Assembly: GCF_000314005.1 (NCBI RefSeq)
Contig: NZ_JH980292.1
Span: 3,322,121 to 3,386,120 of the forward strand
From: Spirulina subsalsa PCC 9445
GTDB lineage: Bacteria > Cyanobacteriota > Cyanobacteriia > Cyanobacteriales > Spirulinaceae
Reading direction: 5' to 3'
Length of the DNA: 64,000 nt
Position 1 is the first letter of the stretch. Each line of letters opens with the position of its first letter. This document shows, in pieces, positions 1 through 64,000 of this stretch. A model generated the notes under the pieces. It was given only the letters and a program-made list of their open reading frames with translations, was not told the origin of the DNA and searched no databases. The position numbers were made by a program, and so were the translations under genes.

Positions 1-495
1 AAAATGCGGCAAGTGTTGGGGGAAAAAAGGGTTTATCCCTATTTGTTGGAGGGGGCGCGCCAACGGTTGGAAACGGTGCGATTGTTGGGGGAGAGATGGG
101 GGTTTAATCGGGATTATTTTGTGGAGTTGGAGGAGAATCTCTATTGTTTTTTCCCTTGGTTGGGGAGTCGGGAGTTTATGACGTTGGAACGGGTGATTCA
201 TCGGTTGATGCAGTCGGGTTTGGGGGTGCGGGTGTTAAGGTCTTATGCGCCTTATTATGTATTATTCAAGTTAGGGCAGGGGGTAAGTTTGGAGGATTTT
301 CAAGTGGGATTAAGGGGGTATTTGGAGGGAAGTTGGACTGGGGAGGATTTGGTGGTTGCTCCTGAGAGTCCCCGGTGTTATAAGTATGATTCGTTTATTC
401 CTGATCATTTATTGCGCAAGGCGTTGGCTCATGATGGTTTGAATTTTGAGTCGTTTCGAGAAAGAAACTTTGTTAAAACCAGGGAGTCGCCCTAA
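1..495 (+). CDS. C-terminal end of a probable DEAD/DEAH-box (Lhr/YprA-like) helicase, 5' partial
   Basis: The reading frame is open at the first base of the window, so this is the 3' end of a longer gene; the ATG at 4 is probably internal. The visible 163 residues contain no helicase motif. The segments FFPWLGSREFMTLERVI and KYDSFIPDHLLRKALA resemble, from memory, the extreme C-terminus of large Lhr- or YprA-like helicases of cyanobacteria. That resemblance is the only basis for the name. The gene ends with TAA at 493-495 and converges on the LOG-family gene 60 bp away, with no obvious terminator between. It could equally be another large protein sharing this C-terminal domain. Confidence 0.4.
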   Translation, partial: KMRQVLGEKRVYPYLLEGARQRLETVRLLGERWGFNRDYFVELEENLYCFFPWLGSREFMTLERVIHRLMQSGLGVRVLRSYAPYYVLFKLGQGVSLEDFQVGLRGYLEGSWTGEDLVVAPESPRCYKYDSFIPDHLLRKALAHDGLNFESFRERNFVKTRESP

Positions 496-555
496 CTCTC
501 GCTTGAAAGACGAGGGTTTGCGGACATTCCCTTGTTATTTTCGTCAAAAAATTCT

Positions 556-1626
556 CTACTTTCGTTCAGGGTGATTACTTTCTGGTAATAATGCTCCCAA
601 TTCGTTAATCTGTCGGATCATTTGCCCTAGACGGGCGGCACTTTTTTGATTAAACTCAAACACTAAACGGGGTAAATTCTCCGTGTCGTCTCCTTTTTCT
701 GCGGGAAGGGCGGCGCTTTTTTCGATACGACCTTTCACTAATAAATCGGCATAGTCTCTGTTTAACTGTTCGACTGTTTGATCAGACAGTTCTGAGTTTA
801 GACGCATGACGAACAAATGATTGACATAACGGCTGGAATGGTATACCCGGTAAAAATTGCTGATGGTGGAACAAGCTTGGTCTAAATCGTCCGTAATCGT
901 GTAAATACTGGGGTCGTTCGGACTTACTAAACCGTTGGTAATCAAATGATCTCGAATATGTCGGTCGAGGGATTGCCAATAGTCTCCTCCGGGATTGTCA
1001 ATAAATACAATGGGAGCGGGTCCATATTTCCCGGTTTGGGAGAGGGTGAGACTCTCGAAGGCTTCGTCAAGGGTGCCAAATCCGCCGGGGAAAAGGGCGA
1101 TCGCATCACTTTCCCGCAAGAAAAATAATTTACGGGTGAAAAAATACTTAAACTGGACTAATTTGGTATCCCCTTCAATGTAGCGATTCGATCCCTGTTC
1201 AAAGGGCAAGTTAATATTTAAACCAAAAGAATTGTCGCGGCCTGCCCCTTCATTCCCGGCGGCCATAATGCCCTCTCCTGCCCCTGTGATGACCATAAAG
1301 CCCTGTTCGGTCATCCGGCGAGAAAAGTCTACAGCCATCTGGTAAATGGGCTTATCCACGGGTGTACGGGCTGATCCGAAAACACTGACTTTGCGGATGT
1401 GACGGTAGGGGTAAAAAGTCTGAAAGCCCCCTTCTAAGTCCTGCATGGCCGCACTGAGGATTTTCCAGTCTAAGCGGTCTACTTCTTCCCCTGTCAAACG
1501 CATCAAGACAGTTAAAGCCCGTTGAATATATTTGCCATGTTTGAGGTCTGGTAAGCGGTTCGCCAGATCATGCAGGGCGGCAGCAAAGGATTCTGAATCG
1601 GAATAAGATGAAGGTGACACAGCCAT
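556..1626 (-). CDS. LOG family protein (TIGR00730-like nucleotide phosphoribohydrolase)
   Basis: A 356-residue protein with the two signatures of the LOG / so-called lysine decarboxylase family: GAGEGIMAAGNEGA (about residues 117-130) and PGGFGTLDEAFE (about 180-191), in which the arginine/glutamate-type PGGxGTxxE loop forms the active site. Family members cleave cytokinin or other nucleoside 5'-monophosphates to base plus ribose 5-phosphate; the physiological substrate in cyanobacteria is not settled. This is the long version, with about 75 extra N-terminal and about 80 extra C-terminal residues compared with the roughly 190-residue plant-type LOG. It has no signal peptide, so it is probably cytoplasmic. 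It appears to be transcribed alone; upstream lies repeat-rich DNA. Confidence 0.85.
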   Translation of the reverse strand: MAVSPSSYSDSESFAAALHDLANRLPDLKHGKYIQRALTVLMRLTGEEVDRLDWKILSAAMQDLEGGFQTFYPYRHIRKVSVFGSARTPVDKPIYQMAVDFSRRMTEQGFMVITGAGEGIMAAGNEGAGRDNSFGLNINLPFEQGSNRYIEGDTKLVQFKYFFTRKLFFLRESDAIALFPGGFGTLDEAFESLTLSQTGKYGPAPIVFIDNPGGDYWQSLDRHIRDHLITNGLVSPNDPSIYTITDDLDQACSTISNFYRVYHSSRYVNHLFVMRLNSELSDQTVEQLNRDYADLLVKGRIEKSAALPAEKGDDTENLPRLVFEFNQKSAARLGQMIRQINELGALLPESNHPERK

Positions 1627-1703
1627 GAAGTCTATTATTTCGGCGAATCCCCATTATACCTGAATTTTGGGTAGAGGGGAGCAATCAAAATCCAAGTCAA
1701 CCG

Positions 1704-1788
1704 CCCCAAATAAAAATGCGCCCCAAATAAAAATGCGCCCCAAATAAAAATGCGACCCAAATAAAAATGCGACCCAAATAAAAATGCT
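1704..1788. repeat. five tandem 17-bp units
   Basis: Five head-to-tail copies of CCCCAAATAAAAATGCG at 1704, 1721, 1738, 1755 and 1772. Copies 1-3 are identical, copies 4-5 begin with A instead of C, and copy 5 ends in T. The array lies in the 312-bp gap between the LOG gene and trxA. The same gap holds two direct copies of TCGCGAAGCGTCTCGGAA at 1878-1895 and 1902-1919, a member of the GC-rich dispersed repeats common in cyanobacteria. No gene is visible in the gap. Confidence 0.9.
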
Positions 1789-1938
1789 TAGTCTGAAAAC
1801 AGCCCAAGCACTTTTAACAAAACTTAAGATGAAAAACCGGGGGATGAGAATAACTGACCATTCCCCCTAAAATGCGCTCGCGAAGCGTCTCGGAAGGAGA
1901 ATCGCGAAGCGTCTCGGAACGAAAATCGCTTTTTTCCT

Positions 1939-2256
1939 CTAAAGATGTTTTTCCAAAGTATTGGAGAGTGTCGTTTTCGGAACAGCACCTACCACCATAT
2001 CGACCCGTTGACCGCCTTTGAAAATCATCAAGGTGGGAATACTGCGAATTCCGTACTGGCTGGCAACATTGGGGTTTTCGTCAGTGTTGAGTTTGACAAC
2101 TTTGACTTGACCTTCGTATTGATCCGCTATTTCATCCACAACCGGTGCAACCATCCGACAAGGACCGCACCAAGGGGCCCAAAAATCGACTAGCACCGGA
2201 ATCTCACTATCTAGAACGACTTCCTTAAAGGTGCTATCTGTAACTGAATCTGCCAT
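1939..2256 (-). CDS. trxA: thioredoxin (m-type)
   Basis: A 105-residue single-domain thioredoxin with the redox centre WCGPC (Cys30 and Cys33), the buried Asp in VDFWAPWC and the cis-proline loop IRSIPT. It reduces protein disulfides in the cytoplasm and is itself reduced by ferredoxin- or NADPH-thioredoxin reductase. Length and sequence match the housekeeping m-type thioredoxin of cyanobacteria. The start ATG at 2254-2256 follows a purine-rich AAGGA. The Yfr1 small RNA lies about 225 bp upstream on the same strand, an arrangement I recall as conserved in many cyanobacteria. Confidence 0.95.
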
Positions 2257-2481
2257 AACACAGGATTCCTTGCCTATCTTCTAGCTTTTTGACTTGTAGG
2301 AAATTCTACCATAGCAATCCTTGTCCACTTTGGGTCAATAAAGTATACAATCAACATAATTTAATAATAATTCGTCTGCCTATCACAAAACTTCAGCTTT
2401 GTCAAGGGCAAATGGACTCGGAACCGGAAGGGTGTAAAAAGAGTAAGGAGAAGGGTTAATCCCCTAAAGGAGCTAACTCCC

Positions 2482-2553
2482 AAAAGAAACCGCCCGAACT
2501 CTGTCCGGGCGGATAAGTGGTGTGAGGAGTGAACGGAAACATTCGTCTCCGCT
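2482..2553 (-). ncRNA. yfr1: Yfr1 small regulatory RNA
   Basis: Read on the minus strand, the segment has a 5' hairpin (2545-2552 pairing with 2533-2540, loop 2541-2544), then the unpaired undecamer ACTCCTCACAC (2520-2530), then an intrinsic terminator: CCGCCCG (2506-2512) and CGGGCGG (2490-2496) around a 9-nt loop, followed by TTTCTTTT. This hairpin / ACUCCUCACAC / terminator order is the diagnostic architecture of Yfr1, the nearly universal cyanobacterial sRNA whose single-stranded CU-rich motif pairs with mRNA ribosome-binding regions, for example of porin genes. Total length is about 72 nt; the 5' end is inferred from the -10 box. Its position upstream of trxA supports the call. Confidence 0.92.
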
Positions 2554-2559
2554 TCTTCT

Positions 2560-2565
2560 ATTGTA
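2560..2565 (-). promoter_or_regulatory. -10 box of the Yfr1 promoter
   Basis: On the minus strand TACAAT lies 7-8 nt before the first base of the Yfr1 5' hairpin, as expected for a sigma-70 type -10 element. A possible -35 (TTGATG, at about 2586-2591) is 20 bp further upstream, which is longer than ideal, so the -35 is uncertain. Confidence 0.6.
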
Positions 2566-2640
2566 AGCGACAGGTTGGTTTTTTCCATCAATTTAAGGAA
2601 AAAACCAATTAGTTTTGCTTACTGTGAGGATCAAAATAGC

Positions 2641-3252
2641 TTAGAGTTGAGATGCGATCGCCTTAACCCTCACCTCGGGCCAATGATCCTCACGGTTTAA
2701 AACGACCAGTAAGGCGGCCATGCGATCGCGCCGAAACACCAAAACCTCCCCCGTAAACCGTTGATTCACAAGGTTTAGAGAGACATTCATTCCTGTTGAG
2801 CGATCGCCCACCCCCCCCAAATCCCGCCGATACTCATAGCCCTCCCAACTCAGCCGTTCCCCCCCCATCTTCCCTTGCAGCTTCCTTAAAAAATCCCCCC
2901 GTTGCGCCGGATTCTCAAACTCAGACAAATAGTCATCAAACCGCCCCACATCCTCCACCCCTCCCACCATCCCTAACACCAACTCCAGCGTCCGAGGATG
3001 GAAATAAACAAACACCTCCTCCCCCTGCCATCCCCCCTCCTCCAGCACCTCCCCCAACTGCTCCACCCGTCCCTCCACCCGACCCAACAGCACCCCCGGC
3101 AACAGCTGAAACCCCTCCGGTAACACATCTAAACCTAACCGAGAAACCCTTTCCCCCCCGATCGGGACAGCAGAGAATAAGGGTAGACTATAGGCAGGGG
3201 TGCCATAGCCATTGATCAACACCACCAAACAGAACACCAGTAGGGTTTTCAT
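2641..3252 (-). CDS. exported protein of unknown function
   Basis: A 203-residue protein with a clear N-terminal signal sequence: basic MK, a hydrophobic stretch LLVFCLVVLING and a likely signal peptidase I site after PAYS (about residue 22). The mature part is mostly polar with alternating hydrophobic residues and contains no motif I recognise. It has no further membrane segment, so it is probably periplasmic, lumenal or secreted. Its start codon is only 16 bp from the start of the divergent pentapeptide gene, so the promoters of the two genes must overlap each other's coding DNA. Yfr1 lies about 90 bp downstream on the same strand but has its own promoter. I do not assign a function. Confidence 0.75.
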   Translation of the reverse strand: MKTLLVFCLVVLINGYGTPAYSLPLFSAVPIGGERVSRLGLDVLPEGFQLLPGVLLGRVEGRVEQLGEVLEEGGWQGEEVFVYFHPRTLELVLGMVGGVEDVGRFDDYLSEFENPAQRGDFLRKLQGKMGGERLSWEGYEYRRDLGGVGDRSTGMNVSLNLVNQRFTGEVLVFRRDRMAALLVVLNREDHWPEVRVKAIASQL

Positions 3253-3268
3253 AAGGGCAAACAGGGGT

Positions 3269-4114
3269 ATGGACAGGGAAGCTTTATTACAAAACTATCA
3301 GACTGGAGAAACCGATTTTCACGGTCTAGACCTCGCAGGCATCGACCTAAGTTTTCTCATCCTCACCGGAGTAGACTTGAGCGAAGTCAACCTCTTTCAA
3401 GCCAACCTCAGAGGCAGCGACCTGAGCAACGCCACCCTGATGAGTGCCTCCTGTATTGAAGCCGACTTTGAAGGCAGCAACCTAAACCGTGCCGACCTCA
3501 GTATGGCCGAACTTCTGCGCGTCAACCTCAGTGGTGCTCGACTCAACCTTGCCTTCTGTTCCGGAACAGACCTTAGCCAAGCCGACTTAATGATGGCGCG
3601 ACTCATCGGCACCGAATTAGTGGGAGCGAATCTCCACCATGCCAACCTCGTCGGAGCCAGTTTAATGGGAGCCAACCTCACCGCCGCCATTTTAACCGAA
3701 GCCAACTTTAGCCGAACCTATCTCTACGAAGCCGATTTTAGAGAAACCGACCTCAGCCAGACCCACCTCAAAGAAGCCCTCTTTGACCATCAAACCCTCT
3801 TCCCCAATGACTTCAACCCCATCGCCGCCGGAGCCTGTTTAATTGCCCCCGGCGTTAACCTAGCCGGAAAAATCCTCAGTGGAATGCGACTCACCGGAGC
3901 CAACCTTACCGGAGCCAACCTCAGCGAAGCCGACTTAAGTCAAGTGGAATTCACCCAAGGCAACCTAGCCCGAGCCAACCTTGTCGGAGCCAACCTCGCC
4001 GGGGCCGTCTTAAGAGGAGCGAATCTAGAAGGAGCCAATCTAGAGGGAGCGAATCTAGAAGGAGCCAATTTAGCCGGAGCCATCATGCCCAACGGGCGAA
4101 TCCATAATGAGTAA
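3269..4114 (+). CDS. pentapeptide-repeat protein
   Basis: A 281-residue protein made almost entirely of A(N/D)LxG-type pentapeptides from about residue 20 to the end, interrupted near residues 172-202 ([20 protein letters not shown]), so the protein probably has two right-handed quadrilateral beta-helix blocks. It has no signal peptide or membrane segment. Such proteins are common in cyanobacteria, and most have no known role. I chose the ATG at 3269, preceded by ACAGGGG, over an in-frame ATG at 3212 that would lie inside the divergent exported-protein gene. The final triple [20 protein letters not shown] is nearly identical at the DNA level, a sign of recent repeat expansion. ndhD2 follows after 98 bp from its own promoter. 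Confidence 0.85.
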
Positions 4115-4148
4115 TCAAAACCAATTTTATAAAATTTGGATAAAAAAC

Positions 4149-4177
4149 TTAACATTTGTTTACAAAGGAAGTATAAT
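4149..4177 (+). promoter_or_regulatory. sigma-70 type promoter of ndhD2
   Basis: TTAACA (4149-4154) and TATAAT (4172-4177) are separated by exactly 17 bp, close to the ideal consensus. The predicted transcription start is near 4184, leaving a roughly 29-nt leader before the ATG at 4213. Confidence 0.7.
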
Positions 4178-4212
4178 TACCCTCATAACACTCTCATGGT
4201 TTACAAATCATT

Positions 4213-5901
4213 ATGATCGTGGCTCAATTTCCTTGGCTTACCGCGATTATCCTACTTCCCCTTATCGCGTCCTTAGCAATCCCAGTCCTACCCGACAAAA
4301 CAGGCAAACGGGTACGCTGGTACGCCCTCGGGGTTGGTATCGCGGACTTTGTGTTAATGTGTTACGCCTTTTGGCAAAATTACGATACAAACCTAGCAGG
4401 CTTTCAACTCGCCGAAAAATACGACTGGTTGCCCGCACTGGGTTTAAGCTGGGCGGTTTCCGTTGATGGCATCTCCATGCCCCTTGTCCTCCTAGCCGGA
4501 CTGGTGACAACCCTTGCCATCCTCGCCTCTTGGCAGGTTGACCACAAACCCCGCCTCTTCTACTTCCTGATGCTGGTGCTGTATTCTGCCCAGGTGGGGG
4601 TTTTCGTCGCCCAAGACCTATTACTGCTCTTCATCATGTGGGAACTGGAATTAGTTCCCGTTTATTTGCTCGTTTCCATCTGGGGCGGACAAAAGCGCCG
4701 TTACGCCGCCACCAAGTTTCTGCTTTACACGGCCGCCGCTTCCGTCTTTATCCTAGTGGCAGGCCTCGGCCTCGCCCTCTACGGTGGTGGAACCCCTACC
4801 TTCGACATGGTAGAACTCGCCCTGAAAGACTATCCCCTAGCTTTAGAATTGCCCCTGTACGCCGGATTATTAATCGCCTTTGGTGTAAAACTCGCCATCT
4901 TCCCCCTCCATACCTGGCTCCCCGATGCTCACGGTGAAGCCTCTGCCCCCGTCTCCATGATTTTGGCTGGGGTACTCTTGAAAATGGGCGGTTATGGCTT
5001 ACTCCGTCTCAACTTAGGTCTGTTATCCGACGCTCACGTTTATTTTGCCCCCGTCTTAATTATCCTTGGCGTAGTTAACATTATTTACGGTGGTTTTGCC
5101 TCCTTTGGACAAACCAACATGAAACGCCGCCTCGCCTACTCCTCCGTCGCTCACATGGGCTTTGTCCTCCTCGGCATTGCCTCCTACACCGACTTAGGGA
5201 TTAGTGGGGCGATGTTACAGATGATTTCCCACGGTCTGATTGCCGCCGTCCTCTTCTTCCTCGCAGGTGTCACCTACGACCGCACCCACACCCTCGCCCT
5301 CCATGAGATGAGCGACATCGGCAAAGTAATGCCCAAAGTCTTCGCCCTGTTCACGGCCGGGGCAATGGCTTCCCTCGCCCTGCCCGGGATGAGTGGTTTT
5401 GCCAGTGAATTAGCCGTCTTCCTCGGTGTCACCGGGAGTGACCTCTATAACCTCAACTTCCGCGCCGTAATCGCTCTCTTAGCCGCCGTTGGTTTAATCA
5501 TTACCCCCATCTATCTGCTCTCCATGTTACGGCAACTGTTCTATGGGGCTGCTTTACCCCCCTCCTGTGTGATGGGCAATAGCAGCTTACAGAATCAAGA
5601 AAATGAGCCGGCGGTTTGTTTTGGCACCAGTTGCGTCTTACCAGCCCAAGCCAAATACACCGACGCTCAACCACGAGAAATTTTTATTGCCGCTTCCTTC
5701 TTGGTGTTGATTGTGGGGATTGGGTTATATCCCAAGTTGGCGACTCAACTCTATGATGTGCAAACGGTGGCGATTAATGCCCAAGTTCGTCAATCTTTCA
5801 CCAAGATTGCGGAAGCACACCCTCAAATTTATGCCCAAGGCTTATTAGCCCCGGATTTAATTGAATCTGAAGTGGCTTCTGTGGTGGGTGTCCTGAAGTA
5901 A
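4213..5901 (+). CDS. ndhD2: NAD(P)H-quinone oxidoreductase chain 4, NdhD2 type
   Basis: A 562-residue polytopic membrane protein of the NuoM/NdhD family, a proton-pumping antiporter-like subunit of the photosynthetic NDH-1 complex. Recognisable parts are the [10 protein letters not shown] helix with the key Glu, the [16 protein letters not shown] segment, and the discontinuous helix around [12 protein letters not shown]. The sequence ([20 protein letters not shown], the C-terminal [10 protein letters not shown]) is closer in my memory to NdhD2 than to NdhD1, which would place it in the respiratory/cyclic NDH-1L-type complex rather than the CO2-uptake NDH-1MS forms. A Cys-containing insert of about 20 residues (CVMGNSS to [10 protein letters not shown], about residues 455-475) lies between the last helices. 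It is transcribed alone: own promoter upstream, terminator downstream. Confidence 0.93.
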
Positions 5902-5928
5902 AACCTTCAACTGATTGGATTAATCAAG

Positions 5929-5960
5929 ACCCTGTTTCCTCTGGCGGGAACAGGGTTTTT
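5929..5960 (+). terminator. intrinsic terminator of ndhD2
   Basis: ACCCTGTTTCC (5929-5939) pairs with GGGAACAGGGT (from 5946) with one G-T pair, around a short loop, and is followed by five T. It lies 28 bp after the ndhD2 stop codon. Confidence 0.8.
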
Positions 5961-6229
5961 GAATGTTTATTTTTTTCAGTATTTATACGGATTTGCCTAT
6001 TTGTTTAGGCTCGGTTACAAAAGGGAAATTTTCTTAACAGAATTTAGTCAAGGTCAGTATTTTTTAATATTATTTTAAACTTTTTTAAACAAGACTCCCA
6101 AATTGACTCAAGACCTCCTAGGCTGGAAGGTAAAACAACAATAGAGCAAGATCCACAATAAACAGAGGACAACTAACTCAGAAGCTGTTTCCGTTCTTTG
6201 GCTTGCCCAGTTAAGGAGGGTTGTACAAG
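5961..6229. other. intergenic leader before the second pentapeptide gene
   Basis: AT-rich DNA with no coding frame. The only recognisable element is the strong ribosome-binding site TTAAGGAGGG (6211-6220) that decides the start of the following gene. A T-rich stretch around 6058-6093 could hold a promoter, but I see no convincing box pair. Confidence 0.6.
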
Positions 6230-7063
6230 ATGGATGTTCGTCATTTACTCAGAGCCTACGAACAGGGGGTTCGCGATTTCGCCGGGGTTGATCTCAGTGG
6301 TTTAGACCTCAAATGTGTCACATTAATTGGGGTGAATTTTCGCAACGCCAACTTAACTGGGGCGAATTTTAACCGGGCTTTTCTCACCAAGGCTGACCTG
6401 AGCGGTGCGAATTTGAACTGGGCAAATTTAAGTTGTTCTAAGTTAAGTAATGCGAGGTTAATTGAAACGGATTTAACGAAGGCGAATTTAACTGGGGCGT
6501 TTATGGTGAAGGCGAAGTTCCCCCGGGCGAAGTTAAGCGGAGCTATCTTAACTCATGCGAATTTGCGGGGAGCGAATTTGTGGGGGGCTAATCTGTGTGG
6601 GGCGAATTTACAACGGGTGAATTTGCGTCAGGCGAATTTAAGCGGTGCGAATTTAAACTGGGCGAATCTGACGGAGGGGCGTTTATCCCATGCGGAACTT
6701 TACGGTACTTCGTTGAATGGGGCGATTTTAAGTAGGGCTTTTTTGAAAGAGGTGGATTTGAGTGGGGTAGATTTGGAAGGGGTTAATCTCAGTGAAGCTC
6801 GTTTAGGTGGGGCGAATTTGGAGGGGGCGAATTTAACGCGGGCGAATTTACGGGCTGCCCAGTTGCAACAGGCGAATCTTAAGGGGGTGAATTTGACGGG
6901 GGCGGATTTATCGGAGGCACTGTTACGCAATGCGAATTTGATGGCGGCGATTTTGCGGGGTACGAATTTAACGGGGGCGAAGTTGGAGGGGGTGCTTGGT
7001 CAAAATTCTCAGGTGGGGGTGTTCGAGTTGCCGGATTCGTGTTTAATGGATGCGGTTGGCTAA
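6230..7063 (+). CDS. pentapeptide-repeat protein
   Basis: A 277-residue protein with about 45 A(N/D)LxG-type pentapeptides spanning residues 25-255, predicted to fold as one long right-handed beta-helix, and a short non-repeat C-terminus. There is no signal peptide or membrane segment. The ATG at 6230 is preferred to the in-frame TTG at 6221 because the AAGGAGG at 6213-6219 sits at proper distance only from the ATG. The N-terminus (MDVRHLLRAYEQGVRDFAGVDLSGLDL) matches in layout the other pentapeptide protein of this window ([13 protein letters not shown]), so the two are related paralogues on either side of ndhD2. The gene runs directly into a repeat array just after its stop codon. Function unknown. 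Confidence 0.85.
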   Translation: MDVRHLLRAYEQGVRDFAGVDLSGLDLKCVTLIGVNFRNANLTGANFNRAFLTKADLSGANLNWANLSCSKLSNARLIETDLTKANLTGAFMVKAKFPRAKLSGAILTHANLRGANLWGANLCGANLQRVNLRQANLSGANLNWANLTEGRLSHAELYGTSLNGAILSRAFLKEVDLSGVDLEGVNLSEARLGGANLEGANLTRANLRAAQLQQANLKGVNLTGADLSEALLRNANLMAAILRGTNLTGAKLEGVLGQNSQVGVFELPDSCLMDAVG

Positions 7064-7206
7064 GGGGAGCAGGGGGGCAGGGGAGCAGGGGAGCATTGAT
7101 AATTATTCCCTATTACCTCTTCCCCGATTCCCGATTCCCGACTCCCGACTCCCGACTCCCGACTCCCGATTCCCAATCCCCGTTCCCGATTCCCCGACTC
7201 CCGACC
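7064..7206. repeat. composite short tandem repeat, copy A
   Basis: GGGGAGCA-type octamers (7064-7096), then the AT-rich core TTGATAATTATTCCCTATTA and CCTCTTCCC, then CGACTCC / CGATTCC heptamers to 7206. The G-rich and C-rich arms are partly complementary. It sits between two convergent genes and starts at the pentapeptide gene's stop codon. Confidence 0.9.
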
Positions 7207-7210
7207 CAAT

Positions 7211-9295
7211 TCACCCGGCCGCTAGGAGGCCGCTATGACGCAATAGGGGTTCTGTGTTGGGTTCACGACCTCGGAAGGCTTTAAATACTTCCATGGGGTG
7301 TAAACTGCCGCCTAGGGCTAATACGGTGTCACGGAAACGCTGTCCGGTGGTAATAACGGCTTCTTCGTTGTCGAGTCCGGCTTCTTCAAAGGCAGCAAAG
7401 GCATCAGCGCTCAAGACTTCAGCCCATTTATAACTGTAGTAGCCGGCGGCATAGCCTCCGGCGAAGATATGACCGAAACTACAGAGGAAGGAGTCCTCGG
7501 GGAGGGGGGGGAGGATGGTGGTGGTTTGGGCGAGGCGATCGCGCACTTGACTAGGAGTTTCCTCGCCTTGGGGTTGATAGCGGTGATGTAACTCAATATC
7601 CAACAAACTAAAATGCACCTGGCGCAACATGGCGGAACCACTCATATAGTTGCGGGCTGCCCGTAACTTCTGATAATAATGCTCCGGCAAAACCTCCCCC
7701 GTTTCGTAGTGTTTCGCCATCCCTAACAAGGTTTTGCGGTCATAACACCAATTTTCCATAAACTGACTGGGTAACTCCACCGCATCCCATTCCACATTGT
7801 TAATCCCGGAAGCCCCCACATAGTCCACCGTGGTTAACATATGCTGTAAACCATGCCCAAACTCATGGAACAGGGTTTCTACCTCCTCAAAGGTCATTAG
7901 ACTGGGTTTCCCATCCACCGGGGGCGACTGATTACAGATTAAATAGGCTACAGGTAAACGGGTGATGGTTTTCCCTTCTGTGGTCATTTTTGCCCGTCCG
8001 ATGCAGTCATTCATCCAAGCGCCGCCGCGCTTTTGGGCTGGGCGACTGTAGGGATCGAGGTAGAAATAGGCGATCGCCTCCCCCCCCTGATCTTGAATCT
8101 CAAAATACCGGACATCCTCATGCCACACCGGAGCCCGACCATCAGCCGCCACAATCTTAACCCCAAAAATCCGCCGCGCTAACCCAAATAACCCTTCCAA
8201 CACTTGGGGTAACGGGAAATAAGGCCGCAACTCCTCCGCATTAAACGCAAACTTCGCCTCGCGCTGACGTTCCGCCCAAAACGATACATCCCAATGCCTT
8301 AAATCCGGTCGTCCCGCAAAACCCTTCAGTTCCTCAAACTCCCGTTTAGCCGCCTCATAACTCGCACCCCGCAACTCCTCCAGTAATGTCTCCACCGCTT
8401 CCACAGTAGGAGCCATCTTGCGCGCTAAACTCATCTCCCCATAGCTCTTATAGCCCAAAATCTCCGCTTCTTCTTGCCGTAAGGTCAAAATCCGGTCAAT
8501 CAAGGGGTTATTATCCCATTCCCCCTCCGCCGCCCGACGAATATAAGCCCGATAGACCTTTGCCCGTAAATCCTCCCGGCGGCTATGCTGCATAAAAGGG
8601 TAATAACTGGGAAAATCCAACGTCACCACCCAAGGCCCCGTTTCCGGTGTCGCCCCCTCTTCCCCCGCCGTGCGTGCCGTTTGTGCCGCCAAACCTAACC
8701 AACTCGGAGGCAATCCTTCCACCTCTTCGGGTGTCGTCAGTTTCAACTGAAAGGCCTTCGTAGCATCTAGGACATGATTAGAAAACTTAGTCGAAAGTTC
8801 GGCCATTTCCAACTGAATGGCATTGAACCGTTCTTTCGTTTCCCCCTGCAACCCCACACCAGAAAGCTCTGCGTCGCGGATAGCCGCCTCAATAATACGT
8901 TTCTGGGCAGGTTCAAGGCTGTTATACCCTTCCGAGGCCGCTAACGCCTTAAAGGCCTCATAAATAGGCTGACTTTGCGCCATTTCACTACTAAATTTAA
9001 CCAGTTCCGGCTCCACCTGTTCGTAGGCTTGGCGCAATTCTGGGCTATTCTTCACACTCATTAAATGGCCAATCACCCCCCAAGTCCAACCTAAACGTTC
9101 TTGAAGTTCTGTTAGTGGTACAACGAGGCTTTCCCAGGTGGGGGTTAGGCTAGTTTCAAGCGCCTGTAGTCTTCCCCGCAAGTCTTTGAGGAGTTCCGTC
9201 ACGGCGGGGATCACATGATCTGGGGTAATTTCGGGGAAAGGGGGTAATCCGTAACCAATCAGTAAAGGATTTTGAGTCACTGTTGCTTCTACCAT
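7211..9295 (-). CDS. prlC: M3 family oligopeptidase (oligopeptidase A type)
   Basis: A 694-residue zinc metallopeptidase of family M3A. The thermolysin-like site FHEFGHGLQHML (HEFGH at about 477-481) provides two His zinc ligands and the catalytic Glu; the third ligand is the Glu in the NNVEWDAVELPSQF helix about 25-30 residues later, as usual in this family. The protein is cytoplasmic, has no signal peptide, and by family knowledge degrades short peptides, including cleaved signal peptides. Length is normal for the family (about 680-700). The ATG at 9293-9295 starts MVEATVTQNPLL. It is monocistronic and converges on copy A of the composite repeat only 4 bp beyond its stop. Confidence 0.93.
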   Translation of the reverse strand: MVEATVTQNPLLIGYGLPPFPEITPDHVIPAVTELLKDLRGRLQALETSLTPTWESLVVPLTELQERLGWTWGVIGHLMSVKNSPELRQAYEQVEPELVKFSSEMAQSQPIYEAFKALAASEGYNSLEPAQKRIIEAAIRDAELSGVGLQGETKERFNAIQLEMAELSTKFSNHVLDATKAFQLKLTTPEEVEGLPPSWLGLAAQTARTAGEEGATPETGPWVVTLDFPSYYPFMQHSRREDLRAKVYRAYIRRAAEGEWDNNPLIDRILTLRQEEAEILGYKSYGEMSLARKMAPTVEAVETLLEELRGASYEAAKREFEELKGFAGRPDLRHWDVSFWAERQREAKFAFNAEELRPYFPLPQVLEGLFGLARRIFGVKIVAADGRAPVWHEDVRYFEIQDQGGEAIAYFYLDPYSRPAQKRGGAWMNDCIGRAKMTTEGKTITRLPVAYLICNQSPPVDGKPSLMTFEEVETLFHEFGHGLQHMLTTVDYVGASGINNVEWDAVELPSQFMENWCYDRKTLLGMAKHYETGEVLPEHYYQKLRAARNYMSGSAMLRQVHFSLLDIELHHRYQPQGEETPSQVRDRLAQTTTILPPLPEDSFLCSFGHIFAGGYAAGYYSYKWAEVLSADAFAAFEEAGLDNEEAVITTGQRFRDTVLALGGSLHPMEVFKAFRGREPNTEPLLRHSGLLAAG

Positions 9296-9364
9296 GTTGT
9301 CTGTATTGAAATATGGGGTTCTATCAAGGGGATATTTTAACTCAAGGGGGACTTCCTTCCGGTT

Positions 9365-9631
9365 CTAACACATTCTCTTGAGTTCAGCCTGAAACAAGCT
9401 GTAATTTTGTTGATTTTCTTCCCACTGACAGAGCAAAATATAAAGTTGAGTCTGTCTAAAATAGGCGACTTCATAGGCAAGGCGTAAACTGCGCTCTAGA
9501 CAGTTTGGTTCAACATCTGAGGCTTTTGTTGAACCTAGAGCTTTCCGAAAGCTGAGGGAGAGAATAGCCACTAAATCATGACCACAACACACTTGCCAAG
9601 GATAAGGAATTCTCTCATGATTGAATTCCTT
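9365..9631 (-). pseudogene. C-terminal remnant of a DUF4435-type gene
   Basis: The frame is open from 9631 to the stop at 9365 but has no ATG; the earliest start is a GTG at 9592. The encoded segment HERIPYPWQVCCGHDLVAIL followed by LSFRKALG and LERSLRLAYEVAYFRQTQLY looks like the last 80-85 residues of a DUF4435 (TOPRIM-like) protein of about 300 residues. It begins within the last codons of the upstream ATPase gene, exactly where the start region of a partner gene would be expected. I infer that an internal deletion removed the first about 200 codons of the partner and fused the remnant to the ATPase 3' end. The family recognition is from memory and should be treated as probable. Confidence 0.55.
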
Positions 9632-10976
9632 TTAATTCTACGGTTAAATCCCAATGATTTTGAATCAGATCGGGGGAATGGGTCGCCATCAAAATATCTA
9701 AGTTAGCCAGTTTAGTAATTTCTTGCAAGTCGCCTAAAAATTGTGCTTGCCAACCCACATGAAGGGACAATTCAGGTTCATCAATTAAAACAAGAGAATT
9801 CGGTTCAACTTTAAATAACAATTCATAGAGCATCACTAATTCATGTTGTTCTCCAGAGGAGAGGTCTGTAGGAGCAATGATGTCCGACTCAGAAGCCGTA
9901 AGATTTGCAACTCTTTTAAAGACAAATCCTTTTTGTTTATTAAATCTCATTTCTTTATAAGAGTAAGCAAATTTTTGATTAATAATCTTTTGCAATAGTT
10001 CAATTTTTGTGGCAACATCTCTCAAGACATCAAGCTTTTGTTCCACGTCATTGACATAAACAGATAGAATGTTTTTTGTATTTTAATCCATCGTTGGGGG
10101 CTGAATTTGTAGATTGGCGTTTTCATCGTTTTCTAATAGACCAATATCAATTAAACGAGTGTGTTTTTTTTCTAAATCCTCCAGTTTTTGCCGCAGTTGC
10201 TCGTCCGTTAGTTTTGGGCAAGGTTGTTGTTGGACTAATCGAACGGGAAAGGTTCGATCGAGTGATTGAGAGATGGTGCCGTATAGGGCAAGTTTGGATT
10301 GAATGAGCTTGGCTGTTTCTTCGGAGTAGGCAGAAACAGTGTGTAACATTGAGGGAATTCTAGGATAAACCCTTGAGGAAGGACTAAAACTGAAGTTTAG
10401 CAGTCGCTGAGACTCAATCAAGCGGATATGAATTTCCTGTTTTAAGTCTTTAAACCATTGAGGTTCTAAATGGGATTGAGTCTGAATGCTGAAGGGTAAA
10501 ATATCTTCAAATCGCTCAATTAGTTCTCGTAAGGACAGGGTTTCACCTGTGGGCAAATAAAGCCATTCGCTAGGGGCTATTCGTTCCAATCCGGGAATGA
10601 TATCATCCAGAGCGCTGATGGGAAAATTAAGTTCTGGTGGTTCTTGGCTGTGCTTGAGGTCATGGGTCTGTTTTTTTGAGTTTTTGCTATAAAAATCAAG
10701 GCTGATTTTTCCTTTGTGTTCTTTGGTTTTACCGTGAGATGTTTTGACGACTTCAAGCCTAGTATGATTGTCAAATTCAATCTTAAGTCGGTTAAAGGGA
10801 ATACTCCGCAATCTAGAATATTGAGCGTTAAATAAACCGTTGAGCATTCGGAGAATTGCTGTTTTACCGAAGCCGTTGGGTCCGTGAATGATGGTGATTC
10901 GCTCGTCGGTATTTAACGGAATCTGATGTTGGAAAATGCCAAATAGTCCATCAACGGATATGGTTTTAATTTTCAT
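9615..10976 (-). pseudogene. AAA/ABC-type ATPase (PARIS AriA-like), split by an in-frame stop codon
   Basis: Residues 1-298 carry the Walker A GPNGFGKTAILRML (about 32-45). An in-frame TAA at 10083-10085 ends this part (QPPTMD stop). The same frame continues as NTKNILSVYVNDVEQKLDVL and holds the ABC signature LSSGEQHELV, Walker B SLVLIDEPELSLH and the H-loop region ATHSPDLI. No frame change is needed, so a single nonsense substitution explains the split; without it the protein would have 453 residues, normal for an AAA_15/AAA_21 ATPase. A GTG at 10044-10046 could restart the second half. Followed by a deleted DUF4435 partner, the locus looks like a decaying two-gene antiphage module of the AriA-AriB (PARIS) kind. 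That name is inference. Confidence 0.75.
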
Positions 10977-11281
10977 GAGTATTGAGGCTTAAAATTTGTG
11001 GTTTAGCGAGTTTTTTTAGAGATAATAATTCCCCTAAATCCCCCTTTCAAAGGGAGATTTTCGGATGTATTTCTTTTTAGTTTACCTCAGAGAGGAGAAT
11101 CCCTCTAAAGCCCCCTTTGCAAGTAGGGTGTTTTCAAAGTCCAAACAAAAAAGGAAAAATTTGGTTTAAATTTGGAGAATGAAAACGCTTTGGATAGAAT
11201 GTAGGGGTTTATTGAATAAACCCTATTAAGTGGACTCGATGAGCCAAGAATTTCCGCGTTTTTAGGGCAGGGGGTGGGGTG
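10977..11281. other. intergenic region with degenerate CCCCCTTT-type repeats
   Basis: No gene is visible. Two degenerate copies of a dispersed cyanobacterial repeat occur: CCCCTAAATCCCCCTTTCAA (around 11033-11052) and CCCTCTAAAGCCCCCTTTGC (around 11101-11120). A cleaner copy of the same kind forms the end of the SulP gene near 39858-39885. The rest is AT-rich and unremarkable. Confidence 0.6.
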
Positions 11282-13702
11282 TCAATGGTCTTCAAAAATC
11301 CCCGCTCTTAAAGGAATGGTGATCATAAAATCCGTCCCCTTCCCTAACTCTGACGTACATTCTAACTTGCCATGATGTTGTTCAACAATGATTTTATAAC
11401 TGGTTGATAAGCCTAGACCTGTACCAGCACCGACGGGTTTTGTAGTATAAAAAGGGTCAAAAATACGAGATAAAGCTTCCGGAGAAATGCCTATCCCATT
11501 ATCATGAATGGTGATTTGAACCCAGCGACGGTATTTTAACTCTGTCTTAATTTCTAAAATGCTGGGATGTTTCACTAGCTCAGGAAAATGACGGTTTTTA
11601 TCTCGTTCATTCAACGCGTCAATAGCATTAGATAGTAAATTCATAAACACTTGATTTAATTGCCCTACATAACATTGTACTGGGGGAATAAAACCATAAT
11701 TTTTGATCACTTGAATGACTGTATTTCCCTCGGTCCCATTTAAACGACTGTTGAGGATCATCAAGGTACTATCTAAGTTTTGATGAAGATCAACCTCCTT
11801 CATTTCGGCTTCGTCTAACCGGGAAAATGTGCGTAAAGATTTTACAATTTCTTGAATGCGGTCTGCGCCCATTTGCATAGACTGATAAAGCCGGGGTAAA
11901 TCTTCAACAAGAAACTCTAGATCAATTTCGTTTATCCAATCTAGAACTTGAGGAGGGGTAACGGGGCAGTATTGACGATAACGTTCGATCAGAACCAGTA
12001 AATCATTGGTGTATTCTTGGGCATGAATCACATTGCCATAAATGAAACTAACGGGATTATTAATTTCGTGGGCAATCCCTGCAACTAATTGCCCTAAACT
12101 GGACATTTTTTCCGCTTGAATTAATTGGGATTGAGCCTGTTGGAGTTGTTTTAAGGCCACTTCGAGGGCTTCACTTTTAGCGGTGGCCAGGCGAGCGGAT
12201 TCTGTGGCTTGGGTGTAGAGATCCGCTTGATTAATCGCGATCGCCATTTGATTAACAATTTCCTGACTTAACTCCAAATCCCTGTCACTCCAAGGTGTTG
12301 GGGCTTCCCGTAACAGCACTAAAGCCCCCAATTTCCGGCTATGAGTTGGGACAGCTAAGAGTAATACACCATCATAGCCCAGTCGAGAAAAATAGGCTTT
12401 AACTTGGGGATCACTCCACTCCACAGTACAATCAAGTTGTAAATTGATCCCCCTCAATAGCGATTCTGTAAAACAGTTTTCTCCCTCATCCCAATGTTGC
12501 CCCAAAAAGCTGGGATCTTCGTCCTGTTTCGCCTCTTGCACCACTTCCCAATAAGAAGCGAGACTCGTCGCGCCACCCTTAAGCAATTCTCCGCTAGAAT
12601 GGCGCTGTTTTCGGTGCTTGCGGCGCTGGACTTCCCCCCGAAACCAGAGAAAACAACATCGATCGGCCTTTAAATAACGCTGAAGTTCTTGGACCGTAGT
12701 CTGAATAACCGTTTCACTATCGAGGGAATTACGAATCAACATCGAGATATGATGCTGCATAGATTCCCACTCCGCAAACTCTCTTAAAATCGCCTCAGAC
12801 CGTTTTAAGGCTTCTTCTGCCTCTTTGCGTCGGGTAATATCTAAAAAAATCCCATCCCAGACTAAGGATAAATCCGCTTGAATTTCTAAACTCGCTTCGG
12901 CTTGTAACCATTTCACCTGACCCGAGGGGGTAATGATACGATATTCATGATGCCAAGGGGTCTGTTGAGCCGCCGCCAGTTGGGTAGAATAGAGAAACTC
13001 ATCGATATCTTGAGGATGAATTAAAGACCACATTTTTTCAGGATCTTGGATAATCATTGCTGGGGTGAGTTCCAGTAAATCCAGTGCATTGCGGCTAATA
13101 TAAGTGAAAAATCCTGTGGGATTATCGGCGGATTTTTGATATTGGTAGGTGACACCCGGTAAATGATCGGCGAGGCGTTTAAAGCGGGCTTGGGATTCTT
13201 GGAGGGCGATTTCTGTAGTTTTGCGATCGCTAATATCAATCGCCGTGCCAATAATCCGGTAAAATGCCCCCGTCTCATCCCGAAGCGGTGTTAACGTCGT
13301 TAAAGTATAAATTCGTCGCCCTGAAAAATCCCGATACTCTTCATAACGGATACTATCTCCAACCAGTAAACACCGATCATAATTCGCTGTAATCTCCGCC
13401 GCCTCCTCCGGGCTAAACAACTCACAAGGCGTTTTTCCCTCCACCTCCTCCGAAGCATAACCCGTGAAGCGACTCGATACCCCATTCCAGCCCAAAAACT
13501 CGTAACGATAAGGAGATCCCCCCCTTGTTTTCTCCTCTTTCGTCTTCAGCGTAACCCCTACTACAAAAATGGCTTGATCTACTCCCTCATAGATCAAACG
13601 TAAAAATTTCTCCTGCGCTTGTAACGTTTCTTCAACCAAGCCAATCCGATTGTTTATTCTACACTCTACAGAAACCACGTCTTGATCCTCCCCAGCCTTC
13701 AT
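11282..13702 (-). CDS. PAS-PAS-GAF sensor histidine kinase
   Basis: An 806-residue soluble histidine kinase. Order of parts: two PAS/PAC sensor domains (about 30-160 and 168-295; the PAC ends are marked by the IGTAIDISDRK and WDGIFLDITRRKEAEEAL segments), a GAF domain (about 320-500, containing LKADRCCFLWFRGE), a short coiled coil (LKQLQQAQSQLIQAEKM), a HisKA-like dimerisation domain with phospho-acceptor His near residue 545 in GIAHEINNPVSF, and a HATPase_c domain with the N box (VFMNLLSNAIDAL), DNGIGI and GTGLGLS. It has no receiver domain and no membrane segment. The AHEINNPVSF type pairs with response regulators through phosphotransfer; the partner is unknown. It is divergent from the chemotaxis cluster across a 754-bp gap, so a link to that pathway is only suggested by position. 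Confidence 0.93.
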   Translation of the reverse strand: MKAGEDQDVVSVECRINNRIGLVEETLQAQEKFLRLIYEGVDQAIFVVGVTLKTKEEKTRGGSPYRYEFLGWNGVSSRFTGYASEEVEGKTPCELFSPEEAAEITANYDRCLLVGDSIRYEEYRDFSGRRIYTLTTLTPLRDETGAFYRIIGTAIDISDRKTTEIALQESQARFKRLADHLPGVTYQYQKSADNPTGFFTYISRNALDLLELTPAMIIQDPEKMWSLIHPQDIDEFLYSTQLAAAQQTPWHHEYRIITPSGQVKWLQAEASLEIQADLSLVWDGIFLDITRRKEAEEALKRSEAILREFAEWESMQHHISMLIRNSLDSETVIQTTVQELQRYLKADRCCFLWFRGEVQRRKHRKQRHSSGELLKGGATSLASYWEVVQEAKQDEDPSFLGQHWDEGENCFTESLLRGINLQLDCTVEWSDPQVKAYFSRLGYDGVLLLAVPTHSRKLGALVLLREAPTPWSDRDLELSQEIVNQMAIAINQADLYTQATESARLATAKSEALEVALKQLQQAQSQLIQAEKMSSLGQLVAGIAHEINNPVSFIYGNVIHAQEYTNDLLVLIERYRQYCPVTPPQVLDWINEIDLEFLVEDLPRLYQSMQMGADRIQEIVKSLRTFSRLDEAEMKEVDLHQNLDSTLMILNSRLNGTEGNTVIQVIKNYGFIPPVQCYVGQLNQVFMNLLSNAIDALNERDKNRHFPELVKHPSILEIKTELKYRRWVQITIHDNGIGISPEALSRIFDPFYTTKPVGAGTGLGLSTSYKIIVEQHHGKLECTSELGKGTDFMITIPLRAGIFEDH

Positions 13703-14456
13703 GATGTTGATTCACCCAGAAAAAAATGGCTAGCCTAGAACATGATCCCTCCTATTGTTTCCCTACCCATCAGCAACCTGTAAAATTTATAAACTTTTGT
13801 TGCTGTCAAATCTTCTGTTGATCCCACTTTCTGCCCTTGGTTAGCTCTGTGTTCAGATTCATTTTAGCATTTTGCCCTAGGCAGAATATCAGGAGAAACA
13901 AGAAGAAAAGTTTTATTGCGAAATATAAAATCTAGAGCAAAAATGCAACAAATCTTCAAAACTGTAGGGGAAAATACTGAAAATTGATTTCGTAATAGAT
14001 TGTTGCATTTTGTGAAAGACCGAATCCACTTTTGATAAAATACAGATGTCTTTGAACAATCTACAATCCTTCACTCGGATCAAAGTCCATCATGAACCTC
14101 CCTTGAACGGGAAGACAACGGACGAAGACTCTTGAGTTATGTTGAAGCCGGAGATACCGAGTGAATCCCTCTCGCAAATCCCACAAGAGAGATACAACAG
14201 GCTACACCATTCCCAATCCTCCCCCCAATAGGAGGTATTCATGAGTCATTCGTAAGCCATCCAGTATAGGGGTTGAACCGTTAAATTTAGACCAGTCATC
14301 TAAGTTGTATGAGTGGGATTGTGAGAAGGGAATTAAACAAGTTTGCCAGACCTTGAAATAATCTCCCGAGAAAAACTGGTATTTCCTTGTAAAGCCGTCT
14401 AGTTAGGCTTGTCTTGAACTAGCCCAAAAGACGGGATTTTTAACCCCAAATTTTCG
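13703..14456. other. 754-bp regulatory gap between the kinase and the chemotaxis cluster
   Basis: No gene above about 20 codons is credible here. Two things stand out. A 12-bp perfect inverted repeat lies at 13940-14011 (listed separately). A tiny frame ATG-AGT-CAT-TCG-TAA at 14241-14255 follows a strong AGGAGG at 14230-14235 with ideal spacing; it could be a leader peptide or only a ribosome stand-by site about 200 nt before cheY. The divergent promoters of the kinase and of the chemotaxis operon must lie here, but I cannot pick boxes with confidence. Confidence 0.6.
13940..14011. repeat. 12-bp perfect inverted repeat
   Basis: AAAATGCAACAA (13940-13951) is matched by TTGTTGCATTTT (14000-14011), with 48 bp between. 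This could be a pair of operator half-sites or a large stem-loop between the divergent kinase and cheY genes. Confidence 0.55.
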
Positions 14457-14846
14457 ATGAAACGTATCTTAGTAGTCGATGACTCAGCCACTATGCGAAA
14501 AATGGTAATTGCCTCTTTAAGAGACTTACCGGGCTTCACATTTAGTGAAGCAGCCAACGGTTTAGAAGCCATTGAGCAAATGCAGAACTCCCCCTTTGAT
14601 CTCATGGTTTTAGACCTCAATATGCCCGATATGCACGGTTTAGATGTGTTGCGATTTGTCCTCAGCCATCCCGATTATCAAGCTACCCCCATTGTTATCT
14701 TAACGACTAAGGGCGATCCAGAAAGTAAAAGTGAAGCCCTATCGGCTGGAGCATCTTGTTACTTAACGAAACCTTTTCAACCCAAATCTTTGGCTGAACA
14801 AATTCAAGAACTGGTTAACCTTAAATTAGGCTTCAATGTAAGCTAA
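14457..14846 (+). CDS. cheY: CheY-type response regulator
   Basis: A 129-residue stand-alone receiver domain. The acidic pocket is Asp8-Asp9, the phosphorylation site is Asp53 in MVLDLNMPDMHG, Thr83/84 follows beta-4 (ILTTKGDP) and Lys105 (YLTKPF) completes the active site. No output domain is present, so the phosphorylated form presumably acts by protein contact, on type IV pilus or gliding machinery in a cyanobacterium (inference). It is the first gene of the chemotaxis cluster; cheA, its likely phosphodonor, begins 314 bp downstream. The start ATG at 14457 directly gives the canonical MKRILVVDDSATMR N-terminus. Confidence 0.9.
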   Translation: MKRILVVDDSATMRKMVIASLRDLPGFTFSEAANGLEAIEQMQNSPFDLMVLDLNMPDMHGLDVLRFVLSHPDYQATPIVILTTKGDPESKSEALSAGASCYLTKPFQPKSLAEQIQELVNLKLGFNVS

Positions 14847-15160
14847 AATTTAGGCAAAAAATACCTAAAAGTAGGAAGATTATCTTAGAGATTTATGATC
14901 TAAAATAAAAGTTAAACAGATCATTTTTTGCCCTGAACTCAACTTTTATTATTAGACCGATAAGCCCAACAAAATTAAACATTGCCAAAATTAAACCTTA
15001 GAGGTGAGATGGATTAGAGGTAAACAGACAATCTCCTAATTTTGACGGAGAAAAATTTTCCCTAGCCCCTGCTACTTCTAATCTATTCAATTCGGCGCAA
15101 TCGTAATGTTTTTTTAAAAAAGCTTGTCAAAATCTCGTACTCGTGCAGGGAGTTAAAATA
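14847..15160. other. intergenic region between cheY and cheA
   Basis: AT-rich, no open frame of note. TTTTTTTAAAAAAGC near 15110-15124 is palindromic and lies about 40 bp before cheA. A purine-rich AGGGAG at 15148-15153 is the likely ribosome-binding site of cheA. No clear terminator after cheY was found. Confidence 0.5.
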
Positions 15161-17440
15161 GTGGTGTCTAAGACTTCAGAAGACAATAGCTTTTTTACAG
15201 AATTTCTAGAGGATTATTTCGCCGAATGTGAGGAACATCTCGCGGCCATTCGTCAGAACCTTTTGGTCTTAGAATCGTTCCTCGACCAACCCCATGTAGA
15301 ACTGGAAGTATTACAAGCCCTATTTCGGAGTTTTCACACCTTAAAAGGGTTATCCGGCATGGTGGGGATTAAAGAAGCTGAAGCACTAGCCCATCAGATG
15401 GAAAGCTATTTACGTCTGTTGCGAGAAGAACATCCTGCCCTATCTGCATCCGGTTTTGATGCCTTAATGGAAGGAACAAAAACCCTAGAGCAAGTCATTA
15501 ATTGTCAGCACCAAAACGCTCCTTTGCCCGATATTGAACCCATTGTCGAAAAACTGAAGGTCTTACTGCCCACAGAAACTAAACCAAGCCAAAAAACGCA
15601 AGGGATTATTACCCCCATTCATCTCGCACTGCCCAGCACCGCTCAAGACCACCTGAAAGGGGTTCAGGAAGAAGGTCAAAAAGTCTGGCATTTTGTGTTT
15701 TCTCCCAACTCCCAACGGGCCCAAGCAGGCATTAATGTCAATGTGATTCGCAGTCGTTTGGAAAGTATTGGGCAAGTCATTCATGCGGCACCTCGTCTTA
15801 ATCCTGACCATCAGATTGTTTTTGATTTTGTCGTGGGAACAACAGCCGAAGAGAGCCTTTTTTCCCCTTGGTCCCAAGAGGGAGTTACTTGGACTCCCTA
15901 TGAAACCCCAGAAACAACCCCTCCGAATGAACCCCTGAAACCTGTAGAAGCGGCAGTGAAGCCAGTGGCAACAGTCCCAGAAAGCGGGGACACCAAACCA
16001 ACCCAAGAGTCAACACCCGGCTCTGATGACGACGAAACCACTCCTGCGCCCCTTTTATCCGGGGTGGATGCCCCCCCGGCCTTGCCCTTGTTGGGCAACG
16101 CTGCGCGAACAGAACCCATGACCAAGGCTGCACCCCTGATTTCTCAACCCTCTACTGTTGTGCGAGTAGAGTTGCCCAAACTGGATGCTCTGATGCGAAT
16201 GGTGGGGGATTTAGTCATTAGTCGGGCGAGATTAGATGATTATATTCATCAACTGAAAAGCATCTTACCCGACGCTCAACTGCGACCCTTACAGGAACTA
16301 AACTTAACCTTAGAACGACAGATGCGGGACTTGCGGGAAGGGGTGATGCGGGTGCGACTGGTGCCGATTGGGGAGATATTCGCTCGGATGCAGTTTGTGG
16401 TGAGGGATTTAGTGCGGGAAAGTGATAAGGAGGTGGTGTTAAAAATTAGTGGACAGGAAACCGAGATTGATAAGTTTGTGGTGGAACGGATGATGGACCC
16501 GATGCTGCATCTTGTCCGCAATGCTGTAAGTCATGGCATTGAAAGCCAAGAGCAACGGTTAGCCGCCCAGAAAAGCCCTGTGGGTCAGATTCACCTGCGC
16601 GCTCAAACCTCGGGGGAAATGGTGATGATTGAAATTGAGGATGATGGGCGAGGGGTGGACGGGAAAAAGGTCATAGAGCAGGCGAGAGAGCGTCAGTTAA
16701 TCTCTTCTGGAGTCGGAGAAGACCATTATGATGGCATGAGTTTGTTAGAGATTTTATGCGCCCCCGGCTTTTCGACTAAAGAACAGGCCGATTTGGCCAG
16801 TGGTCGGGGTGTGGGGATGGCTATTGTGAAGAACACTGTGCGGGAGTTAGGGGGGCTGCTTGATTTGACGACGGAAGTGGGTCAGGGGACTTGTTTTCGG
16901 ATTCAATTGCCGCTTACTTTGGCGATCGCAGATGCTTTAATTACCAATGTAGGAACCGATACTTTCGCCATTCCTCAATCCTCCGTCCGCGAAGTGATTG
17001 AAGTCTCCCCCAGTCAAGTCATCCACTTTGAAAACAACGAAATTATTCCCTATCGCGGTCAAGTCTTACCCCTCGTTCATTTAAACCACTTATTCCATCT
17101 CACCCCAAGTTTAGACCCCATCCATCCAGACACCCGCTTAAAAATCGTCGTAGCAGGCAGTAGCCTAAACACCGTTGGTTTAGTCGTAGAGCGCATTATT
17201 GGGCTGCGGGAAATCGTCGTCCAAGCCCTCACAGACCCCCTAGTGCGCGTCCTAGGAGTCGCCGGAGCCACGGAATTGGGAGATGGGCGCGTCGTCCTCA
17301 TCTTAGACGTGGGGGCCCTCGTGCGCATGGCAGCCGCCCGTAAATCCATCAGTCAAGGGAGCAGGGGGGGAGGGGGAGAGGGGGAGCAGGGGAGCAGGGG
17401 AGCAGGGGGGCAGGGGAGCAGGGGGGCAGGGGAGAATTGA
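15161..17440 (+). CDS. cheA: chemotaxis histidine kinase CheA
   Basis: A 759-residue CheA (765 if the upstream GTG at 15143 is used; I prefer GTG 15161, which has AGGGAG at proper distance). Domains in order: HPt (P1) with phospho-His in FRSFHTLKGLSGMVG (about residue 59), a regulatory insert and a Pro/Thr-rich linker (about 255-330), the dimerisation helices (DALMRMVGDLVISRARLD), the HATPase core with LHLVRNAVSHGIE, DDGRGVD, GFSTKEQ and GRGVGM, and a C-terminal CheW-like domain. There is no fused receiver, in contrast to many cyanobacterial CheA proteins; cheY is separate. The last about 28 residues (SQGSRGGGGEGEQGSRG and following) are encoded by a composite short-repeat array, so this tail is not part of the ancestral protein. 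cheW follows after 111 bp. Confidence 0.95.
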   Translation: MVSKTSEDNSFFTEFLEDYFAECEEHLAAIRQNLLVLESFLDQPHVELEVLQALFRSFHTLKGLSGMVGIKEAEALAHQMESYLRLLREEHPALSASGFDALMEGTKTLEQVINCQHQNAPLPDIEPIVEKLKVLLPTETKPSQKTQGIITPIHLALPSTAQDHLKGVQEEGQKVWHFVFSPNSQRAQAGINVNVIRSRLESIGQVIHAAPRLNPDHQIVFDFVVGTTAEESLFSPWSQEGVTWTPYETPETTPPNEPLKPVEAAVKPVATVPESGDTKPTQESTPGSDDDETTPAPLLSGVDAPPALPLLGNAARTEPMTKAAPLISQPSTVVRVELPKLDALMRMVGDLVISRARLDDYIHQLKSILPDAQLRPLQELNLTLERQMRDLREGVMRVRLVPIGEIFARMQFVVRDLVRESDKEVVLKISGQETEIDKFVVERMMDPMLHLVRNAVSHGIESQEQRLAAQKSPVGQIHLRAQTSGEMVMIEIEDDGRGVDGKKVIEQARERQLISSGVGEDHYDGMSLLEILCAPGFSTKEQADLASGRGVGMAIVKNTVRELGGLLDLTTEVGQGTCFRIQLPLTLAIADALITNVGTDTFAIPQSSVREVIEVSPSQVIHFENNEIIPYRGQVLPLVHLNHLFHLTPSLDPIHPDTRLKIVVAGSSLNTVGLVVERIIGLREIVVQALTDPLVRVLGVAGATELGDGRVVLILDVGALVRMAAARKSISQGSRGGGGEGEQGSRGAGGQGSRGAGEN

Positions 17441-17532
17441 TAATTATTCCCTATTACCTCTTCCCCGACTCCCGACTCCCGACTCCCGATTCCCTATTCC
17501 CCATTCCCTATTCCCCATTCCCAACTCCCGAC
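17357..17532. repeat. composite short tandem repeat, copy B (enters cheA)
   Basis: GGGAGCA/GGGGAGCA octamers from 17357, the AT-rich core TTGATAATTATTCCCTATTA with CCTCTTCCCC (about 17437-17467), then CGACTCC and ATTCCCT heptamers to about 17532. The G-rich arm is translated as the Gly/Ser/Gln/Arg tail of CheA, and the core supplies its TGA stop. Confidence 0.9.
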
Positions 17533-17551
17533 ACCTTATTCACAACCAATT

Positions 17552-18016
17552 ATGTCCAACTCATCCAACCCAAACGAAGCCTTTATCATCTTTGAACTGG
17601 CCGACACCTTATATGGAATTTCGTCCCAATCCGTACAGCAAATGGAAATGGTGGATAGAATTACCCCCGTTCCCAATGCACCCCACTTTGTCGAAGGAGT
17701 GGTATTTTCCCGAGGACAAGTGATTCCCGTGATTAACCTCCGCGCCCGCTTTGGCTTTGAAAAAATTCCCTACAACCTACGCACCCGGTTAATCGTCACC
17801 CAAAGTCAAAACCGCACCATCGGATTAATTGTAGACACCGCCCGAGAATTTATCGTGATTCCCGAGAATGCCATTCAACCTCCCAACGAGGAAATTTCTG
17901 GGTTAAGTGGGCGCTACCTAGCCGGAATTGCCACCCTTGAAAAACGAATTATTCTCATTCTGAAAGTCGAGGAAGTCTTTCAAATGCCAGATTCTAGCCT
18001 CTCGGTTTTGTCTTAA
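17552..18016 (+). CDS. cheW: chemotaxis coupling protein CheW
   Basis: A 154-residue single CheW domain (two five-stranded SH3-like subdomains) covering nearly the whole protein. Typical segments are the N-terminal EAFIIFELADTLYGISSQSV, VVFSRGQVIPVINLRARFG and RTIGLIVDTAREF. It scaffolds the receptor (next gene) to CheA (previous gene). The ATG at 17552 follows a repeat array with no strong ribosome-binding site, unusual within this operon, so translation may be weak or leaderless-like. The downstream receptor gene starts 50 bp later behind a good AAGGAG, consistent with co-transcription. Confidence 0.93.
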   Translation: MSNSSNPNEAFIIFELADTLYGISSQSVQQMEMVDRITPVPNAPHFVEGVVFSRGQVIPVINLRARFGFEKIPYNLRTRLIVTQSQNRTIGLIVDTAREFIVIPENAIQPPNEEISGLSGRYLAGIATLEKRIILILKVEEVFQMPDSSLSVLS

Positions 18017-18066
18017 ATCCTGTCCTTTCCCTACAGCCTATTTAATTAATCAAGGAGTTTTTTCTC

Positions 18067-20139
18067 ATGGCTAAAAATCGCCAGGCTGCCAAAGCCCCCA
18101 AACCCAACAACGGCAAAGGATTAGCCTCCTCCCCAGACCTAAACCCCCTGATGGCCGCGACAGCCGCCCAAATGACTCAAGGGGTACAAGACTTGAGTAG
18201 CGTACTCACCCAACTTGACCAAGATAACCACAAACAAACCCAAACCCTTGAAGAAGCAACAACCAGTATTGTTGAAATTGCTACCTCCTTAAAAGACACA
18301 GCCAATCAAGCCCAATCCGTGGCTGATTCCACCGAGCAGATGGTGTCCTCCATCAACGAAATTGCGGCCTCCGTGGAACAAGTAACAGGCAGTAGCACAG
18401 AACTGGCTACCGCTATCCGACAGGTCAGCACCTCGATCACAGAAAGCAGTACCAACACCAAAAACGTCGCCGAAACCTCCCAAGACATGGCAGCCTCAGC
18501 CCAACAGGTGACGGCTTCTATGACCGAAATCGCGGCCTCGATTAAAAGCGTCAGCAACGACACGGAAAACCTCGCCTCGGCGGTGAATCAAACGGCGGCC
18601 TCGGTGGAAGAAATGAATAGTTCTATCCAAGGGGTGGCGCAAAATGCCGATGATATGACGGCGGCCTCGGAAGAAACGACCTCCTCGATTAATGAAATGG
18701 CGGCCTCGATTGAACAGGTTTCCGCCAGTACCGAGAATTTAACCGCGACGGTGGAAGATGTAGCCAGTTCCATTGAAGAAATGGCGCAGTCTATCCAAGG
18801 GGTAGCCCAAAATAGCGAAAGAATCACCGAAGCGGCAACCAATGCGGCTACCAGTGCCGAACAACTGGACCGTTCCATTCGCTCGGTGTCTACCTTAACC
18901 CAAAAGGCTGATGAACTGACCCAACGCATGGCGCGGGATGCGGAAGTGGGAGGCGCAACGGTTGAAAAGGCGATTCAAGGTTTAGGACGAGTGCGCCAGT
19001 CCATGGTGCAGTCGGCTGATGTGATTCGGGATATGGGGAAGCGGACGACGGAAATTAGTTCCATTGTGGACACGATTAATTTAATCGCTGAACGGACGAA
19101 TTTATTGTCTCTCAATGCTTCCATTGAAGCGGCCCGGGCTGGAGAGGCAGGGCGGGGCTTTGCGGTGGTGGCGGAGGAAATTCGCAATCTGGCAGACCGG
19201 GCGGCTCAAGCGACTTCTGATATTGGGATGATTATTAAGGGGTTACAAAATGTGGTGCAGGAGGCGGTGAATACATCTAGCGAGGGGGTGCGAGTTGCTG
19301 AAGATAGTGGGCGTTTGGCAGAAGATGGGGCGCAGGGGTTGAAAAAAATCCTGGATGGGGTGGAAGAAACGACGAAGTTGGTGGGTCAAATTTCTAGTGC
19401 TTCGGAAGAGCAGTTAGTGGCCGGGCAAACGGTGGTGACGGCGATTAATGCTACTGTCGCCCAAGCGAAAGAAGTAAGCAGGGCAACGATTGAACAGGCG
19501 AAGGCGTCGGAACGGATTGTTCAATCGACCCAACAAATGCGTCAGATTAGCCAACAGGTGAATCAGGCGATGCGGGAACAGTCCCGGGCGGCGCGAGATG
19601 TGATTAAGGCGGCGCAAAATACAAATAATTTGGCGGGACAAGTGCGCAAGGCGGCTAATGAGCAGGCGAAGGGGGCGACCCAAATTATGCAGGCCATTGA
19701 GATGATGCGTCGGGGTATTGGGACGACTTCCCGAGCCTTGCAGGAACAGTCTGTGGCGGGGGATCAAATTTCTCAGGAGGCGGAACGCTTGGTGCGGTTA
19801 ATTAATACGGTGACGCAATCGATGCAGGAACAGACGACGAGCGCGCTACAACTGAATAAGGCGACGGATAGTATGCGGGTGCAGTCGGAACAGGTGGCGA
19901 AGGCGATGAGGGAACAAAACCGCGCTATTCAGGACATGATGTTGTCAAGTCAAAATATTGTTAAACAAATTCGCTTGATTTCGGCGAGCAATTTGGAACA
20001 TTCGGCGGTGGCGAGTCGAGTTCAGCAGTTGGTGCGTGATGTACAATTGTTTTCTTCTCGGGGAAGTCAAGGTTTACAAGAGTCTAAGACGTTGGTAAAT
20101 CAGCAGTTATCCATGATTCGTAATGTGGGAAATCAATAA
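18067..20139 (+). CDS. soluble methyl-accepting chemotaxis protein
   Basis: A 690-residue chemoreceptor with no membrane-spanning segment and no recognisable ligand domain (no PAS, GAF or Cache). After a short basic, Pro-rich N-terminus ([18 protein letters not shown]) it is almost continuous coiled coil, with repeating motifs such as [15 protein letters not shown] and [16 protein letters not shown] that resemble stacked HAMP/signalling heptads. The conserved hairpin tip that contacts CheA/CheW is [20 protein letters not shown] followed by [17 protein letters not shown] (about 340-375). Gln/Glu pairs suited to methylation by the cluster's CheR and removal by CheB occur on both sides. What it senses is unknown; a cytoplasmic signal, or input through the PAS-HEAT protein next door, is possible (inference). 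Confidence 0.93.
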
Positions 20140-20142
20140 GTT

Positions 20143-20319
20143 GGGGGAATAGGGAATAGGGGGAGAGGGGGAGAGGGGGAGCAGGGGAGCAGGGGAGCAG
20201 GGGAGCAGGGGAGCAGGGGAGAGGGGGAGTTGATAATTATTAACTATTCCCGATTCCCGACTCCCGATTCCCGATTCCCGACTCCCGACTCCCGACTCCC
20301 GACTCCCGACTCTCCCCCG
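20143..20319. repeat. composite short tandem repeat, copy C
   Basis: G-rich arm of GGGGAGCA octamers and GGGGGAGA units (20143-20229), a variant core TTGATAATTATTAACTATTC (20230-20249), then CGATTCC/CGACTCC heptamers to about 20319. It starts 4 bp after the receptor gene's stop codon and ends 70 bp before the PAS-HEAT gene. Confidence 0.9.
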
Positions 20320-20389
20320 TTCCCTTATTCAACAAACGCTAGCTACTGGCATCGACTTACTATCCACTATCCTCTGTCCACAATCCACT

Positions 20390-23164
20390 ATGACTATTAG
20401 TATTTTCACTACGGATGCTCATTTACTCATTCGATCTTGGGATGCAACGCTGGTTGCTATGACGGGATTGAAAGGGGAACAAGTGTATGGCAAGCCTTTA
20501 ATGGATTTGATTCCGGATTTAGCGTCTCGGGGGCTGTTGGAGCGGTTTCAACGGGTGCTGAGGGAGGGGGTGATTGAAACGTTGGCCCCGGCTTTGCATC
20601 ACTATCTGATTCCTTGTCCTCCTGAACGATCTTCTCCCTATTTTGATAAGATGCAGCAACGGGTGACGATTGCTCCGTTACGCGATCGCGATGAGGTGAT
20701 TGGGACGATTGTCACCCTAGAGGATGTGACGGAACGGTTGATTGAGGAACGGGTGTTAGCCCAAAAGTTGGCGGAACCTCAAAAAATCCCGGATTCTATC
20801 GAAGAGGCTTTATCGCTGTTGGATCAAAATCATCCTCAAGTGCGATCGCAAATTGTCAATCATTGGGCGAAGTCTTCTCAACCCCAAATTACCCAAGAGT
20901 TATTAACTCTCCTACGCCGAGAACACCGCAATCCCAATGTGTTAAATAGTGTGTTGCAGGTGCTGGTTTTGAGTCATGTAGATCCCATTCCCGCCCTGAT
21001 TGACTGTTTACAGGATCCGGATGTGGATCTGCGCATTTATGCGGCCTTGGCTTTGGGTGAACGCCACGATGGACGAGCAATCCCCGCGTTGCGGGAGGCG
21101 TTAAAGGATCAGGATACAAATGTTCGGTATCATGTGATTGAAGCCTTGGGTCATCTCCAAGCCACGGAGACGATTGATGAGTTGTGCGAAATTGCCCGAG
21201 GAGGGGATTTTTTCTTGGCATTTCCGGCACTGGAAGCCTTGATGCGGATTGGGGATAGTACGGTGGCCAGTCGTTTGTTGCCTCTGTTGGAGGATGAGTT
21301 ACTGGTGGATCAGGTGACGGAGGTGTTGGGGCAGTTGGGGGATGCGGATGTGGTGGTGGCAATGGCAGAACAGTTGAATCTGCCTAATACCCAGGTGTTA
21401 AGTATTGCGGGGGCGATCGCCAAAATTTCCCAACGCTATCAAAAGATTTACGGTGAAGGGGATGTTATCGCTGATTTAGCCTGTCAAGGGATTCAGGAGG
21501 AAGGCGTTGATAATATTTTAGCGGTTCTCCCAGAAGCCTCTGATGAGCAACTGACGGCTTTAGTGGTTCTGTTAGGGTCTTTGGAAGGTGAAAAGATAGA
21601 ACGGGCTTTAGCCGGCCTGTTAGAGTCTTCTGCGGTGCGAGAATTAGTCCAATCGGCCATGATCCGCTATGGGCGGAATACTCGTTCTCGGGCGAGGGTG
21701 ACAGATTTATTAATTCAACAGTTGGATTCTCCGGATTTGGAAACTCGCAAATTAGCGGCCGATGCTTTGGGACGCATTGGCAGCCCTCGGGCAGTTGAGG
21801 CGTTGACTCAACTGCTGAGTGAAGATCCAGAACTGGTGATGGTCACGGCGGCGGCCTTAGCCCAAATTGGGGATCAAAAGGCGTTTGACTCTCTGTTAAG
21901 TTTAATGGGACATCCAGAATCGGCTGTGCGTTTGGCGGCGATCGCTGCCCTCAATTCCTTGGGTCATCCGGCGATGTCTCAGCGTATCCTGCCCATGCTC
22001 AAAGATGAGAATCCTTGGGTGCGAGAATCGGCTGTTAAAATCGCGGGCTATTTTGCCTTTCGCGAATGTATTGATCCCCTGTTTGATTGTTTAGAAGACC
22101 CGGAAGAGCGAGTGCGGCGGGCGGTGATTGAACATTTGCCCTATTTGGAAGATGACCGAGTGTTTGGGGTTTTAGTGCGATCGCTCACTCAAGAAACCCC
22201 CGGAGTCCGGGCAGTGGCCGCCCACGCTTTGGGCGAGTTGGGGACTTTAACCCCCTCAGCGCTCACCCCGGAACTGTTCGAGCATTTACGCCAAGCCTTA
22301 GAAGATTCAGAACCCTGGGTCCGCTATCAAGCGGTGCGTTCTCTCGGCCGTTGGCTGGGAGAAATGGGCAACACCCCAGCCACGGAGACGATGATTGACC
22401 AACTGCTCCCCCGGATTAAAACCCTGATTGAGGAAGATCCAGCCAATCCCGTGCGGGCTGCCGCCGCTAAAACCTTGGGGCAACTGGGTCATGAGGAAAT
22501 GATCCCCCTCTTAATCCAACTCAGTGAAGATGAGAACAGCGATCCCGATATTGCTCGGGCTGCCCTCTTAGCGTTGGGTCAAATTGACCACCCCAACGCG
22601 GTTTCCGCCCTGATGACTGGGTTAAATTCCCCCAATCCAGAACGGCGACTCGATGCCATCCAAGCCTTCCGGGAACGGGGGGATACTGATGCAGGCCTCG
22701 CTTTACAATGGATGGTAGCGGCGGATCCTGAAACCAAGGTCGTTCATGCCGCCATTGACTCCCTCTCCCGCATGGCCACCCCTGATGCGATCGCCGCCCT
22801 CCTAGAACTCACCCTCGACCCCAGCAATCGAGAAGCCTGTATCAACGCCCTCGCCCAACGGGGCAACCACCCCAACACGGCCAAACTCGAATATATTGAG
22901 GCGATCGCTAAGGGGCTCAATCATGTTCACACCACTATCCGGTGTGCCGTGGTCGAAATCCTCAAACGGCTCAAACATCCCTATGCCTCAGAATTTCTCA
23001 TCGCCGCCCTCCACGATCGGGAATCCGGCGTGCGTTTAGCCGCCGTCAGCGCCCTCATTGCCCTAGGGAATCGTTCCTGTATCGAACAATTAGCCATGCT
23101 GACCCGAACCGACCCCTCCCCGGCTGTCCGTCGTGCGGCACAACGACTCTTACACTTTTCGTGA
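20390..23164 (+). CDS. PAS domain plus HEAT-repeat protein of the chemotaxis cluster
   Basis: A 924-residue soluble protein. Residues 1-120 form one PAS domain (IRSWDATLVAMTGLKGEQVYG, ending IVTLEDVTERL). From about 140 to the C-terminus there are some 22-25 HEAT/PBS-lyase-type repeats with the recurring pattern V(R)xxAAxALGxLG; clear units include YAALALGERHDGRAIPALRE, AADALGRIGSPRAVEALTQL and VRAAAAKTLGQLGHEEMIPL. The HEAT superhelix is a protein-binding scaffold; the PAS may sense redox, light or a small ligand. It has no kinase, lyase or receiver domain. Placed between the receptor and cheR, on the same strand, it may be a receptor accessory or adaptor (inference). Its stop codon lies in a repeat shared with IS debris at 48.2 kb. 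Confidence 0.85.
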   Translation: MTISIFTTDAHLLIRSWDATLVAMTGLKGEQVYGKPLMDLIPDLASRGLLERFQRVLREGVIETLAPALHHYLIPCPPERSSPYFDKMQQRVTIAPLRDRDEVIGTIVTLEDVTERLIEERVLAQKLAEPQKIPDSIEEALSLLDQNHPQVRSQIVNHWAKSSQPQITQELLTLLRREHRNPNVLNSVLQVLVLSHVDPIPALIDCLQDPDVDLRIYAALALGERHDGRAIPALREALKDQDTNVRYHVIEALGHLQATETIDELCEIARGGDFFLAFPALEALMRIGDSTVASRLLPLLEDELLVDQVTEVLGQLGDADVVVAMAEQLNLPNTQVLSIAGAIAKISQRYQKIYGEGDVIADLACQGIQEEGVDNILAVLPEASDEQLTALVVLLGSLEGEKIERALAGLLESSAVRELVQSAMIRYGRNTRSRARVTDLLIQQLDSPDLETRKLAADALGRIGSPRAVEALTQLLSEDPELVMVTAAALAQIGDQKAFDSLLSLMGHPESAVRLAAIAALNSLGHPAMSQRILPMLKDENPWVRESAVKIAGYFAFRECIDPLFDCLEDPEERVRRAVIEHLPYLEDDRVFGVLVRSLTQETPGVRAVAAHALGELGTLTPSALTPELFEHLRQALEDSEPWVRYQAVRSLGRWLGEMGNTPATETMIDQLLPRIKTLIEEDPANPVRAAAAKTLGQLGHEEMIPLLIQLSEDENSDPDIARAALLALGQIDHPNAVSALMTGLNSPNPERRLDAIQAFRERGDTDAGLALQWMVAADPETKVVHAAIDSLSRMATPDAIAALLELTLDPSNREACINALAQRGNHPNTAKLEYIEAIAKGLNHVHTTIRCAVVEILKRLKHPYASEFLIAALHDRESGVRLAAVSALIALGNRSCIEQLAMLTRTDPSPAVRRAAQRLLHFS

Positions 23165-23186
23165 ACGACCTGACGCTGAATCGAAG
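23161..23186. repeat. short repeat shared with the 48.2-kb mobile debris
   Basis: GTGAACGACCTGACGCTGAA plus TCGAAG here resembles GTGAACTAACCGACGCTGAA plus TCGAGG at 48233-48258, with only a few mismatches. It overlaps the stop codon of the PAS-HEAT gene. It may be a fossil end of an IS200/IS605-type element. Confidence 0.55.
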
Positions 23187-23346
23187 ATCACAGCGCGCCA
23201 GCGTGGAGTAGATTTCTTTTATCCTCTACTATCCCGTCTTACCGTTTGGCGATAGACAATGCTGAAGCGTCCCCCAGCTAAAGAAGGTCACGCTTCCTCT
23301 GATTACCCTTGTACCTGACGATTACTCATTACAGTAGGACCGACGG

Positions 23347-24267
23347 ATGACTCATGATAAATGGCAAGATATCAATAAACTTCGTTTAACAAGTTGGAAA
23401 GAACCCGTTGAATTGAATGAAAGTACTTTTACTATTTTGCGAGATTTAATCCATGAAAAATCAGGTCTTTATTATGAGTTAAACAAACGAGAAATGTTGG
23501 GGGATAAACTAACTCCTCGCTTACAAGAATGTGGTCTAACTTCCTTCCTAGATTACTATTATTTCCTCAAATATGACCCTAGTGCCTATGAAGAATGGGG
23601 TCATTTGATGAATGCTTTAGCGGTTCCAGAAACCTTTTTTTGGCGAGAGATTGATCCCATTCAAACCCTAGTTCAGATCATTTTACCAAAATGGTTTGCC
23701 TTGAATAGCCAAGATACCTTTCGCATTTGGAGTGCGGCTTGTTCCACAGGAGAAGAACCTCTGACCATCGCGATGGCTTTAAATGAAGCAGGTTGGTTTC
23801 AAAAATGTAATATTCAAATTTTTGCCAGCGATGCTTCATCCAAGGCGATTCGGACTGCCCGTGAAGGCATTTATCGAGAACGATCATTTCGCGTTCTTTC
23901 TCCTCTCCTAAAATCTAAGTATTTTGTGGAAATTGTCGATCCCATAAGGAAAGACCAAAAAGCTTGGAAAATTGATGAATTGATCCACAAAAGAATCAAG
24001 TGGTCTGTGGCAAACTTAATGAACGTTTGGGAGTTTAGCTCCTTAGCTCGGGCTAACTTTATCTTTTGTCGCAATGTCTTTATCTATTTTTCTGAACAAG
24101 CCATTGAAAACACCGTCAATCATTTTTATGACTTTATGCCTTCCCCGGGTTATCTATCCATCAGTACATCAGAGTCTCTCTTAAAACTCAAAACTCCATT
24201 TCAGTTAAAAGAAATTGGGGGTGCATTTATTTATCTCAAATCTAAAGAGCAAGCAAGGAGTATCTAG
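23347..24267 (+). CDS. cheR: chemotaxis protein methyltransferase CheR
   Basis: A 306-residue CheR: an N-terminal all-alpha domain (FTILRDLIHEKSGLYYEL) and a C-terminal Rossmann methyltransferase with the AdoMet loop IWSAACSTGEEPLTIAMAL (about 128-146) and the ANFIFCRNVFIYF strand. It adds methyl groups to receptor glutamates, here most likely of the soluble receptor two genes upstream, and so provides adaptation opposed by CheB. It lacks C-terminal TPR repeats. It overlaps cheB by one base (TAGTG), a sign of translational coupling. Codon use and the lower GC of this gene differ slightly from the GC-rich HEAT gene before it. Confidence 0.95.
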   Translation: MTHDKWQDINKLRLTSWKEPVELNESTFTILRDLIHEKSGLYYELNKREMLGDKLTPRLQECGLTSFLDYYYFLKYDPSAYEEWGHLMNALAVPETFFWREIDPIQTLVQIILPKWFALNSQDTFRIWSAACSTGEEPLTIAMALNEAGWFQKCNIQIFASDASSKAIRTAREGIYRERSFRVLSPLLKSKYFVEIVDPIRKDQKAWKIDELIHKRIKWSVANLMNVWEFSSLARANFIFCRNVFIYFSEQAIENTVNHFYDFMPSPGYLSISTSESLLKLKTPFQLKEIGGAFIYLKSKEQARSI

Positions 24268-25331
24268 TGAGTAAAGTTATTCGGGTCTTAATTGTGGATG
24301 ATTCCGCCTATGTGCGGAAAGTGGTTCGCCAAATGCTCTCCCGCAGTCCCTTTATAGAAGTAGTGGGGACAGCCCACGATGGGAAAGATGCCCTAGAACA
24401 AATTGAAAAGCTCAACCCAGATGTTGTCACCCTCGATTTAATCATGCCAGAAATGGAAGGGGTGGAGTTTTTAAAACACCAAATGGCTAAACATCCTATT
24501 CCAGTGGTGGTGGTGAGTATTGCCGATGAGGGGGGGGAACGAGTGCTGGCGGCCTTAGATGCGGGGGCCGTGGATTTTGTCCAAAAACCCACCGCTTTAG
24601 CCACCGATAAAATGTATGACATTAGCGACGAGTTAATTGACAAGGTAAAGGCCGCCGCCCATGTTCCCCTCAATCGTCTTCCGGTTCAAGCCCCCAGTCC
24701 TCTAGTCTTGGTGGAAAAACCCATGACTCCTTCTCCTGTCTCATCCCAAGCTTTAGAAATGATTGTGATTGGTATTTCCACCGGAGGCCCCCAAGCCTTG
24801 GCCTATGCCATCCCCCAACTCCCGGCCGATTTCCCTCTCCCCATCGCCGTTGTGCTTCATATGCCCATTGGCTACACCAAAATGTACGCCGAACGCCTCA
24901 ATGGTCTTTCCGCTTTAGAAGTCATCGAAGCGGCCGAGGGGGATGAGGTGCGCCCCGGACGGGTGATGATTGCCCCGGCGGGTCGCCATTTAACCTTTGT
25001 TCGGCAGCCCAACGGTCAGGTGTTGGCTCATTTGGAAGCCCGCCCCTTTGATATGCTCCATCGTCCTAGTGTGGATGTTCTCTTTCAATCGGCGGCGGAG
25101 GTCTATGGTTCCCATTTATTGGGAGTGGTGATGACGGGGATGGGGTCCGATGGGAAACAAGGCTCTGCTTGGATTAAGTCCCACGGGGGGCTAGTCTACA
25201 CCGAAGATGAATCCAGTTGTGTGGTCTATGGGATGCCTCGTTCGGTGGTCGAGGCGGGATTAAGCGATCGCCGAATTTCCCTCCAGTATCTCCCCAGTAC
25301 CTTGATTCATCTAGCAACGTCAGGGGTTTAA
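24267..25331 (+). CDS. cheB: protein-glutamate methylesterase/deamidase CheB
   Basis: A 354-residue CheB with an N-terminal receiver domain (Asp57 in VVTLDLIMPEMEG, Lys108) and a C-terminal methylesterase domain. The catalytic triad is visible: Ser172 in IGISTGGPQAL, His199 in VVLHMPIGY and Asp296 in TGMGSDGKQGS. It removes methyl groups, or deamidates glutamines, on receptors when phosphorylated by CheA, giving negative feedback. The start is GTG at 24267, overlapping the cheR stop TAG by one base, with AAGGAG at 24255-24260 as ribosome-binding site. The adjacent cheR and the soluble receptor make a complete adaptation module. Confidence 0.96.
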   Translation: MSKVIRVLIVDDSAYVRKVVRQMLSRSPFIEVVGTAHDGKDALEQIEKLNPDVVTLDLIMPEMEGVEFLKHQMAKHPIPVVVVSIADEGGERVLAALDAGAVDFVQKPTALATDKMYDISDELIDKVKAAAHVPLNRLPVQAPSPLVLVEKPMTPSPVSSQALEMIVIGISTGGPQALAYAIPQLPADFPLPIAVVLHMPIGYTKMYAERLNGLSALEVIEAAEGDEVRPGRVMIAPAGRHLTFVRQPNGQVLAHLEARPFDMLHRPSVDVLFQSAAEVYGSHLLGVVMTGMGSDGKQGSAWIKSHGGLVYTEDESSCVVYGMPRSVVEAGLSDRRISLQYLPSTLIHLATSGV

Positions 25332-25398
25332 TCGCTTACCGTTTACATTCTCCATTGCTGCGCAACTCTACGCAAACGTCATTTAAGGGATTCTGACT

Positions 25399-26025
25399 AT
25401 GCTACTGACCGATAAACAACAGGATGTTTTAACCCGTTTTATTAAAATTGCGTTATCCCGTCGGACGGCGGCTTCACTCTCCCACTTAATTGGTTCTCCG
25501 GTTGTCTTAGAGGTGGCAGAAGTCGCATTATACCCCCTGAGTTTTCTCCATACGGAGTTTACAAAAAACTTACTGGATGAGGTGGCGGTGATTCGTCATA
25601 GTTTTGAGGGGGGAATTAATGGGGACGCTTTACTCTCCTTGGATTATCATGCTGCGGTTCAGTTAACCAATCTCCTCCAGTCTCATGGCATGATCTACCC
25701 CCTCGATCAGTTAAATCTCTCCGCCTGTGAGGTTTTAACGGAGGTGGGCAATATTCTATTAACCGCCTATTTACGGATGTTAGATCAACTGCTCGGTCAG
25801 CCCATCACCTTTGGGGTACCCTCCTTTGAGATGAATTCGATGCAGGGGATTCTCAATCATTTGGTTCTGAGTCGTCATGAAGTCCGTTATGTATTACTGG
25901 TCAAAACCACCTTTCGCCTTTGTGATACAGCCGTGGACAGTTATATGATGTTGGTGTCTGGTGTTGCCTCCCTTTCTAGTTTAATTCGGGGGATTGAGGC
26001 ATCTTTTTGTCTCCCTTCACCTTAA
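25399..26025 (+). CDS. cheC: CheC-like phosphatase
   Basis: A 208-residue protein of the CheC/CheX/FliY fold. The helix CEVLTEVGNILLTAYLRML (about 113-131) carries the E-x2-N phosphatase motif (ExxN). A second such motif, present in many CheC proteins, is not obvious, so it may have one active site, as in CheX. By family knowledge it dephosphorylates CheY-P; in systems with CheD it also binds CheD, but no cheD is present in the window. It follows cheB by 67 bp on the same strand. In this cluster it would provide the signal termination that CheZ gives in enteric bacteria (inference). Confidence 0.78.
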   Translation: MLLTDKQQDVLTRFIKIALSRRTAASLSHLIGSPVVLEVAEVALYPLSFLHTEFTKNLLDEVAVIRHSFEGGINGDALLSLDYHAAVQLTNLLQSHGMIYPLDQLNLSACEVLTEVGNILLTAYLRMLDQLLGQPITFGVPSFEMNSMQGILNHLVLSRHEVRYVLLVKTTFRLCDTAVDSYMMLVSGVASLSSLIRGIEASFCLPSP

Positions 26026-26030
26026 CAAAA

Positions 26031-27290
26031 ATGTTGCGGAATTCCCCTTCCTCGCCAACGGCAGGGTCGGGTAGTTCACAACGGTCACTGAGCAAAGTCG
26101 AAGTGATGATTATTACCCTCAGTCTTTTGGCAGGTTATAGCAATCAAACTGTCCAGCAATGGCAGTTTAGAGATCAAGCCCGGATTCGTATTGGTCGAGC
26201 TCCAGATAATGATGTCGTCCTAACTGACCCGGTGGAAGTGTCGCGCTACCATCTCGAATTGCGTCGTCAGTCCCCGGATTGTTGGGTTTTAATCAATCAC
26301 GGGGCCAATGGGACTTTTCTCAATGGGATGCCTGTCTCTCAAGTCGCCCTTGCCCATAATGTAATCGTTCAATTGGCCAAAGGCGGCCCCCGTTTTCATA
26401 TTGCCCTACAAATGCCCCCCCAACTCCAATGTACCCACGGCAATAATCCCCCAAACACCCTCTTTTGTATCCACTGCGGCGAACCTCGGGTAGACCAAGA
26501 GGAATTCATCCGCCAGTATCAGGTGTTACGGGTTCTGGGTCAAGGGGGCATGGGAACCACTTACCTCGCTTGGGATAAACAAGGCACGATTACCGGAAAA
26601 CCCATCCTGTTGGTTCTCAAAGAAATGAACGCGGACATGGCGCAGAATGCCAAGGCCCAGGAACTCTTTGAACGAGAGGCGCGGGTGTTACAATCCCTCA
26701 ACCATGAGGGCATCCCCCGTTACTATGATTTTTTCTTGGAGCGGAATAAAAAATATTTAGCCATGGAACTGGTTCACGGGGACAATTTAGAGCAACGCAT
26801 CTATCAAAAAGGGGTGATCCCCCCCGCCGTGGCTATTTCTTGGATGATTCAAACCTGTGAAATTTTGCAATATCTGCACGGCCTCAACCCTCCCCTCATC
26901 CATCGTGATGTCAAACCCGCCAACTTAATGCTCCGTCAACGGGATCAACGCATTGTCCTGCTGGATTTTGGCGCGGTCAAGGAAATTGGAACCCCCCTCG
27001 GTACTCGTATCGGTGCAGAAGGGTATAGCGCCCCAGAGCAAGACCGGGGGCAACCTTGCCCCCAGTCTGATTTATTCGCGATCGCCCCGACCTTGATTTT
27101 CCTCCTCACAGGTCAATCCCCTTTGCACTTTTATCAACATCAGGGCCACGAATACCGTCTAGAGGTTAGCCATTTGCCAACCCTTACCCCGCAACTGTGC
27201 GAAGTCGTCCATAAAATCGCCGAACCTCAGCTAAAGAACCGTTATCAGACGGCTCAAGATGTTGCAAAGGCTCTTCGGACTTGTTTGTGA
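26031..27290 (+). CDS. FHA domain and zinc-ribbon Ser/Thr protein kinase
   Basis: About 419 residues from ATG 26031; a start at ATG 26106 (MIITLSLLAGYSNQTVQQW) is also possible and matches the usual N-terminus of related kinases. Parts in order: FHA phosphothreonine-binding domain (RIRIGRAPDNDVVL, VSRYHLEL, NGTFLNG), a four-Cys/His ribbon (CTHGNNPPNTLFCIHCG), then a Hanks-type kinase with Gly-rich loop LGQGGMGTTYLA, catalytic Lys in LVLKEMN, HRDVKPANLML and DFGAVKEIG, and a shortened C-lobe. It is soluble. It starts 6 bp after cheC and so is probably co-transcribed with the chemotaxis genes; FHA-linked Ser/Thr signalling onto a Che pathway is an inference. Confidence 0.9.
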   Translation: MLRNSPSSPTAGSGSSQRSLSKVEVMIITLSLLAGYSNQTVQQWQFRDQARIRIGRAPDNDVVLTDPVEVSRYHLELRRQSPDCWVLINHGANGTFLNGMPVSQVALAHNVIVQLAKGGPRFHIALQMPPQLQCTHGNNPPNTLFCIHCGEPRVDQEEFIRQYQVLRVLGQGGMGTTYLAWDKQGTITGKPILLVLKEMNADMAQNAKAQELFEREARVLQSLNHEGIPRYYDFFLERNKKYLAMELVHGDNLEQRIYQKGVIPPAVAISWMIQTCEILQYLHGLNPPLIHRDVKPANLMLRQRDQRIVLLDFGAVKEIGTPLGTRIGAEGYSAPEQDRGQPCPQSDLFAIAPTLIFLLTGQSPLHFYQHQGHEYRLEVSHLPTLTPQLCEVVHKIAEPQLKNRYQTAQDVAKALRTCL

Positions 27291-27515
27291 GCTTGTGAAA
27301 ACAAACTCTAGTCAAAAACTCTATCTCGTCATGTTCATCATCCAGATTAGTGATAATCAAGATTGCACATTTCCAGAAGTTCGATTGACAATTTGGATGA
27401 ATGGCTAGGGAGTCGAAGGAGAATCATCCCATGATTCACGGCTCTGATCTCTTCTATCAACTAAGTCCTGAGCAAATCAGAACCTAGTCACAGCCTAGAT
27501 CTCAAACCCACCGGA

Positions 27516-27734
27516 TTATTCTTCATCCCATTCTTCAACCACCAGAACATCATGGACCGGATCTTGCATGGAAAAACCAAACTCCATCAACTCATTTTTC
27601 CAGTACGACCAATCATTGCCATAAAGGAACGCAATTTTCCAGATACTATCATGGGGTTTCAGGATTTTGGAATCCACCAAGGAGCGCACCTTACGCTGAA
27701 ACTTCACCATGGGGTGAGCAACTTTTTGAGTCAT
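27516..27734 (-). CDS. DUF4327 family small protein
   Basis: A 72-residue cytoplasmic protein. The segments HPMVKFQRKVRSLVDSKI, IWKIAFLYGNDWSYWKNELM and EFGFSMQDPVHD match my memory of DUF4327, a small family almost restricted to cyanobacteria and without known function. Length is typical for the family. It is transcribed alone; a 225-bp gap separates it from the kinase gene it converges on, and about 460 bp precede it. It has no signal peptide or membrane segment. Confidence 0.8.
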   Translation of the reverse strand: MTQKVAHPMVKFQRKVRSLVDSKILKPHDSIWKIAFLYGNDWSYWKNELMEFGFSMQDPVHDVLVVEEWDEE

Positions 27735-27975
27735 ATCCTCAACTTACTAAAAATCAGTTTTACTAATATTCCTGTACTTGTTCCTCAGCTTTAACGGTAG
27801 ACCATAGTGAGGAGGTTAAGGGGCCGAAGAAAAAGTACTTAGACAATTTGTAACGCATAACAAGGGGTTTCGGCAAGTCCTTGGCACAAATTTTTACGGA
27901 CTTCCGCGACTTTTGGCGATTTTTTTGAGGCGGGGATCATGATTCCATAAGCATTTTAGCCTATTTGACCTCTGG

Positions 27976-28009
27976 GAAAAAAAATAGAGGGAGAGTCAAC
28001 CCTCTCCCC
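27976..28009 (-). terminator. intrinsic terminator on the minus strand, possible small RNA 3' end
   Basis: On the minus strand GGGAGAG (28002-28008) and CTCTCCC (27989-27995) form a 7-bp stem with a 6-nt loop, followed shortly by eight T. No minus-strand gene ends here: the nearest gene upstream in that direction is on the plus strand (28199). A short transcript starting between about 28060 and 28150 would end here. The surrounding 464-bp gap (27735-28198) otherwise holds only the promoter of the TPM gene. Confidence 0.6.
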
Positions 28010-28093
28010 AGAATCAAACGGGGCTGAGAATTGTCCAAACCCTTTAATGCCAAGCCGTTTCCCCTGAATCTTAAAAAAAATTTACACAAAACG

Positions 28094-28121
28094 TTACAAA
28101 ATCCCATTCTTTCCATAAAAT
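28094..28121 (+). promoter_or_regulatory. promoter of the TPM-domain gene
   Basis: TTACAA (28094-28099) and TAAAAT (28116-28121), 16 bp apart, fit a sigma-70 type promoter with a start near 28128, about 70 nt before the ATG at 28199. Confidence 0.5.
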
Positions 28122-28198
28122 AAAGTGAACAAGTGTTAAGAAATGCCACTTATATTGCAAAATTCGTTCACATTAGAGAAATTTTAGGTAGCCTCGCA

Positions 28199-29011
28199 AT
28201 GCCAAACCGTTTGATCCAACGTCTTTTTACTGCTCTCCTTGTAGCTTGCGTTGCCTTGTCCACTTGGTCTATTGCCTCTCCAGCCAAGGCCGTCGATAAC
28301 CCTGAACTCTTACCTGATATTGAAACTCCCGTCATTGATCTGGCTAACTTCCTGCCTACCTTGCAAGAAGAATCCCTCATTAAACAAATTGATAGCTTTG
28401 AAAAAGAAACAGGTTGGAAACTGCGAGTTCTGACTCAATATGACCAAACCCCCGGTCGTTCCGTTAAAGAATACTGGGGACTAGATGATCGCAGTGTGCT
28501 GCTGGTGGCTGATGCCCGAGGGGGTAATCTGTTAGCCTTTAATGTAGGGGATGAGCTTTACAACTTTTTGCCCCGTACTTTTTGGGTAGAATTACAAACT
28601 CGCTTCGGCAACCTTTACTATGTGCGGGAAAATGGGGAAAATAACTCTATTGTCAATGCTTTAGATGCGGTTTCCTCTTGTTTGAGGGAGGGAGGCTGTA
28701 ATGTTGTCCCCGGACTGCCCAGAGAACAGTGGATTTTAACCCTAATCACCTCAATTTTAGGCGGGGTGATTTGCGGGTTAGCGTCGGTTCCCCGTCAGAA
28801 AGATCAAGTGATTGCTTGGCAGTGGGCGTTAATTTTTTCTCCCCTGTGGGGGATTTTGTTTATTGCCTTCGGTTTAGGTCCGGTGGTTACACGGACGGCT
28901 GATTGGTTACCTGTTTTCCGGAATGTTTTAGGGTTTACCCTCGGTTTTCTGGTGGCCTATCTTTCCCCGATGATGAACCGTTCCCTTTCCTCTGAACCGG
29001 AAATGGATTAA
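28199..29011 (+). CDS. TPM domain protein (Psb32-like)
   Basis: A 270-residue protein with a signal peptide (MPNRLIQRLFTALLVACVAL, cleavage after SPAKA at about residue 30), a TPM domain (about 45-165: the LANFLPTLQEESLIKQIDSF segment, LLVADARGGN) and three C-terminal membrane helices (about 178-268). Plant and cyanobacterial relatives (Psb32, TLP18.3) act in photosystem II repair at the thylakoid; the TPM domain has acid phosphatase-like activity in plants. I place the start at ATG 28199 because it begins the signal peptide; an in-frame ATG at 28133 would add a non-conserved stretch. A promoter lies 70 bp upstream. A strong hairpin between this gene and the methyltransferase may stop transcription. 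Confidence 0.88.
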   Translation: MPNRLIQRLFTALLVACVALSTWSIASPAKAVDNPELLPDIETPVIDLANFLPTLQEESLIKQIDSFEKETGWKLRVLTQYDQTPGRSVKEYWGLDDRSVLLVADARGGNLLAFNVGDELYNFLPRTFWVELQTRFGNLYYVRENGENNSIVNALDAVSSCLREGGCNVVPGLPREQWILTLITSILGGVICGLASVPRQKDQVIAWQWALIFSPLWGILFIAFGLGPVVTRTADWLPVFRNVLGFTLGFLVAYLSPMMNRSLSSEPEMD

Positions 29012-29042
29012 CCCCCGAAAAGGCTTAATAATTAAGTTCAAG

Positions 29043-29090
29043 CCTCACGAGACTTAACCTGAGCTAGATTATGGGTTAAGTCTCGTGAGG
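29043..29090. repeat. 17-bp perfect hairpin just before a start codon
   Basis: CCTCACGAGACTTAACC (29043-29059) is exactly complementary to GGTTAAGTCTCGTGAGG (29074-29090), loop 14 nt; two further pairs extend it with one G-T. It starts 31 bp after the TPM gene and ends 7 bp before the methyltransferase ATG. No U-tract follows, so it is a poor classical terminator; it may process or block the mRNA. Confidence 0.75.
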
Positions 29091-29097
29091 TTGTATC

Positions 29098-29874
29098 ATG
29101 ATTCATTCCAAATTGCAAACCCTGCTTTGGTTCTTAGAACGGCCTCAACTCTATCGCGAGTTGATGGGTCGGATTGTCAAGCAAGTTTTCCCGAGGAGCT
29201 TCAAACCCCAAGATCGTCAACAGGAGATGTTGCTTTGGTGTGGGGAGCGTTATCTGGATACCTCTAGAGTGCTACAACAATTAACGGGACTGGAAAGCGT
29301 CACTCCCTTAGCCGATTTGTTCCCAGACACTTGGCAAAACGCTACTCAGCGGCAGGAGAGTTGTCCGGTGAATATGGGGGGGGCGGGGAATTTGGAATTG
29401 CTCTACGGGTGTGCTGAGTATCTTCAGGCTTTACGAGTGATTGAGACGGGGGTAGCTTACGGTTGGTCTTCTTTCGCGCTGCTGCTGTCTTTGCATAACC
29501 GTCCGGGGGGTCAGTTAATTAGTACAGATATGCCCTATCCCAAACGCAATAATGATCCCTATGTGGGCTGTGTGGTGCCTGAATCCTTAAGGTCAAACTG
29601 GCATCTGATTCGCTGTGCGGATCGCCAAGGACTGCCCCAAGCCCTTAAGTTAGTTGAACAGATTGATTTATGTCACTACGATAGTGACAAAAGTTATGAG
29701 GGCCGAATGTGGGCTTATCCTTTGTTATGGGAGGCGTTGCGACCGGGTGGATTTTTCATCTCCGATGATATTGGAGATAATGTGGCGTTCCGAGATTTTG
29801 CGGCGCAGGTGCAAGGCGATCCCATTGTGGTGGGTCAAGATGGTAAATATATGGGAATTTTGGTTAAACCTTAA
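29098..29874 (+). CDS. class I SAM-dependent methyltransferase (Methyltransf_24 type)
   Basis: A 258-residue soluble protein. The C-terminal 170 residues are a Rossmann methyltransferase: motif I ALRVIETGVAYGWSSFALLL (about 114-133), an acidic strand (QLISTDMPYP), QIDLCHYDSDKSYEGRMWAY and WEALRPGGFFISDDIGDN. This last pattern (DxDKSYEG, RPGGFxxxDD) is typical of the Methyltransf_24 group, found among O-methyltransferases and in polysaccharide or small-molecule loci. The N-terminal 80 residues are not recognised. The start ATG at 29098 is only 7 nt after a 17-bp hairpin that would hide any ribosome-binding site. Substrate unknown. Confidence 0.85.
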   Translation: MIHSKLQTLLWFLERPQLYRELMGRIVKQVFPRSFKPQDRQQEMLLWCGERYLDTSRVLQQLTGLESVTPLADLFPDTWQNATQRQESCPVNMGGAGNLELLYGCAEYLQALRVIETGVAYGWSSFALLLSLHNRPGGQLISTDMPYPKRNNDPYVGCVVPESLRSNWHLIRCADRQGLPQALKLVEQIDLCHYDSDKSYEGRMWAYPLLWEALRPGGFFISDDIGDNVAFRDFAAQVQGDPIVVGQDGKYMGILVKP

Positions 29875-29961
29875 GCTCTACCCCCTATTCCCTTCGATGA
29901 CGGGTTACAGGGGAAGGGCGCATTTCAGCTAATCTAGAATTGGTGACTCCCCCCAAAGATT

Positions 29962-30129
29962 ATGCCTCTCTTCCTCATGCTTACGGTTTTAGTCGTGGTG
30001 AACTGGTTGGTTTCCCAAATTATGGCGATCGCACCCCTTGCCCTCCTGAAACTCCTCGTTCCCCAAGTGGGAGGCTGGGTGGTGCTGATTTTGGTCGCCC
30101 TGTTTATTAGTTGGTGCTTTGGGGACTAA
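29962..30129 (+). CDS. small two-helix membrane protein
   Basis: A 55-codon frame, ATG 29962 to TAA 30127-30129, between two plus-strand genes. The product is strongly hydrophobic with two predicted helices (MLTVLVVVNWLVSQIMAIA and GGWVVLILVALFISW), a PLALLKLLVP linker and the C-terminus SWCFGD. An ending like SWCFG(D/E) is familiar to me from small cyanobacterial membrane proteins of unknown function, which supports it being a real gene. There is no strong ribosome-binding site. It contains one GCGATCGC-type octamer (gcgatcgc), as many genes here do. Confidence 0.6.
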   Translation: MPLFLMLTVLVVVNWLVSQIMAIAPLALLKLLVPQVGGWVVLILVALFISWCFGD

Positions 30130-30180
30130 TCAGGGAACATCCGCGTTGTACAATACAGGGGAGAGCATCAAAGCTACAGG

Positions 30181-30220
30181 GAAAGCAGAGTTAGCTTTCC
30201 TCCCCTGCTCAAAACAGGGG
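30181..30220 (+). terminator. two adjacent hairpins, terminator or IS200/IS605 end fragment
   Basis: GAAAGC/GCTTTC (30181-30186 with 30194-30199) is followed 2 nt later by CCCCTG/CAGGGG (30202-30207 with 30215-30220) and CTTT. Such paired hairpins with the text TTAGCTTTCCTCCCCTGC resemble right ends of TnpB elements; they may also end transcription of the small membrane protein. Downstream, CTTCGTAAACG is repeated at 30241-30251 and 30252-30262 (approximately). Confidence 0.4.
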
Positions 30221-30328
30221 CTTTAGCGCTCCCGTCATTTCTTCGTAAACGTCTTCGTAAACGGTAAGGGTTGATTGGAGAAAACGTAGCTTAAACTGAC
30301 GAAAGGAAGCGAAGTTGGACATAACACT

Positions 30329-31915
30329 ATGAATTCTACGGATCTCTGGCAACGTTATCAGGATTGGCTCTATTACGACGCAAATTTGGACTTTTACTTA
30401 GACATCAGCCGCATTGGGTTTGATGATTTTTTTCTTAAGGCCATGTTGCCCAAATTTGAGCAAGCCTTTGAAAAAATGGCCGCCCTTGAAGGGGGTGCGA
30501 TCGCCAATCCCGACGAAGATCGGATGGTGGGTCACTACTGGCTGCGTAACCCCGACCTCGCCCCCAACCCCGACTTAAAACAGGAAATCGTCGAAACCCT
30601 CGCCCAAATTGACCGCTTCACCCAACAAATTCACTCCGGCAGCATCCACCCCCCTAACGCAGAACGCTTTACCGATCTCCTTGTGATTGGCATTGGAGGA
30701 TCTGCCCTCGGCCCCCAATTTGTCGCCGATGCTCTCGCCTCCCAAAACGCCCCCCTCGCCATTCATTTCATCGACAACACCGACCCCACCGGGATTGACC
30801 GCACCTTGGGCAGAATTGGCGATCGCCTCTCTAGCACCCTCGTCCTCGTGATCTCCAAATCCGGCGGCACCCCCGAAACCCGCAACGGGATGCTGGAAGC
30901 CCAAGCCGCCTACGAAAAACGCGGTCTGAAATTTGGCGACTACGCCGTAGCCATTACCGGCCACGACAGCCACCTAGAAAAAATTGCCCACAGCGAAAAC
31001 TGGATCACCACCTTTCCCATGCACGACTGGGTAGGGGGGCGCACCTCGGAAATGTCCGCCGTGGGTCTAGTCCCGGCCGCCCTCCAAGGGATTGATATCC
31101 ATGCCCTCCTCGAAGGGGCCAAACTGATGGATCTCGCCACCCGTCGCCCCGACCTTGCCACCAATCCCGCCGCCCTCCTCGCCTTCGCTTGGTACTATGC
31201 CGGGAATGGCAAAGGCGCTAAAGATATGGTCATCCTGCCCTACAAAGATAGTTTGTTACTCTTTAGCCGCTATCTTCAGCAACTAGTCATGGAATCCTTG
31301 GGCAAAGAAAAAGACCTTGATGGCAATATTGTTCATCAAGGGATTGCCGTTTACGGCAACAAGGGATCCACCGACCAACACGCCTACGTTCAACAACTGC
31401 GGGAAGGAGTCCCCAACTTCTTTATCACCTTTATTGAAGTGTTAAACGATCGTCAAGGGGAATCCATCGAAGTTGAGGCCGGAATCACCAGTGGGGATTA
31501 TCTCTCCGGCTTACTCCAAGGCACTCGTCAAGCCCTCTACGAGAATAAACGAGAGTCAATCACCCTGTCCGTCTCAGACGTTAACCCACGCACTGTCGGC
31601 GCACTGATTGCCCTTTACGACCGAGCCGTTGGCTTATATGGCTATTTAGTTAATGTCAATGCTTACCATCAGCCCGGTGTAGAAGCCGGGAAAAAAGCCG
31701 CCGCTTCCGTCTTAGAGTTACAGCGCCAAATGGTGCAAGTGGTCCAACAAAGTCCCCAACCCATTTCACTGGTCGATCTCGCCCAGCAAATGGGGGTTCC
31801 CGAGCAGATCGAAACGATTTATAAGATTGTCCGTCATTTGCACAGCAATCAACGGGAAATTGTCCTCCAAGGTGACTTCAGTCAGCCCACAACCTTAACG
31901 GTTGCCCGATTATAA
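30329..31915 (+). CDS. pgi: glucose-6-phosphate isomerase
   Basis: A 528-residue phosphoglucose isomerase that interconverts glucose 6-phosphate and fructose 6-phosphate in glycolysis, the oxidative pentose phosphate route and glycogen metabolism. Visible motifs are [17 protein letters not shown] (about 118-134), the SIS phosphate-binding [16 protein letters not shown] (about 174-189), and the catalytic region with [12 protein letters not shown]. Length is typical of the cyanobacterial enzyme. It is cytoplasmic. It is probably transcribed separately: about 200 bp precede it, and the response regulator begins shortly after, on the same strand. Confidence 0.96.
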
Positions 31916-31983
31916 CGGGGGTTTGTATTCAGCAGTTTTCTCAGAACCTCGGATTGGGGAATCCGTTTCCCCCTGATGTCCCG

Positions 31984-32697
31984 ATGGGCTCTGAGCATGA
32001 ACACCTAAGACTCGCCTGTACTCCCTCTGCTATGCCTTTATTAATTTTGGTTGCAGATGACAACCCCGGCATCCGTCTAGCGATTAGTGATTATCTGGAA
32101 TTGTCAGGATATTCCGTCATTACGGCTGAGGATGGTCAAGAGGCCTTGTTATTACTGGAAACCTATCATCCCCATTTAATGGTGGCGGATATCAAAATGC
32201 CCCGGAAAGATGGCTATGAATTAGTGAAACAAGTACGCCATCGTCCTGAATTTCGCTTACTCCCGGTGATTTTTCTCACCGAACGCAATAGTACAGAGGA
32301 ACGGATTCGCGGCTATCAAGTCGGCTGTGATCTATACTTACCAAAACCCTTTGAAATGGAGGAATTAGGCGCGGTGATTCGCAGTTTATTGGAGCGATCG
32401 CAAATCGTGCAATCGGAACTGCGCTTTTCCAGCACCGACAGCACCACAGAGGGAATTTCTGTCTCCGTCGTAGAAAGTCTCCCCTCACCGGAAACCGAAA
32501 CCCCCACCCTCACCAAGCGAGAGCAAGAAGTCCTAGAACTCCTCACCACAGGACTCTCCAACGTTGAAATTGGCAATCAACTGCACTTGAGTCCCCGCAC
32601 CATCGAAAAATATGTTAGTAGTTTGTTGCGGAAAACCGAAACCAACAACCGGGCCGAATTAGTGCGCTTTGCCCTCAAACATTATCTCGTCGATTAG
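31984..32697 (+). CDS. NarL/LuxR-type response regulator (Ycf29-like)
   Basis: About 237 residues: an N-terminal receiver (Asp-Asp in LVADDNPGIR, phospho-Asp in HLMVADIKMPRKDGYEL, Lys in YLPKPFEM) and a C-terminal LuxR helix-turn-helix (LTKREQEVLELLTTGLSNVE and LHLSPRTIEKYVSSLLRKT). It is a DNA-binding transcription regulator controlled by an unknown histidine kinase. The domain pairing and the sequence recall Ycf29/NblR-like regulators of cyanobacteria and red algal plastids. I use ATG 31984; starts at TTG 31954 or ATG 32032 are possible. The HEHLRLACTPS extension seems familiar in orthologues, which argues against the shortest form. The stop overlaps the convergent phosphatase gene by 4 bp. 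Confidence 0.88.
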   Translation: MGSEHEHLRLACTPSAMPLLILVADDNPGIRLAISDYLELSGYSVITAEDGQEALLLLETYHPHLMVADIKMPRKDGYELVKQVRHRPEFRLLPVIFLTERNSTEERIRGYQVGCDLYLPKPFEMEELGAVIRSLLERSQIVQSELRFSSTDSTTEGISVSVVESLPSPETETPTLTKREQEVLELLTTGLSNVEIGNQLHLSPRTIEKYVSSLLRKTETNNRAELVRFALKHYLVD

Positions 32698-33185
32698 GGC
32701 GTTCCCTGAAAACCCTGTGTCTCCATAATTTGTTTGAGTAGCTCCTCACAGGCATCCAACAGCAGATCAATGACATAATTAAAGCCTTCCGATCCCCCAT
32801 AATAGGGATCCGGCACTTCCCGATCTGGGTGGGCTTGAGCAAAATCACACATTAAATGTACCTTATCCCGATATTTCCCCTCACGATCTAGGGCGAGAAT
32901 GTCCTGATAGTTGGAGAGATCCATGGCTAAAATCAGGTCGAACTGCTCAAAATCGTCAGGAGTGAAGCGACGGGCTGATCCGGTGAGAGTAATCCCCCGT
33001 TGCTTGGCCGCTAACTGCATTCGTCGATCCGGTGGTGAACCAATATGATAACTGGATGTTCCTGCTGAATCACAGAGAATCTGGTCGCTTAAATTGGCTT
33101 GAGCCACCAAGTGTTTCATAATATTTTCAGCCGAGGGAGAGCGGCAAATATTGCCCAAACAAACAAATAGGACTTGATATGGCAT
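32694..33185 (-). CDS. low-molecular-weight protein-tyrosine phosphatase
   Basis: A 163-residue LMW-PTP. The phosphate loop CLGNICRS (Cys9 to Arg15) and the general-acid region VPDPYYGGSEGF are both present, so the enzyme should be active. Relatives dephosphorylate tyrosine kinases of the polysaccharide export type, or act on arsenate; with no arsenic genes nearby, the protein-phosphatase role is more likely. It is cytoplasmic. Its end overlaps the end of the convergent response regulator gene by 4 bp. Confidence 0.92.
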   Translation of the reverse strand: MPYQVLFVCLGNICRSPSAENIMKHLVAQANLSDQILCDSAGTSSYHIGSPPDRRMQLAAKQRGITLTGSARRFTPDDFEQFDLILAMDLSNYQDILALDREGKYRDKVHLMCDFAQAHPDREVPDPYYGGSEGFNYVIDLLLDACEELLKQIMETQGFQGTP

Positions 33186-33433
33186 GGATCACTAATCAGA
33201 TGCTCAACGAAAAGAAATTAGGAGATTGGGGCAACGAACCGTTAAACTAATCCCGTAACCCCCATCATTCATCTTAGTGGTAGTCTGAGGTGCATGGGAA
33301 GTTAACAACCAAGTTCCTAGTCTAAGACCGATCTGAACAACTCCAAACCTGCGAGATTGAGCCAAAACAGCACCCCAAGGATAGCTTTGGCCGGATTGGG
33401 ATTTATCCGTTATCGAATTGAGGAAGCCACTGA

Positions 33434-34807
33434 ATGTTTAAATCCTATAAAAACCCCTATTACAATAGACGCAGACAGCGTTTCGCCTTTCCTTGGAAAC
33501 TGATCGCCTTTATTATCGTTGGGTTAATTGTTCTAGAATTACTAACCCGCCTGTTTCTGGGGCTAACGACTCCCCGTGAAACCTCCCCAGAAATCCTGAA
33601 CGCCTATCAATATCAGGTGGTGAACCGAGAGCAAGAACCCATTGCCGGACTACCCCAAAAAGGTGAACTGGCGATTCAACCAAGTCTCGGGGTGGGTTAT
33701 CAATTGGTGGGGGATCAAGAAAGTGCCTATTGGACGATTAATCAAGATCGGTTTAGGGATGAGCGGGAGATCCCCCGCGATAAACCCGCTAATGAAATTC
33801 GCATTTTCCTTTTAGGAGGATCGGCGGCTTTTGGTCAGTGGCTTAGTTCCCAAAATGACACCCTCAGCCATTATCTGGAACGACGGATTAATGAGAGGCT
33901 GGAACAACAACAACGTTCGCCGGAAAAATACCGTCCCCCCAGCTTGCCTTTTGATGCCACAGGCCGCGCCAATGCCTTAGCGTTACCCCCCAGAATTCGC
34001 AGTGGGGAGTATCGGGTGATTAATGCGGCGGTGCCGGGGTATGCGTCGGGGAATGAGTTAGCGCAACTGGCGTTAAAAATTCTGCCCTATAAGCCGGATG
34101 TGGTGGTGTTGTTGGATGGTTATGAGGATATTATGCTGCCCCATGAACAGGAGGCGGTACAAATTCCCCAGATGGAGGCCTTTCTCAATGATCCTCCGGC
34201 TCACTTTTGGGCTTACTTAACTCAGCCTGTGAAGCGGTTTTTCGGCAATACAACCTTGTTGCAGGCGATCGCGAACTTGTTCGGTCAACCCCCATCCGCC
34301 TACGAACAACGGAGTTTAGTCCTCGTGGGCGATGATTCCCAGCCTTTAGTTGAGCATCTCCCGGGCAATGAAGAGGAATTAGAACAACGACTCGCTCGTT
34401 ATCGGCAGAACATTATCCAGATGGTTCAACTCTGTGCTGGAGCCAATGTCCCCTTAGTGGTGGCACTCCAGCCCGAAATTACAGGCATTTCCGAGGAACA
34501 GTTAAATCTGGAGGTCAAAGCACCGGAAAGAGCGATTGTCGAACAATTGGGGACAGACTACGTTGAACAAGCTCGACAGGCTTTTAGACGTTTGGGAGAG
34601 GTCAATGATCAAATTGGTGCCGCCTTCCCCCGTAATGTGAAAATTCTCAATTATTATCAATTGTTTGATCGACTTTCCGATGTGGCTTTTCAGGATGCGG
34701 TTCACTTAAACGCCAAGGGCAACAGCACCCTCGCTGAACGGTTCTACAATGCCATTAGCACCCTACCCCGGATTCAAGTGCAAATCGAAGATCCCCTAGC
34801 CCGATAA
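33434..34807 (+). CDS. membrane-anchored SGNH/GDSL hydrolase-like protein
   Basis: A 457-residue protein with a basic N-terminus (YYNRRRQRFAFPWK), one signal-anchor helix (LIAFIIVGLIVLELLTRLFL, about 22-41) and a large extracytoplasmic domain of the SGNH type: block I around IFLLGGSAAFGQW (the nucleophile would be the Ser in GGSAAFG, about residue 133), a middle VINAAVPGYASGNEL block and a C-terminal DAVHLNAKGN block that supplies Asp and His. Such proteins act as esterases or acyltransferases on glycans or cell-wall polymers; the substrate is not evident. It appears monocistronic, with about 250 bp before it and a repeat array just after. Confidence 0.75.
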   Translation: MFKSYKNPYYNRRRQRFAFPWKLIAFIIVGLIVLELLTRLFLGLTTPRETSPEILNAYQYQVVNREQEPIAGLPQKGELAIQPSLGVGYQLVGDQESAYWTINQDRFRDEREIPRDKPANEIRIFLLGGSAAFGQWLSSQNDTLSHYLERRINERLEQQQRSPEKYRPPSLPFDATGRANALALPPRIRSGEYRVINAAVPGYASGNELAQLALKILPYKPDVVVLLDGYEDIMLPHEQEAVQIPQMEAFLNDPPAHFWAYLTQPVKRFFGNTTLLQAIANLFGQPPSAYEQRSLVLVGDDSQPLVEHLPGNEEELEQRLARYRQNIIQMVQLCAGANVPLVVALQPEITGISEEQLNLEVKAPERAIVEQLGTDYVEQARQAFRRLGEVNDQIGAAFPRNVKILNYYQLFDRLSDVAFQDAVHLNAKGNSTLAERFYNAISTLPRIQVQIEDPLAR

Positions 34808-34812
34808 GTCAA

Positions 34813-34948
34813 GGGAACGGGGAGCAGGGGAGCAGGGGAGAATTGATAATTATTCCCTATCACCTATTCCCTATTCCCTATTCCCTATTACCTATCACCT
34901 ATTACCTATTACCTATTACCTATTACCTATTACCTATTACCTATTACC
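34813..34948. repeat. composite short tandem repeat, copy D
   Basis: A short GGGGAGCA arm (34819-34839), the core TTGATAATTATTCCCTATCA (about 34842-34861), then ATTCCCT units turning into about nine TATTACC heptamers up to 34948. It separates two convergent genes. Confidence 0.9.
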
Positions 34949-34957
34949 TTGATTAAC

Positions 34958-36550
34958 CTAACCCAAAGGTTGATAAACCTTGTAATTAATATTGGGGAAA
35001 ATATTGTCAATTTTTTCCACCTTTTCCAACCAACCGGAGTCAACTTTACCCGCTTGGATATCGTCATAAATCTTATTAAAACGCATTAAATGGGAGCGAG
35101 TCCGTCGCACCGCATAAGGAACCATCGTTCCTGTGCGCATAATAAACGCCCAGTCGGAGGATTGCGCTAACAATAACTCCCGCGCCGCTTGGTTTAAAGC
35201 CCGTCGTTGGAGTTCATCACTGGCTTCTAAACGACCTAACTCAATCATCCGTTCCGCCGACTTGTGTAAATGGGGATAAATCCAAGCGTTGGTTTCATTT
35301 AACCAATACTCATGGAATCCTTTATAACCCCAACTTGACTGAGCCGGACGACAAATTTGTTGGGTCGGATATTGATGTAAATAATCCGCCAAATGAGTCA
35401 TGGCATAGGTTTGTTGATCAAACCACGTTTTGCGGAATAAGTAATCTAAGAACCAAGGCCCTTCATACCACCAATGACCGAATAACTCCGCATCATAGGG
35501 CGAGACAATAATAGGCGGACGCTGCATAATTTCCGCCAGATGACGGATTTGGTGTTCTCGATTAAACATGAAATTGGCCGCGTGTTCGGCCGCCTTTTCC
35601 CTCGCCCAATAGGGATCATAGAGGGCTTTATCCCCCAGACCGGCAAAACGACTGGTGATTTTATGGTATTTAATCCCGGTATTTTTGCGCTGACCATTGG
35701 GCATGATGTAGGGTTTGATGTACTCATACTCCGCTTCCCAGCCCAAGTCTTTGTAGAATTCCCGATATTCGGGATCTCCGGGGTAGCCCACTTGAGAAGA
35801 CCAAACTTGTTGGGAAGATTCATGATCTCGCCCAAAAACCGCCGCCCCCGTTTCAGTGAAAATGGGGGCGTAGGTGCCGAAACGAGGACGAGGACGAGCG
35901 TAGAGCAGACCATGACCATCGGTGAGAAAGTAGCGTAGACCGGAGTCTACAATGAGGCGTTCGAGTCCGTCGTAGTAGGCACATTCAGGCAACCACATCC
36001 CTTTCGGGGGGCGACCAAAATTTTCCTCGTAATGTTCACAGGCTACTTTAATTTGCGCCCAGACGGCCTGGGGATACATTTTCATTAGGGGGAAGTAGCC
36101 ATGAGTTGCCCCGCAGGTAATAATTTCGAGGTTATTACTATCTAAAAACTGTTTAAACGCTTTGACTAAATCGCGATCGTAACGCTCCCAAGTCTCGCGC
36201 ACCATTTGGAATTCTTGGACGTAGTGTTCCGCGAGGTAGCGCAAATGACCATTATGTTGATTATGGTCTACTTCCTTTTCTGCCAGTTCTTGCAGTTGGG
36301 CGAGGTGAGCATCATAACGGTCTTGGAGGAGAGGATCCCGCAACATGGCCACCAAGGGGGGGGTCATGCTCATGGTCATCTTAAAGTCTACGCCGTCTCG
36401 CTTTAAGCCCTCAAAGGAGTGGAGAAGCGGGACGTAGGTTTCTGTAATGGCTTCAAAGAGCCATTCTTCTTCGAGGACGTAATCACTTTCGGGATGACGA
36501 ACAAAGGGGAGATGTGCGTGCAGAACAAAGGCAAGGTAGCCGACAGCCAT
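34958..36550 (-). CDS. glycoside hydrolase family 57 protein (branching enzyme type)
   Basis: About 530 residues from ATG 36550 (MAVGYLAFVLHAHLPFVRHP), preferred over an upstream in-frame start at 36613. GH57 signatures: HAHLPFVRHPE at the N-terminus, GATHGYFPLM, the nucleophile Glu in GMWLPECAYYDGLE, and the acid Asp in SPYDAELFGHWWYEG. The C-terminal all-alpha DUF1957 region with SSWGYKGFHEYWLN is present. These features fit the GH57 1,4-alpha-glucan branching enzyme group (or closely related amylases), which would act on glycogen in the cytoplasm. There is no signal peptide. It is transcribed alone; sasA is divergent. Confidence 0.88.
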   Translation of the reverse strand: MAVGYLAFVLHAHLPFVRHPESDYVLEEEWLFEAITETYVPLLHSFEGLKRDGVDFKMTMSMTPPLVAMLRDPLLQDRYDAHLAQLQELAEKEVDHNQHNGHLRYLAEHYVQEFQMVRETWERYDRDLVKAFKQFLDSNNLEIITCGATHGYFPLMKMYPQAVWAQIKVACEHYEENFGRPPKGMWLPECAYYDGLERLIVDSGLRYFLTDGHGLLYARPRPRFGTYAPIFTETGAAVFGRDHESSQQVWSSQVGYPGDPEYREFYKDLGWEAEYEYIKPYIMPNGQRKNTGIKYHKITSRFAGLGDKALYDPYWAREKAAEHAANFMFNREHQIRHLAEIMQRPPIIVSPYDAELFGHWWYEGPWFLDYLFRKTWFDQQTYAMTHLADYLHQYPTQQICRPAQSSWGYKGFHEYWLNETNAWIYPHLHKSAERMIELGRLEASDELQRRALNQAARELLLAQSSDWAFIMRTGTMVPYAVRRTRSHLMRFNKIYDDIQAGKVDSGWLEKVEKIDNIFPNINYKVYQPLG

Positions 36551-36945
36551 AATATCTCTGGGAGTTAGTAGGGATGGGCGGATCGAATAGGAATGAGCGG
36601 ATAGGAGAACCATTTAGGAAGCTTGACCTTCCTAAACGAGGAAATGGAATTTATATCCCCTTGTGAAAACTTTATACTATTTTAAGATCGACAGACAAAA
36701 TTTCTGACCCAAGAGAGCAAATCTAGGAGGAAACATTAAAATAAAGTTAACTTGGCTCGATTTCCCTTCAAACCGAATGCACCCCCTTGTTTAGAAAGGG
36801 TTGTTTTGCAGTCCCCTTGACTTGCCCCAATAGACTCCCTTGATCCTTCATGACGGGGGGGTAAGGAAAAGGAAAGTCTCAGTCCCGCTCATGTGCATCC
36901 TTGAGATGAGCGCAGTCCATTCATGCAGATTGGTATTTAGACCCA
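36551..36945. other. divergent gap between the GH57 gene and sasA
   Basis: No gene. The stretch includes a non-conserved upstream extension of the GH57 frame (to 36613), the AT-rich TTTATACTATTTTAAGATCG near 36670-36689 that may hold the GH57 promoter, and a 6-bp inverted repeat GCTCAT/ATGAGC near 36888-36911, shortly before sasA. Confidence 0.5.
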
Positions 36946-38118
36946 GTGCTAGAATCTAACGGCCGGCAATCAAATCAAGCGGAGGAGTTACAGTCCTCGT
37001 CAGTTCTTCAATTTTTGCTATTTATTGATGAACGTCCCACGTCTCAGGAGTCTACCCGCGCTCTTCAGGAGTATTTGGGGGATTTACAGTCTGAGTTTCC
37101 GTTTGAATTGGAGGTGATTCGGGTGGGACAACGGCCGGATCTTGTGGAGTATTTTCGCTTGATGGCTACGCCTTCTTTGGTGAAAATCCACCCGGAGCCC
37201 CGTCATGTTTTGGCGGGGAGTGATTTGATTGAGCAGTTGGGTCGTTGGTGGAAGCGTTGGAAGCAGGAGGGTCTGGAGTCTCAGGGGCAAGGGGAAGGGG
37301 AGCAAGGGGTTGATCCTTCTCAGGGGTCTGGGTCTTCGGTGGGGTGTTCTCTGGAGCAAGTTCGCCTGACGGATGAGATTTTCCGCTTGAAACGGGAAAA
37401 TGAGGAGTTGTTAGACCAGTTGCAGTTTAAGGATCAGGTGATTGCGATGTTGGCTCATGATTTACGCAGTCCTCTGACGGCGGCGGCGATCGCTGTGGAA
37501 ACCCTAGAATTGGCTCAAAACCAGCCAGACTCGGAGCGTTCGGCTTATCTCTCGGCTCAGTTATACCGTCAAGCGCGATCGCAGTTCCGGATTATGAATC
37601 GCATGATTACTGATATTTTACAGGCGGCTAAGGGGCAAAGTGGAGAGTTGAATCTACAGTTAAAAGCGCTCTCTCTCCCCCCCCTGTGTGAGGAGGTTTT
37701 AACTCAGCTAAAAGACCGCTTTCGGGCGAAATCCCTCCACTTTACTAAGGATTTACCCCAAGATTTCCCCTCGGTCTATGCGGATGAGGAATTAATTCGG
37801 CAGGTATTGACAAATTTACTGGAAAATGCTATCAAATACACTCCAGCCGGGGGGAGGATTAACCTCTCGTTACTCCATCGCACTTCCCAAAAGGTGCAGG
37901 TGAGTGTTTCGGATACGGGGCCGGGGATTCCCAAGGAAAAGCGAGAACGGATTTTTGAGGGTCATTTTCGCTTGAAGCGCGATCGCGAAACGGAAGGCTA
38001 TGGCATTGGTTTATCCCTCTGTCAGAATATAGTACGGGCGCATTATGGACAGATTTGGGTGGATAGCGTGTTAAATGAAGGCAGTTGTTTTCATTTCACG
38101 CTTCCGGTCTATCGGTGA
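36946..38118 (+). CDS. sasA: circadian output histidine kinase SasA
   Basis: A 390-residue kinase. Residues about 20-105 form a KaiB/thioredoxin-like sensor domain (VLQFLLFIDERPTSQESTRA, LMATPSLVKIHPEPRHVLAG), followed by a coiled coil, HisKA with the phospho-His in MLAHDLRSPLTAAAIAVETL, and HATPase_c with LLENAIKYTPAGG, DTGPGIPKEKRERIFEGHF and GYGIGLSLC. SasA binds KaiC through the N-terminal domain and passes the circadian signal to RpaA. The start is GTG 36946; no ATG is available in a sensible position. An acidic Gln/Gly-rich linker (GQGEGEQGVDPSQGSGSS) separates the sensor from the kinase and looks unusually low-complexity. A SulP transporter gene begins 3 bp downstream, so the two are probably co-transcribed. 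Confidence 0.92.
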   Translation: MLESNGRQSNQAEELQSSSVLQFLLFIDERPTSQESTRALQEYLGDLQSEFPFELEVIRVGQRPDLVEYFRLMATPSLVKIHPEPRHVLAGSDLIEQLGRWWKRWKQEGLESQGQGEGEQGVDPSQGSGSSVGCSLEQVRLTDEIFRLKRENEELLDQLQFKDQVIAMLAHDLRSPLTAAAIAVETLELAQNQPDSERSAYLSAQLYRQARSQFRIMNRMITDILQAAKGQSGELNLQLKALSLPPLCEEVLTQLKDRFRAKSLHFTKDLPQDFPSVYADEELIRQVLTNLLENAIKYTPAGGRINLSLLHRTSQKVQVSVSDTGPGIPKEKRERIFEGHFRLKRDRETEGYGIGLSLCQNIVRAHYGQIWVDSVLNEGSCFHFTLPVYR

Positions 38119-38121
38119 TCT

Positions 38122-39879
38122 ATGGCCGTTTTATTTTCCTGGACTGAAGAATTCCAACCGCGCAATCTGTTATCCAGTTTTTTGGCTGGGTGGGTGACAG
38201 GGATTATCGGGGTGATTCGGGGGATTTCCTACGCGGCCTTGATTTTTTCAGGCAGTTTAGCGGAACATCTCAATCTGGGGGTGGGGATTGCGGTCTATAG
38301 CACCGCAGCGATTAGTATTATCGTCGCCTTGATGAGTTCTCTCCCCGGAATGATTGCTACCCCCTTGGCGGCCCCAACGGCGGTTTTAGCGGTACTAGCG
38401 GCGGCGATCGCGCAACAAATGCAGAATGACCCTACGGAGGTCATGTTACTTACGGTGATAGCGGCGATCGCCTTGGGGTCCCTCTGTACGGGTTTATTCC
38501 TGTTTCTGTTGGGGATTTGCCAACTGGGGAAAGTGATTAGTATTATCCCCTACCCGGTGGTGGGGGGATTTATGGCTGGCACGGGATGGTTATTAGTACG
38601 CGGGGGGGTGCAGGTGACTTGTGAACATCCCCTAACTTGGCAGGAACTCCCCAGTTTGTTGGATTGGTCTATTTTGAGTCATTGGGGGGTGGGATTGGTG
38701 TTCGCCTTGCTGTTGCTGTGGTTAACTCAACGCTATCGTCACTACTTGATTATGCCCGGGACTTTAATCAGTGCGATCGCCTTATTTTACCTGACTCTCC
38801 TCCTCACCCACACCCCCCTAGACCTAGCGCGCACCCAAGGCTGGTTACTCGGCCCCTTCCCCGCAGGAGGACTCTGGCATCCCCTCACCTTCTCCCAACT
38901 CCCCACCATTCACTGGGGTCTTTTAGGTCAACAATGGGGAACCGTTGCCACCTTAATGTTTATTAGTCTAGTGTCCCTCGTCCTCACCAATAGCGGTATC
39001 GAACTAGCCGTAGAACGAGAAATTGACCTCAACCAAGAATTACAGGCCGTCGGCATGGCCAACATTGCCGCCGGACTAGGGGGAGGCATGGCCGGGAATC
39101 AAGCCTTACCCAGCACAATTTTAGTCCATAAAATGTCCGCCGCCCATCGTTTAGCCGGAGTCTTTAAAACCATTCCCTGTGCTACGGTTTTAATTTTAGG
39201 CGCGCACTTTTTAGAATTCTTCCCCAAACCCATTTTAGGCGCATTACTCTTTTATTTAGGCTTAGATTTACTCCTGCAATGGGTCTATCAAGCGGCCTTT
39301 AAATTTCCCCTCTGGGATTACGGCATTATCCTGTTAATTTTAATTATTATTAACACTGTCGGGTTTTTACAAGGCGTTCTCGTAGGAATTGCCCTCTCCC
39401 TATTACTCTTTGTCATTCAATACAGTCAAGTTAATATTATCCGTCCAGACTGCTCTCTTTCCCCCTCAACCCCTCCCCAAAATACCAGCCTCCTAGAGCT
39501 AGAGGAATCCGTCACTAATCATTTATATTATTTACCCTTACAAGGCTTTATTTTTTTCGCCACCGCCAACCAACTTTTAGACACCGTGCAACATGAAGTC
39601 ATGGCAGCGCGTCCCCATCCCTTGAGATTTATATTACTGGACTTTCAGCACGTGACTGGAATTGATTCCTCTACGGTGTTAAACCTCTCTAAAATTAAGA
39701 AGATTGCGGCAAATCATCAAATTATATTAGGTTTTATTGGGCTAAATATTCAGGTTAAAGCCCTATTAATTCGGGGACAAATTTTAGAAGAGAATAACTC
39801 AAGGATTAAGGAATTTTCCGATCTCAAATCGGGACTAACTTGGTGTACGTCTTGTTCCCCCCTTCCAAAGGGGGGCTAG
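38122..39879 (+). CDS. SulP family anion transporter with STAS domain
   Basis: A 585-residue inner-membrane protein. It starts LLSSFLAGWVTGIIGVIRGI, has about 11-14 membrane helices, and the SulP-type segments GMIATPLAAPTAVLAVLAAA and YPVVGGFMAGTGWLLVRGG; residues about 460-570 form a STAS domain with FILLDFQHVTGIDSSTVLNL. Family members carry sulfate or bicarbonate (BicA); the sequence alone does not tell which, and it is a divergent member. It follows sasA by 3 bp. Its last residues (CSPLPKGG) and stop codon are encoded by a dispersed CCCCCCTTCCAAAGGGGGGC repeat, so the natural C-terminus has probably been altered. Confidence 0.85.
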   Translation: MAVLFSWTEEFQPRNLLSSFLAGWVTGIIGVIRGISYAALIFSGSLAEHLNLGVGIAVYSTAAISIIVALMSSLPGMIATPLAAPTAVLAVLAAAIAQQMQNDPTEVMLLTVIAAIALGSLCTGLFLFLLGICQLGKVISIIPYPVVGGFMAGTGWLLVRGGVQVTCEHPLTWQELPSLLDWSILSHWGVGLVFALLLLWLTQRYRHYLIMPGTLISAIALFYLTLLLTHTPLDLARTQGWLLGPFPAGGLWHPLTFSQLPTIHWGLLGQQWGTVATLMFISLVSLVLTNSGIELAVEREIDLNQELQAVGMANIAAGLGGGMAGNQALPSTILVHKMSAAHRLAGVFKTIPCATVLILGAHFLEFFPKPILGALLFYLGLDLLLQWVYQAAFKFPLWDYGIILLILIIINTVGFLQGVLVGIALSLLLFVIQYSQVNIIRPDCSLSPSTPPQNTSLLELEESVTNHLYYLPLQGFIFFATANQLLDTVQHEVMAARPHPLRFILLDFQHVTGIDSSTVLNLSKIKKIAANHQIILGFIGLNIQVKALLIRGQILEENNSRIKEFSDLKSGLTWCTSCSPLPKGG

Positions 39880-39890
39880 GGGGGATAATT

Positions 39891-40100
39891 AGGGCCTGCT
39901 GAATAAGTCCGAGAGTTGGGGAATCGGGAGTCGGGAGTCGGGAATCGGGAGTCGGGAATCGGGAGTCGGGAATCGGGAGTCGGGAGTCGGGAGTCGGGAA
40001 TCGGGAGTCGGGAGTCGGGAGATTGCCTCTCCCCTGCTCCCCTGCTCCCTTGTTCCCCCTCTCCCTTCCCTAACCCCACAAGACTTATTCAGCAAGCCCT
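39891..40100. mobile_element. 210-bp MITE-like element filled with short tandem repeats (copy E)
   Basis: Terminal inverted repeats of 19 bp: AGGGCCTGCTGAATAAGTC (39891-39909) and GACTTATTCAGCAAGCCCT (40082-40100), one mismatch. AATT flanks both sides (39887-39890 and 40101-40104), a possible 4-bp target duplication, within a longer TAATT/AATTA symmetry. No coding capacity. The interior is an inverted copy of the short repeat family: GGGAGTC/GGGAATC heptamers (39915-40020), then CCCCTGCT-type units (40029-40057). Similar TIRs are known to me from cyanobacterial DDE insertion sequences, so it is probably mobilised by one of them. A related single end lies at 48031-48046. Confidence 0.7.
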
Positions 40101-40139
40101 AATTAGTTCCTTCAGATAATCCCAAAAACCCGGTTTCTT

Positions 40140-41462
40140 TCACCCAACCGATGAGATACTATTAAATATTGGCAAATGTTCTTTTAATTGACCGAAGGGG
40201 ATTTGTTGCCGCATGGCTAAACCCAGCGCCTCGATTATCTCTCCCCCCTGAAAACTGAGGAAATGAGCGCCTAAAATTTGACCCTTGGGTTGGAGGATAA
40301 TTTTACTAAAGCCCCGGGTTTGGTTCCCAATTAAGGAAGCAATATCATGATGAAAAGCGGGTTTTAAAATGACTAAATCTTCCCCATAATTTCCTCGGGC
40401 TTGCTTTTCTGTTAAGCCAATCCTAACGAGAGGAGGATACAGATTCACTTGATAAGAAACGGTGGTATAGTTAACCGAATGGTAAGGAAAAAAGAGGGCA
40501 TTCTTAACGGCGATGGTTGCCTCATATTGCGCAATGTGGGGGCTAGGATATCCCCCTAAACTGTTGCCAATGGCGTAGATTTGGGGGTGGCTGGTTTGGA
40601 GTTTGCGATTAACAGGAATGCCCTTGTCGGTGGGGGTGACACCGACTGATTCTAGATGAAGGTTGGCGGTTTGGGGGCTGTATCCAGTCGCCCAGATAAT
40701 CTCATCAGCACAGAGGGCTTTATTGCCCGCTTGAACCCATTTTTTAGGGGGAATATAGCGCAGTTGGCTAATAGGACTTTGGGGGATAATTTCTACACCC
40801 AAGGCCGCTAATTGACCGTGGAGGTGTTGGCTAATTTCTGGGTCTTCACTGGGTAGGAGTCGGCCGGGGAGGACGAGGGTGATCTGTTTGCCGAGACGTT
40901 GCAGCGCTTGGGCAAGGGAGAGGGCGAGGGGGGAGCCGCCCACCATGAGCAGATGGGGGGGGAGGTCGCTGTGCCAGAGGGTTTGAGGGGTGAGGTAGGG
41001 GGTGGAGTCGGGATCTTCGAGATCCGGGGGTGGGGTTTGGGGGGTGCTGGGGAGGGCGAGGAGGTAACGGCGCGATCGCAGGGTTCGATGGTTGACAATA
41101 ATTGCAGGTTGTGGTAAGGGGAAAAATTCCGCCTCTCCGACGAGATAATCCACCCCCAAGGCGCTGAGGGCGCCTGGGCTGAGGTGGGGGGCGTGGGATT
41201 GTTCCACCGCTTGCCCCCAGGCGAGGGCTTGGGGCAGGTTTAGGCCTTGGGCTGGGGTGAGGAGATGGGCGGCGCTGACTTCTTGGCTTTGTTGGATGAA
41301 TTGGGCCCAGTAGCCCAAGGTTTGGAGGGCGAGGGGGAGGGGATCAAGTTGGGGCTGGGGTTCAATCAGGGCGACGCGCCGCCGATGACGGGCGGCGAGG
41401 GCGGCGGCATAACGGCCTTCTAAACTGCCTCCCAGAATGACCAGATCATAGTCAACAGCCAT
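40140..41462 (-). CDS. FAD/NAD(P)-dependent oxidoreductase without the redox-active disulfide
   Basis: A 440-residue flavoprotein of the Pyr_redox_2 / dihydrolipoamide dehydrogenase fold. It has the FAD-binding start YDLVILGGSLEGRYAAALAA, a second Rossmann motif for NAD(P) (LLMVGGSPLALSLAQALQRL), the IWATGYSPQTANL segment, YAIGNSLGG for FAD, and a C-terminal dimerisation domain. The CxxxxC disulfide near the first glycine motif, essential in mercuric reductase and lipoamide dehydrogenase, is missing, so it is not one of those enzymes. The region 40-160 is shorter and less conserved than usual. Its start overlaps the end of cobD by 11 bp, so it is translated together with cobD. Substrate unknown. 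Confidence 0.8.
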   Translation of the reverse strand: MAVDYDLVILGGSLEGRYAAALAARHRRRVALIEPQPQLDPLPLALQTLGYWAQFIQQSQEVSAAHLLTPAQGLNLPQALAWGQAVEQSHAPHLSPGALSALGVDYLVGEAEFFPLPQPAIIVNHRTLRSRRYLLALPSTPQTPPPDLEDPDSTPYLTPQTLWHSDLPPHLLMVGGSPLALSLAQALQRLGKQITLVLPGRLLPSEDPEISQHLHGQLAALGVEIIPQSPISQLRYIPPKKWVQAGNKALCADEIIWATGYSPQTANLHLESVGVTPTDKGIPVNRKLQTSHPQIYAIGNSLGGYPSPHIAQYEATIAVKNALFFPYHSVNYTTVSYQVNLYPPLVRIGLTEKQARGNYGEDLVILKPAFHHDIASLIGNQTRGFSKIILQPKGQILGAHFLSFQGGEIIEALGLAMRQQIPFGQLKEHLPIFNSISSVG

Positions 41463-42501
41463 GTTCTAATGCCTCTAGTAAACGCTGATTTTCGGCGGGG
41501 GTACGGACGGCTAGGCGAAAGTAGCGATCGCCTAATTCGGGAAAACTCAAACAATCTCGAATGAACAGGCGATGATCTTTTAATAGCTGGTGTTGCCATT
41601 GGCTGGCGGATTGGTCACTCTGCACTAACACAAAGTTGGCCGCCCCCGGTAAGGGGTGGAATTGACCCAGTTGTTGTAATCCTTCAATGAGGGCTTGACG
41701 GGTGGGTTTTAACCAGTTCCAGGTCAGGTTTTGAAAGCTAATATCATCTAACACCGCTTGCCCAGCCAAAACGGCCAGATTGTTCACTGACCAAGGATCT
41801 CGGAGTCCTTGCCACCGTTGCAACTGTTGGGGGTGGGCCAGGGCATAACCTAACCGTAACCCGGGCAAGCTGTAAAATTTGGTGAGCGATCGCAAGATGA
41901 CAAGGTTAGGATACTGGGGGAGGACGGCGGTTAGGCTGGCTTGCTCAGAGGGGCCTAGGAAGTCCATAAAGGCCTCATCCACTACCACCCGGTCAAATTG
42001 TTCCAGTAGGGGTAAAATCTCCTCCCTCGGCCACAATTTCCCCGTAGGATTGTGGGGGTTGTTGAGGAGTAGGCCGCGGGCTTGGGGGGGGAAGGTCTGG
42101 GGGAGGTGACAGGAGGGCAGCGTTAAGGGACAAGGGGCAATGACTCCCCCGAAAGCTTGAATCGCCCGTTGATAGTCCCCAAAGGCGGGAGTCAGGATAG
42201 CCGTTGCTCCCCCTTGGGCGAACTCCCACCCCACCCAAGTTAATAATTCCGCCGCCCCATTGCCCGGTAAAATCCAGTCTGGAGGTAGGTGGTGTTTTCG
42301 ACCTAAAGCCGCCCGTAGAGCGAGATATTGGGGGTCTGGGTAGTGGCGCAGACTCTCCAGACCCCCTTGAATAGCCGCGATCGCACTTTCCGGCGGCCCC
42401 AAAGGGTTAATACTGGCGGAAAAATCCACAAGTTGATCCGTTGGGCAACCGGCGACACGGGCTGCCCAGACTAAGTTTCCCCCGTGAATTGGCCGCTGCA
42501 T
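41452..42501 (-). CDS. cobD: threonine-phosphate decarboxylase (cobalamin biosynthesis)
   Basis: A 349-residue class I/II PLP aminotransferase-fold enzyme. It begins with the CobD/CobC-type segment HGGNLVWAARVAG and VDFSASINPLGPP, has the PLP-lysine in ILRSLTKFYSLPGLRLGY (Lys208), Asp175 in VVVDEAFMDFL and NNPHNPTGK. The HGG and SxSINPLG features separate it from histidinol-phosphate aminotransferase. It makes (R)-1-aminopropan-2-yl phosphate for the lower-loop linker of cobalamin. No other cobalamin gene and no cobalamin riboswitch is visible close by. It lies 21 bp after HU on the same strand and overlaps the next flavoprotein gene by 11 bp. Confidence 0.85.
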   Translation of the reverse strand: MQRPIHGGNLVWAARVAGCPTDQLVDFSASINPLGPPESAIAAIQGGLESLRHYPDPQYLALRAALGRKHHLPPDWILPGNGAAELLTWVGWEFAQGGATAILTPAFGDYQRAIQAFGGVIAPCPLTLPSCHLPQTFPPQARGLLLNNPHNPTGKLWPREEILPLLEQFDRVVVDEAFMDFLGPSEQASLTAVLPQYPNLVILRSLTKFYSLPGLRLGYALAHPQQLQRWQGLRDPWSVNNLAVLAGQAVLDDISFQNLTWNWLKPTRQALIEGLQQLGQFHPLPGAANFVLVQSDQSASQWQHQLLKDHRLFIRDCLSFPELGDRYFRLAVRTPAENQRLLEALEHGC

Positions 42502-42522
42502 CCGGACGCCAAGGGGGAATAA

Positions 42523-42807
42523 CTACTCACTCGGGGGCGCGACTTTCTCTTTGAAGAGTTTTCCGGCAGAGAAAGCAGGGACTTTTGTTGCTTTAATCTC
42601 CATCTTTTCGCCCGTTTTAGGATTACGCCCTTCTCTGGCTTTGCGATCGCGGGATTCAAAGGAGCCAAAACCCACCAACGTGACCTTATCATCCTCGGCC
42701 ACAGCATCCATAATCGTGTCCACTGTGGCACTAATCACCGCATCGATTTGTTTTTTGGTGAGCGAAGTTTTCTTAGCCACTTCGTCCACTAATTCACCTT
42801 TATTCAT
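42523..42807 (-). CDS. hup: DNA-binding protein HU
   Basis: A 94-residue HU/IHF family nucleoid protein: MNKGELVDEVAKKTSLTKKQ, VTLVGFGSFESRDRKAREGRNPKTGE (DNA-binding arm with the RNP turn) and a C-terminal helix, followed by a short acidic VAPPSE tail. It works as a dimer to bend and compact DNA. ATG 42807 is chosen because GGAGA lies 8 nt before it; an in-frame upstream ATG at 42843 would add 12 non-conserved residues. cobD follows 21 bp later. About 290 bp upstream, to the holin-like gene, hold no other gene. Confidence 0.95.
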   Translation of the reverse strand: MNKGELVDEVAKKTSLTKKQIDAVISATVDTIMDAVAEDDKVTLVGFGSFESRDRKAREGRNPKTGEKMEIKATKVPAFSAGKLFKEKVAPPSE

Positions 42808-43099
42808 GCAAAATCTCCTATTTGTCTGCCGTTTGTGCGTCAATAATCCGGATTATGACCCAAGCTTTGAACGTTACAGGGCGTGATTTCAGTCCGGAGT
42901 TTGGATCTCAACTCCTGAAATACCCATCCGCTCAAAGTTTCACTGAATCATTCTACGCTCTACCCGGCCGATCTGGATCGCTGAAAGTGCTAATTTCTTG
43001 TAGTTTTTCGGATTTCTTTATAAATCTTCATCCCCTCGGGAGTGAAATAGGGGAAATTCTATCCCAAGGCAAGGGCTAAAACCCTTACCTGCTCTAGGT

Positions 43100-43474
43100 T
43101 TAGCTAAAAGGGAACTTGGAGGAACCGTCTGGCTCGGAAAAAAACAGGCGGTTTAAGAAACTGCTAAGAAAAGATAGGACAAAAGAACCGAATAGGGCGG
43201 GGAAGAATCCAGACACCGTGAAACCGGGGGTGAGATAACCGACTAAACCAAAGGCGATCGCATTCACCACCAGCAAGAATAAGCCCAAGGTGAGAATCGT
43301 GAGGGGGAGAGTGAAGAGCGTTAGAACAGGTTTAACAATACTATTAACCACCCCAAACACCACCGCCGCAATAGCTGCCGAGGTAAAACCCGTAATCGTT
43401 AGACCCGGAACGATATAAGCGGTTAGCAAAACGGCGATCGCCGAGACAAACCAAGTTAAGAGAAATTGCACCAT
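43100..43474 (-). CDS. phage holin family / four-helix membrane protein
   Basis: A 124-residue integral membrane protein with four hydrophobic helices (LLTWFVSAIAVLLTAYIV, AAIAAVVFGVVNSIV, FTLPLTILTLGLFLLVVNAI, ALFGSFVLSFLSSFL). It belongs to the phage_holin_4 family (Mycobacteriophage-holin-like, PF04020), found on chromosomes throughout bacteria and not linked to prophages. The start ATG at 43474 is preferred because AAGGTGAT precedes it; an upstream in-frame start at 43576 would add 34 residues. Function unknown. It is divergent from the DUF92 gene with about 120 bp between. Confidence 0.8.
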   Translation of the reverse strand: MVQFLLTWFVSAIAVLLTAYIVPGLTITGFTSAAIAAVVFGVVNSIVKPVLTLFTLPLTILTLGLFLLVVNAIAFGLVGYLTPGFTVSGFFPALFGSFVLSFLSSFLNRLFFSEPDGSSKFPFS

Positions 43475-43596
43475 CGTCTTATCACCTTTTTTTGTTGCTA
43501 CTCTATCCAGAGAGGCTGACAGATAGTAGACCCATCCTATCCATCCCACTACTGCCACTATAGCCAGTTTGCCCATCCTTTACCCAGTCTTGCCTG

Positions 43597-44340
43597 ATGT
43601 TCTCTTCCCTTAACCCTTGGGTGATTGCCCTTGCACTGAACACGCTGTTAATTGCGATCGCCTTCCTCTCCCCCAAAAAACTCCTAACCCCCATCGGCTA
43701 CCTCCACGCTTGGGTTTTAGGCGTTCTCCTCTGGGGAACCCTACAAGCCCCCGGCTATCTTGTCGTCCTGTTTTACTTCCTCGTCGGTTCCGGCGTAACC
43801 CGCCTTGGCATGGCCGAAAAAGAAGCCGCCGGAATCGCCGAAAAACGTTCCGGTTTACGCGGCCCCGAAAACGTTTGGGGATCCGCCGGAATCGCCACCC
43901 TCTGCGCCCTAGGAACCCTCTGGGCAACCCCCCTGTGGTCTAGTCTCCTGCAATTAGGCTACGTCGCCAGTTTCAGCACCAAACTCTCCGACACTTGCGC
44001 CTCAGAAGTCGGTAAAGCCTACGGAAAACGCACCTTTTTAATCACCACCTTCCAACCCGTCCCCCGAGGCACAGAGGGCGCAGTGAGTCTAGAAGGCACC
44101 TTAGCAGGTCTTTTCGCCTCCGTAATCATCGCCCTAATCGGTTGGGGTGTAGGTTTAATCAGTCCTTGGGGTCTGCTTTGGTGTACCCTTGCCGCCTTCA
44201 TCGCCACCAACTTAGAAAGCGTCATTGGGGCAACCTTACAGACTCAATTTGATTGGCTTTCCAACGAGTGGGTGAATGTGATTAATACCCTCATCGGCGC
44301 AGTTGTAGCTATTCTCGCCGCTTCGTTAGGTTTTCAGTAG
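43597..44340 (+). CDS. DUF92 / TIGR00297 membrane protein (VTE6-like phytyl-phosphate kinase)
   Basis: A 247-residue polytopic membrane protein of the DUF92 family, with six or seven helices, the cytoplasmic motif SFSTKLSDTCASEVGKAYG (about 127-145), PVPRGTEGAVSLEGTLAG and ATNLESVIGAT. Family knowledge: the plant relative VTE6 is a phytyl-phosphate kinase for tocopherol and phylloquinone, and the cyanobacterial homologue works with VTE5-type phytol kinase in recycling chlorophyll-derived phytol. I assign it only as DUF92 with this likely role. It is monocistronic, with a repeat array directly behind its stop codon. Confidence 0.82.
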   Translation: MFSSLNPWVIALALNTLLIAIAFLSPKKLLTPIGYLHAWVLGVLLWGTLQAPGYLVVLFYFLVGSGVTRLGMAEKEAAGIAEKRSGLRGPENVWGSAGIATLCALGTLWATPLWSSLLQLGYVASFSTKLSDTCASEVGKAYGKRTFLITTFQPVPRGTEGAVSLEGTLAGLFASVIIALIGWGVGLISPWGLLWCTLAAFIATNLESVIGATLQTQFDWLSNEWVNVINTLIGAVVAILAASLGFQ

Positions 44341-44341
44341 T

Positions 44342-44428
44342 AGGGAACGGGGAACGGGGGGGAGAGGGGGAGCAGGGGGGTATCACCTATTCCCTATTCC
44401 CTATTCCCTATTCCCGACTCCCCCTATT
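44342..44428. repeat. composite short tandem repeat, copy F (short)
   Basis: GGGAACG and GGGGGAGA units, one GGGGAGCA, then TATTCCC heptamers and one CGACTCC. It fills the space between two convergent genes. Confidence 0.85.
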
Positions 44429-44429
44429 C

Positions 44430-44651
44430 TCAACACTTCACATAAAGCTGTGCATCAATGTAGATGCGCACAGGGATTTGAGGAGAAGCCTTTACCGAAG
44501 CCGCCCAAATATGTTCCGCCATGCGAGGACTAATCGTTTCCACAATCAAGTTGCGACGGTGAAACCTGATATTCAGATAATCTAGACTACAAGCCGTGTT
44601 AGCACGAATCGTCCCCAGCCACTTTAGGAAAGCTAAGTCAAAATCTGTCAT
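44430..44651 (-). CDS. small conserved-looking protein of unknown function
   Basis: A 73-residue soluble protein (MTDFDLAFLKWLGTIRANTA). Composition is ordinary for a folded protein: no low complexity, mixed alpha/beta hydrophobic pattern, ending in IPVRIYIDAQLYVKC. It fills the minus strand between two repeat-bounded genes with a plausible start 90 bp from the divergent pseudouridine synthase. I do not recognise the family; it could be a cyanobacterium-specific protein. Confidence 0.6.
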   Translation of the reverse strand: MTDFDLAFLKWLGTIRANTACSLDYLNIRFHRRNLIVETISPRMAEHIWAASVKASPQIPVRIYIDAQLYVKC

Positions 44652-44741
44652 GCTTTATACCAAATTCCAGAATTTATGATTTCTTCATTATTCCCATAAT
44701 AGGGAAAATCTTCAACCCGCAGCGTCCAGAGTGAACCTTTT

Positions 44742-45386
44742 ATGCACCATCACTACATTCTCTTTTACAAACCCTACGGCGTTCTCTGCCAATTCAGCCC
44801 AGAGGGAGACAGCCCCCGAGAAACCCTAAAATCCTATATTCCCATCCCCTCCGTTTATCCAGCCGGACGCTTAGACCAAGACAGCGAAGGTCTATTACTG
44901 CTCACCAACGACGGCCGACTCCAGCACCAACTCTGTCATCCCCGTTTCGCCCACCTACGCACCTACTGGGTCCAAATAGAAGGCATCCCCCACCCTGAAG
45001 CCCTCACGCAATTGAGACAAGGAGTTAAAATCAAGGACTATCACACCCGCCCCGCCCAAGTCGCCTTACTCGAACAGGAGCCAAACTTACCCCCCAGAAA
45101 TCCCCCTATTCGTTTTCGCAAAAGTATCCCCACCCGTTGGTTAGAAATGAGCCTCACTGAGGGCAAAAATCGTCAAGTCCGCCGCATGACTGCCGCCGTC
45201 GGTTATCCTACGTTACGATTAGTCCGAGTCGCGATGGGGTCTAACCGAAAATATGCTAAAGTAAGGTCTGTTTTTCCCACCAATCCCCATGCTTTATTCA
45301 CCTTAGAAGGGCTAGGCTTGGGGGAATGGCGAGCGTTAAATGAGCAAGAACAGCAACTATTAAAAAAAGGATTAGTTTCGTGTTGA
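44742..45386 (+). CDS. rluE: RluE-type 23S rRNA pseudouridine synthase
   Basis: A 214-residue RsuA/RluB/RluE-family pseudouridine synthase without the N-terminal S4 domain, as in RluE. Motif I is ILFYKPYGVLCQFSP; the catalytic Asp is Asp45 in AGRLDQDSEGLLLLTNDG; motif III is LTEGKNRQVRRMTAAVGYPT. It isomerises a uridine in 23S rRNA; RluE modifies U2457 in E. coli. Its stop codon TGA at 45384-45386 overlaps the start of the peroxiredoxin gene by 7 bp, so the two are translationally coupled. Confidence 0.9.
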   Translation: MHHHYILFYKPYGVLCQFSPEGDSPRETLKSYIPIPSVYPAGRLDQDSEGLLLLTNDGRLQHQLCHPRFAHLRTYWVQIEGIPHPEALTQLRQGVKIKDYHTRPAQVALLEQEPNLPPRNPPIRFRKSIPTRWLEMSLTEGKNRQVRRMTAAVGYPTLRLVRVAMGSNRKYAKVRSVFPTNPHALFTLEGLGLGEWRALNEQEQQLLKKGLVSC

Positions 45387-45850
45387 ATATTGGGGATATT
45401 GCACCGGATTTTAGTCAAAACGACGCAAACGGTACAGCTACAGAGCTTAAACGTTTTCAAGGAAAATGGCTCATTTTATATTTTTATCCTAAAGATAATA
45501 CCCCCGGTTGCACCACAGAAGCTCAGGAGTTTTCCGCCTTAGCTGATGAATTTTTAAAATTCAATAGTGTAGTTGTGGGAGTCAGTCCTGATAGTGAAAA
45601 GTCCCATTGTCGCTTTCGCGATAAACACAATTTATCCTTAATTTTATTAAGTGATCCGGAGCATAAAATGGCGGAGGATTATGGAGTCTGGCAGATGAAA
45701 AAGTTTATGGGCAAGCAGTATATGGGAATAGTGCGTTCTACCTTTTTAATTAATCCCGAGGGTAAGTTAACCCAAATTTGGACAAACGTGAAGGCTAAAG
45801 GTCATGCTCAAGTGGTTTTAGACAGTTTACAAAAAAACACGGGAGCATGA
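45380..45850 (+). CDS. bcp: thioredoxin-dependent peroxiredoxin, BCP/PrxQ type
   Basis: A 156-residue peroxiredoxin of the BCP/PrxQ group. The peroxidatic cysteine is Cys44 in DNTPGCTTEAQEFS, preceded by the YFYPKD strand. The resolving-Cys position five residues later (as in PrxQ) is occupied by Glu/Ala, so it is a 1-Cys-type or resolves through another cysteine such as Cys72. It reduces hydroperoxides with thioredoxin as donor. The start is GTG 45380, inside the end of rluE. Nothing suggests horizontal transfer. Confidence 0.92.
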   Translation: MLNIGDIAPDFSQNDANGTATELKRFQGKWLILYFYPKDNTPGCTTEAQEFSALADEFLKFNSVVVGVSPDSEKSHCRFRDKHNLSLILLSDPEHKMAEDYGVWQMKKFMGKQYMGIVRSTFLINPEGKLTQIWTNVKAKGHAQVVLDSLQKNTGA

Positions 45851-46021
45851 AAGCTCCCATCGTTTAAGTGGAAGATGAAATGCGACTCGCTACAACAAGC
45901 GCACCATGACGCTAAGAGGGTATCAGTTGAACCTTTCGTACATTGGTCAGCGTGAAAAACTCATCCTCAATGTGCCGGAGCATTTTCGGGAGATTGTTTC
46001 TTCCTATTCCCACTTTTCCAA

Positions 46022-46507
46022 TCACTTTGATAACTGCACCAAGGCATCCTTAACCGTTGGAGGGAGTCGGCGCATAATTTTCCCCTTGTCTCGGTCTACG
46101 GCCACTAATGTGATTTTTGCGGTGAGTAATAATTCTTGAGAGTCGAGGCCGACCATTTGATAATCCCAATCGATTCTCACCCCGGTCATCTCTAACATTC
46201 GGGTTTTAATTAAGGCTGACTGTCCTAAACGCAGGGCGCGATGATACCGCACAGACAAATCTACAACAGGTAAATCACACCCAAGCTTGACTAATTCGGC
46301 AAAATCAATGCCAATAGAACGCAAACATTCCACCCGGGCTTCTTCGAGCCAAGTTAAATAAGCCCCGTGCCAGACGACCCCCCCATAGTCGGTATGGTGA
46401 GGTTGAGCTTTAACCAAATACTCAAACCAGCCCTCGGTTTTAGCGCGCAGGGCGTTGTCTCGTGCGATCGCCCTTGTCGGTGGTAATTGTGGCTGTTCTT
46501 GACCCAT
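46022..46507 (-). CDS. acyl-CoA thioesterase, YbgC / 4-hydroxybenzoyl-CoA type
   Basis: A 161-residue hotdog-fold thioesterase. The active-site segment HHTDYGGVVWHGAYLTWLEEARVE contains the family Asp. It has an N-terminal extension of about 30 residues. In cyanobacteria a similar protein hydrolyses 1,4-dihydroxy-2-naphthoyl-CoA in phylloquinone synthesis, but I cannot tell that enzyme from general YbgC-type thioesterases here. It is transcribed in the same direction as pfkA, which lies upstream of its promoter side by 63 bp in reverse order; co-transcription from pfkA's far upstream promoter is possible. Confidence 0.82.
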   Translation of the reverse strand: MGQEQPQLPPTRAIARDNALRAKTEGWFEYLVKAQPHHTDYGGVVWHGAYLTWLEEARVECLRSIGIDFAELVKLGCDLPVVDLSVRYHRALRLGQSALIKTRMLEMTGVRIDWDYQMVGLDSQELLLTAKITLVAVDRDKGKIMRRLPPTVKDALVQLSK

Positions 46508-46570
46508 CGATTCCCTATTCTCACAACAAGCTTAGAGGAGAGGAGATTCTATCCCCCTCCTCTTTGCATC

Positions 46571-47695
46571 TTAGCCTATTGAGGCGTTCAGAATCTTGCT
46601 GTCTGCGAGGGGAAACATTTGGGCAGGGTGTCCTGAACCGTTGTGAGAGATTTCTAAGGTCCCTTCATGTTCACCAATATAAATCCCCAGACCGACGGCT
46701 GTTTTCACTAAGGTATCGTGAGGATCCACAATGCGAATCTTGCCTGTCGCTTCTTCAATGGGAACCGGTACCACTTGATGATTTTGCCAAGCGACAATCT
46801 TGTTGTAATTTTCTTGAGCGATTAAATCCACAGCGGCAACCCCAAAAGAAGAGGCTAAAATTCGGTCAGCCGGACTGGGCATTCCACCCCGTTGGACATG
46901 ACCTAAAACCGTCACCCGCGTATCAATTCCGGTGAGTTCAGTAATCATATCTGCGAAGAATTGCCCGATTTTACCCACGCGACAAGTGCCATTACGAGTA
47001 TAAACGGCTTCAGACACAATCATGACGGTATGATTAAACCCGTGTTGTTTCCGTTCGGCAATTTTCCGGCAAATATTCTCGATGTTGTAGGGAATTTCGG
47101 GGATCAGAATAATATGCGCTCCTCCGGCAATCCCGGCGTTGAGGGCAATATGTCCGGCATCCCGTCCCATGACTTCTAAGATCATAATCCGCTCATGACT
47201 TTCGGCGGTGGAATGGAGACGATCTAAGGCTTCTGTGGCTACGTTAACGGCGGTTTGATACCCAATGGCATATTCCGTTAAGTAAACATCATTATCAATG
47301 GTTTTGGGAATGCCTACAAAGTTAATGTTGCCGTATTTGGCGATGCGGTGCAGAATGGCTAAACTCCCATCTCCCCCAATGCCGATCAGGGCATTAAGAT
47401 TCAGACGGTGGTAGTTTTCTACGATGAGATCTAAGCATTCTTCTAGTCGTTTTTCTCCTTTGTTGGTGGTGCCAAGTAGGGTTCCGCCTTTGGTGAGCAG
47501 GGACTCTACTTTGCTCAGTTGTAAGTCTATGTATTCGGGGGGTGTGGTCATTAGGCCGTTGGTGGCACCTTTAATCCCAACGACTTCCCACCCATAAGTG
47601 ACGACGGCGCGATTGACTATAGCGCGAATGGTGGCGTTTAATCCAGCACAGTCGCCGCCACTTGTCAAGACTCCGATCCGTTTTTTTTCTCCCAT
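46571..47695 (-). CDS. pfkA: 6-phosphofructokinase, group III (Gly/Lys signature)
   Basis: A 374-residue phosphofructokinase: LTSGGDCAGLNATIRAIV at the N-terminus, IGGDGSLAI (107-114), IPKTIDNDV (129-137, catalytic Asp134), VMGRDAGHIAL and GHVQRGGMPSPADR for fructose 6-phosphate. The donor-deciding positions combine Gly110 (E. coli 104, ATP type) with Lys131 (E. coli 124, usual in PPi type). This pairing marks group III, the long-chain cyanobacterial and actinobacterial ATP-dependent enzymes. It acts in glycolysis in the cytoplasm. Upstream is 765 bp of debris of mobile elements, so the promoter is in or next to it. Confidence 0.93.
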   Translation of the reverse strand: MGEKKRIGVLTSGGDCAGLNATIRAIVNRAVVTYGWEVVGIKGATNGLMTTPPEYIDLQLSKVESLLTKGGTLLGTTNKGEKRLEECLDLIVENYHRLNLNALIGIGGDGSLAILHRIAKYGNINFVGIPKTIDNDVYLTEYAIGYQTAVNVATEALDRLHSTAESHERIMILEVMGRDAGHIALNAGIAGGAHIILIPEIPYNIENICRKIAERKQHGFNHTVMIVSEAVYTRNGTCRVGKIGQFFADMITELTGIDTRVTVLGHVQRGGMPSPADRILASSFGVAAVDLIAQENYNKIVAWQNHQVVPVPIEEATGKIRIVDPHDTLVKTAVGLGIYIGEHEGTLEISHNGSGHPAQMFPLADSKILNASIG

Positions 47696-47811
47696 GATTT
47701 GTTCCTCTAAGAACTAGAAGCACAGCCATCATTTTCGGGTCTTTCTCGGGGAGTTTTGAATTTTGCGGGGTTTGATTTTAGATTTGCCTTGGACGGATTT
47801 TCGGCGTTGAC

Positions 47812-48310
47812 ATACTCTCCTGCCTGAAGGTAGAAGATTCTCCAGACATCACTGTACATGGATTTCTGGTTCAGCGACTCAACTTAAATTAAAGATATGG
47901 CAAGAACTAGACGACTGCAACTTTTAGTTTCCGACGAAGAATAGGAGACTCTTGCTGATTACGCCAAGCCGAAGCGAATCCTTATGCCTGATGTACTTAG
48001 GGTCTGCGTTCCCTAGCCCCACGAGTAGAGTTATTCAGCAAGCCCTACTTAGAGACTCATTAAAACCCGCTCAGAAGTCGCCCTAAAGGGCGAGGCCTTA
48101 GACTCACTTTCTTGGGTAATGATTCCGCTTCTGAGTTTCCAAAACCCATACAGGACAAGAAACCGACACTTCCAAGGAAAAACCAGTGTTTCGGCCATTT
48201 TCCCGGAGCCTCTAACCACAACAGTGCTTTCCGTGAACTAACCGACGCTGAATCGAGGTTGCCAAAGATTTTGGGTCTAAAGCCCCGTCCTTCTAGGACG
48301 GCTTTTCAGG
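47812..48310. mobile_element. decayed IS200/IS605 (TnpB-type) end fragments
   Basis: The 765 bp between pfkA and the sulfotransferase gene contain no credible gene. GTTGACATACTCTCCTGCCT plus GAAGGTAGAAGATTCT (47813-47848) resembles, reversed, the right-end hairpin region of cyanobacterial TnpB elements. Further right, TAAAGCCCCGTCCTTCTAGG plus ACGGC (48280-48304) is a second such hairpin in forward orientation (CCGTCCT/AGGACGG). GTGAACTAACCGACGCTGAA (48233-48252) recurs at 23161. I read this as overlapping fossil ends, with no intact tnpA or tnpB. Confidence 0.5.
48031..48046. repeat. solitary terminal inverted repeat of the 39.9-kb MITE family
   Basis: TTATTCAGCAAGCCCT is identical to the inner-to-outer right TIR at 40085-40100, and the preceding CCCTAGCCCCACGAG parallels CCCTAACCCCACAAG before the MITE end. 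No matching left end is found within 300 bp. Confidence 0.7.
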
Positions 48311-48460
48311 TTAGACTGTTTTTTAGAAAACTATCAATTCTGGACAAGAATAAACTCATCATTGTAAAGAATGAATGATTAATACTTAATGGTCAATTAT
48401 TCCATTTGTGCTGAGAGACGTATTTTGATCTCACGGTTATGATTTGAGGTTAAAATCACG

Positions 48461-49372
48461 GTGCAACTTGTTGATTCAACCCATTTAAACCCCTTGAACC
48501 ACCCAGAACCGAGAATTAACCAAAAAGTGTGTTTTATCGCTGGAACAGGTCACTCCGGCTCTACCTTATTAGGACTACTATTAGGCAATCATTCCAGCAG
48601 TTTTTTTTGTGGAGAAGGGAACAAAAGCCAATATATTGGGAAAGAAAACGCTCCGGCTCGGAAACGGTTTTGTAAGTTTTGTGGTGCGGACTGTGCCATC
48701 TGGGGAGAGCTTGCTCTCAACCCAGAACAGGATCTCTATGAACAATTGACTCAACGCATTCGGCACAAGCAGCATCAAGAGAAAACCTTGATGATTGATT
48801 CCACGTCTGGCACCCATTGGATTCGTAAGCAATGGAACTATTTAAAGGCAACTACTGCCCAACCTTACTTAATTTTCCTCCAACGGGATGGTCGCGGTGT
48901 GGTGAATTCTTATCGCCGTAAGTACCCAGAACGAGATTTTAGGGAGATTATAAACAACTGGTTGGATAATATCCGAGAGGCTCAAGCATTATTTAATGAG
49001 TTCACTGGGTCTAAAATGATTCTACATTATGAAGAATTAGCGGTGAATACCCATGCAGTATTAAAACGCCTGTGTGAGTTTTTAAATATTGCTTATGAAC
49101 CGGAAATGATCAATTATGGCAACCGTGAGTATCATGTGTTAGGGGGAAACAATGGAACACAATACTTGGTCGCCCAAAATCGAGCCAATGCCCAGGATAA
49201 ATTTTTAGGTCGGATGTCTTCGATGAACCGTCAATATTATCAAGGTCACAAGCCGGAAATTGTTTTAGATGTGCGTTGGCAAACTGAACTATCCGAGGAG
49301 CAGAAAGCTATCTTTGCTGACTTGGCTGGTGAAATTAATCAATCTTTTGAGTGGAACACTTCGGTAAACTAA
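48461..49372 (+). CDS. sulfotransferase
   Basis: A 303-residue PAPS-dependent sulfotransferase. The 5'-phosphosulfate loop is IAGTGHSGSTLLGLLLGNHS (about 25-44) and the 3'-phosphate-binding segment is LQRDGRGVVNSYRRKYPERD (about 143-162). A CxxCGxxC cluster (FCKFCGADC, about 70-78) is unusual and could bind a metal. It has no signal peptide or membrane helix. The GTG start at 48461 follows GAGG by about 11 nt. Its stop codon directly abuts the ATG of the next gene, so both sulfotransferase genes form an operon, probably for sulfation of a surface glycan or lipid (inference). Confidence 0.85.
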   Translation: MQLVDSTHLNPLNHPEPRINQKVCFIAGTGHSGSTLLGLLLGNHSSSFFCGEGNKSQYIGKENAPARKRFCKFCGADCAIWGELALNPEQDLYEQLTQRIRHKQHQEKTLMIDSTSGTHWIRKQWNYLKATTAQPYLIFLQRDGRGVVNSYRRKYPERDFREIINNWLDNIREAQALFNEFTGSKMILHYEELAVNTHAVLKRLCEFLNIAYEPEMINYGNREYHVLGGNNGTQYLVAQNRANAQDKFLGRMSSMNRQYYQGHKPEIVLDVRWQTELSEEQKAIFADLAGEINQSFEWNTSVN

Positions 49373-50731
49373 ATGAACAAAAAAATTGACCTCGTTTTTC
49401 GGACAATTGGCGAGCGAACCAGTGATATTGCTCTGGATTTAGCCATCCAACAAATTCAGCCTAATCAAGTGCATCTGATTGAAAATGTGCGCCCTTTTTC
49501 GGCGGCGGTGCAGAAGATGCTCCAGATTGACTATGATTGTGATTTTGTGGTGTTCATGGATGCGGACTGCTTGCTGATGGAAAATATGCAGGCTTTTCTC
49601 CAGCGTAATGAGTTCCCTTATGTGGATTGTTATGTGTTAGATAAATTCCGGGGTCATATTCATCAAGGGGTGCATATTACCCGGGTGGATGTGGTGCGGT
49701 TGATGGCACAGATTAAACCGCCGCAAAATGATGAAAAATATGTGTTGCGGCCTGAATCTCGACTGCGCTCTATAGCTCTTTCTCGAATGAAGGCTAATAA
49801 GCATTTTAAGACGTTCCGTATTTTGCATGATTATTTCCAACGCTACGATCATATTTATGCGAAGATGGCGCTGCGAGAACTGCGGAGTCGCACGGAGGAA
49901 AATCGCCGGGAATTGGAGGTTGCTCAACAGTATTGGGAGAGATATCTTGAGGATGTAGATTTTCAGATTGCGAAGTTGGCGATCGCACAAACCCGAGCCG
50001 CCGTTCCCCAAAACTCCACCCCGGCGGAGATTGACGACTATATTGTACGTCTCCCCGAAATTGCCGAGCGGGCTATTTCTGAGTTCCCCCTACCCCCCCA
50101 ACCGGAAATCACCTCGGCCGAAATTGACCAACAGACGAAAAAAATCTGGTCTTGGCAACTGGTCAACGTGGGAGCCGGTACTCTTGAACCCCCGGCTGAA
50201 CCCCGTTCCCCCTATAAAGTCTTTGGGGTGGGGTTAAGTCGCACGGGAACGAAAAGTCTCACTAGTGCTCTGCACATTTTAGGCTTTAAGGTCATTCACT
50301 ACCCCGAAGATGAAACTACCTTACGGGAGTTAATGGAAGGGAATTATAAGTTTTCCCTCTTGGAGCATTTTGATGGCATTACTGACATTACGGTATCGGC
50401 TTTTTATCCCCAACTGGATCAACTGTTCCCCGGCAGTAAATTTATTTTGACTGTGCGGGATAAGGAAAGCTGGCTCACTTCTCTTGAGAAACACTGGTTC
50501 AATCGTCCGGCCTTTGATGCTAACAACCAGATAGAGAAAGAAATTCATCTGCACATTCGGCGCTTCTTACGGAGTACCGTCTACGGGTGTTATGAGTTTA
50601 ACCGTGAGCGGATGTCCTATGTCTATGACCTGCATTATCTTGATCGTCGGAAGAAGACCCTCGATTTTATCGACGGGATGAATTACGACATATTACAACA
50701 GCATACCCCAAATTGTAAAATCCTGCTATAA
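49373..50731 (+). pseudogene. 5' part of a glycosyltransferase-like/sulfotransferase fusion gene, interrupted by a TnpB element
   Basis: Residues 1-240 include a GT-A-like domain (KIDLVFRTIGERTSDIALDL, FVVFMDADCLL with a DxD-like DAD), a helical linker, then from about 278 a sulfotransferase domain with VFGVGLSRTGTKSLTSALHI, ILTVRDKESWLTSLEKHW and MSYVYDLHY. The native sequence ends at Tyr422 (TAT, 50636-50638). The next 30 residues to the stop at 50731 come from the inserted element. The missing C-terminus (KNTLDYFCDRPDSLLVLNIG onward) is found intact at 51990-52193. Removing 50639-51989 restores a 489-residue frame with no other lesion. Whether the shortened 452-residue product keeps activity is unknown; the lost part contains the last strand and helices of the sulfotransferase fold. 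Confidence 0.88.
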
Positions 50732-50757
50732 TCTTTCTAACAATGAGCAAGAATTGA

Positions 50758-51941
50758 ATGCTTAACCTTACTTACAACTATAAGATAATTCCAACCAAAG
50801 AGCAGACAGAGAAGATCGAATTAAATTTAACTGTCTGCCAATCTGTTTGGAACTATGCTTTGGCCCAAAGAAAGCTTTGGTATAACAGTCGTAGTTGTCA
50901 GGTCAACGCTTGCTCTATTCGTTCTGAATATATTGTTGCTCCCTTTGAATATCCTAACTACCCTACTCAATCTGCCAATCTAACCCAAGCTAAAAAGACT
51001 AACGATTTCCTTAAGTCTGGTAATGCCCAAGCGATGCAGCAAACATTGCGGAAATTGGAGCGGGCGTTTAACGACATGAAAAGCAAGGGACTAGGTTTTC
51101 CTCGCTTCAAAAGGAACATGAAGTCTTTTAATTTAGTTAGTAGCAGAATTGAAATCAATGGTAACAAGCTAAAGATGCCTCTATTGGGGGAAGTTAAGTT
51201 TGTCAAGTCACGGGATATTCCAGAGGGTTTTAAGATCAAACAAGTTCAAGTAATCAAGAAAGCATCGGGTTACTATGTCAACGTAGCAATTGAGCTTGAT
51301 GTTAATATCCCAACTCCAATACCTCACGGTCACGCTTTGGGGATTGATGTTGGGATTCAAAGTATGCTGGCAACTTCCGATGGTTTGATTCTTCCTAGAC
51401 CGAAGTTTTTAGATAAAGCACTGCGTAAGATTAAATTACTACAAAGAAGGCTTAGGAATAAAACAAAGGTTCTAATAAATGGCAGAAGCTACAGCATCGG
51501 ATCGCTCTATTACATGAAGCCGTAGCCAACAGAAGAAAGGATTACCATTTCAAGTTAGCCCATCAACTCTGTGATGGAGTCGGGATGGTATTTGTTGAAG
51601 ATATTAACTTCACAGCTTGGAGTAGAGGACTATTCTGTAAGCAATCCTTGGACATGGGTTTAGGTCAATTCTTTACTATTTTGGAATATGTTTGTTCTCA
51701 AACGGATACATATTTTGCCAAGGTCAATCCAGACTATACCTCTCAAGTTTGTCCTGAATGTGGAACCCATACAGGTCAGAAAGAACTCTCTCAAAGGGTT
51801 CACTCTTGCTCTGAATGTGGCTACACCGTGGATCGGGATGTTGCTGCTTCAATAATAGTAAAACAGCGTGGATTAACTGCGGTCGGTGCGCCCGTGGTCA
51901 AACAGCCCAGTAATGGCGTTCTGTCGGGGACTTCGGTCTAG
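50758..51941 (+). pseudogene. tnpB: RNA-guided nuclease TnpB, frameshifted
   Basis: Frame 1 (50758-51525) holds the helix-turn-helix N-terminus (TYNYKIIPTKEQTEKIELNL), QAMQQTLRKLERAF and RuvC-I GIDVGIQSMLATSDG with its Asp. Near 51468-51480, in AATAAAACAAAGG, one base has been lost: the homologous text continues one frame away as NKGSNKWQKLQHRIALLHEA and VANRRKDYHFKLAHQLCD. The second open part (51585-51941) keeps RuvC-II VFVEDINFTAWSRG (Glu), the four-cysteine finger CPECGTHTGQKELSQRVHSC plus SECG, and RuvC-III DRDVAASIIV (Asp). All catalytic residues survive, so the frameshift is recent. The full-length product would be about 394 residues, normal for TnpB. Confidence 0.9.
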
Positions 51942-51989
51942 ATAAGAGTCTATATGGGAATCCCTCGCTTTCAGCGATGGGAGGTTCAA
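51942..51989 (+). other. right end of the TnpB element and presumed 3' part of its guide (omega) RNA
   Basis: After the tnpB stop, GGGAATCCCTCGC...GGGAGG folds into the right-end hairpin (51962-51981). In active elements the omega RNA covers the end of tnpB and this hairpin, and its guide begins at the element/host junction; here the guide would read the sulfotransferase sequence from 51990. This is by analogy with ISDra2-type elements. Confidence 0.6.
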
Positions 51990-52193
51990 AAGAACACCTT
52001 GGATTATTTTTGCGATCGCCCCGACTCCCTCTTAGTCCTCAATATTGGCGCAGGAGAAGGCTGGGATAAACTCTGTCCTTTCTTAGGTTTAGACCCCTTA
52101 GATCAACCCTTCCCCTATATCAAGAAACAATCCCTCTTGAAGTCCTTACTCAACGAGGAAGCGCAACTGATTGATGCACCTGTATCTGCTTAA
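51990..52193 (+). pseudogene. 3' fragment of the interrupted sulfotransferase gene
   Basis: The 67 codons from AAG 51990 encode KNTLDYFCDRPDSLLVLNIG and AGEGWDKLCPFLGLDPLDQP, the usual C-terminal part of sulfotransferases of this type (the DRPxxLLVLNI and GWxKLCPFL segments). It is in the same order as, and directly continuous with, residue 422 of the gene part ending at 50638. An ATG at 51954 inside the element's right end could start a short product, but it would be a chance fusion. Confidence 0.85.
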
Positions 52194-52195
52194 TC

Positions 52196-52385
52196 GGGAA
52201 CAGGGGAGAGAGGAGAGAGGAGAGAGGCCTCACTCCTCACTTCAGGGAACAGGGGATGGGGAATAGGGAATAGGGAATAGGTAATGGGGAATACTAATCA
52301 ACTCCCCGACTCCCGACTCCCGACTCCCCGACTCCCGACTCCCGATTCCCGACTCCCGACTCCCGACTCCCGACTCCCCACCCCC
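52196..52385. repeat. composite short tandem repeat, copy G
   Basis: GGGGAGA/GGAGAGA and GGGAATA units (52196-52290), the short core ACTAATCAACTCCCCGACTC, then CGACTCC and CGATTCC heptamers to 52385. It ends 16 bp before the GTG of the ABC exporter, so it probably carries or displaces that gene's promoter. Confidence 0.9.
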
Positions 52386-52401
52386 CCCACTTGACCCAAA
52401 A

Positions 52402-54201
52402 GTGAAATTCCGCTTTTTTGCCGTCCTTTCCACCACTCCCCGACTGCTTCGTTTGGTTTGGTCTGCCAGTCCGAAGTGGCTGCTGATTTCGTTATTGACC
52501 ACGTTTATTGCGTCTCTCTTACCCGCCTTTCAGTTATATATCGGCAAACTGACCATTGACCGTATTTTAGCCACGGTGGGGCAACCCTCCAGTCAGTGGT
52601 CAGGGGTGTTTATCCTTGTGTTGGCTACTCTAATCTTAACCCTTCTCACCGATAGCTTAAAAGAACTCTCGACCTATGGGGGGCAAGTTTTAAGCGATCG
52701 CTTTACCCTCTACGCTAGTAATATCCTTCTCCGTCAAGCCACCCGTTTAGACCTCGCCCACTACGAAATCCCCGAATTTTACGATCTCCTCAGTCGCGCT
52801 CAACAAAGTGGCAGTACCTACCCCGTGCGGGCGCTGGCGAGTTTCACCAGCTTTCTGGGACAAAGTGTGAAGTTAATCACCCTTTTAGGCTTAATGATTA
52901 ACTTTAGCCCCCTCGCTACTTTTCTCCTATTACTCACCTCAATTCCTGCCTTTTTAATCGGCGTAAAATTTTCTGGTAAACGCTTTAAAGTCCTACGAAG
53001 ACAAACTCAAAGTGGTCGTTTTGCTGATTATTTACAGCGCATTTTAACCCATCAAGATTTTGCCAAAGAACTGCGGTTATTTAATTTAACAGAACATCTT
53101 TTAAAACAATGGTATAATGTCAAATTTAGATTCAACCGTGAAGCGGAAGGACTTTCCTCTCAACAAGCTTGGGCGCGCACGGGGTCTAATTTATTATCTA
53201 AACTGGGGTTTTATTTAACCTATAGTTGGATTGTAGTCCAAACCTTACGCAATCAAATCACTATCGGTTCTCTGACCATGTATGCTGGGGCGTTTCGTCA
53301 AGCTCAGGGGGCAATGCAGGGGATGTTAGAAGAGATTGCTAGTTTGTATGAAGTGAATCTTTATGTGAGTCAATTTTTCGAGTTTTTGGCCTTAGAACCC
53401 TACGTTAAAAACCCTGATTATCCCCATCCTTTCCCCTCACCCATTCAAAAAAGGTTAGAATTTAAGGATGTAACCTTTACCTATCCGGGAGCGAAGAAAA
53501 CCAGTTTAAAGGGCTTAAATTTAGTGGTTTATCCGGGGGAAAGTATTGCCTTAGTGGGAGTGAATGGAGCGGGAAAAACGACCTTACTTAAGCTTTTAAC
53601 CCGCTTTTATGATGTGAGTGCCGGGGAAATTACCATAGATGGGATTCCCTTACAACAGTTTGATTTAACGGAATTACGGCAAAATGTGGGGATTATTTTT
53701 CAAGACTTTGCCCGCTATCATTTAAGTGTTGCGGATAACATTGGCTTTGGCAATATTAAGGAACACCATAATCTCAAACTCATTCGGCAAGCGGGAATTG
53801 CGGCGGGGGCTGATGAAATGATTAGTAATTTTGAACACGGTTATCACACCATGCTGGGGAAGATTTTTCCGGGGGGGCGAGAGTTATCTGGAGGACAGTG
53901 GCAACGAGTCGGATTAGCCCGGGCTTTTATGAGTGCTGCCCAGATTCTCATTTTAGATGAACCTACGGCGGCTTTGGATGCGATCGCCGAATATGATCTC
54001 TTCCAACGCTTCCGCCAACTTGCGGCCGGAAAAATCACTTTTTTAGTCAGTCATCGCTTTTCCACCGTGCGCATGGCTGATCGGATTGTAGTCCTAGAAG
54101 GGGGCGAAATTCGGGAAATTGGTAGTCATCAAGAGTTAATGGCACAAAATGGCCTCTACGCCAAAATGTTCACCCTCCAATCGTCCAGTTATGAAATTTA
54201 G
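52402..54201 (+). CDS. ABC exporter, fused membrane and ATPase domains
   Basis: A 599-residue half-transporter: an N-terminal membrane domain with about six helices (the first is KWLLISLLTTFIASLLPAFQ) and a C-terminal nucleotide-binding domain with Walker A LVGVNGAGKTTLLKLL (about 388-403), Q-loop IIFQDFARYH, signature LSGGQWQRVGLARAF, Walker B ILILDEPTAALDA and H-loop FLVSHRFST. It would act as a dimer in the cytoplasmic membrane, exporting a lipid, peptide or drug. The substrate is not evident. The start GTG 52402 sits right behind a short-repeat array and lacks a good ribosome-binding site. It is followed by a palindromic hairpin and a convergent gene. Confidence 0.92.
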   Translation: MKFRFFAVLSTTPRLLRLVWSASPKWLLISLLTTFIASLLPAFQLYIGKLTIDRILATVGQPSSQWSGVFILVLATLILTLLTDSLKELSTYGGQVLSDRFTLYASNILLRQATRLDLAHYEIPEFYDLLSRAQQSGSTYPVRALASFTSFLGQSVKLITLLGLMINFSPLATFLLLLTSIPAFLIGVKFSGKRFKVLRRQTQSGRFADYLQRILTHQDFAKELRLFNLTEHLLKQWYNVKFRFNREAEGLSSQQAWARTGSNLLSKLGFYLTYSWIVVQTLRNQITIGSLTMYAGAFRQAQGAMQGMLEEIASLYEVNLYVSQFFEFLALEPYVKNPDYPHPFPSPIQKRLEFKDVTFTYPGAKKTSLKGLNLVVYPGESIALVGVNGAGKTTLLKLLTRFYDVSAGEITIDGIPLQQFDLTELRQNVGIIFQDFARYHLSVADNIGFGNIKEHHNLKLIRQAGIAAGADEMISNFEHGYHTMLGKIFPGGRELSGGQWQRVGLARAFMSAAQILILDEPTAALDAIAEYDLFQRFRQLAAGKITFLVSHRFSTVRMADRIVVLEGGEIREIGSHQELMAQNGLYAKMFTLQSSSYEI

Positions 54202-54217
54202 TTCTGTTTATGGGGTG

Positions 54218-54239
54218 GGGGGAATTCAGGAATTCCCCC
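54218..54239. terminator. palindromic hairpin between convergent genes
   Basis: GGGGGAATTC (54218-54227) pairs with GAATTCCCCC (54230-54239). There is no U-tract on either strand, so it may slow rather than fully terminate transcription from both sides. Confidence 0.5.
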
Positions 54240-54270
54240 GACGATATCCAGTGAAGTTCAATGATAGACG

Positions 54271-54963
54271 TTAGCGAAACTCCTGCCACTCCTGAGTTAA
54301 CCAATCCCCTCCAAACCACTCCTGGGCGGCCTCCCTTAACACCGTAATCACTTCTTCCACCCCATAAGGCATAGGATAATCCCCAACCCCCTCCGATGCC
54401 CCAAAAACCTGCTCAAATAACAGCGCATCGGGACATAAACGCATAGAACCATGTTGTAACACAGAAGAACCGCGACGCAATTGGGCGCTCCCGATTAACT
54501 TATACCCCTCTGGTGTGACTAAATCCGCCGCCGTTGCCGTGCCGAAACAACTCGGATTGTGAATATATCCCCGTCCTGCCTGACCATAGTTCAAGGAAAT
54601 GCCCAATTTTGCCCACCCAAGGCGTAAAAACTCACAAATCTCCTGATAAAGTTCCTGACGCTGTTTTCTTTCCCCAGACATCACCACCATATAGGTTAAG
54701 TCCCCTTGGTGTAAAACCGCCCTTCCCCCCGTTGGACGACGCACGATGTCCAGTTTCTGCCCCTGCCAGCTTAATTCTGACCAATGTTTTGGGTAGTGTT
54801 TTTGATGGTATCCCAAGGATAGGGCGACAGGGTGCCAAGTATAAAAGCGGAGGGTAGGAGGCTGTTCTCCGGTACAGTGTTGTTGAAACAACTGGTGGTC
54901 AATGTTCATCTGAGTTGTGCCGTCGGCTGTTATGGGGGGAATCCATCGCCAAAGAGTGGACAT
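54271..54963 (-). CDS. lipoate/biotin protein ligase family protein
   Basis: A 230-residue protein of the LplA/LipB/BirA superfamily (PF03099 fold). The adenylate-binding loop is IVRRPTGGRAVLHQGDLTYM (about 74-93), and the family lysine is in TPEGYKLIGSAQ (Lys about 155). It would attach lipoate or octanoate to lipoyl-dependent enzymes such as pyruvate dehydrogenase E2 or the glycine cleavage H protein. It lacks the C-terminal accessory domain of E. coli LplA, as in LipM/LipL-type transferases and the archaeal LplA-N. Cyanobacteria commonly carry this LplA-like copy besides lipB. It is monocistronic. Confidence 0.85.
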   Translation of the reverse strand: MSTLWRWIPPITADGTTQMNIDHQLFQQHCTGEQPPTLRFYTWHPVALSLGYHQKHYPKHWSELSWQGQKLDIVRRPTGGRAVLHQGDLTYMVVMSGERKQRQELYQEICEFLRLGWAKLGISLNYGQAGRGYIHNPSCFGTATAADLVTPEGYKLIGSAQLRRGSSVLQHGSMRLCPDALLFEQVFGASEGVGDYPMPYGVEEVITVLREAAQEWFGGDWLTQEWQEFR

Positions 54964-55203
54964 ATAGCAATCCTCAATAGTTGGGGTAGGGGGAATTTTT
55001 CAAATCTGAGAACGTCTTCATGACTGGAACTCTAAAGCGGGTGGTGCGTCTTGTGCTATCAAGTCTGGGACAGTCGTTTTGATGTGTCATGGCGATTTAA
55101 TCCCTCTCTAGCTGTCTAGGAATTGCTTCCTACTGCCCCAATAATCAACAATAAACGTCAGCTACAATTAACCTCAACTCATGCCCAATACACCTGAGAT
55201 ATT

Positions 55204-55740
55204 ATGCTAAATTCTATCCTGCGCTCTGCTCTCGCTGGTACAGTGCTGACTGTAGGGGTGCTTTGCACCAGTTTTAATTTAAATGCGATCGCCGCCGAGC
55301 GTGTGGTTCTGCGCTACAGTATCCTTGAAGCCTCTATTTCTGTGGCAGAATTAGCCGATTTAGCGGAACGGGGGGAAGTGTCCCCAGAATTGCAAGCTTA
55401 TTTAGAACTCGCCAATCAAAGCCCAGAAAACTTTAGAGAGATTTTAACCAAAGAAATTACTGTAGATGGGGTTTGGTTATCCCGCTTGTTGAATAATTCA
55501 ATTGGCGAAAGGCTCTTAGATCAAGTGAGTGATGTGATTCATACGCCAACCAAACAAGCCAATCGCGAAGCGCTACGATCTGCTTTAGTTAGTTCTGCCA
55601 TGACGGACGGTAAAATCACCCTAATTGAAGTCTTACAGAACTATCCCACCTCTGAACTTCATATTAATGGCGATCGCCTTGTAGAAGTCATTCAGCAAAT
55701 CGAGAAACTTCGCCAAGGTTTGGCCATCCTGGGCTTGTGA
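55204..55740 (+). CDS. exported DUF1400 domain protein
   Basis: A 178-residue protein with a signal peptide (basic start, AGTVLTVGVLCTSFN, cleavage near NAIAA at about residue 30) and a DUF1400 domain (AERVVLRYSILEASISVAEL and LRQGLAILGL). In cyanobacteria this domain usually precedes an alpha/beta hydrolase in one polypeptide; here the hydrolase is absent and the frame ends cleanly, so it is a stand-alone or truncated version. It is expected in the periplasm or lumen. A long inverted repeat 50 bp after the stop may end transcription. Confidence 0.8.
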   Translation: MLNSILRSALAGTVLTVGVLCTSFNLNAIAAERVVLRYSILEASISVAELADLAERGEVSPELQAYLELANQSPENFREILTKEITVDGVWLSRLLNNSIGERLLDQVSDVIHTPTKQANREALRSALVSSAMTDGKITLIEVLQNYPTSELHINGDRLVEVIQQIEKLRQGLAILGL

Positions 55741-55789
55741 ACCCTTTGGGGATAGTATTTTTGACCCTCCCCATTCAGGCTTACCGCTA

Positions 55790-55846
55790 AAACTCCCCTA
55801 GAGTCACTATTCTGGGATTCCCTGAAACAGGACAATAGGGGAGTTT
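55790..55846. repeat. 11-bp inverted repeat behind the DUF1400 gene
   Basis: AAACTCCCCTA (55790-55800) and TAGGGGAGTTT (55836-55846) are exact complements with 35 bp between. It is possibly a factor-independent terminator without a U-tract, or an old insertion scar. Confidence 0.5.
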
Positions 55847-55962
55847 CGGTTCACTGAGATTAAAAAACAAGTTAAGAAACTTACAAAAATTAGCGGACTG
55901 TTTGTTAATGTTTGTCGAATTGCTGATTATTCAGAGAATTCTTGATCTGGCTAAAAATTGAT

Positions 55963-56187
55963 TTAATACGCCAAAGTATCTAAGGTTTCCCGCAGATAAC
56001 GACGCACCAGTTGATCCAAATCCCGCTCTAAAATGGCATCCCCAAACTGCTGCTGGACTTGCCAACGACGAAAACCAGAACTTTTTGCGATCGCTTGTTT
56101 CAAATTCTCCCAGACCCCATGATCTTGCCCTAAACCTTGAGTCTCAGTAGCTTGAGCATCATTAGCCTCAATTGCGAAATGTGCCAT
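55963..56187 (-). CDS. small cyanobacterial protein of unknown function
   Basis: A 74-residue soluble protein from ATG 56187 (MAHFAIEANDAQATETQG); an upstream in-frame ATG at 56199 is possible. The C-terminal half VWENLKQAIAKSSGFRRWQV and LDQLVRRYLRETLDTLAY looks like a conserved helical unit and is familiar from hypothetical proteins of cyanobacteria, but I know of no function. GGAGG lies about 8 nt before 56187, which supports that start. Confidence 0.7.
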   Translation of the reverse strand: MAHFAIEANDAQATETQGLGQDHGVWENLKQAIAKSSGFRRWQVQQQFGDAILERDLDQLVRRYLRETLDTLAY

Positions 56188-56297
56188 TTGCACCTCCAAT
56201 TTAGTTCACAAACATTTACATTTCTTCTAACATAACCTACCATCCCTTTTAATTATGCTGCATAGAACACAAAACGGGAAAAAAACAGAAGAAAAAG

Positions 56298-57455
56298 TTA
56301 AGGTTTCTCCGTTGAATCATCACTCTTGATTTCCCCAACAGCCTCATCTTCCACTTCAGAAGCCACTAGAGAATCATCACTCTTGATTTCCCCAACAGCC
56401 TCATCTTCCACTTCAGAAGCCACCAGAGAATCATCACTCTTGATTTCCCCAACAGCCTCATCTTCCACTTCAGAAGCCACTAGAGAATCATCACTCTTGA
56501 TTTCCCCAACAGCCTCATCTTCCACTTCAGAAGCCACCAGAGAATCATCACTCTTGATTTCCCCAACAGCCTCATCTTCCACTTCAGAAGCCACCAGAGA
56601 ATCATCACTCTTGATTTCCCCAACAGCCTCATCTTCCACTTCAGAAGCCACCAGAGAATCATCACTCTTGATTTCCCCAACAGCCTCATCTTCCACTTCA
56701 GAAGCCATCAGAGAATCATCACTCTCTGCCTCATCAGGACTAATTTCCCCCTCAGATGTACTATCAGTCATCACCTCCTCACTTGACCCCTCAGCAGGCG
56801 GAATATCCACCTCTGGAGCCACAATCACATCCCCTTGCTCCCCAGCTTCCCTCTCCCGTGCTTCCAGTAAAGAACGGGGTAAAATACTAGCCACTGGGAA
56901 ACCCAAAACCAAGAAATCCCGACGAATATTTTCCACCTCATAGGGAGGCGTTTGAGCAAAAGCCGTTCCCCCCGTTAACCAAACCCCCACCACACTCAGG
57001 GGAATCAGTAAAAACAGATTGGCAGCCAAAAAGCCCCCTATTGCCACCAACACCCCCAAAGCGTGCCAACCGGGGGGAAATAGCGCACTCGAAGCCGCCA
57101 GAGGGGTTAAAGCGTACAGTTGCCAGAGCAGCCACACCATCAACAACGCTCCTCCTACCGTCAACATGCGAGTTTTAACCCCTTTCAACAGGCGTAAAAT
57201 CCGCCGTTGTTCTTCCGTGAGTTGTTGAGGACGCACAGCCACCAGCAACAGGCTAAAAATATCAAAAGGTCGAGTCCACTGCATCCAGAGGATGGGGATA
57301 ATCCCCACGGCTGCCACAACAGTTAACTCTAACCAATAGGGGAGAATGGGATCTCCTACCGCCAACCCCAGCCACACTAGAAGTAGAAACAGGGGCAGGA
57401 CGGCTAAACCTGCAAAATGAATCCATAAGTAAGGTTCTGAGCGAAAAGAAGCCAT
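56298..57455 (-). CDS. low-complexity tail membrane protein with a 19-residue tandem repeat
   Basis: A 385-residue protein. Residues 1-190 form a membrane domain with about four helices (WIHFAGLAVLPLFLLLVWLG, the LELTVVAAVGIIPILW segment, VGGALLMVWLLWQL, VLVAIGGFLAANLFLLIPL) and the conserved cytoplasmic text RPFDIFSLLLVAVRPQQLTE. This matches the cyanobacterial family annotated as low-complexity tail membrane protein. Residues about 195-385 are the acidic tail, in which SDDSLVASEVEDEAVGEIK is repeated seven times nearly without change. The topology is probably N-in with the tail in the cytoplasm. A short-repeat array lies directly upstream of the start codon. Function unknown. Confidence 0.82.
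   Translation of the reverse strand: MASFRSEPYLWIHFAGLAVLPLFLLLVWLGLAVGDPILPYWLELTVVAAVGIIPILWMQWTRPFDIFSLLLVAVRPQQLTEEQRRILRLLKGVKTRMLTVGGALLMVWLLWQLYALTPLAASSALFPPGWHALGVLVAIGGFLAANLFLLIPLSVVGVWLTGGTAFAQTPPYEVENIRRDFLVLGFPVASILPRSLLEAREREAGEQGDVIVAPEVDIPPAEGSSEEVMTDSTSEGEISPDEAESDDSLMASEVEDEAVGEIKSDDSLVASEVEDEAVGEIKSDDSLVASEVEDEAVGEIKSDDSLVASEVEDEAVGEIKSDDSLVASEVEDEAVGEIKSDDSLVASEVEDEAVGEIKSDDSLVASEVEDEAVGEIKSDDSTEKP
56314..56719 (-). repeat. 57-bp coding minisatellite, seven copies
   Basis: Seven direct copies of a 57-bp unit (starts 57 bp apart from 56321 on, counted at CACTCTTGAT). Copies differ mainly at one synonymous C/T position (GCCACT/GCCACC); the 5'-most coding copy, near 56700, is more divergent. 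Because 57 is a multiple of three and the unit has no stop on either strand, a long open frame exists on the opposite strand as well. Confidence 0.95.
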
Positions 57456-57460
57456 TTTTA

Positions 57461-57634
57461 ATAATAGGGAATAGGGAACAGGGAACAGGGAGAGCAGGGG
57501 AGCAGGGGAGAGGGGGAATAGTGGCTAGTGGGTAGTGAATAGCCAAAACTCTTTTATTTTAGGGAACGGGGAACGGGAAGGGGGAGGTAAGAGGGAATAG
57601 GTAATACTAATCAACTCCCGACTCCCGACTCCCT
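57461..57634. repeat. composite short tandem repeat, copy H
   Basis: GGGAATA and GGGAACA heptamers, GGGGAGCA octamers (57461-57510), GGGTAGTG-like units, GGGAACG units, then the core ACTAATCAACTCCCGACTCC and further CGACTCC. It lies between the infB end and the start of the low-complexity tail protein. Confidence 0.85.
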
Positions 57635-57737
57635 AGGGCGCAAGCATTGCGCCCCTACACCGATTCCCTTATATCTAGAAAAAACAAGGGCAAAGCGGTT
57701 TATCTTCACCCTTGTTTTGTGACTCAATCACGACGGT

Positions 57738-60700
57738 TTAAGCGGGGGATAAAGTCCGGCGTTTTGTCACCATTTGATAGGCCTCAATGGAGTCTCCCTC
57801 CTGCCAATCATGGAACTTGTTCACCCCAATCCCACACTCGAATCCGGTGTTAACTTCTCGGACATCATCTTTCATCCGTTTTAAGGAATCCAGAGGTCCA
57901 TCATAAATCACCTCGCCCTTGCGACGGACACGGATGCGGCGATTACGCATGACTTTACCCGATTGGACATAACACCCGGCGACGGCTCCCTTGCCAATGG
58001 TGAAGACAGCGCGGACTTCCACGGTTCCTAGATATTCCTCGATTTCCTCGGGCTCCAGTAACCCTTCCATCGCCCCTTGAATGTCATCCAAGAGTTTATA
58101 GATGATGTTGTACTCCCGCACATCTACCCCTTCTTGGTCGGCGGCGTGTTGCGCACCGGGGGCGAGGTCGGTGTTGAAGCCCACCACAACGGCACCACTG
58201 GCGGCGGCTAGGTCTACGTCAGTTTCGGTGATCTCACCGGGGGCAGATAGGAGGACGCGGATTTGTACCTCGTTTTGGGGTAATTGTGCCAGAGAGCCTA
58301 AAATGGCCTCGACTGACCCCTGAACATCGGCTTTGATAATCAGGTTGAGTTCCTTCAGTTCCCCTTCTTTGGCTTGAGCGGATAAACTGCTCAGGGTGAC
58401 ACGACGGGACGAAACAGCCTGTTGTAAACGGCTTTCCCGTTGAACCTGCGCCCGGTCTTGGGCAATGGCGCGGGCTTCTTTCTCACTGGGGAAGACATCG
58501 AATTCATCCCCGGCGGACGGAACATCATTGAGGCCGAGGACTTCCACGGCAAAGGAGGGAGTAGCCACATCCACGCGATCGCCTCGATCATCAATCATCG
58601 CCCGAATCTTACCAAAGCTCGACCCGGCCACAATACAATCCCCCACTCGTAAGGTGCCATTTTGGACCAACAGGGTGGCCACGGGTCCGCGAGATTTATC
58701 TAAGTTCGCTTCAATGACCGTGCCTTTCGCCGGACGATCGGGATTCGCCGAAAGTTCGGCCATTTCTGACACCAGAATGATCATTTCCAACAGGGTGTCT
58801 AGGTTTTCGCCTTTAATCGCGCTGACGGGAACCATGACGGTATCGCCGCCCCATTCTTCGGCTAATAACCCTTGTTCGGCTAGTTCCTGTTTCACCCGGT
58901 CGGGTTCGGATTGGATTTTATCCATTTTGTTAATGGCGACCACAATCGGCACTTCCGCCGCCCGAGCGTGACTGATGGCCTCTTTGGTTTGGGGTTGTAC
59001 CCCGTCATCGGCGGCCACGACTAACACCGCTACGTCGGTGACTTTAGTTCCTCGGGCGCGCATGGCGGTAAAGGCTTCGTGACCCGGTGTATCTAGGAAG
59101 ACCACTTGATGGGATTGCCCCTCGTGTTCCACATCCACATGGTAAGCCCCAATATGTTGGGTAATGCCTCCGGCTTCCCCTTGGGCGACTTTGGTTTTGC
59201 GGATGGAGTCCAGCAGGGTGGTTTTCCCGTGGTCAACGTGACCCATAATGGTGACAACCGGAGGACGACGTTGGAGTTTTTCCAGGTCTTCGAGATCGAG
59301 CATTTCCGTCTTCGTGGCGGCGGCTCGTTCTTCTGGTGTTTCTACCGCAATGCCTAGTTCTCCGACCACCAGTTTGGCGGTGTCTAAATCGAGGGTCTGG
59401 GTAATATTAACGGCGATGCCTTTGGAGAACAGTTGCTTAATGATGTCCGTTTCCGGCACATTGACCAACTCTGAGAGTTCCCGAATGTTGAAGTTGCCCT
59501 GTAACACCACACTTTCTGGGCGATCGGTATTCTTGCGATCGCGGTTGGCTCGATTCTCCCGTTGCGATCGCCCGCGTTGTTCTCCCCCGTCGGTTTTGGG
59601 TTTCGCCCGCCGTCCCTTACTCGCCGCTACCGTCGGAGTCGCTGGTTTATTTTGATTGGGTTTCGGCGGACGGGCTGTAGACAAGCTAACCGACAGGCCA
59701 TTTTCCCCATCAGCGTCCAGTGCATCCAAATCATCCTCATCCTCGTCCAACAAGAGGGTTTGAGAGCGCCGCTTAGGTTTGGCGCTGGTTTTGCTGGTTT
59801 TACTCGCCTTCCCGCTCTTACTTGCCTTAGCGGTTTCTTCCGTTTCTTCTTCCTCTTCTTCCCAATCCCGACGCTTACTCCGAGAGGGCGGCCGTTTTAA
59901 CTTGGGTTGAGGGCGTTCTGGAGGGGCTAAAAGGGTTTCTTCCTCAATAACCTCTTCCGCCGTTTCCGAATCCGGCTCTTCGTCGTTCAGGTCTTTGACG
60001 ACAACATCTTTGCCCTTGCCATCTGGTTTCAGCGCTTTAGGCGGTTTGGGTTTTTGTGGTTTTTGCAGTTTGGGCGGTTTGACCTCAGTTTCCCCTATCT
60101 TGGGAGATTCCCCTTTCACGGCTGGGGCGGCGACTGGTGCTTTTTCTTTTTCCTCTCCTTCTCCCTTCCGATTCCGTTTGAGAACTGGACGTACCTCTAA
60201 CTTATTCTTTTGAGGGGGTTGGGGCCGAGGGGGTGGAGACAACAAATCCGGTGCCTCAACCTCGGCTGGCGGTTGTACTGCCTCGCTGCTCGCCGCAGGT
60301 TTCACCGGAGCTTGCACCTTAGGATTAGGACGGGCTGGCGGTTTAACCAGTGGACTGCTTTCCTCCTCACTGCTAACCTGACTGCTAACCTTGTTCATGC
60401 CTTGGCGACTCGGAGGGGGAGTTAGTGTCGGGGATCCATTAGCACTACTCACTTCTCCCGTCTCTTCCGCATGTTTGACAATGCCTCGAATTTGGGGTTT
60501 TCGAGGCCCTTTCGGTTTAGGGTTTGAAGTCCCACCAGAATTAGTAGCCGGATGACTTGATTGCTTGTTGCCCATTTGACCAGACTTGTAGCGTTTCGAT
60601 GCAGCACGAATCCGTTCGACCTGAGATTCTGTAATCGTACTGCTATGACTTTTCACAGCTATATTAAGCTGTTCACAAATATTTAAAATATCTCGATTTT

Positions 60701-60752
60701 CCAAATTCAATTCTTTTGATAATTCGTAAATGCGAGTTTTTCCGTTGTTCAT
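57738..60752 (-). CDS. infB: translation initiation factor IF-2
   Basis: A 1004-residue IF-2. The first about 420 residues are the long, Pro/Lys-rich, poorly ordered N-terminal region typical of cyanobacteria, beginning with an IF2-N module ([20 protein letters not shown]). A second IF2-N module ([20 protein letters not shown], about 420-450) follows. The GTPase domain has G1 [15 protein letters not shown]3 [11 protein letters not shown] and G4 VAINKMDK; domains II, III and IV follow to the C-terminus with [20 protein letters not shown]. It places initiator tRNA on the small ribosomal subunit. It is the last gene of the rimP-nusA-ylxR-infB group, with an unusually long 553-bp gap before it. 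Confidence 0.97.
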
Positions 60753-61305
60753 CCACTATCCTCATGATACTGATCAGATTTTTCAGGACTGCTTTAGAAA
60801 TGCAGCCGTTTCCTGCGACGTTAACAGCAGGGAGAACCTCAATAAGTTGAGTTCAAATATTGATGGGGTATTTTCCTTGAATGCGTTTTTCCTCCTTGAG
60901 CCAATTGCTTCTAACCTTTTGAAATGGGGGATTCTACTTAGGTTCTGATCACCCGAGAAGGGAGACAGACTAGGTTCCGTAGAACACCCGTTTTTAAAAA
61001 CCTAGCTTGAGTGTATAATGCGGGCAAATTGCCCCGGAAAATCATCCTTGAACATCAAATTCCTTGAACATCAACTTTTGTGAGAAAACATGGAAGATCA
61101 GATCAATTGAGCCGTGAGTTTAGCTAGGATTCGGTTTGACTGAAATTTCAGTCTAGACTTGCAACCTAGACTTTCAACCTAGGGATTGAAGTTAGGGATT
61201 GATTTATAGATAGAACCGATAGTTTAGACGGTTTGAGGGATTGACTCACACTATTAAGCTGGGGTGGGTAAGCCGAGCTAGGCAAAGTCATTTAGGACTT
61301 AACAC
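60753..61305. other. 553-bp leader between ylxR and infB
   Basis: No open frame above 60 codons on the minus strand, so the ylxQ (L7Ae-like) gene often found here in other bacteria is absent. It contains short direct repeats: CCTTGAACATCAA at 61046-61058 and 61062-61074, TAGGACTTAACA at about 61291 and 61307, and several CCTAGACTT/CCTAGGG variants near 61168-61190. Also present are CCTAGGT/ACCTAG-type palindromes. It could carry an infB-specific promoter and leader; I recognise no known riboswitch. Confidence 0.55.
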
Positions 61306-61581
61306 CTAGGACTTAACAACTGGCACTTGTATTTTAGCGTTCAGTCGTTGCCAGAGTTCCTCATAGATAGTTAAGGGAACTTGAGTTTTTAGCGATCGCC
61401 CCAAACGATTCTTTTTCTGAGCCGCTTGTAGACAGTCCGCCCGAGGACACAAATAGGCAGAACGCCCCATCCCTCCATCTAATTGTACCGTTTGGGAGGG
61501 ATAGAGGCGAACAATTCGCCAAAATGACGTTTTCGGAGCTACTTTACGGCAAGCAACACATCGCCGAACATTAGGTTTCAC
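61306..61581 (-). CDS. ylxR: YlxR family (DUF448) nucleic-acid-binding protein
   Basis: A 91-residue basic protein with the YlxR motif RRCVACRKVAPKTSFWRIVR and GRSAYLCPRADCLQAAQKKN (GRGAYLC-like). I place the start at GTG 61581 (VKPNVRRCVAC): an upstream TTG at 61608 would put the AAGGAGG ribosome-binding site inside the coding part. YlxR lies between nusA and infB in most bacteria; recent work on other bacteria links it to RNase P or transcription control. A C-terminal extension of about 15 residues is present. Part of the rimP-nusA-ylxR-infB group. Confidence 0.92.
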   Translation of the reverse strand: MKPNVRRCVACRKVAPKTSFWRIVRLYPSQTVQLDGGMGRSAYLCPRADCLQAAQKKNRLGRSLKTQVPLTIYEELWQRLNAKIQVPVVKS

Positions 61582-61724
61582 GTCAATAAATCTCCCTCCT
61601 TGAGACAACCAGCACCCGGAAGAGATTCAACCGTTATCTCCAGACTAGATAGAGAGATACTATTCTGTTGAGACTCTTCCACGCTTCCCATTGTGGCATT
61701 TTCTTGAGAAGTCTGGTTGAGCAA

Positions 61725-62966
61725 TTATTCCTCTTCGGTCAGGGGTGTTGCACTTTCGGAGAATTTCTCCTCCGTGCCTTCCTCATCCGTCGCAGGAGTA
61801 GCCGCTACGGGGGGCAAATTCCCCTGTTCCGATTGATAACGGGCTGTATCCTTAATATCAATCTTCCAGCCCGTTAAACGAGCCGCTAGGCGCACATTTT
61901 GCCCTTCCTTGCCAATGGCGAGACTCAGTTGATTTTCCGGCACTAAAACCAAGGCCTGACGTTCCTCCGTATCCACCAGTAAAACTTGATCAACCATTGC
62001 CGGACTCAAGGCATTAGCGATATAGGTAGCCGGGTCAGGCGACCAGCGAATGGCGTCAATTTTTTCCCCCCGCAATTCGTTGACCACGGCCTGAATGCGG
62101 GACCCTCTCGCCCCAATACAAGCCCCCACAGGGTCTACATCGCGTTCGAGGGTATCGACCGCAATTTTCGTGCGTGGCCCCACATGACGGGAGGGCGGAT
62201 TAGCTTCTCGGGCGACGGCCACAATACGCACCACCTCATCCTCAATTTCCGGGACTTCCGTAGCAAACAAATCCACCACTAGACCCGCGGCCGCCCGGGA
62301 GACAATTAATTGCGGTCCCCGATGGACACCATCCCGCACCTTTTTCAACCAGACTTTAAATGTCGCCCCAGAGCGATAATTATCATTGGGTAGTTGTTCC
62401 CGTTTCGGTAACTCGGCCTCAACTTCTGGTTTACCGTAGCCACTACTGACAGCCATCACCACGGATTGCCGTTCAAAGCGTAACACTCGCGCCTGTAAAA
62501 CCGTCCCTTCTAATTCTTGGAACTCTTCCTGAATCATTTTCCGTTGCTGGTCGCGCAACTTTTGCAACAGCACCTGTTTGGTTTGAATGGCGGCCATCCG
62601 GCCAAATTCTTTCTGGTCGGGGGTAACATCCAATACCACAGAGTCCCCAATTTGGGCTTCGGAAGTAACTTCTTGGACTTCTTTTAAGGCAATGTGATGA
62701 TCGGTATTTTCAATCTCATCCACAATAATTTTGGTGGAGAGAATGCGAAATCCTTCCTCGTCTGTATCGAGTTCCACTTCAAAATTATCGAAGTAGTCCT
62801 CAGCATACATTTGTTTCTTCTCCATTTGTTGCGCTCTGCGATAGCGCTCATAGCCTTTCAGTAAGGCTTCTCGCAGGGCATCCCGCACCGCAGATTCCGG
62901 TAGGCGGTGCAGATCACTAATTTCGACAATCATTTGCTTTAGACCGGGCAAATTTACCAGGGACAT
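61725..62966 (-). CDS. nusA: transcription termination/antitermination factor NusA
   Basis: A 413-residue NusA: N-terminal RNA polymerase-binding domain (LPGLKQMIVEISDLHRLPES), S1 domain (ELEGTVLQARVLRFERQSVV), and KH1-KH2 (IVAVAREANPPSRHVGPRTK; VGACIGARGSRIQAVVNEL; AIGKEGQNVRLAARLTGW). It lacks the C-terminal acidic repeats of E. coli NusA; the end is a short acidic tail (TDEEGTEEKFSESATP), normal for cyanobacteria. It modulates pausing and termination. ATG 62966 is used because AAGGAG lies about 9 nt before it. Second gene of the rimP-nusA-ylxR-infB group, 99 bp after rimP. Confidence 0.96.
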   Translation of the reverse strand: MSLVNLPGLKQMIVEISDLHRLPESAVRDALREALLKGYERYRRAQQMEKKQMYAEDYFDNFEVELDTDEEGFRILSTKIIVDEIENTDHHIALKEVQEVTSEAQIGDSVVLDVTPDQKEFGRMAAIQTKQVLLQKLRDQQRKMIQEEFQELEGTVLQARVLRFERQSVVMAVSSGYGKPEVEAELPKREQLPNDNYRSGATFKVWLKKVRDGVHRGPQLIVSRAAAGLVVDLFATEVPEIEDEVVRIVAVAREANPPSRHVGPRTKIAVDTLERDVDPVGACIGARGSRIQAVVNELRGEKIDAIRWSPDPATYIANALSPAMVDQVLLVDTEERQALVLVPENQLSLAIGKEGQNVRLAARLTGWKIDIKDTARYQSEQGNLPPVAATPATDEEGTEEKFSESATPLTEEE

Positions 62967-63065
62967 AGGCAAAATCTCCTTTGACGCTATGCTCTATAGA
63001 GGTTTACAAATTGTGCAATCGGGGAAACTTCCAAAGACGAGAACGGAGGCCCTTGGGCAAGGTCA

Positions 63066-63527
63066 TTATTCGGGATTATCCAGTAGCACTTGAGCCACTA
63101 AATCTCGCGGAATTTTGAGGGTTTTTCCCTTCTGGTTGAGATACACCGTTTCTTCATCACGACCTTGTAGGCGACCTTGCCATTGTTGTTTCCCCCCGTG
63201 AGGTGCAGAGGTTTTGACGAGAACCGAAAAGCCCTTAAACACGCTAAAATCTCGATCGGTTGTGAGGGTTTGGGAAACACCCGGGCTAGAAATTTCTAAG
63301 ACATAAGCATTCGGAATTAACCCGGTGGTATCTAGTTGTTCTTCTAGCGCCCGGCTCATCCGTTCACAGTCATCTAAACTGGTGTCATCCGTTGGGTTGC
63401 GGATATCTACTCGTAACACCGGAGGACTTTTGCTGGTTTGGAATACGGCTTCTACCACTTCTAAGCCGAGTTGTTCAGCTAGGGGGGTGGCTAACTCCAG
63501 AATGGATGGGATAAGAGGATGAGTCAT
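63066..63527 (-). CDS. rimP: ribosome maturation factor RimP
   Basis: A 153-residue RimP: the N-terminal alpha/beta domain (LATPLAEQLGLEVVEAVFQT, LRVDIRNPTDDTSLDDCERM, YVLEISSPGVSQTLTTDRDF) and the C-terminal SH3-like domain (GRLQGRDEETVYLNQKG). It helps assemble the 30S subunit around S12. ATG 63527 (MTHPLIPSILELA) is preferred over an in-frame upstream start at 63584. It is the first gene of the rimP-nusA-ylxR-infB group; its promoter must lie in the repeat-rich DNA before it. Confidence 0.95.
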   Translation of the reverse strand: MTHPLIPSILELATPLAEQLGLEVVEAVFQTSKSPPVLRVDIRNPTDDTSLDDCERMSRALEEQLDTTGLIPNAYVLEISSPGVSQTLTTDRDFSVFKGFSVLVKTSAPHGGKQQWQGRLQGRDEETVYLNQKGKTLKIPRDLVAQVLLDNPE

Positions 63528-63647
63528 GCAGGCAAAAGGATTCAACAAAAAAAGCGGGCTGTACCCACTTCCCAAAGACATCAACGTTTGGCAGTTGGTT
63601 TGAACTCCCGGAGGGGAGTTACCAAGCGTTTCTCATTATACCATGTT

Positions 63648-63707
63648 GTGGGGGTAGGAAGTCGGGAGTCGGGGGTAGGGAGTCGGGGGGCAGGGGGGCA
63701 GGGGATT
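63648..63707. repeat. composite short tandem repeat, copy I (short)
   Basis: GGGAGTC heptamers mixed with GGGGGTA and GGGGGCA units, about 60 bp. It lies about 120 bp upstream of rimP. Confidence 0.85.
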
Positions 63708-63726
63708 GCTTCGTACCTTCCTTCGG

Positions 63727-63771
63727 AACGCTACGCGTTCACTTCGTGACGCTCCGCGAACGCGTAGCGTT
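63727..63771. repeat. dispersed palindromic repeat, 14-bp arms
   Basis: AACGCTACGCGTTC (63727-63740) and GAACGCGTAGCGTT (63758-63771) are exact complements around a 17-nt loop. This is a member of the GCTACGCG/CGCGTAGC repeat class common in cyanobacterial genomes; related scraps occur at 1878-1919 and near 25360. Confidence 0.8.
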
Positions 63772-64000
63772 GCGCAGCAAACCCAATGACATTACTCCCG
63801 ATTCACCCTCGTTTCACCCTCGTTACTTGGCTGGTGCCAAGTAACACCCTCTCTCTGCCTCCATTGCAGGCGGCAGAGCCGCACAATACCCGTGTCACGG
63901 CTTGGGCCATGATACGAGACGAGAGAGGGAGGAGTTGATTACTGATTACGGATTACGGTTTACTGGTTACTGGTTACTGTTTACTGAAATATGACTGTGT
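63772..64000. other. non-coding window end with several small hairpins
   Basis: No credible gene up to the window edge. GTTACTTGGC/GCCAAGTAAC (63822-63845, 4-nt loop) is a perfect 10-bp hairpin; GCGGC/GCCGC (63870-63882) and CCGTG/CACGG (about 63890-63900) follow. From about 63940, GATTACG and TTACTGG units form another short heptamer-like array. The hairpin cluster could belong to an untranslated region or small RNA, but no T-run follows. Confidence 0.5.

Follow-up and report, generated by a model that had tools for sequence, protein, structure and literature searches.

The Frz system of Myxococcus xanthus, which controls movement reversals, combines CheR and CheB homologues with a soluble receptor, FrzCD, that is described as having a positively charged N-terminus and no obvious sensing domain and whose residues 1-30 bind DNA (PMC12077210). 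Also in M. xanthus, the HEAT-repeat protein Cpc7 works with the Che7 chemosensory pathway; the source describes it as a 27-helix partner of CheY7, mentions no PAS domain and cites Darnell et al. 2014 for the interaction (PMC11514114). The cytoplasmic arrays of Rhodobacter and Vibrio are formed by soluble receptors with CheA and CheW, and in these two baseplates lying 27-35 nm apart sandwich the receptors (PMC3964821). In gliding or twitching cyanobacteria the Tax, Pix and Hmp systems assemble CheA, CheW, MCP and CheY, with two response regulators and, in PixG, a PATAN-type output. CheR and CheB are not known from the cyanobacterial Tax and Hmp clusters.

The locus described here shares parts with each of these systems. 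It lies in a window of 64,000 nucleotides (the whole stretch of DNA analysed), G000:C2:3322121-3386120, from the 5.3 Mb cyanobacterial genome of Spirulina subsalsa PCC 9445, and the nine open reading frames that a first-pass annotation had placed on one strand were all found there with their domains (window coordinates, plus strand unless stated). The single-domain response regulator gene cheY (14457..14846; 129 residues; Pfam Response_reg, 97 bits) is the first gene in the conserved order, its orthologues being 50-79% identical. It is followed by cheA (15143..17440; 765 residues, GTG start; Hpt, H-kinase_dim, HATPase_c and CheW domains), one of four CheA genes in the genome, cheW (17552..18016; 154 residues; Pfam CheW, 113.6 bits), the soluble receptor gene mcp (18067..20139; 690 residues; MCPsignal), the PAS-HEAT gene (20390..23164; 924 residues; PAS_4 and HEAT_2), cheR (23347..24267; 306 residues; CheR, 138.6 bits, plus CheR_N), cheB (24267..25331; 354 residues; CheB_methylest, 200.6 bits, plus Response_reg) and a cheC-like phosphatase gene (25399..26025; 208 residues). 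The last frame, encoding an FHA domain and a Ser/Thr kinase (26007..27290; Pfam FHA and Pkinase), adjoins the system and probably lies outside it. Measurement bore out the small gaps and overlaps from cheY to the kinase gene: the gaps from cheY to cheR are, in order, 296, 111, 50, 250 and 182 bp, cheR and cheB overlap by 1 bp, 67 bp separate cheB from cheC, and cheC and the kinase gene overlap by 19 bp, provided that the TTG start is right. A terminator scan of the cluster gave a number of sites not above expectation (within about 1.3 standard deviations), none of which convincingly splits the genes, and a promoter scan of the cluster stayed at chance level (16 found, 15.4 expected).

The chemosensory core is represented by a CheA with Hpt, dimerisation, HATPase and CheW domains, by CheW and CheY, and by an MCP signalling tip whose motif is nearly invariant among orthologues. 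The adaptation enzymes are complete, as first annotated, with a two-domain CheR, a CheB that joins REC and methylesterase domains and conserves the Ser/His/Asp motif residues S171, H198 and D295, and a receptor bearing methylation-type sites, recognised from sequence. Unlike the Tax, Pix and Hmp systems, with which it shares CheA, CheW, MCP and CheY, the window system has one REC-only CheY, no PATAN domain, and CheR, CheB, CheC and a HEAT protein. Just upstream of cheY, a divergent gene for a soluble PAS-PAS-GAF histidine kinase (11282-13702, minus strand) is not kept beside the cluster in most relatives. Two adjacent frames at 9615-10976 (minus strand) resemble a single AAA ATPase gene split between reading frames and are probably a broken gene. 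Some 60 kb upstream of the window there is a second receptor cluster (G000:C2:3257901-3264564; loci L001, L087, L088, L101 and L102) with CheR, a double-CheW protein and two MCPs, and with no match to CheA.

The CheC protein scores 63.5 bits with NCBIfam CheC_Thtogales, below the cut-off of 250, and Pfam gives no CheC match. Only the second of the two E-x2-N sites of CheC is found: E115 and N118 are kept in all 58 relatives and P141 in 56 of them, while the first site is lost in the window lineage, where R13 and K16 stand in place of the E13 and N16 of most relatives. Judged from these residues, the protein is a divergent CheC with a single active site.

Gene order was compared around the matches obtained when 291 genomes of the order were searched with the CheC protein. 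The order cheY-cheA-cheW-mcp-HEAT-cheR-cheB occurs in all intact orthologous loci but one (synteny across 36 cyanobacterial loci), mostly with cheC next and with small variations. When 84,980 species genomes were scanned once for the PAS-HEAT family, 50 loci came up across several phyla, almost all of them keeping this order and with breaks mostly at contig ends; the hosts belong to Cyanobacteriota, Chloroflexota, Acidobacteriota, Thermodesulfobacteriota, Thiotrichaceae and Gemmatimonadota and include a Dictyoglomus MAG. The conservation of gene order that the first-pass annotation had proposed as a check is thus seen in dozens of genomes, so the neighbourhood is not a chance one.

The receptor and HEAT genes also occur together. 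Among 691 genomes searched, 40 have both and each is found alone in one; in the order-level set of 291 the long receptor is present in 38, the HEAT protein in 38 and both in 37, and in 400 Chloroflexota genomes (the phylum of L147) the receptor occurs in 3 and the HEAT gene in the same 3, adjacent. The genome with HEAT alone (G259) has its cluster cut by a contig end, and the genome with the receptor alone (G038, locus L167) has neither HEAT nor cheY and keeps cheA, cheW, mcp, cheR and cheB. At L167:10962-14273, in the place of the HEAT gene, a KaiC-type ATPase and a PAS histidine kinase are encoded on the opposite strand. The PAS-HEAT protein is accordingly part of the system, as had been claimed: it accompanies the receptor in 40 of 41 receptor-bearing genomes, its gene lying between mcp and cheR, and homologous clusters do not regularly lack it. 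Trees of receptor, CheR and CheB together and of HEAT are congruent (mirror-tree r of 0.89), with the cyanobacteria forming one clade in both. Co-occurrence and congruent trees together indicate that the module is old and inherited as a unit, and cheY-cheA-cheW-mcp-(PAS)HEAT-cheR-cheB(-cheC) forms a single chemosensory module that is ancient, co-inherited and shared across phyla.

Non-cyanobacterial clusters usually continue after cheB with a second cheY, cheC and a PAS-containing gene, which joins the PAS subfamily of the PAS-HEAT protein to a histidine kinase or GGDEF domain. Such PAS-GGDEF or PAS-histidine kinase genes end the clusters at L133:15646-17061, L160, L136, L141, L151 and L164. 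The use of one PAS subfamily in these enzymes suggests a shared signal and a possible c-di-GMP output. Apart from the cluster, many cyanobacteria have a three-gene set of divergent cheY, cheC and hybrid histidine kinase (L064, L067, L071, L073, L074 and L081-L084), which is joined to the cluster in L060 and L061.

The receptor is a coiled-coil hairpin of about 665 residues, nearly all of its 690, with arms formed by residues 25-357 and 359-688. The AF2 model, of moderate confidence (pLDDT 72, pTM 0.30), places helices at 25-187, 195-357, 359-523 and 534-688 and the hairpin tip at residue 358; its two low-confidence breaks lie at mirrored positions and could reflect either hinges in the protein or an artefact. 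At 0.15 nm per residue each arm of about 330 residues, or about 47 heptads, is predicted to extend for about 50 nm. No indel was found over residues 60-640 (581 residues) in 42 orthologues from several phyla that are 43-94% identical to the window receptor. The symmetric gapless core holds at least 80 heptads, and the AF2 helices give about 94. MiST3 lists twelve receptor classes, from 24H to 64H in total (PMC6943060); with about 1.5 times the length of a 64H signalling domain, the receptor falls outside this list, and its class may already sit unnamed in the MiST database. Elsewhere in the genome, two further receptors that were parsed have ordinary second arms of 136-146 residues. Solved receptors match over residues 182-505 only, the tip and flanking shaft, and a designed coiled coil matches residues 59-253. 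Beyond the heptad both arms show a 28/56-residue period, the lag-56 value being reached in 0 of 2000 heptad-preserving shuffles of either arm, which suggests from sequence periodicity that the arms grew through matched duplication of 4- or 8-heptad blocks. FrzCD, in comparison, is 417 residues long, of which 281 form the signalling domain, and contains a di-HAMP, whereas the window receptor has a HEAT partner and no HAMP was found in it. Compared with the 27-35 nm of Rhodobacter and Vibrio, whose soluble receptors it parallels, rods of the modelled length predict a baseplate spacing of about 90 nm or a single layer.

Methylation-type sites fall mainly in the first arm, where residues 86-236 (18322..18774) contain the family-wide consensus sites 90, 104, 125, 139, 181, 202, 216 and 230, a position that would put them 130-270 residues (20-40 nm) from the tip. 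The proteins carry 5.07 such sites on average, compared with 1.29 in heptad-preserving shuffles.

At the N-terminus of the receptor is a basic disordered tail (residues 1-24; 18067..18138) with a net charge of +5 in the first 20 residues and AF2 pLDDT below 40 over residues 1-20. Soluble cyanobacterial receptors have a mean of +4.9 in 20 residues, against a background of -0.7 (sd 1.9) and a value of 0 in transmembrane forms. In its charge the window tail resembles the basic DNA-binding tail of FrzCD. The window receptor has no hydrophobic segment (best 19-residue Kyte-Doolittle mean 0.93) and, like other cytoplasmic chemoreceptors, no transmembrane segment. The description of the receptor as lacking a membrane domain therefore holds for the window protein and fails as a family trait, because an N-terminal transmembrane helix is present in 3 of 42 orthologues and in several more cyanobacterial ones; among cyanobacterial receptors basic tail and helix are alternatives. 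The basic tail is absent from acidobacterial and gammaproteobacterial receptors. Chloroflexota-type receptors (L164, L147, L125, L149 and L155) begin with short peptides of aromatic and basic residues, such as MGIFGRFSRNNRQK, that could be peripheral membrane anchors.

The PAS-HEAT protein is modelled by AF2 at a mean pLDDT of 91 as a PAS domain (residues 3-112, by secondary structure; 20396..20725), a linker and a solenoid of about 25 HEAT repeats (residues 149-923; 20834..23158), the best Foldseek matches of the solenoid being CAND1, karyopherins and the PP2A scaffold subunit. In four clusters (L149, L164, L168 and L169) the HEAT protein has no PAS domain, so PAS sensing is not universal; the solenoid is the near-obligatory part and PAS is optional. 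A stand-alone PAS at L149 was considered as a split subunit and rejected, since it resembles the front of a degraded kinase gene. HEAT length varies by blocks of 5 repeats while receptor length is invariant. The window protein has about 155 fewer HEAT residues than that of the sister Spirulina (L049/L117, 1081 residues), the missing segment mapping to 20804-20840, around residues 139-150, where two related repeat blocks meet, consistent with recombination between the blocks. Like CpcE, CpcF and NblB, the protein has HEAT repeats of the PBS-lyase type, but a role as phycobilin lyase was rejected on scores far below the cut-offs (NblB 148 against 300, CpcE 93 against 330) and on the occurrence of the family, unlike those lyases, in non-phototrophic hosts too. 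Within the PAS domain Cys76 and Met88 are conserved, and the partner PAS domains are without the Cys. A check for a haem sensor found no conserved His on the F helix, and a search of the PAS sequence against solved structures gave marginal phytochrome matches only.

We propose that receptor dimers would form rods of about 50 nm, with CheA and CheW bound at the tips. As there is no ligand domain in the receptor, we infer that the PAS-HEAT solenoid supplies the signal, docking on the core complex at the receptor shaft and/or CheA; PAS would sense a cytoplasmic cue and a flexible HEAT spring would pass it on. CheR and CheB would act on the methylation-type sites, which form a ladder on the shaft far from the tip, and so reset the array. 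CheY~P would be the output leaving the array, to be dephosphorylated by CheC through its one remaining site. The transmembrane helix would anchor the array or, in soluble forms, the basic tail would do so, perhaps to the nucleoid, in the manner of FrzCD. The probable output in filamentous cyanobacteria would be control of gliding or its reversal via type IV pili; no type IV pilus output gene is linked to the cluster.

This explanation as a whole, with the PAS-HEAT protein as input to a ligand-domain-free receptor, has in our estimate a probability of about 0.47, and we favour it over an arrangement in which the protein is instead the output, CheY~P binding the HEAT solenoid as CheY7 does Cpc7 and PAS modulating that effector. 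The output arrangement, the main rival, which we consider less likely, would account for the loss of cheY from the sole HEAT-less cluster, L167, in which cheA, cheW, mcp, cheR and cheB are retained, and for the lack of any other dedicated effector gene in the system, and it has a precedent in the reported Cpc7-CheY7 interaction. That precedent is weakened by the 27 helices of Cpc7 and the silence of the source on PAS, and by the PAS-HEAT scan, which contains no named Myxococcus genome and whose lone Myxococcota-labelled match (L136) is an unclassified MAG. Moreover, the HEAT gene is always beside mcp and never beside cheY, and HEAT distances track those of CheA, CheR and MCP more than those of CheY (partial r of 0.50, 0.34, 0.33 and 0.21, respectively, suggestive only). 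Locus L143 has HEAT without a local cheY and speaks against the CheY target as L167 speaks for it, a balance of one case each. Gene adjacency and distance correlations are thus suggestive of the PAS-HEAT protein as input.

Two further arrangements were weighed. The HEAT protein could serve to assemble or space the long receptors, by bundling or capping them, or be a docking rail for CheR and CheB, with PAS as an addition; an obligatory HEAT with optional PAS, a HEAT length that shifts by 5-repeat blocks at constant receptor length and a fold resembling scaffold proteins all fit such a role. We find it improbable, since PAS is kept in most members and its subfamily recurs in partner signalling enzymes, which points to sensing, and since a strict length rail would not tolerate the loss of 155 residues within one genus. 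Far less credible is the first-pass proposal that PAS-HEAT input is joined by phosphorylation from the FHA kinase as integral pathway control. An overlap of cheC with the kinase gene is present in the sister Spirulina as well, but the kinase gene adjoins the cluster only in these two genomes and is unlinked in every other genus examined, lying elsewhere in the genome where a relative has both. Its orthologue is widespread and single-copy, occurring in 41 of 59 relatives, many of which have no cluster, and homologous clusters regularly lack it, the slot 3' of cheC being occupied in other lineages by unrelated genes, PAS sensor kinases or diguanylate cyclases. This distribution removes the FHA kinase from the proposed system; it is probably a bystander with no conserved role.

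Returning to the input arrangement, the long rods (about 94 heptads in 28-residue blocks), the distant methylation ladder, the interchangeable helix or tail anchor and the detachable PAS-HEAT sensor may together define a new array class, a proposal that we make tentatively and hold to be rather doubtful. The first-pass annotation had singled out the locus as a candidate undescribed system, and literature searches on HEAT proteins in chemosensory clusters and on CheR/CheB in cyanobacteria, with most subscription journals outside their coverage, gave no description of it. The module seems to be a form of the bacterial chemotaxis machinery that has not been described.

The hosts in the scan include Spirulina, Oscillatoria, Arthrospira, Planktothrix, Laspinema, Phormidium, Thioploca and Herpetosiphonaceae, which are filamentous and mostly gliding. 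From this list of hosts a link of the module to gliding is likely, into which the Acidobacteria and Syntrophorhabdaceae do not fit. Receptor length classes are one basis for sorting chemosensory systems, and a receptor of strictly conserved length that exceeds the longest class on the list about 1.5-fold, in several phyla, would extend the range of array geometries known. Through a near-obligatory HEAT partner, receptors that have no ligand domain could obtain their signal, a question that FrzCD also raises. The hosts are largely filamentous and mostly gliding, and in such bacteria the control of reversal is poorly understood.
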